A stretch of DNA of 16,050 nt from contig CAMLSH010000026.1 in assembly GCA_946482625.1 (NCBI GenBank), positions 1-16,050 of the forward strand. The letters run 5' to 3'. This DNA comes from an uncultured Opitutaceae bacterium. GTDB taxonomy: Bacteria > Verrucomicrobiota > Verrucomicrobiae > Opitutales > Opitutaceae. This document shows, piece after piece, positions 1 to 16,050 of this stretch. Below the pieces are notes generated by a model. It saw only the letters and a program-made list of their open reading frames with translations. It searched no databases and was not told the DNA's origin. The translations under genes and the position numbers were made by a program. The number at the start of each line of letters is the position of its first letter. The first letter of the stretch is position 1.

Positions 1-397
1 CCGCCGCGGTCGTGAACGGCGTGGCGAGCGTCGCCATCGCCACCGGCCCCGCGATCAGTTTCGCCAGCTCCCGTAGTTGCCCGCTTGAGACGAGCGGCTC
101 GTCCGCCTGCACGTTGATCACGTGCTGCGCGCCCACGATCCGGTTGGCTTCGGCGATGCGATCCGTGCCGCTCTGATGCGACACGCTGGTCGGAATCGCC
201 CGGAAACCCGCCTTCTCCAACGGCGCCGCGAGCAAGGCGTCGTCGACTGCAAAAAACAGCGGGAACTCCGGCGCTTCCCGCGCGATCCGTTCCGCGACCC
301 ACAGCAGCAGCGGTTTGCCCTTGATCACGTGAAGCAGTTTCCGCGGGAAACGCGTCGATTCGAGACGGCAGGGAACGATGATAGCGGTCTGGGGCAT
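1..397 (-). CDS. kdsB: 3-deoxy-manno-octulosonate cytidylyltransferase (CMP-Kdo synthetase), N-terminal part
   Basis: Activates Kdo with CTP to give CMP-Kdo in the cytoplasm, the donor for the LPS inner core. Translating the minus strand from the ATG at 397 gives a protein starting [20 protein letters not shown], the nucleotide-binding start typical of KdsB (VPxRLxSTRxPxK). Further on, [11 protein letters not shown] and [11 protein letters not shown] (about residues 77-106) match the family blocks HQSGTDRxAE and NVQGDEP. About 132 residues are present; the family is about 250, so the C-terminal half lies beyond the left edge. The frame is open to the edge. No strong Shine-Dalgarno site precedes the ATG. 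The gene diverges from HPr with about 77 bases between the chosen starts, so their promoters must lie close together or overlap. The one substitution seen is Ala for Gly in QADEP, which is mild. Identification is firm; the start is probable. Confidence 0.93.
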
Positions 398-474
398 GGA
401 CTTGGACGTTTGTGGTAGGTTTTTGGAGTTGCAAGCCGACGGCACCCGTCACGAGCATGCGCGCACCCAATCGA

Positions 475-774
475 ATGGATAAAAACGACGTCACGACCGC
501 AGGAAAGCCCCTTTCCAAAGAGCTGGTGGTTCAAAACAAAATGGGCATCCACGCCCGTCCGGCTGCGATGATCGTCCGTATAACCAACAAATTTAAGGCC
601 GATGTTTTCGTCGAAAAAGACGACGAACAGGTGAACGGCAAAAGCATCATGGGCCTCATGATGCTCGCCGCCGGCAAAGGCTCGAAGGTCAAGTTCCTCG
701 CCACCGGCGACGACGCCACCCAGATGCTCAACGAGCTCGACCAGCTCTTCGCCCGCAAATTCGACGAGGCGTAA
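475..774 (+). CDS. ptsH: HPr phosphocarrier protein
   Basis: HPr-family protein: the small cytoplasmic carrier that takes phosphate from enzyme I on a histidine and, in many lineages, is also phosphorylated on a serine by HPr kinase. From the ATG at 475 it has 99 residues. The active-site block GIHARPA gives His26, and the regulatory block NGKSIMGLMMLAAGKGS gives Ser57. The spacing of 31 equals the canonical His15/Ser46 pair. Starts at 412 (GTG) and 457 (ATG) are in frame but would add up to 21 residues not typical of HPr. Even from 475 there is an N-terminal extension of about 10 residues over the usual 85-90. No enzyme I or PTS permease lies nearby and the neighbouring sugar operon uses a non-PTS permease, so a regulatory role is possible. 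The gene is monocistronic, followed by a hairpin and a terminator. Confidence 0.93.
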   Translation: MDKNDVTTAGKPLSKELVVQNKMGIHARPAAMIVRITNKFKADVFVEKDDEQVNGKSIMGLMMLAAGKGSKVKFLATGDDATQMLNELDQLFARKFDEA

Positions 775-783
775 GCAAGGTGG

Positions 784-804
784 AACGCGCCGTCCCGGCG
801 CGTT
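784..804. other. GC-rich perfect hairpin just after HPr
   Basis: AACGCGCC (784-791) and GGCGCGTT (797-804) form a perfect 8-bp stem with loop GTCCC, beginning 9 bases after the HPr stop. The following bases (GTTCGTTGTC) are not a real U-tract, so this is more likely a 3'-end mRNA stabiliser or an auxiliary stem than the main terminator. It lacks the flanking GTAG tetranucleotide seen in the three REP-like elements of the window. Confidence 0.5.
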
Positions 805-839
805 GTTCGTTGTCGCAGACAGTGCGCACGAAACTCCCG

Positions 840-872
840 AAACCACGGAAAACACTCCGTGGTTTTTTATTT
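840..872 (+). terminator. Rho-independent terminator of HPr
   Basis: AAACCACGGA (840-849) pairs perfectly with TCCGTGGTTT (856-865) around a 6-base loop (AAACAC). On the plus strand the stem runs straight into TTTATTT. The 10-bp stem plus U-rich tail is a classic intrinsic terminator, 65 bases after the HPr stop. Read from the minus strand the tail is poor (TTTCGGG), so it should mainly stop plus-strand transcription before it meets the convergent tatD-type gene. Confidence 0.88.
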
Positions 873-977
873 CCCAAATCCGTCCGCGCCTCCGCCCTTC
901 AGCGCTTCCGCGGTCTCCATTTTTTCGATCAGGACGCTCCACCGTGAAGCCGGGTTTTCATTCCCGACATTCCCCCA

Positions 978-995
978 CATCAGTGTGCATCAGTG
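978..995. repeat. Short direct repeat (CATCAGTG twice)
   Basis: CATCAGTG occurs at 978-985 and again at 988-995, separated by TG, in the gap between the HPr terminator and the 3' end of the tatD-type gene. The rest of 873-1013 holds no ORF of interest and no hairpin. It is mildly repetitive (TCCGCGCCTCCG-like runs near 885-920), which may be decayed dispersed repeat sequence. No function is assigned. Confidence 0.4.
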
Positions 996-1013
996 ATTAT
1001 CCGCCTTCGCTGA

Positions 1014-1820
1014 TCAGATTCCGAAAAACCGCCGTGCATTCTCCGTGCTGACCTTCGCCAGTTCCTCGTAGCTCACGCCGAAAACCTGTGCCGCAAATTC
1101 CGCCGTGTGCTTCAGGTAAGCCGGCTCGTTCGGCTTACCACGATGCGGCATCGGCGTCAGATAAGGCGCATCCGTCTCCAGCATGAACCGCGACAGCCCC
1201 TGCGCCTTCGCCGCCGCCCGGATCGTCTCTGCCGTCTTGTACGTGAGGATGCCCGTGAACGAACCGTATCCGCCGCGCCGTGTGAGCTCGGCCATCTCGA
1301 CCTCGCCTTCGGTGAAGCAGTGAAAAACCACCTTCGTCCAATCCACCCCGCTCGCATCGATCATCTCCACGGACTCGCGAAACGCCCCGCGCGAATGCAC
1401 CACGAGCGGACATTTCAACTTCGCAGCGATCACCAGTTGCGCCGCAAACGCAGCGCGCTGCCAGCGGAAGATCTTCTCCGCCTGCGCCGCATCATCCTTC
1501 GGCAAATGAAACCGATCGAGTCCACACTCGCCCAACGCCACCGGCGGCGGCTCCGAAAACTGGCTCCAAAACCCCTCGATCTGCGCCACTGCGTCCGGCC
1601 ACAACTCATCCACCGAGCACGGATGCACGCCCACCGTGTAGCGGACAAAGCCCGCGTTCTCCCGGGCGATTTTGCGATACAGCTCCCAGTCATCCGGCGA
1701 CGTGCCGATCGTGATCATCGCCTCCAACCCTGCTTCGCGCGCACGCGTCAACGCGTCCGCAAGCGCGCCTTTATGCGCGAAAGATTCGAGGTGAGTATGC
1801 GTGTCGATCAGCGAGGCCAT
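1014..1820 (-). CDS. TatD-family metal-dependent hydrolase (DNase)
   Basis: Amidohydrolase-superfamily TIM barrel of the TatD/YcfH/YjjV type, a cytoplasmic metal-dependent nuclease. The 268-residue protein begins MASLIDTHTHLE, and the full metal set is visible: His8 and His10 (DTHTH), Glu98 (GECGLD), His142 (VVHSRG), His167 (FHCF) and Asp217 (LETDAPYLTP). GECGLDRF and ETDAPYL match family signatures, and the length equals the family norm of about 260. The frame stays open upstream to 2438, but that part is antisense to the AraC gene and has no similarity, so the ATG at 1820 just before the metal motif is taken. Its 3' end converges on HPr. TatD relatives degrade DNA ends or D-aminoacyl-tRNA-like substrates; the exact subfamily cannot be told here. 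Confidence 0.94.
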   Translation of the reverse strand: MASLIDTHTHLESFAHKGALADALTRAREAGLEAMITIGTSPDDWELYRKIARENAGFVRYTVGVHPCSVDELWPDAVAQIEGFWSQFSEPPPVALGECGLDRFHLPKDDAAQAEKIFRWQRAAFAAQLVIAAKLKCPLVVHSRGAFRESVEMIDASGVDWTKVVFHCFTEGEVEMAELTRRGGYGSFTGILTYKTAETIRAAAKAQGLSRFMLETDAPYLTPMPHRGKPNEPAYLKHTAEFAAQVFGVSYEELAKVSTENARRFFGI

Positions 1821-1955
1821 GCGGCCGAAAATCCCAAACGGCCGCTCTTCAAACGCCAAACAAATCTCCGCCACCGGAAGAAATCTCCTGCGATGTCTGC
1901 TTTGGGCCTGCATTGCCTCCGGCCACCGCGCAACATGCAGGCAACCCCAAAAACG

Positions 1956-2972
1956 ATGCTCGGATTCACACCCGCGAAACGAAAAAAAAGCGGCTCCGAT
2001 TCCCGCCAGCTCTTCGTCGAAACCTTTCGCCGTCAGATCGCCGCCCTCGAAAAAGGCCGCGGCCGCTTTCTCATCCCGCAAAGCCGTCACCTCTACGAGC
2101 GGCATCCGCACATGCAGTACCACTTTAAACCCGAGCTGTTCATCCAGCTCGGCGGCGCGACGGATTTTTCCTTTCCCGACCAACAGGGGTTCACGCTCGA
2201 CGCCGGCGAGATCGGCATCATGCCCAAGGGCGTTCCGCATGGCGAGGTCGTCCGCAGCGGCGCCCGCCCCTTCGAAAACGTCGTCGTCTGCTACTACAAC
2301 GACACCGTCGCCATCCACGTCGCGCACGAGTCGCCGGCCGGCCACCCCGCCGTCGACGACATCTATTTCTTCACGTCTCCATTTTTCAACGACCTCGTCG
2401 AATACCTGAACCGCATCGCCGACCTGCGTTTTCACCAAAGCCCCGCGCGCAACACCGCCATCAAGGGACTCCTCCTCGCCGAACTCGCCCTACTCGTCGC
2501 CATCGTCGAGGAGCAGCAAGCCGGCCTCTACTCCGAAACCGAACGCGCCTTCCGCTGCCAGTGGCTGATCCGAAACAACATCGGCGATCCCACGCTCAGC
2601 GGTGATTCCCTCGCCGCCGAGCTGCGCTGCTCCGCCAGCCATCTCTCCAAACTGTTTCACCGCGAGACCGGCGAACGCATCGTCGAGTACATCACGCGTA
2701 TCCGGCTGACCAATGCCCTAGACGCGATCCGCCACACGAACTTAAGCGTGAAGGAAATCGCCGCCGCCTGCGGCTTCAACGACGCCAACTACTTCGCCCG
2801 CGTTTTCCGCAAATCGACTGGCCGCTCGCCCGTCCAGTATCGCCAGGATCTCCAGCGCATCGCGTCGTCGGTCGAGAAAGAACCCAAGGCGGTTTTCTTC
2901 GATCGCGAAGAACACGACTTCGGCCTCCGCCCCGAGGTCATGGCCCGCGCCTCGGCCAAGATCACGACATAG
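1956..2972 (+). CDS. AraC-family transcriptional regulator with N-terminal cupin domain
   Basis: Likely DNA-binding regulator with a sugar-sensing domain. From the ATG at 1956 it has 338 residues. An N-terminal cupin-like region (about 55-120) includes LDAGEIGIMPKGVPHGE, the typical jelly-roll metal or ligand turn. Two helix-turn-helix units follow at about 216-237 (SLAAELRCSASHLSKLF) and 264-287, the second with the AraC signature VKEIAAACGFNDANYFARVFR...GRSPVQYR. A tail of about 35 residues after the HTH is longer than usual. ATGs at 1893 (with GGAAG 12 bases upstream) and 1935 are in-frame alternatives; the residues they add do not look conserved-like, so 1956 is a cautious choice. It diverges from the tatD-type gene and converges on the sugar operon, ending 70 bases before the kinase stop. 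By position it may control that operon, but no binding site was found. Confidence 0.9.
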   Translation: MLGFTPAKRKKSGSDSRQLFVETFRRQIAALEKGRGRFLIPQSRHLYERHPHMQYHFKPELFIQLGGATDFSFPDQQGFTLDAGEIGIMPKGVPHGEVVRSGARPFENVVVCYYNDTVAIHVAHESPAGHPAVDDIYFFTSPFFNDLVEYLNRIADLRFHQSPARNTAIKGLLLAELALLVAIVEEQQAGLYSETERAFRCQWLIRNNIGDPTLSGDSLAAELRCSASHLSKLFHRETGERIVEYITRIRLTNALDAIRHTNLSVKEIAAACGFNDANYFARVFRKSTGRSPVQYRQDLQRIASSVEKEPKAVFFDREEHDFGLRPEVMARASAKITT

Positions 2973-2983
2973 CGAGTCCTCCC

Positions 2984-3046
2984 GTAGCCGCGTCACTTAA
3001 GACGCGGATTTCACTCAATTTTCCGCGTCTCAAATGACGCGGCTAC
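2984..3046. repeat. REP-doublet (REPIN-like) element A
   Basis: Two inverted units, each GTAG plus a hairpin. Left unit: GTAG (2984-2987), stem CCGCGTC (2988-2994), loop ACTTAA, stem GACGCGG (3001-3007). Right unit, read on the minus strand: GTAG (3046-3043), then the same 7-bp stem (3042-3036 and 3029-3023) with a different loop. A 15-base AT-rich spacer separates them, and the whole element can also fold on itself. GTAG followed by a short palindrome is the hallmark of REP sequences mobilised by RAYT tyrosine transposases. It fills the gap between the convergent AraC and kinase genes and overlaps the last 4 bases of the kinase gene. There is no U-tract, so it is not a canonical terminator, though it may act as one. 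Confidence 0.8.
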
Positions 3047-3918
3047 AACCCCGGCACATCCGCCGGCGCATACTTCGGTTGCGCGCCATCACGACTCGCG
3101 ACAAACGCCCCCAGCGCACACGCCCGTGCGAGCAACGCCTCCCAATCCGGCTTCGCCTCGTTACGCAAAATCCCATCGAGCAACGCCGCCATGAACGAAT
3201 CGCCCGCACCGATCGTGTCGCGCACTTTCACCGGTGGAGACGACGCGCGATAGCTTTTCCCGTCGCGCCACAGCAGCGCGCCGTCCGCGCCGAGCGTCAC
3301 GCACACCATCTCGCACGCGTACGCAGATGCCAGATGCGCCGCCTGCGCTTCGACGCCCGCGTTCTTCAAAGACTCCGACGCGAGCGTCTTCGCTTCGTCG
3401 CCGTTCACTTTGAGCAAGGTGCAGCCGCGAACAAACTCATCGAGTTCTCCGACCGCATCGAAAGGCGGGCGCAGGTTCAGATCGCAGATCCGCCGCACCG
3501 GTTTCGCCGCCAGCCACGCACGCAACACATCGCGATTGTTCGCTCCGCGCAGCGCCAGTGAACCGAAGACCAAGGCCGCCGGCGGACGCTCGCCCGGCAT
3601 AGGCGACGTCGTGATTTCGTCCCACGCCACCGGTCGGTGAATCGTGTAAACCGCCTGCCCTTTCGCATCGAGTTTCACCTCGACCGAACCGGTAGGCAGC
3701 GTCGGATGATGCGTGATCGGACTCACCGGCAACCCAGCCCGCTCGATCAAGGCAATGGTCTCCGCCCCGAGCGCGTCATTACCCACCGCCGAGACCAGCA
3801 TGGGGTCTCGTCCGAGCCGCTTCAAATGATACGCGACATTCAGCGGTGCGCCGCCGAGAAATCGCCCGTGCGGCAGCAGGTCCCAAAGTACTTCACCAAA
3901 ACAAACGACATCGTTCAC
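3043..3918 (-). CDS. PfkB-family carbohydrate kinase, probable fructokinase
   Basis: Ribokinase-fold sugar kinase of 291 residues. Signature 1 is GGAPLNVAYHL at 22-32, DLNLRPP at 146-152 is the usual core block, and signature 2 DTIGAGDSFMAALL (234-247) holds the catalytic base Asp240 and the GAGD anion hole. It probably phosphorylates fructose to fructose 6-phosphate, the product left by the phosphorylase upstream in the operon; substrate is inferred from context, since PfkB kinases are hard to assign by sequence alone. The start is GTG at 3918. The sequence GTGA makes a 4-base overlap with the TGA stop of the MFS permease, which suggests translational coupling and decides the start. The stop codon TAG (3045-3043) is part of the GTAG of REP-like element A. 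Length and motifs are complete. Confidence 0.92.
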   Translation of the reverse strand: MNDVVCFGEVLWDLLPHGRFLGGAPLNVAYHLKRLGRDPMLVSAVGNDALGAETIALIERAGLPVSPITHHPTLPTGSVEVKLDAKGQAVYTIHRPVAWDEITTSPMPGERPPAALVFGSLALRGANNRDVLRAWLAAKPVRRICDLNLRPPFDAVGELDEFVRGCTLLKVNGDEAKTLASESLKNAGVEAQAAHLASAYACEMVCVTLGADGALLWRDGKSYRASSPPVKVRDTIGAGDSFMAALLDGILRNEAKPDWEALLARACALGAFVASRDGAQPKYAPADVPGL

Positions 3919-5162
3919 AGGGCAGAGAGATTATATTCCGTGCGCTCCAGATCGCTCAACCGTCGACGCGCCGGATCGTAGATCCAATTCAGCAACAGAC
4001 CCGCGAAAAGCAAACCGGCGAACCCGGTCGCGAGCATGAAGCCATAACGCGCGTGCCCAAAAAAATCGCTGACCGCGCCCATCGCGAGTGGCCCGGCCGC
4101 CGCCGCTCCGCACGAGAAAAACAAAATCACGCCTGCAACTGCGCCGTGCTCCGACTTCGGCGAACAGCTGATACCTTTGGAATTTAGCGTCGGATAAATC
4201 ACCGACATGAACAACCCTGAGAGCGGGAGAAGAAACACCGCGACATTCACACCGCCCACCGCACTCGCCGCAAAACACAGAAAGATCGCGCCGCCAAACA
4301 CCGCGAGAACCGAGGTCCAACTGAAGAGATTGAGCAGCCACGCCCCGAAGAAACGACCCGCCGCGCGCAGGATGAAGAAAATCGGGATCGCATACATCGC
4401 GACAAACACTGCGTCTCCCGCGTAACCCGCCAGCAGCGTCGGCATCCACACGTAGATCGCGCACTCCACCATGACGTAGAGGGAAAGCCCGAGCGAAAAG
4501 CCCATCGCGTGCGCGTTCTTCATCATCCGCAACGTGCGCTTGAAGTCCACCGGCTCATTCGTGTGCATCACCGTCGGCGGATATTTCACGAACGACGCTG
4601 CAACGATCAGCAACACGCACAACGTCGCCGCGATCACGTACAGCCATTTCCACGACACGCCGGTCGTCAGCAGATGCGCCACGATGGCCGGGCCGACAAT
4701 CGCGCCGACTCCAAAGAACCCCTCGACCGCGTTCATCATCGAGGTGTGCTCGCGATTCGAGCGGGCGATGTCGCCGATCAACGCGAGCGCACCCGTCTTG
4801 AAAATCCCGATGGCCACACCCGACACGACCAGCAGCGCGAGGAAGAACGCGAACGTCGATCCCACCGCGAACAGGTACGCATCGAAGGCAAAGATCACCA
4901 GGCCGAGCAGGATGGTTTTCTTGCGTCCGAGTTTGTCCGCGAAGTACCCGAAAAATCCACCCGCCAGCCCGATCGCCGCCATGCTCGCATAGTGAAACGC
5001 ACTCGCCGCTGTCATGCTCAGGTCAAACTCGCGAATGACCTCCGGGATGATCACGCCGACAGAATCAGTCGTCATCGCAAACATCATGAACATGAGAAAC
5101 GTGAGCCACTTGATGACCCTCAAGTGACGCGGACTGGTGGTGGAAGCGGGAGCGAGGCTCAT
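3915..5162 (-). CDS. MFS sugar permease
   Basis: Major facilitator superfamily inner-membrane transporter of 415 residues with about 12 hydrophobic segments, starting with a cytosolic N-terminal stretch of about 17 residues. GYFADKLGRKK at 72-82 is the conserved MFS loop 2-3 motif (GxxxDxxGRxx), and GAVSDFFGHARYGF in the C-terminal half is a weaker counterpart. A longer central loop lies near KYPPTVMHTNEPVDFKRT. It probably brings the disaccharide from the periplasm into the cytoplasm, most likely by proton symport; substrate is inferred from the phosphorylase 35 bases upstream and the kinase overlapping its stop. It is not obviously a LacY/CscB-type sucrose permease by the motifs I can see. 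The ATG at 5162 gives a normal MFS length. Fusion or truncation is not apparent. Confidence 0.88.
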   Translation of the reverse strand: MSLAPASTTSPRHLRVIKWLTFLMFMMFAMTTDSVGVIIPEVIREFDLSMTAASAFHYASMAAIGLAGGFFGYFADKLGRKKTILLGLVIFAFDAYLFAVGSTFAFFLALLVVSGVAIGIFKTGALALIGDIARSNREHTSMMNAVEGFFGVGAIVGPAIVAHLLTTGVSWKWLYVIAATLCVLLIVAASFVKYPPTVMHTNEPVDFKRTLRMMKNAHAMGFSLGLSLYVMVECAIYVWMPTLLAGYAGDAVFVAMYAIPIFFILRAAGRFFGAWLLNLFSWTSVLAVFGGAIFLCFAASAVGGVNVAVFLLPLSGLFMSVIYPTLNSKGISCSPKSEHGAVAGVILFFSCGAAAAGPLAMGAVSDFFGHARYGFMLATGFAGLLFAGLLLNWIYDPARRRLSDLERTEYNLSAL

Positions 5163-5197
5163 GGAAATTGGGGATATTTTCTGAGGTTAGGAAATGC

Positions 5198-6682
5198 TCA
5201 TGGGATCGCGCTCCGCGTTCCAAGCGGGACGACCATCGCGCCCCGGTGACGCGAGCAGACGATCAACGCTTCGCGCGTTTGGAAGTTCACCGTGAGCCGG
5301 GCGAACGCGTCGCTATTTCGCCACTCTAGTCCCAGCGCATGAGCGGGGGTCGTCAGCACCTCAAACTCACCACCGAATGCCGGATGCGTGTTTCGAAAAC
5401 GAATCAGATCCAGCAGATCCTGCACGACCGGCTTCGTGAGCGCTTGTGCGATATCGGCGGCATTGTAACGGCGGCGATTGATGTCCCGGCCCACCTTCGA
5501 ATGCGCGAGCAGATCCATGTCGTTCGTGCCCGCGAGCAGGCCGACGTAATAAACCTGCGGCACACCCGGTGCGAAAAACTGGATCGCGCGGGCGATCAGA
5601 TAATCCCTGTCGTCCCGGCCAAGCGCGTCGTAGTAAGTCCCGTTTACTTGGAGAAAATCAATATTCGACGCGACCGCGCCCGAAGCCTGACGACTCTCGT
5701 CGCCGCTTTTGCGATGCATCGTCTCAACCAATTCCTCGAGTGCCTCCGGCGGCAGCAAACCGGCGCGACCGGTCGCCGCATCGGCGCCGGCATCGATCAC
5801 ACCGATGCCGTCGTGCGTATCCAGAACCGTGATCGCGTTGCGCGGACTGATCGCGAGCCACGACTTGAGGGGAACGGCGTCGGCCTTGAAAAGCGCGTGG
5901 AGCACCAGCGGCGGCAGCGCGAAATCGTACACGCGGTCCACGCGCTTCGCGATTTCGATCTGGTCGCGGTAGTAACCGTGGACCTCCACGAGCACTTCCA
6001 TCCCAAGCGTCTTCGCGTATTGCGTGAGTTCGCCGATAAACGCGTACGTCTCCGGAATCATGAAGCAGCTCGTGCCGGCGCGTTTGATGGCGTAACCCGC
6101 GGCATCGAGGCGGATCGTGCGCACACCGCCCGCTTGGAATTTCGCGAGGATCGACTTCAGGTACGCTTCGCCCTGCGGGTGGCGCACATCGAGATCGATC
6201 TGTCGCGAAGTAAACGTGGTCCAGAGCGTGCGGCTCTCACCGTTTTTGAGCACCACGCGCGTGAATGGAAGTTCCACACGCGGCCGGTAGATTCTCGCCA
6301 GGTCCGCCTCGCTCGCACCATCGGGGAAAACGCGATCGACCGTGAGAAACATCCCGGCGTACGGCGATTCGTTTCCGCGTACGGAAAAATCCTCAAACTG
6401 AGGCGAGTGCGCCGACATATGATTCACGATCAGATCGGCCATCACGTCCACGTTCTCTCCGAGCGAACGCACGTCGTCCCACGTGCCCAGACGCGGATCG
6501 ACCTGCGTGTGATCGATCGGATCGAAACCCGCGTCCGCACCATCGATGGCGTGAAAGAACGGCAGCAGATGCACGCCGCCAAACACGCCCGCGAGCGGCC
6601 CGCGCAAGACCGTTTGCAGCTCGCGCAAGCCGCCGCCGCCGAGACGATCGACGTACGTGATGAGTTGAACCTGATTTTTCAT
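5198..6682 (-). CDS. GH13_18 sucrose phosphorylase-type enzyme
   Basis: Retaining alpha-glucoside phosphorylase; for sucrose plus phosphate it gives glucose 1-phosphate and fructose without spending ATP. The 494-residue protein begins MKNQVQLITYVDRLGGG and continues GVFGGVHLLPFF and DGADAGFDPIDHT, all close to characterised sucrose phosphorylases. Catalytic residues: Asp193 in IRLDAAGYAIKRAGTSCF (nucleophile), Glu233 in VEVHGYY (acid/base), Asp291 in LDTHDGIGVID (transition-state stabiliser). IYRPR (131-135) keeps the phosphate-side Arg135. The C-terminal half has GVPQVYYVGLLAGTNDMDLL and GRDINRRRY, again family-typical. The acceptor-loop residues are Phe343-Leu344-Gln345, where I recall Leu-Tyr-Gln in the Bifidobacterium enzyme, so a relative such as a glucosylglycerol, glucosylglycerate or sucrose-6'-phosphate phosphorylase cannot be excluded. 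No signal peptide, so it is cytoplasmic. It lies 54 bases after the receptor gene and 35 before the permease. Confidence 0.93.
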   Translation of the reverse strand: MKNQVQLITYVDRLGGGGLRELQTVLRGPLAGVFGGVHLLPFFHAIDGADAGFDPIDHTQVDPRLGTWDDVRSLGENVDVMADLIVNHMSAHSPQFEDFSVRGNESPYAGMFLTVDRVFPDGASEADLARIYRPRVELPFTRVVLKNGESRTLWTTFTSRQIDLDVRHPQGEAYLKSILAKFQAGGVRTIRLDAAGYAIKRAGTSCFMIPETYAFIGELTQYAKTLGMEVLVEVHGYYRDQIEIAKRVDRVYDFALPPLVLHALFKADAVPLKSWLAISPRNAITVLDTHDGIGVIDAGADAATGRAGLLPPEALEELVETMHRKSGDESRQASGAVASNIDFLQVNGTYYDALGRDDRDYLIARAIQFFAPGVPQVYYVGLLAGTNDMDLLAHSKVGRDINRRRYNAADIAQALTKPVVQDLLDLIRFRNTHPAFGGEFEVLTTPAHALGLEWRNSDAFARLTVNFQTREALIVCSRHRGAMVVPLGTRSAIP

Positions 6683-6736
6683 GAAGAACGTGGGCGTGAG
6701 TACGGCGGTATTTTTGCGCGGACCTCGCTGCGCCGT

Positions 6737-9238
6737 TTAGAACGAGTAGCGCAACGTCGTTGAAACCGTCCGACCGGTGATGCCGCGGGCGCGGACGATG
6801 CCGTTAGCGGGGATCGCGTTCTCCTCCGCTTCGCTGAGGCCGAAGGTGTTGAATACGTTGTTCGCGTTGATCGAGAGCGTGAGGCCGCTCCGGATTTCGT
6901 ACGCGAGAAACGCGTTCACATACGCATAGGCCGGGAACACGAGGAGGTTGTCGTCCTGCGCGTAGGCCTTGGTGGTGCCGATCACGCTGCCACCGAGACT
7001 AAGTTTTTTCCACGAGTACGACGGCGCGATCTGGTAGGTGAAATCGGCCTGGCGGCGCGGCGTCTTGCCAACGAGCGCGACCGTCTCGGCCTTGTCGATC
7101 TGCGCATCGGTCCAGGTGGCGCCTGCGCGGACCTCAAACCCACCGAACGCGTAGGCCGCTTCTACTTCAAGGCCGTCAGCACCGTAGACGCGGTCGGTGA
7201 ATCGCTGCGTAGTCAGTTCGTAGTTACTCTCGGTGGTCTCCGCGTGGAAGAACGTTGCGAACAAGCCCAGCGTGCCGGGAACCAGCTTCTGGGTCTGGTA
7301 TTTCAGGCCGGCCTCGATCTGTTCGAGTTCGTTGAAGCTGGCCTTGTCGCCGACGATTGATCCGTCGGCGCGAATCGTGGAGCCGAAAAGAATGCGGTCG
7401 GCGCTCGCGCTCGCTCCGAGGCTGTAGCGGCCAAACGCGGCGAGCGCTTTGTTGAAGGCGTAATTCGCGCCGAGCGAATACGAGGTGAAATTGACGTCGT
7501 AGTTCACCGGGCTCGCGGAGGCGTTGTTAACCGCCGACACACTCTGCTCAGGCACGGAGATCACGCCGTCCTGATTCATGTCGACGTTCGCGAGCTGCGT
7601 GTTGCCGGCGTAGCGGCCGCTCGCCTTGTTTTTGTCGAGACGCGCGCTGGCATCGAGCGTGAGCTGGCCGATCTGCGCAGTGAGCGCGACGAAGGGAGCC
7701 GCCGTGTCGTAATCGACTTCGTAGCTGCGGTGAAGATTGCCCCAGAACGGAACGCCGTACGCGACGAGGCCGTTGTCCGTGACGCGCTGGCTGGTGGCGC
7801 TGTACACGTCGATGAGCGCGCCTTCGCTTTTCACTTCCTGCAAGTACGTGCTCCAGACCCAGTCCATGTCGATTGACTGGCGTGAGGCGTAGAACCCGGC
7901 GGTGACGTCGATCTTGGCGCCCTCAAGTTCGATGAGCTTGTTGAGGCGGAGATCGTTGGAGGAAAGATCGAAGTTGTTGAGCGCCGTATTGAATAAATGG
8001 ACGCGGGCGAGCAGTCCGTTGCCATTGAGCGCCGCGGGGTTCGCGATCACCTGGCCAGCCAGCGGACCGTTGGCGTAGCGGAGCGTCGAGCCAGCGCCGC
8101 CGATCGAGTCCGCGATGACCTGTGCGCTGTCTACCTGCGCAGGAAACGGGGAGATAAAATCGCCTTCGTTGCGGGCGAAACGGGCTTTGTCGGTGAGCGT
8201 CCAACCGCCGCCGAGGTCGAAGCGCACATCGGCGCCGATGGAGGTGGAGATGGCGTGGATGCCGTCTTCGAGATCGCTGACGTGACGGTTGCCGTTCCCG
8301 TCGAGACCGAGCGCGGATTTCAGATAAGGCGTGTTGAGCGTGTCGTATTTTTTATCGAAGCCAGCGATCGAGCTGTAAGTCGGATCGCCGTTCGAGCCGG
8401 TGACGCGCATCGGAATCGGCAAGTACGTGATCGTACGGTCGTCGAGATGCTTGAAGAAAATCCGCACATGCCCGCGCTCGAACTCCTTCGTGACGTTGAA
8501 CTTCAACTGCCCGCCTTTGTTGGCGTCGTAGCCTGCGGTGCGTGGACCTTCGCCGGCGCGGTAAAAACCGCCGACGTGAAAACGCAGCGTGTCGTTCACC
8601 GGACGGCCGTAGTCGAAGTCGAGACGTTGCGTGTCGTAGTCGAGTCCGTAGGTGAACCCGACGCTGCCGCCAGCGGTCTGGCCGGTTTTGCTGATCAAGT
8701 TGATGATGCCGCCCGGCGAATTGCTCGCGAAGGTGGAAGCGGAGCCGCCGCGGATCGCCTCGATATTGGCGACGGTGTAGTCGGCGCGCATGAAGCCGTC
8801 GGCAGTCGCGAAGGCGATGTCGCCAAACTGGAGCAGCGGCAGGCCGTCTTCCTGAAGCTGGAGATAACGCGAGCCGCCTGCGGAGATGGGCGCGCCGCGC
8901 ACGGTGATGTTTGCGTTGCCTTCACCAGACGTCGCCTCGGCGCGAATACCGGGCAGTGTGCGGAAGATCTCCACCGTGGAACGCGGAGCGGAGGCTGCGG
9001 TTTTATCAGCCGGCAGCGTGCTCACCGAGATGGAGGATTTTAGCTTGGTCTCGCCCGGCCGGGCGGTGCCGGTGACGACGAAGGTGTTCAGATTGATCAG
9101 ATCGAGGTCATCGTCGGCGACAGGCGTTGACTGAGCGGGCGACGACGAAACAAAGACAGTCAGCGACGTACCGAGCGCGAATGACGCGCAACGCAAGCGA
9201 CGTCCCGCGCCGAGGGGTAGTGAGTTCATTGAGTTCAT
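6737..9238 (-). CDS. TonB-dependent outer-membrane receptor, probable sugar uptake
   Basis: First gene of the sugar operon, 833 residues. A signal peptide is visible (basic GRRLR, hydrophobic core about 18-31, probable cleavage near SPAQS at 33-37). Then come a short linker, a TonB-box-like TFVVTG (52-57), and a plug domain with RTLPGIRAE (93-101), ITVRG (111-115), the QEDGLPL block (129-135) and IEAIRGGSAS...NSPGGIINLISK (159-184). The rest is a beta-barrel rich in aromatic and Gly residues ending in TTLRYSF, the terminal Phe needed for BAM assembly. No SusD-like lipoprotein follows, so it is a stand-alone receptor rather than a SusCD pair. Two EF-hand-like loops lie at 313-324 and 553-564. 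The frame is open upstream to 9481, but the ATG at 9238 (another at 9229) immediately precedes the signal peptide. Substrate is inferred from the operon. Confidence 0.92.
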   Translation of the reverse strand: MNSMNSLPLGAGRRLRCASFALGTSLTVFVSSSPAQSTPVADDDLDLINLNTFVVTGTARPGETKLKSSISVSTLPADKTAASAPRSTVEIFRTLPGIRAEATSGEGNANITVRGAPISAGGSRYLQLQEDGLPLLQFGDIAFATADGFMRADYTVANIEAIRGGSASTFASNSPGGIINLISKTGQTAGGSVGFTYGLDYDTQRLDFDYGRPVNDTLRFHVGGFYRAGEGPRTAGYDANKGGQLKFNVTKEFERGHVRIFFKHLDDRTITYLPIPMRVTGSNGDPTYSSIAGFDKKYDTLNTPYLKSALGLDGNGNRHVSDLEDGIHAISTSIGADVRFDLGGGWTLTDKARFARNEGDFISPFPAQVDSAQVIADSIGGAGSTLRYANGPLAGQVIANPAALNGNGLLARVHLFNTALNNFDLSSNDLRLNKLIELEGAKIDVTAGFYASRQSIDMDWVWSTYLQEVKSEGALIDVYSATSQRVTDNGLVAYGVPFWGNLHRSYEVDYDTAAPFVALTAQIGQLTLDASARLDKNKASGRYAGNTQLANVDMNQDGVISVPEQSVSAVNNASASPVNYDVNFTSYSLGANYAFNKALAAFGRYSLGASASADRILFGSTIRADGSIVGDKASFNELEQIEAGLKYQTQKLVPGTLGLFATFFHAETTESNYELTTQRFTDRVYGADGLEVEAAYAFGGFEVRAGATWTDAQIDKAETVALVGKTPRRQADFTYQIAPSYSWKKLSLGGSVIGTTKAYAQDDNLLVFPAYAYVNAFLAYEIRSGLTLSINANNVFNTFGLSEAEENAIPANGIVRARGITGRTVSTTLRYSF
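7547..7582 (-). other. EF-hand-like calcium-binding loop in the receptor
   Basis: Residues 553-564 of the TonB-dependent receptor read DMNQDGVISVPE. They fit the 12-residue EF-hand loop with Asp1, Asn3, Asp5, Gly6, Ile8, Ser9 and Glu12 all in place. Its position between barrel strands suggests a surface loop, though the topology has not been modelled. Confidence 0.55.
8267..8302 (-). other. Second, degenerate EF-hand-like loop in the receptor
   Basis: Residues 313-324 of the receptor read DGNGNRHVSDLE. Positions 1, 3, 5, 8, 9 and 12 fit an EF-hand loop, but the usual Gly at position 6 is Arg. Calcium binding is possible but weaker than for the loop at 553-564. Confidence 0.35.
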
Positions 9239-9571
9239 AGGGTGTATCCGGATTGCGCTCACCTGATAGCGGAAGGGTAAGACAGGTGGGGAAAGCGCAG
9301 GCCGATGGATCACCAGTGACGCGACGCGCGGACCGGCGCGACGAGGCAGGCTAGCACTAAACGCGCAAAGCAGGGAAATTTTTGTTCTCGCGTGAAGAAA
9401 TGTGCGGACGAGAAGCAACCACGAGCGCAGCCGCGAAGCGCGGTAGGGCGGGTTATCCCTAACCCGCCGGTTGGACGTCATTCGCGATCAGACGCACAAT
9501 CCGCCTGCGACGTCGCTCCGGCGCGTTAGGGATAACGCGCGCTACCCTCGATCGGGGCAGACCATGAATGG
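9239..9571. other. Gap upstream of the sugar operon: leader region plus REP-like element
   Basis: This 333-base gap must hold the promoter of the receptor-led operon. I could not pick out a convincing -35/-10 pair. The perfect inverted repeat CACCTG (9260-9265) and CAGGTG (9283-9288), with a 17-base spacer, lies 22-50 bases before the receptor ATG. It is a candidate operator half-site pair or leader hairpin. Element B takes 9443-9545. At the far end, GACCAT (9560-9565) and ATGGTC (9568-9573) form a small 6-bp dyad over the carboxypeptidase stop. No gene is supported here. Confidence 0.4.
9443..9545. repeat. REP-doublet (REPIN-like) element B
   Basis: Two inverted units of GTAG plus hairpin. 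Left: GTAG (9443-9446), arms GGCGGGTTA (9447-9455) and TAACCCGCC (9460-9468), loop TCCC, a perfect 9-bp stem. Right, read on the minus strand: GTAG (9545-9542), one C, then arms GCGCGTTA and TAACGCGC (9540-9521) with the same TCCC loop. The inner GTTA-TCCC-TAAC is identical in both units, while the outer stem changes are compensatory, so pairing is kept. The spacer is 52 bases. The element sits between the receptor promoter region and the end of the carboxypeptidase gene. The architecture matches elements A and C, but the stem sequence is a different class. Confidence 0.78.
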
Positions 9572-11071
9572 TCAGCTCAAATACAGCGCGCCGTAGCGTT
9601 CGCGCAGGTAGTGGAGCAGATATTTGGGTGACAGATCTTCGCCGGTCGCGTGGCGCACCAAGCCGAGCGTATCGAGGCGTTTGCCTTGCGCGTGAATCGT
9701 CTCGCGCAACCAGCCGAGCAGCCAGGTGAAATCACCGCGCGCAAACTCCTGCTCCAACTGCGGACGCAGGGTCAGTGCGCGATACCAGAGCTGCGCGGCC
9801 ATCATGTTACCGATGCAATAACTCGGGAAATAACCGAACGCGCCGTCGCTCCAGTGAACATCCTGGAGCACGCCTTCACGGTCGTTCGAAGGCGTCAGCC
9901 CGAGCAACGACCGCGACAACTCGTTCCATGCTTTTGGGAGATCGCGGACGGCGAGTGATCCGTCGAAGAGTTTTTTCTCCAGCTCGAAACGGAGCACGAT
10001 GTGGAGGTTGTAGGTCACCTCGTCGGCATCGACACGGATCAGGGTCGGCTCGACGGCGTTGATCGCGAGATAGAGTTCGTCGGACGAAACCGTTTTCAAC
10101 TGCTCGGAAAAGGCCGCGCGGAATTTCGGTTCGAAGAACGTCCAGAAGCCGCGGCTGCGCGCGACTTGGTTTTCCCAGAGGCGGCTTTGCGACTCATGCA
10201 CACCCATGCCGGTGGCCTGACCGAGCGCGGTGTGGTGTTGATCGGTGGCGAGCCCCTGCTCGTAGAGGCCGTGGCCGGTTTCGTGGATGGAGCTGAAGAG
10301 CGAATCGAGCGGGTTATCTACGTCGAAGCGCGTCGTCATACGGATGTCCGCGCCGTTGCCCGAGCAGAACGGATGCAGCGACACGTCGATGCGGCCACGC
10401 GCGTAGTTGAAGCCGATCGTTTCCGTCACTTCGCGGAGGAACGCGCGCTGTTGTTCGACCGGGAAACCGCGCAACAGATCGGCGCGGGCTTTGATCTTCG
10501 AGCCAACGATCTCGCGCACCAGCGGGACGAGACTGGCTTTGAGTTCGTCGAAAAGTTTCTCGATCACGGCGGCGGTCATGCCCGGATCGTGTTTGTCGAT
10601 CATGTAGTCGTAGGGCGCGTCGCCATGGCCCAAATACGCGGCTTCGCGCTTCGCGAGCTCCAGGTTCTTCTCCAGCACCGGCGCGTAGCGTGCGAAGTCG
10701 GCGTTCTTCTTCGCATCCGCCCAGGCGTGATAACCACGACTGCCCTGCTCCGCTTTTTCACGGACGAAGTCCGCCGGAAGTTTCGTGGCGCGGTCGTAGT
10801 CGCGGCGGGCCCAGCGCACGACGACCTGCTGATCGGGCGTGAGCGTTGGTACGTTCGCTTCGAGCGCCACGAGAAGTTCGCCAATGCGCGGATCGCTCAT
10901 CGCGGCATGCGTCGTTTCTGCGAGCGCGGCGTGCTGGGCGGCACGCTGGGCGGCGCTGTCGGACGGGAGATTAACCTGCTCGTCCCAGCCGAGGATCTGG
11001 CCGATGGAATCGAGCAACTGAGCGCGACGGAGGCGGGCGTTAAGTTCAGAAAAGGCGTCGGATGTGTTCAT
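9572..11071 (-). CDS. M32-family metallocarboxypeptidase (carboxypeptidase Taq)
   Basis: Zinc-dependent cytoplasmic carboxypeptidase that removes C-terminal residues from peptides. The 499-residue length is the family norm. All M32 signatures are visible in order: HPF at 233-235, DIRMTT at 242-247, the zinc motif HETGH at 263-267 (His263, Glu264, His267), HESQS from 292 with the third ligand Glu293, IRVDADEVTYNLH, and near the C-terminus GVLQDVHWSDGAFGYFPSY. The open frame extends to 11131, but the ATG at 11071 starts MNTSDAFSELNARLR, the usual N-terminal helix. No signal peptide. It is 40 bases downstream of the DUF4097 gene on the same strand and may be co-transcribed with it. No odd residues were found in the catalytic blocks. 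Confidence 0.96.
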   Translation of the reverse strand: MNTSDAFSELNARLRRAQLLDSIGQILGWDEQVNLPSDSAAQRAAQHAALAETTHAAMSDPRIGELLVALEANVPTLTPDQQVVVRWARRDYDRATKLPADFVREKAEQGSRGYHAWADAKKNADFARYAPVLEKNLELAKREAAYLGHGDAPYDYMIDKHDPGMTAAVIEKLFDELKASLVPLVREIVGSKIKARADLLRGFPVEQQRAFLREVTETIGFNYARGRIDVSLHPFCSGNGADIRMTTRFDVDNPLDSLFSSIHETGHGLYEQGLATDQHHTALGQATGMGVHESQSRLWENQVARSRGFWTFFEPKFRAAFSEQLKTVSSDELYLAINAVEPTLIRVDADEVTYNLHIVLRFELEKKLFDGSLAVRDLPKAWNELSRSLLGLTPSNDREGVLQDVHWSDGAFGYFPSYCIGNMMAAQLWYRALTLRPQLEQEFARGDFTWLLGWLRETIHAQGKRLDTLGLVRHATGEDLSPKYLLHYLRERYGALYLS

Positions 11072-11111
11072 AAAATTAAGAGCGGCTTCACGCGATCGGA
11101 CCGTGGAAAAC

Positions 11112-12068
11112 TTACAGCGAGGGCACTGCATTCAAACGCACTTGGCCACCGCTCGCGCGGATTTTAATCAACGGGCCACCGCCATTGAGCGTGCCAGTGA
11201 GTGCGGGGGAACCGGGGTTCCCCTTGGTGACGGCGATCTCAATATCCCGAAGGCGGACACTGCCAAAACGAGATGAGCGCGCGTTGATGGTCGCAGCACT
11301 GCGCGGATCGAAGCCAGCCGTCACGTCGCCACCATCGGCGTTGAGATCGGAGGACTGCGTGAGCGGGTGGAGGAAATTCACCTTGATGTCGCTGCGGTTG
11401 CCGCGAGCCATGATCGCACCGCGCGCGGACTGGACCTCGATAAGACCATCGACGGCGGACAACTCGGCGCGGGTGCCGCTTCGTCCGACGAGTACGTTGC
11501 CGTTTTTGGAGAGGAGCTTGAGCGAACCGGTGCAGGCGGTGATGGCGATATCGCCACGCCCATCGGTGGCAGTGATATCGCCCTCGACCTCGCCGATGAA
11601 AATAGCGCCAGCGGTCGTGCGGGCGACGACTCCGCCGCGGACTGCGCCGACGGTGATGTCGCCTTCGCCCGTGCGGAGATCCAGACGGCAACTACGCGGC
11701 GCTTCGATCTCGATCGCCAGGGCTGCAGGCGACCAGTCTTGCCAGGTCCAGCGCGTGGCGTGCAGCGGGGTGATTTTCAACGCCACGGCGCCATCGGGCG
11801 ATTGCGCGAGTTTCACCTCGAGACTCGCGAGGAGTTTTTCGGCAGCCTTTTCGTCGGTCGCTTCGACGGTCTGGCGGACGAGCACCCGCACGTGCGGATC
11901 GTCGGACGTCGTGACGACGATGCCTCCGGAGAAGGTTTCGGCGTTTACGGTGAGGCCCGATTTGGCGGCAAAGGTTTTATCGATCACGCGGTCGATGACG
12001 GCAGCCGCGGACAGCGTTGAGAAAACGAGCACGAGGATGAAACCGAGGAGGCGACCACACGTTTTCAT
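11112..12068 (-). CDS. Exported DUF4097-type beta-repeat protein
   Basis: Function unknown. The 318-residue protein starts MKTCGRLLGFILVLVFSTLS, a clear signal peptide with probable cleavage after AAA at 21-23, so it is periplasmic or cell-surface. The body repeats short beta units with a Gly/Asp turn about every 20 residues: LRTGEGDITVGAVRGGV, TTAGAIFIGEVEGD, TDGRGDIAI, LSKNGNVLVG, VDGLIEVQSARGAI. This pattern is that of the DUF4097/DUF2807 'putative adhesin' families, which form right-handed beta-helix-like folds; no enzymatic residues can be pointed to. The open frame continues upstream to 12278, but that part is Ser/Arg/Pro-rich and lacks coding character, so the ATG at 12068 before the signal peptide is used. 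The metallocarboxypeptidase follows after 40 bases. Confidence 0.85.
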   Translation of the reverse strand: MKTCGRLLGFILVLVFSTLSAAAVIDRVIDKTFAAKSGLTVNAETFSGGIVVTTSDDPHVRVLVRQTVEATDEKAAEKLLASLEVKLAQSPDGAVALKITPLHATRWTWQDWSPAALAIEIEAPRSCRLDLRTGEGDITVGAVRGGVVARTTAGAIFIGEVEGDITATDGRGDIAITACTGSLKLLSKNGNVLVGRSGTRAELSAVDGLIEVQSARGAIMARGNRSDIKVNFLHPLTQSSDLNADGGDVTAGFDPRSAATINARSSRFGSVRLRDIEIAVTKGNPGSPALTGTLNGGGPLIKIRASGGQVRLNAVPSL

Positions 12069-12147
12069 GAAGCGCTCAAAAGGTGCGACTCGCGGCTGTT
12101 GGCAAGTAGCGGATAACGATGCCGAGGGATCTCGGCGGTCCGGGAGC

Positions 12148-12420
12148 TCAGACTTTCGCGCTGTTGTCGCACTTGAAGTGGACCATCGAGCGGCGAAGGG
12201 CGTGGGCGCGAAGAGCGGATTCCTTGGCGCCATCGCGGCTCTTGATGTGGAAGAGACCCGACGCGTTGGCGTTGGCATTAGTTTCCTCCTGCTGCGCGGC
12301 GGTCGCGATCAACAGCAACGTCTCAGCTTTGGCAGGCAAACGGCTCGCGGGAAATCGCGTGTGCGCGGAAAGCCAGCGCAACGTGGTCAGCAAAGAAGAG
12401 GCGGGAACGGAATCACTCAC
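12148..12420 (-). CDS. Small hypothetical protein, doubtful
   Basis: A 90-residue ORF from a GTG at 12420 in the gap between the topoisomerase A and DUF4097 genes. I do not recognise the family. The protein is basic with an amphipathic start (SLLTTLRWLSAHTRF), an Ala/Asn-rich middle (ATAAQQEETNANANASG) and a basic end (RAHALRRSMVHFKCDNSAKV). For it: the second half uses C- or G-ending codons almost throughout (for example GCC AAC GCC AAC GCG), as the real genes here do, and the frame has a plausible composition. Against it: there is no Shine-Dalgarno site, the only ATG start (12540) would run through the REP-like element, and a perfect dyad abuts the GTG. It could also be a chance ORF. Confidence 0.4.
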   Translation of the reverse strand: MSDSVPASSLLTTLRWLSAHTRFPASRLPAKAETLLLIATAAQQEETNANANASGLFHIKSRDGAKESALRAHALRRSMVHFKCDNSAKV

Positions 12421-12437
12421 GCCGCCACTGTGGCGGC
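12421..12437. promoter_or_regulatory. Perfect dyad abutting the small ORF start
   Basis: GCCGCCAC (12421-12428) and GTGGCGGC (12430-12437) are perfect inverted repeats around one base, directly upstream of the GTG at 12420. As DNA it could be an operator. As RNA a 7-bp stem with a CAG loop would sit where the ribosome must bind. Its role is unknown. Confidence 0.35.
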
Positions 12438-12503
12438 TGCGGTCGGGCGGCGTCAAAGCTGGATTCGCAGACGGGCCGATGACGCGCGCCAGCGCGCCCC
12501 CAT

Positions 12504-12571
12504 GTAGCCGCGCTGGCGACAGCGTGGGCAGCAGCGTCACGCCTCAGCCACGCTGGGGACAGCGCGGCTAC
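12504..12571. repeat. REP-doublet (REPIN-like) element C
   Basis: Left unit: GTAG (12504-12507), arms CCGCGCTG (12508-12515) and CAGCGTGG (12520-12527), loop GCGA. Right unit on the minus strand: GTAG (12571-12568), arms CCGCGCTG and CAGCGTGG (12567-12548), loop TCCC. Both units carry the same single G-T wobble at the third stem pair, so they are copies of one sequence in inverse orientation. The spacer is 20 bases. The element lies 23 bases past the topoisomerase A stop codon, where it may stabilise or end that transcript. Its GTAGCCGCG start is shared with element A. Confidence 0.8.
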
Positions 12572-12594
12572 ACTGGAATACGGCCGCCAACTGG

Positions 12595-14715
12595 TCAGCT
12601 CTTCCGGACGCGCTTGATCGGGTACTCGGTGACCGTGATGCCTTTGGCACCGCGACCGCCGACAGAGAGTTCGCTGAGATCGAAGGAAAACTCCTTCTTT
12701 CGCGCACTGCAGCGCGCGCTCAACTCCACCTCGACGGATTTCGGCAACGAGGCCTCCGTCTTCGCGACATCGAAGAACACGACCTTCGAGCCTTCGCTCG
12801 CGGTGAGCGGGTAAAGTTTTTCGCGGGTCACGCCACCGACTTGGAAGCGTTTGGCGAAGGCTTTGCCGCTTTCCTTGTCCTGGTAGATCATCGTGTAGAA
12901 CGCGGTGTCTCCGTCTTTCGGCAACAGCGCGACATGGAGGATCTCACGGCCCATGAATACTTTGTCGGCCACACGCGCGACCTTCATCGTACCATCGGCC
13001 ATGAAGCAGATGACGTCGTCGAGGATCGTGCACTCGGTGAGGAACTCGTGCTGGCGCCAGTTGAGACCGATGAAGCCTTCTTCGCGATTCACGTAGAGTC
13101 GCTGGTTGGCGGATACGACGGCGGCGGCGCTAATCTGTTCGATCTCGTCGTACGTGGTGCGACGCTTGTGGCCTTTGCCGTATTTTTCCTGGAGGCGCTC
13201 GAACCAAGCGATCGCGTACTCGGTGAGATGTTTGAGGTGGTGTTTCACCTCTTTCATTTCGCCTTCGAGCTTCTTGATCTGCTCGTCGGCCTGGAAGCGG
13301 TTAAACTTCGAGATGCGTTTGATCTTAATCTCGGTGAGCCGGGTGATGTCGTCGTCGGTCACTTCGCGACGCAGAGATTTGATGAACGGCTTCAATCCAT
13401 CGCGGATCTCCGAGAGAACGTTTTCCCACGTCTCCGATTTTTCGATCCGGCGATAAATGCGCTCCTCGATGAAGATGCGCTCGAGCGAATCCCAGTGCCA
13501 TTGTTGGTCGAGTTCTTCGAGGCGGATTTCCAGTTCGCGCTTGAGCAGGGCGACCGTCTTGTCGGTGCTGCGGCGGAGGATTTCCGACACGCCGAGGAAG
13601 TGCGGTTTGTCGTTCTCGATGATGCACGCGGCGGGCGAAATCGACACCTGGCAATCCGTGAAGACGTAAAGCTGCTGCGTGATCTTCTCGGGATCGCTGC
13701 CTGCGGGTAAATGGACCAGGATCTCGACCGTGTCGGCGGTATTATCGTCGACGTGCTTGATCTTAAGTTTGCCCTTCGCGTTGGCGGACAGGATCGACTC
13801 GATGAGCGAGGTCGTGGTGGTGCCGTAGGGCAGTTCGGTGATCGCGAGGACGTTCTTGCCGCGCGATTCCATCTTGGCGCGGACCTTCACTTTGCCGCCG
13901 CGCTCGCCGTCATTGTACTCGGAGAAATCGGCGATGCCGCCGGTCGGGAAATCGGGGAATATCCGGAATTTCTTTCCGTTGAGATGATTGATCGAGGCGC
14001 GGCAGAGATCGTTGAAATTGTGCGGCAGGATCTTCGTCGCGAGGCCGACCGCGATGCCTTCGGCGCCCTCGGCGAGCGTGAGGGGGAACTTGACCGGCAA
14101 CGTGACGGGTTCGCGATTGCGACCGTCGTAGCTGAGCTGCCAGGTCGTGGTCTTGGGATTGAAAACCACTTCGCGTGCAAACGGCGTGAGGCGGGCCTCG
14201 ATGTAACGCGAGGCAGCGGCGCCGTCGCCGGTGTAGAGATTGCCGAAATTCCCCTGCGGCTCGATGAGCAGGCCGCGTTGCGCGATGCCGACGAGCGCGG
14301 CGCCGATGGAGGCGTCACCGTGCGGGTGATAGCGCATGGCGGCGCCGACGACGTTGGCGACCTTGTTGAAACGGCCGTCGTCCATCTCCCAAAGCGTGTG
14401 GAGAATGCGGCGCTGAACGGGTTTCAGGCCGTCGTCAATGTGTGGAACGGCGCGGTCGAGGATGACGTAGCTGGCGTATTCGAGGAACCACTTCTCGTAA
14501 GACTTCGCGAGCGGGGCGTTGTCGTTGTTACCCGGCGCGGGAGGCGTGTCGTCGACCGGAGGAGGCGGGGGCGTGGTTGCGAGCGCTGTGTCATCACTGG
14601 CTGCAGCGGTCGGAACAGGCGCTTCGGCGCCACCGGCATCAGCGGGCTCGGAAGCACTGGCAGAGAGCGGAAGCTCGGGCTGGTCGTCGGGTTTCTTGGG
14701 AGTCTTTTTAGGCAT
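12595..14715 (-). CDS. Type IIA DNA topoisomerase subunit A (GyrA/ParC-like)
   Basis: DNA-breaking and rejoining subunit; with the B subunit encoded just upstream it changes DNA supercoiling or unlinks DNA by double-strand passage. 706 residues. Residues 1-70 are a Lys-, then Ala/Pro/Asp-rich low-complexity extension, probably disordered. The catalytic core follows: DGLKPVQRRILHTLWEM (95-111), YHPHGDASIGAAL (129-141), and the catalytic Tyr171 in AAASRYIEARLTPF. A coiled-coil-like region (LEGEMKEVKHHLKHL) and a C-terminal region ending GGRGAKGITVTEYPIKRVRKS come after. There is no canonical GyrA box (QRRGGKG), which favours a ParC-like, decatenating enzyme over a gyrase; the style matches the Bacteroidetes-type pair. 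It starts 70 bases after the B-subunit stop and is probably in one operon with it. Exact gyrase or topo IV activity cannot be told. Confidence 0.9.
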   Translation of the reverse strand: MPKKTPKKPDDQPELPLSASASEPADAGGAEAPVPTAAASDDTALATTPPPPPVDDTPPAPGNNDNAPLAKSYEKWFLEYASYVILDRAVPHIDDGLKPVQRRILHTLWEMDDGRFNKVANVVGAAMRYHPHGDASIGAALVGIAQRGLLIEPQGNFGNLYTGDGAAASRYIEARLTPFAREVVFNPKTTTWQLSYDGRNREPVTLPVKFPLTLAEGAEGIAVGLATKILPHNFNDLCRASINHLNGKKFRIFPDFPTGGIADFSEYNDGERGGKVKVRAKMESRGKNVLAITELPYGTTTTSLIESILSANAKGKLKIKHVDDNTADTVEILVHLPAGSDPEKITQQLYVFTDCQVSISPAACIIENDKPHFLGVSEILRRSTDKTVALLKRELEIRLEELDQQWHWDSLERIFIEERIYRRIEKSETWENVLSEIRDGLKPFIKSLRREVTDDDITRLTEIKIKRISKFNRFQADEQIKKLEGEMKEVKHHLKHLTEYAIAWFERLQEKYGKGHKRRTTYDEIEQISAAAVVSANQRLYVNREEGFIGLNWRQHEFLTECTILDDVICFMADGTMKVARVADKVFMGREILHVALLPKDGDTAFYTMIYQDKESGKAFAKRFQVGGVTREKLYPLTASEGSKVVFFDVAKTEASLPKSVEVELSARCSARKKEFSFDLSELSVGGRGAKGITVTEYPIKRVRKS

Positions 14716-14785
14716 CTAACGAAAAGAGGATTGCACGTGCGTACAAACGAGCGCGCGGGGAAAGTTAAAATAAGCGGAGAGAACC

Positions 14786-16050
14786 TCAGGCTTCGACGAG
14801 GTCTTTTTCGACGCGGAGGTTATCGATGATGAAGTCCTGCCGGGCGGGCGTGTTTTTGCCCATGAAGAACGAGAGCAGCTGCGCGCTGTTGTGGAGGTGT
14901 TCGAGGGAGACTTTTTCGGCGCGGATGTTTTCGCCGATGAAGTCCTTGAACTCGTTGGCGGAGATTTCGCCAAGGCCTTTGAAGCGCGTGATCTCGTGCG
15001 TGGTGCCGAGTTCGGCGATGGCTTTTTGTTTCTCGTCTTCGTCGTAGCAGTAGATCGTGCGCTTCTTGTTGCGAACGCGGAAAAGCGGCGTCTCCAGGAT
15101 GAAGATGTGGCCGTTGGTAATGAGCTCGGGGAAAAATTGCAGGAAGAACGAGAGCAGCAGCAGGCGGATGTGCATGCCGTCGACGTCGGCATCGGTCGCG
15201 ACGATCACGCGGTTGTAGCGCAGGCCGTCGAGGCCGTCCTCGATGTTGAGCGCGCTCTGGAGGAGGTGAAATTCCTCGTTCTCGTAGATGACTTTTTTGG
15301 TGAGACCGTAGGTATTCAGCGGCTTTCCTTTGAGCGCAAACACGGCCTGGGTCTGCACATCGCGGCAAGCGGTGAGCGAACCTGCGGCGGAGTCGCCCTC
15401 CACAATGAAGAGTGTGCTGTCCTCGGCGCGTTTATCCTTCGAGTCGAGGTGCACGCGGCAGTCGCGGAGTTTGCGATTATGGAGGGAGGCTTTTTTTGCG
15501 CGTTCGCGGGCTAGATTACGGATGCCGGCGAGTTCTTTGCGTTCGCGCTCGCTGTCCTCGATTTTGTTTTTGAGCGCCTGGGCGGTCTCGGGATTGCGGT
15601 GCAGCCAGTTGTCGAGGTGCTGCTGGAGAAAATTGCTGATGAAGAGACGGATCGATGGACCGCCGGGGCCGATATCGTTGGAGCCGAGCTTGGTTTTCGT
15701 CTGCGACTCGAAAACCGGCTCCATCACGCGCACGGAAACCGCGGCGACGATCGACTGGCGGATGTCGGCGGCGTCGTAGTCCTTCTTGAAGAAATTGCGG
15801 ATCGTGGTGACGAGGCCTTCGCGGAAGGCCGCGAGATGCGTGCCGCCCATAGTGGTGTGCTGGCCGTTGACGAAGGAGTAATACTCCTCGCCGTAGTGGC
15901 CGCCGTGGGTCATCGCGACCTCGATGTCCTCGCCTTCGATGTGGACAAGTGGATACAGCGGTTCGCCGGTGAGTTTCTTCGCGAGGAGATCCTTGAGGCC
16001 GTTCTCGGAGCGGAAGGGTTTGCCGTTGAGCGTGAGCGTGAGGCCGCGGT
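14786..16050 (-). CDS. Type IIA DNA topoisomerase subunit B (GyrB/ParE-like), C-terminal part
   Basis: ATPase and TOPRIM subunit partner of the A subunit encoded next. About 421 residues are visible; the frame is open to the right edge, so the N-terminal GHKL ATPase domain is missing. Seen in order: the transducer part [23 protein letters not shown] with the ATP-contacting QHTTxGGTH loop, then the TOPRIM domain with [30 protein letters not shown] and the metal-binding [15 protein letters not shown] (DxDxDG). The C-terminus [18 protein letters not shown] is the standard ParE/GyrB end. EGDSAAGS has Ala where E. coli GyrB and ParE have Gly (EGDSAGGS). No GyrB-specific insertion of the E. coli kind is present. 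An ATG at 15913 (MTHGGHY) is internal, not the start, because family sequence continues upstream of it. Confidence 0.93.

Follow-up and report, generated by a model that had tools for sequence, protein, structure and literature searches.

The window is the whole 16,050-nucleotide stretch of Opitutaceae DNA that was analyzed. Nine of the ten window frames submitted to Pfam gave matches, comprising HPr, an AraC-type regulator, a pfkB-type sugar kinase, an MFS carrier, an alpha-amylase-type enzyme, a TonB-dependent receptor, an M32 carboxypeptidase, and A- and B-type subunits of gyrase/topoisomerase IV. The frame at 11112-12278 (388 aa) has a positive codon score and no Pfam match. Searches of the window with Rfam and for tRNAs gave no match. 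Three short elements, referred to as E1, E2, and E3, lie between or at the ends of these genes, and their component repetitive extragenic palindromes (REPs) were delimited by a structural scan:

1107-2972, plus strand, AraC-type regulator
2984-3046, no strand assigned, REPIN E1, type A homodimer with a 15-nt spacer and loops ACTTAA and ATTTGA
2984-3007, plus strand, left REP of E1
3023-3046, minus strand, right REP of E1
3043-3918, minus strand, pfkB-type kinase
6737-9481, minus strand, TonB-dependent receptor (longest frame)
9443-9545, no strand assigned, REPIN E2, heterodimer of a left half with a G-type stem (GG/CC) and a right half with a C-type stem (CG/CG)
9443-9468, plus strand, left REP of E2
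9521-9545, minus strand, right REP of E2
9572-11131, minus strand, M32 carboxypeptidase
12504-12571, no strand assigned, REPIN E3, type A homodimer with stem CCGCGCT/AGCGTGG and a 20-nt spacer
12504-12527, plus strand, left REP of E3
12548-12571, minus strand, right REP of E3
12595-14715, minus strand, topoisomerase IV/gyrase A-type gene

Each element consists of two hairpins facing head to head, and GTAG marks both of its outer ends. In all six hairpins, this tetranucleotide, which defines the GTAG REP superfamily, is found 0 to 2 nt from the stem-loop, and in all three elements the two inverted REPs lie within ∼200 bp of each other and fold as one hairpin. E1 reads GTAG, CCGCGTC, 6 nt, and GACGCGG, followed by the inverted copy and CTAC; its stems (CCGCGTC/GACGCGG) are perfect, and the halves of E2 and E3 contain mismatches. 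E2 reads GTAG followed by GGCGGGTTA-TCCC-TAACCCGCC, with GTAGCGCGCGTTATCCCTAACGCGC as its inverted partner, while E3 holds two inverted copies of GTAG, CCGCGCT, 6 nt, and AGCGTGG, in which one pair is non-Watson-Crick. E1 is located 11 nt past the frame of the AraC-type regulator and also borders the convergent kinase gene, the TAG stop of which is supplied by the GTAG tag of the right half of E1 (3043-3046). E2 is located 26 nt past the stop codon of the M32 carboxypeptidase; the longest frame of the TonB-dependent receptor would begin inside E2 and, judged by eye, the true start of this gene is probably further in. E3 is located 23 nt past the stop codon of the topoisomerase gene.

The initial annotation of the window had reported three inverted GTAG hairpin doublets at these positions. 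This is borne out. A structural scan for GTAG followed by a stem of at least 7 pairs (one mismatch allowed), with head-to-head doublets scored within 200 bp, returned exactly three doublets in the window, namely E1, E2, and E3, versus 0 in 100 first-order Markov shuffles, and seven single GTAG hairpins versus a mean of 1.06 per shuffled window. Consistently, E1, E2, and E3 correspond to inverted repeats I1, I5, and I7, the sole ones among 25 listed with arms less than 100 nt apart. As single-stranded DNA, each element folds into one long hairpin, with z-scores of −9.4 (E1), −5.9 (E2), and −4.9 (E3). Using the same scan, we found 20 doublets in 400 kb sampled from the related genome G041, none in 700 kb sampled from the related genome G042, and 8 in 1.37 Mb covering 80 loci of relatives, compared with 3 in 16 kb in the window; at the density of G041, at least three doublets in 16 kb would occur with a probability of 0.05.

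The three elements had been taken for members of one dense family. Rather, they belong to two REP types, which does not support a single dense family: E1 and E3 are of type A (GTAGCCGCGYY-N6-RRCGYGG), and E2 is of a distinct type (GTAGNGCGNNTTATCCNTAANNCGC). Both patterns were searched in the same 150 genomes, drawn from the family of Opitutaceae bacterium EW11 (G001). Type A matched in 14 of these genomes and is multi-copy in four, with 119 copies in G090, 28 in G042, 17 in G143, and 5 in G041. The other 10 genomes have one or two matches each; this is no more than in a control with the reversed pattern (24 matches in 21 of the 150 genomes, at most three per genome), and it is the copy number that stands out. 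The single matches in G048, G085, G086, and G107 almost repeat the G090 sequence, and the left REP of E1 has letter-for-letter copies in G042. The E2 type matched in 28 of the 150 genomes, with a maximum of 114 copies in G126, 22 in G041, and only 2 in G042, while its reversed-pattern control gave 0 matches in all 150. Both types are thus multi-copy in some related genomes, and the identification of the elements as GTAG-tagged REP doublets (REPINs) is supported.

The stems covary. Among the 32 distinct E2-type sites available as sequence, the two in the window included, 31 are complementary at the two free stem positions per side, in four combinations. For type A, 62 of 69 sites are complementary, a result weakened by the YY/RR search pattern, which itself favored pairing. 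When halves of the E2 type are classed as C-type (CG, CA) or G-type (GA, GG, GC), 25 of the 28 head-to-head pairs among the matches listed join a C-type half to a G-type half, versus about half expected (binomial p 3e-5). The window copy of E2 is such a heterodimer, whereas E1 and E3 are homodimers. Heterodimers of GTAG REPs are already in print (PMC3733652).

Neither the open reading frames of the window nor the Pfam analysis of ten frames disclosed a gene for a REP-associated tyrosine transposase (RAYT), in agreement with the initial annotation; for an element that is non-autonomous, such an absence is to be expected. Y1_Tnp matches, IS200/IS605-type included, were present in 25 of 31 relatives. 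The closest relative found, G042 (one contig of 4.73 Mb, ParC 92% identical), carries three Y1 genes (L188, L189, and L190), and all three proteins score above the cut-off of NF047646 (REP-associated tyrosine transposase). One of them matches the E. coli TnpA_REP structure 4er8 (E 3e-7) with the HUH and NPV motifs aligned, and the G042 proteins combine the HUH motif and catalytic tyrosine region with REPs beside the gene. GTAG hairpins adjoin all three genes, with a different type at each (L188 and L189 by eye), and loci in G041 and G065 show a similar arrangement. From these genes and their adjoining hairpins, we conclude that RAYT machinery exists in the lineage. The initial annotation had proposed looking for a RAYT gene flanked by the same palindromes as in the window. 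GTAG hairpins flank the RAYTs of G042, but type A REPs are absent from the three 8-kb RAYT stretches of G042 and from the two RAYT loci of G090, the genome richest in type A. Many B-type REPs of G042 have a TTCCGAG-like stretch just before GTAG, which is perhaps the target or part of the unit.

Window positions 9577-14576 are collinear with G042 at 82% identity, and a 68-bp type A REPIN with alignable flanks follows the topoisomerase gene in both (E3 in the window). The outer 10 bases of the two REPINs agree at 10 and 9 positions; by contrast, the inner parts agree at 6 of 14, 4 of 20 (the spacer, ungapped), and 5 of 14. With gaps, the spacer score was reached by 325 of 2,000 shuffles, and by 109 of 2,000 with softer gap costs. 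The spacers are therefore not significantly alike, and descent of E3 by drift from a form shared with the G042 REPIN appears less likely. Rather, the comparison of this single site suggests that one REPIN likely took another's place since the split from G042. A REPIN after parC is not a conserved feature: within 260 nt past this gene, a doublet was found in 0 of 80 relatives and a single GTAG hairpin in 7 of 80. Near the place of E2, G042 carries a lone REP that belongs to a different type. For the window stretch with the regulator and E1, the 36 kb of G042 included in the comparison gave no match. Window positions 3915-9576, which hold the block of carrier, amylase-type, and TonB receptor genes, likewise lack a match at the collinear position of G042; there, only ∼120 bp separate the ends of the neighboring alignments, and this interval contains a single B-type REP.

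We consider it highly probable (roughly 0.9) that E1 to E3 are REPINs, i.e., non-autonomous pairs of GTAG-tagged REP hairpins of two co-resident types on an Opitutaceae chromosome, each placed just past the stop codon of a gene. The position of all three elements 11 to 26 nt past a stop codon and their GC-rich hairpins would equally suit ordinary transcription terminators or 3′ mRNA-stabilizing hairpins that start with GTAG by chance; however, none of the 36 terminator-like (T-run) sites listed for the window falls in E1 to E3, and neither a shared tag and doublet plan nor many same-sequence copies in other genomes are expected of such structures, making this explanation very improbable. We give practically no credence to chance palindromes in a GC-rich genome: single GTAG hairpins do arise about once per shuffled window, but the doublets do not, and the folding z-scores, the many copies, and the covariation in relatives all argue against this origin. 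It is a weightier, if still doubtful, proposition that the REPINs have lost their RAYT and are no longer mobile. The lack of type A REPs beside the RAYTs examined in G042 and G090 and the mismatches in the halves of E2 and E3 are in keeping with such a loss, while the perfect stems of E1, the identity of its left REP with G042 copies, and the apparent change of REPIN at the E3 site speak against it.

If E1 to E3 are REPINs, a RAYT encoded elsewhere, an HUH tyrosine (Y1) enzyme, would bind single-stranded DNA at the GTAG foot and the hairpin, and would copy or move the REPIN unit. Copies may persist at gene ends because they would do little damage there, and the doublet as RNA would be predicted to form a long 3′ hairpin.

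The many REPs of the relatives allowed their direction relative to replication to be analyzed. The GC skew of G042 ranges from −0.34 to +0.35 per 20 kb and switches near 2.1 and 4.55 Mb. A single exact parS-like site, TGTTCCACGTGGAACA, was found in five of five genomes searched (L252, 1501-1516, and one place each in G042, G041, G143, and G008); it is located at 2,155,199 in G042 and at 1,085,838 in G041, at the minus-to-plus switch of the skew. In G001, this site falls within a frame that by eye resembles mnmG and is preceded by an mnmE-like one. The site at 2,155,199 likely marks the origin of G042. The skew of G042 is very strong and has no clear relation to gene orientation; dnaA is located at 1.1 kb, a long way from both the skew minimum and the parS-like site (2.155 Mb). 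Gene orientation and the position of dnaA had suggested an inverted skew in G042, with replication starting near dnaA and a leading strand rich in C; this option was dropped because the parS-like site lies at the minus-to-plus switch and gene orientation is uninformative. An rRNA search addressing the origin gave nothing in two of two genomes, which we take as a miss of the method.

Most of the listed type A and B REPs of G042 are single. Among the 26 type A matches listed (28 in all), 20 have no listed partner, and among the 43 type A and B matches listed, 32 have none (one of these 32, at 2100931, does have a degenerate partner). In 30 of these 32, the strand bearing GTAG is the C-rich one of the replication arm concerned (Fisher p 7e-7); based on the skew of the surrounding 6 kb, 26 of 31 examined conform. 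Similarly, 10 of 11 hairpins in 35 G042 stretches chosen regardless of REPs conform by arm, two of the 11 having been counted already and ∼1.6 being expected by chance in shuffles. In G143, 15 of the 17 type A matches were examined (two overlapping opposite matches were left out), and GTAG is on the locally C-rich strand in 13, both exceptions lying in weakly skewed stretches; REPs of other types, some of them neighbors, conform in 8 of 8 cases. Partner-like sequence within 120 nt exceeded the 99th percentile of the control at 1 of 20 sites in G042 and 0 of 15 in G143. In G041, which has weak skew and many doublets, polarity was not significant: 14 of 21 unpaired structural hairpins conform (Fisher p 0.18), as do 4 of 5 listed type A matches and 4 of 12 listed unpaired matches of the E2 type. 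These counts do not support polarity as a rule of the family. Based on a rough codon-based gene caller, 25 of 31 unpaired REPs in G042 are in sense downstream of a neighboring gene, making gene orientation a partial confounder of the polarity. However, the arm rule is still obeyed by the six REPs that are not in sense, and both REPs that break it are in sense.

The near-uniform direction of single copies relative to replication in two relatives is unexpected. Taking the origin to lie at the skew minimum, GTAG falls on the nascent lagging strand, which is equivalent to the leading-strand template. A preference for C-rich target DNA is a possible cause and the cheapest reading, although the better fit of the arm rule than of the local skew is mildly against it. 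Other possible causes are that copies with GTAG facing the lagging template are removed, or that copies are captured where DNA is opened at head-on genes. We speculate, with low confidence, that in strongly GC-skewed Opitutaceae the spreading unit is the single REP rather than the doublet, and that its spread is strand-specific. RAYT-type dispersal would then put the GTAG strand, or allow it to remain, almost exclusively on the lagging-strand side of each replication arm, which is C-rich, and usually in sense behind genes oriented head-on to the fork, where DNA would be exposed when fork and transcription collide; doublets could replace each other at an occupied site.

Contrary to the supposition that REPINs may be poorly described in Verrucomicrobia-like bacteria, Opitutus terrae was reported to be highly enriched in GTAG repeats by Di Nocera et al. 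in 2013 (PMC3733652). As described there, GTAG REP families share with the elements studied here the GTAG foot, stems of 6 to 13 bp, head-to-head dimers, several families per genome, a location mostly downstream of genes, complementary stem changes, and homo- and heterodimers; our two types were set beside these families by description rather than by the consensus sequences of the numbered families. The main text of that paper does not contain the terms lagging, leading strand, replichore, strand bias, or GC skew. The elements also resemble the REPINs of Pseudomonas fluorescens SBW25 as presented by Bertels and Rainey in 2011 (PMC3116915), in which two inverted REPs and a spacer form one hairpin and are dispersed and tied to RAYTs. 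According to the same account, tandem REP arrays of SBW25 are in forward orientation on one side of the chromosome and in reverse on the other, a forerunner of the singlet polarity, and SBW25 singlets are interpreted as what is left of decayed doublets. In contrast, nearly all examined type A singlets of G042 and G143 are polar and without a recognizable partner remnant. The E. coli REP/BIME system with TnpA_REP (PDB 4er8) is similar in that one G042 RAYT is homologous and, as outlined in PMC6006769, REP subtypes are paired; it differs in its stems and loops, and RAYT action on types A and E2 is only putative. By analogy with IS200/IS605 elements (IS608, ISDra2) as summarized in PMC6006769, HUH Y1 chemistry on hairpins and coupling to the lagging-strand template may apply here. 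Unlike those elements, REPINs are non-autonomous, and the polarity in G042 is the reverse of what IS608-like insertion into the lagging-strand template, read simply, would predict.

E1 to E3 extend a described phenomenon to another Opitutaceae chromosome. Among the titles listed by searches of the open-licence literature, none dealt with REPs and the replication strand, and within the literature searched, the singlet polarity and the exchange of REPINs at a site are the only parts that might be new. To our knowledge, the spread of REPs has never been watched directly. The polar singlets in two strongly skewed genomes would provide a readout of the DNA strand used, and may matter more than the elements of the window themselves, as they touch on two questions, namely whether REPs are mobilized as single-stranded DNA at replication forks and whether a singlet is a dead remnant.
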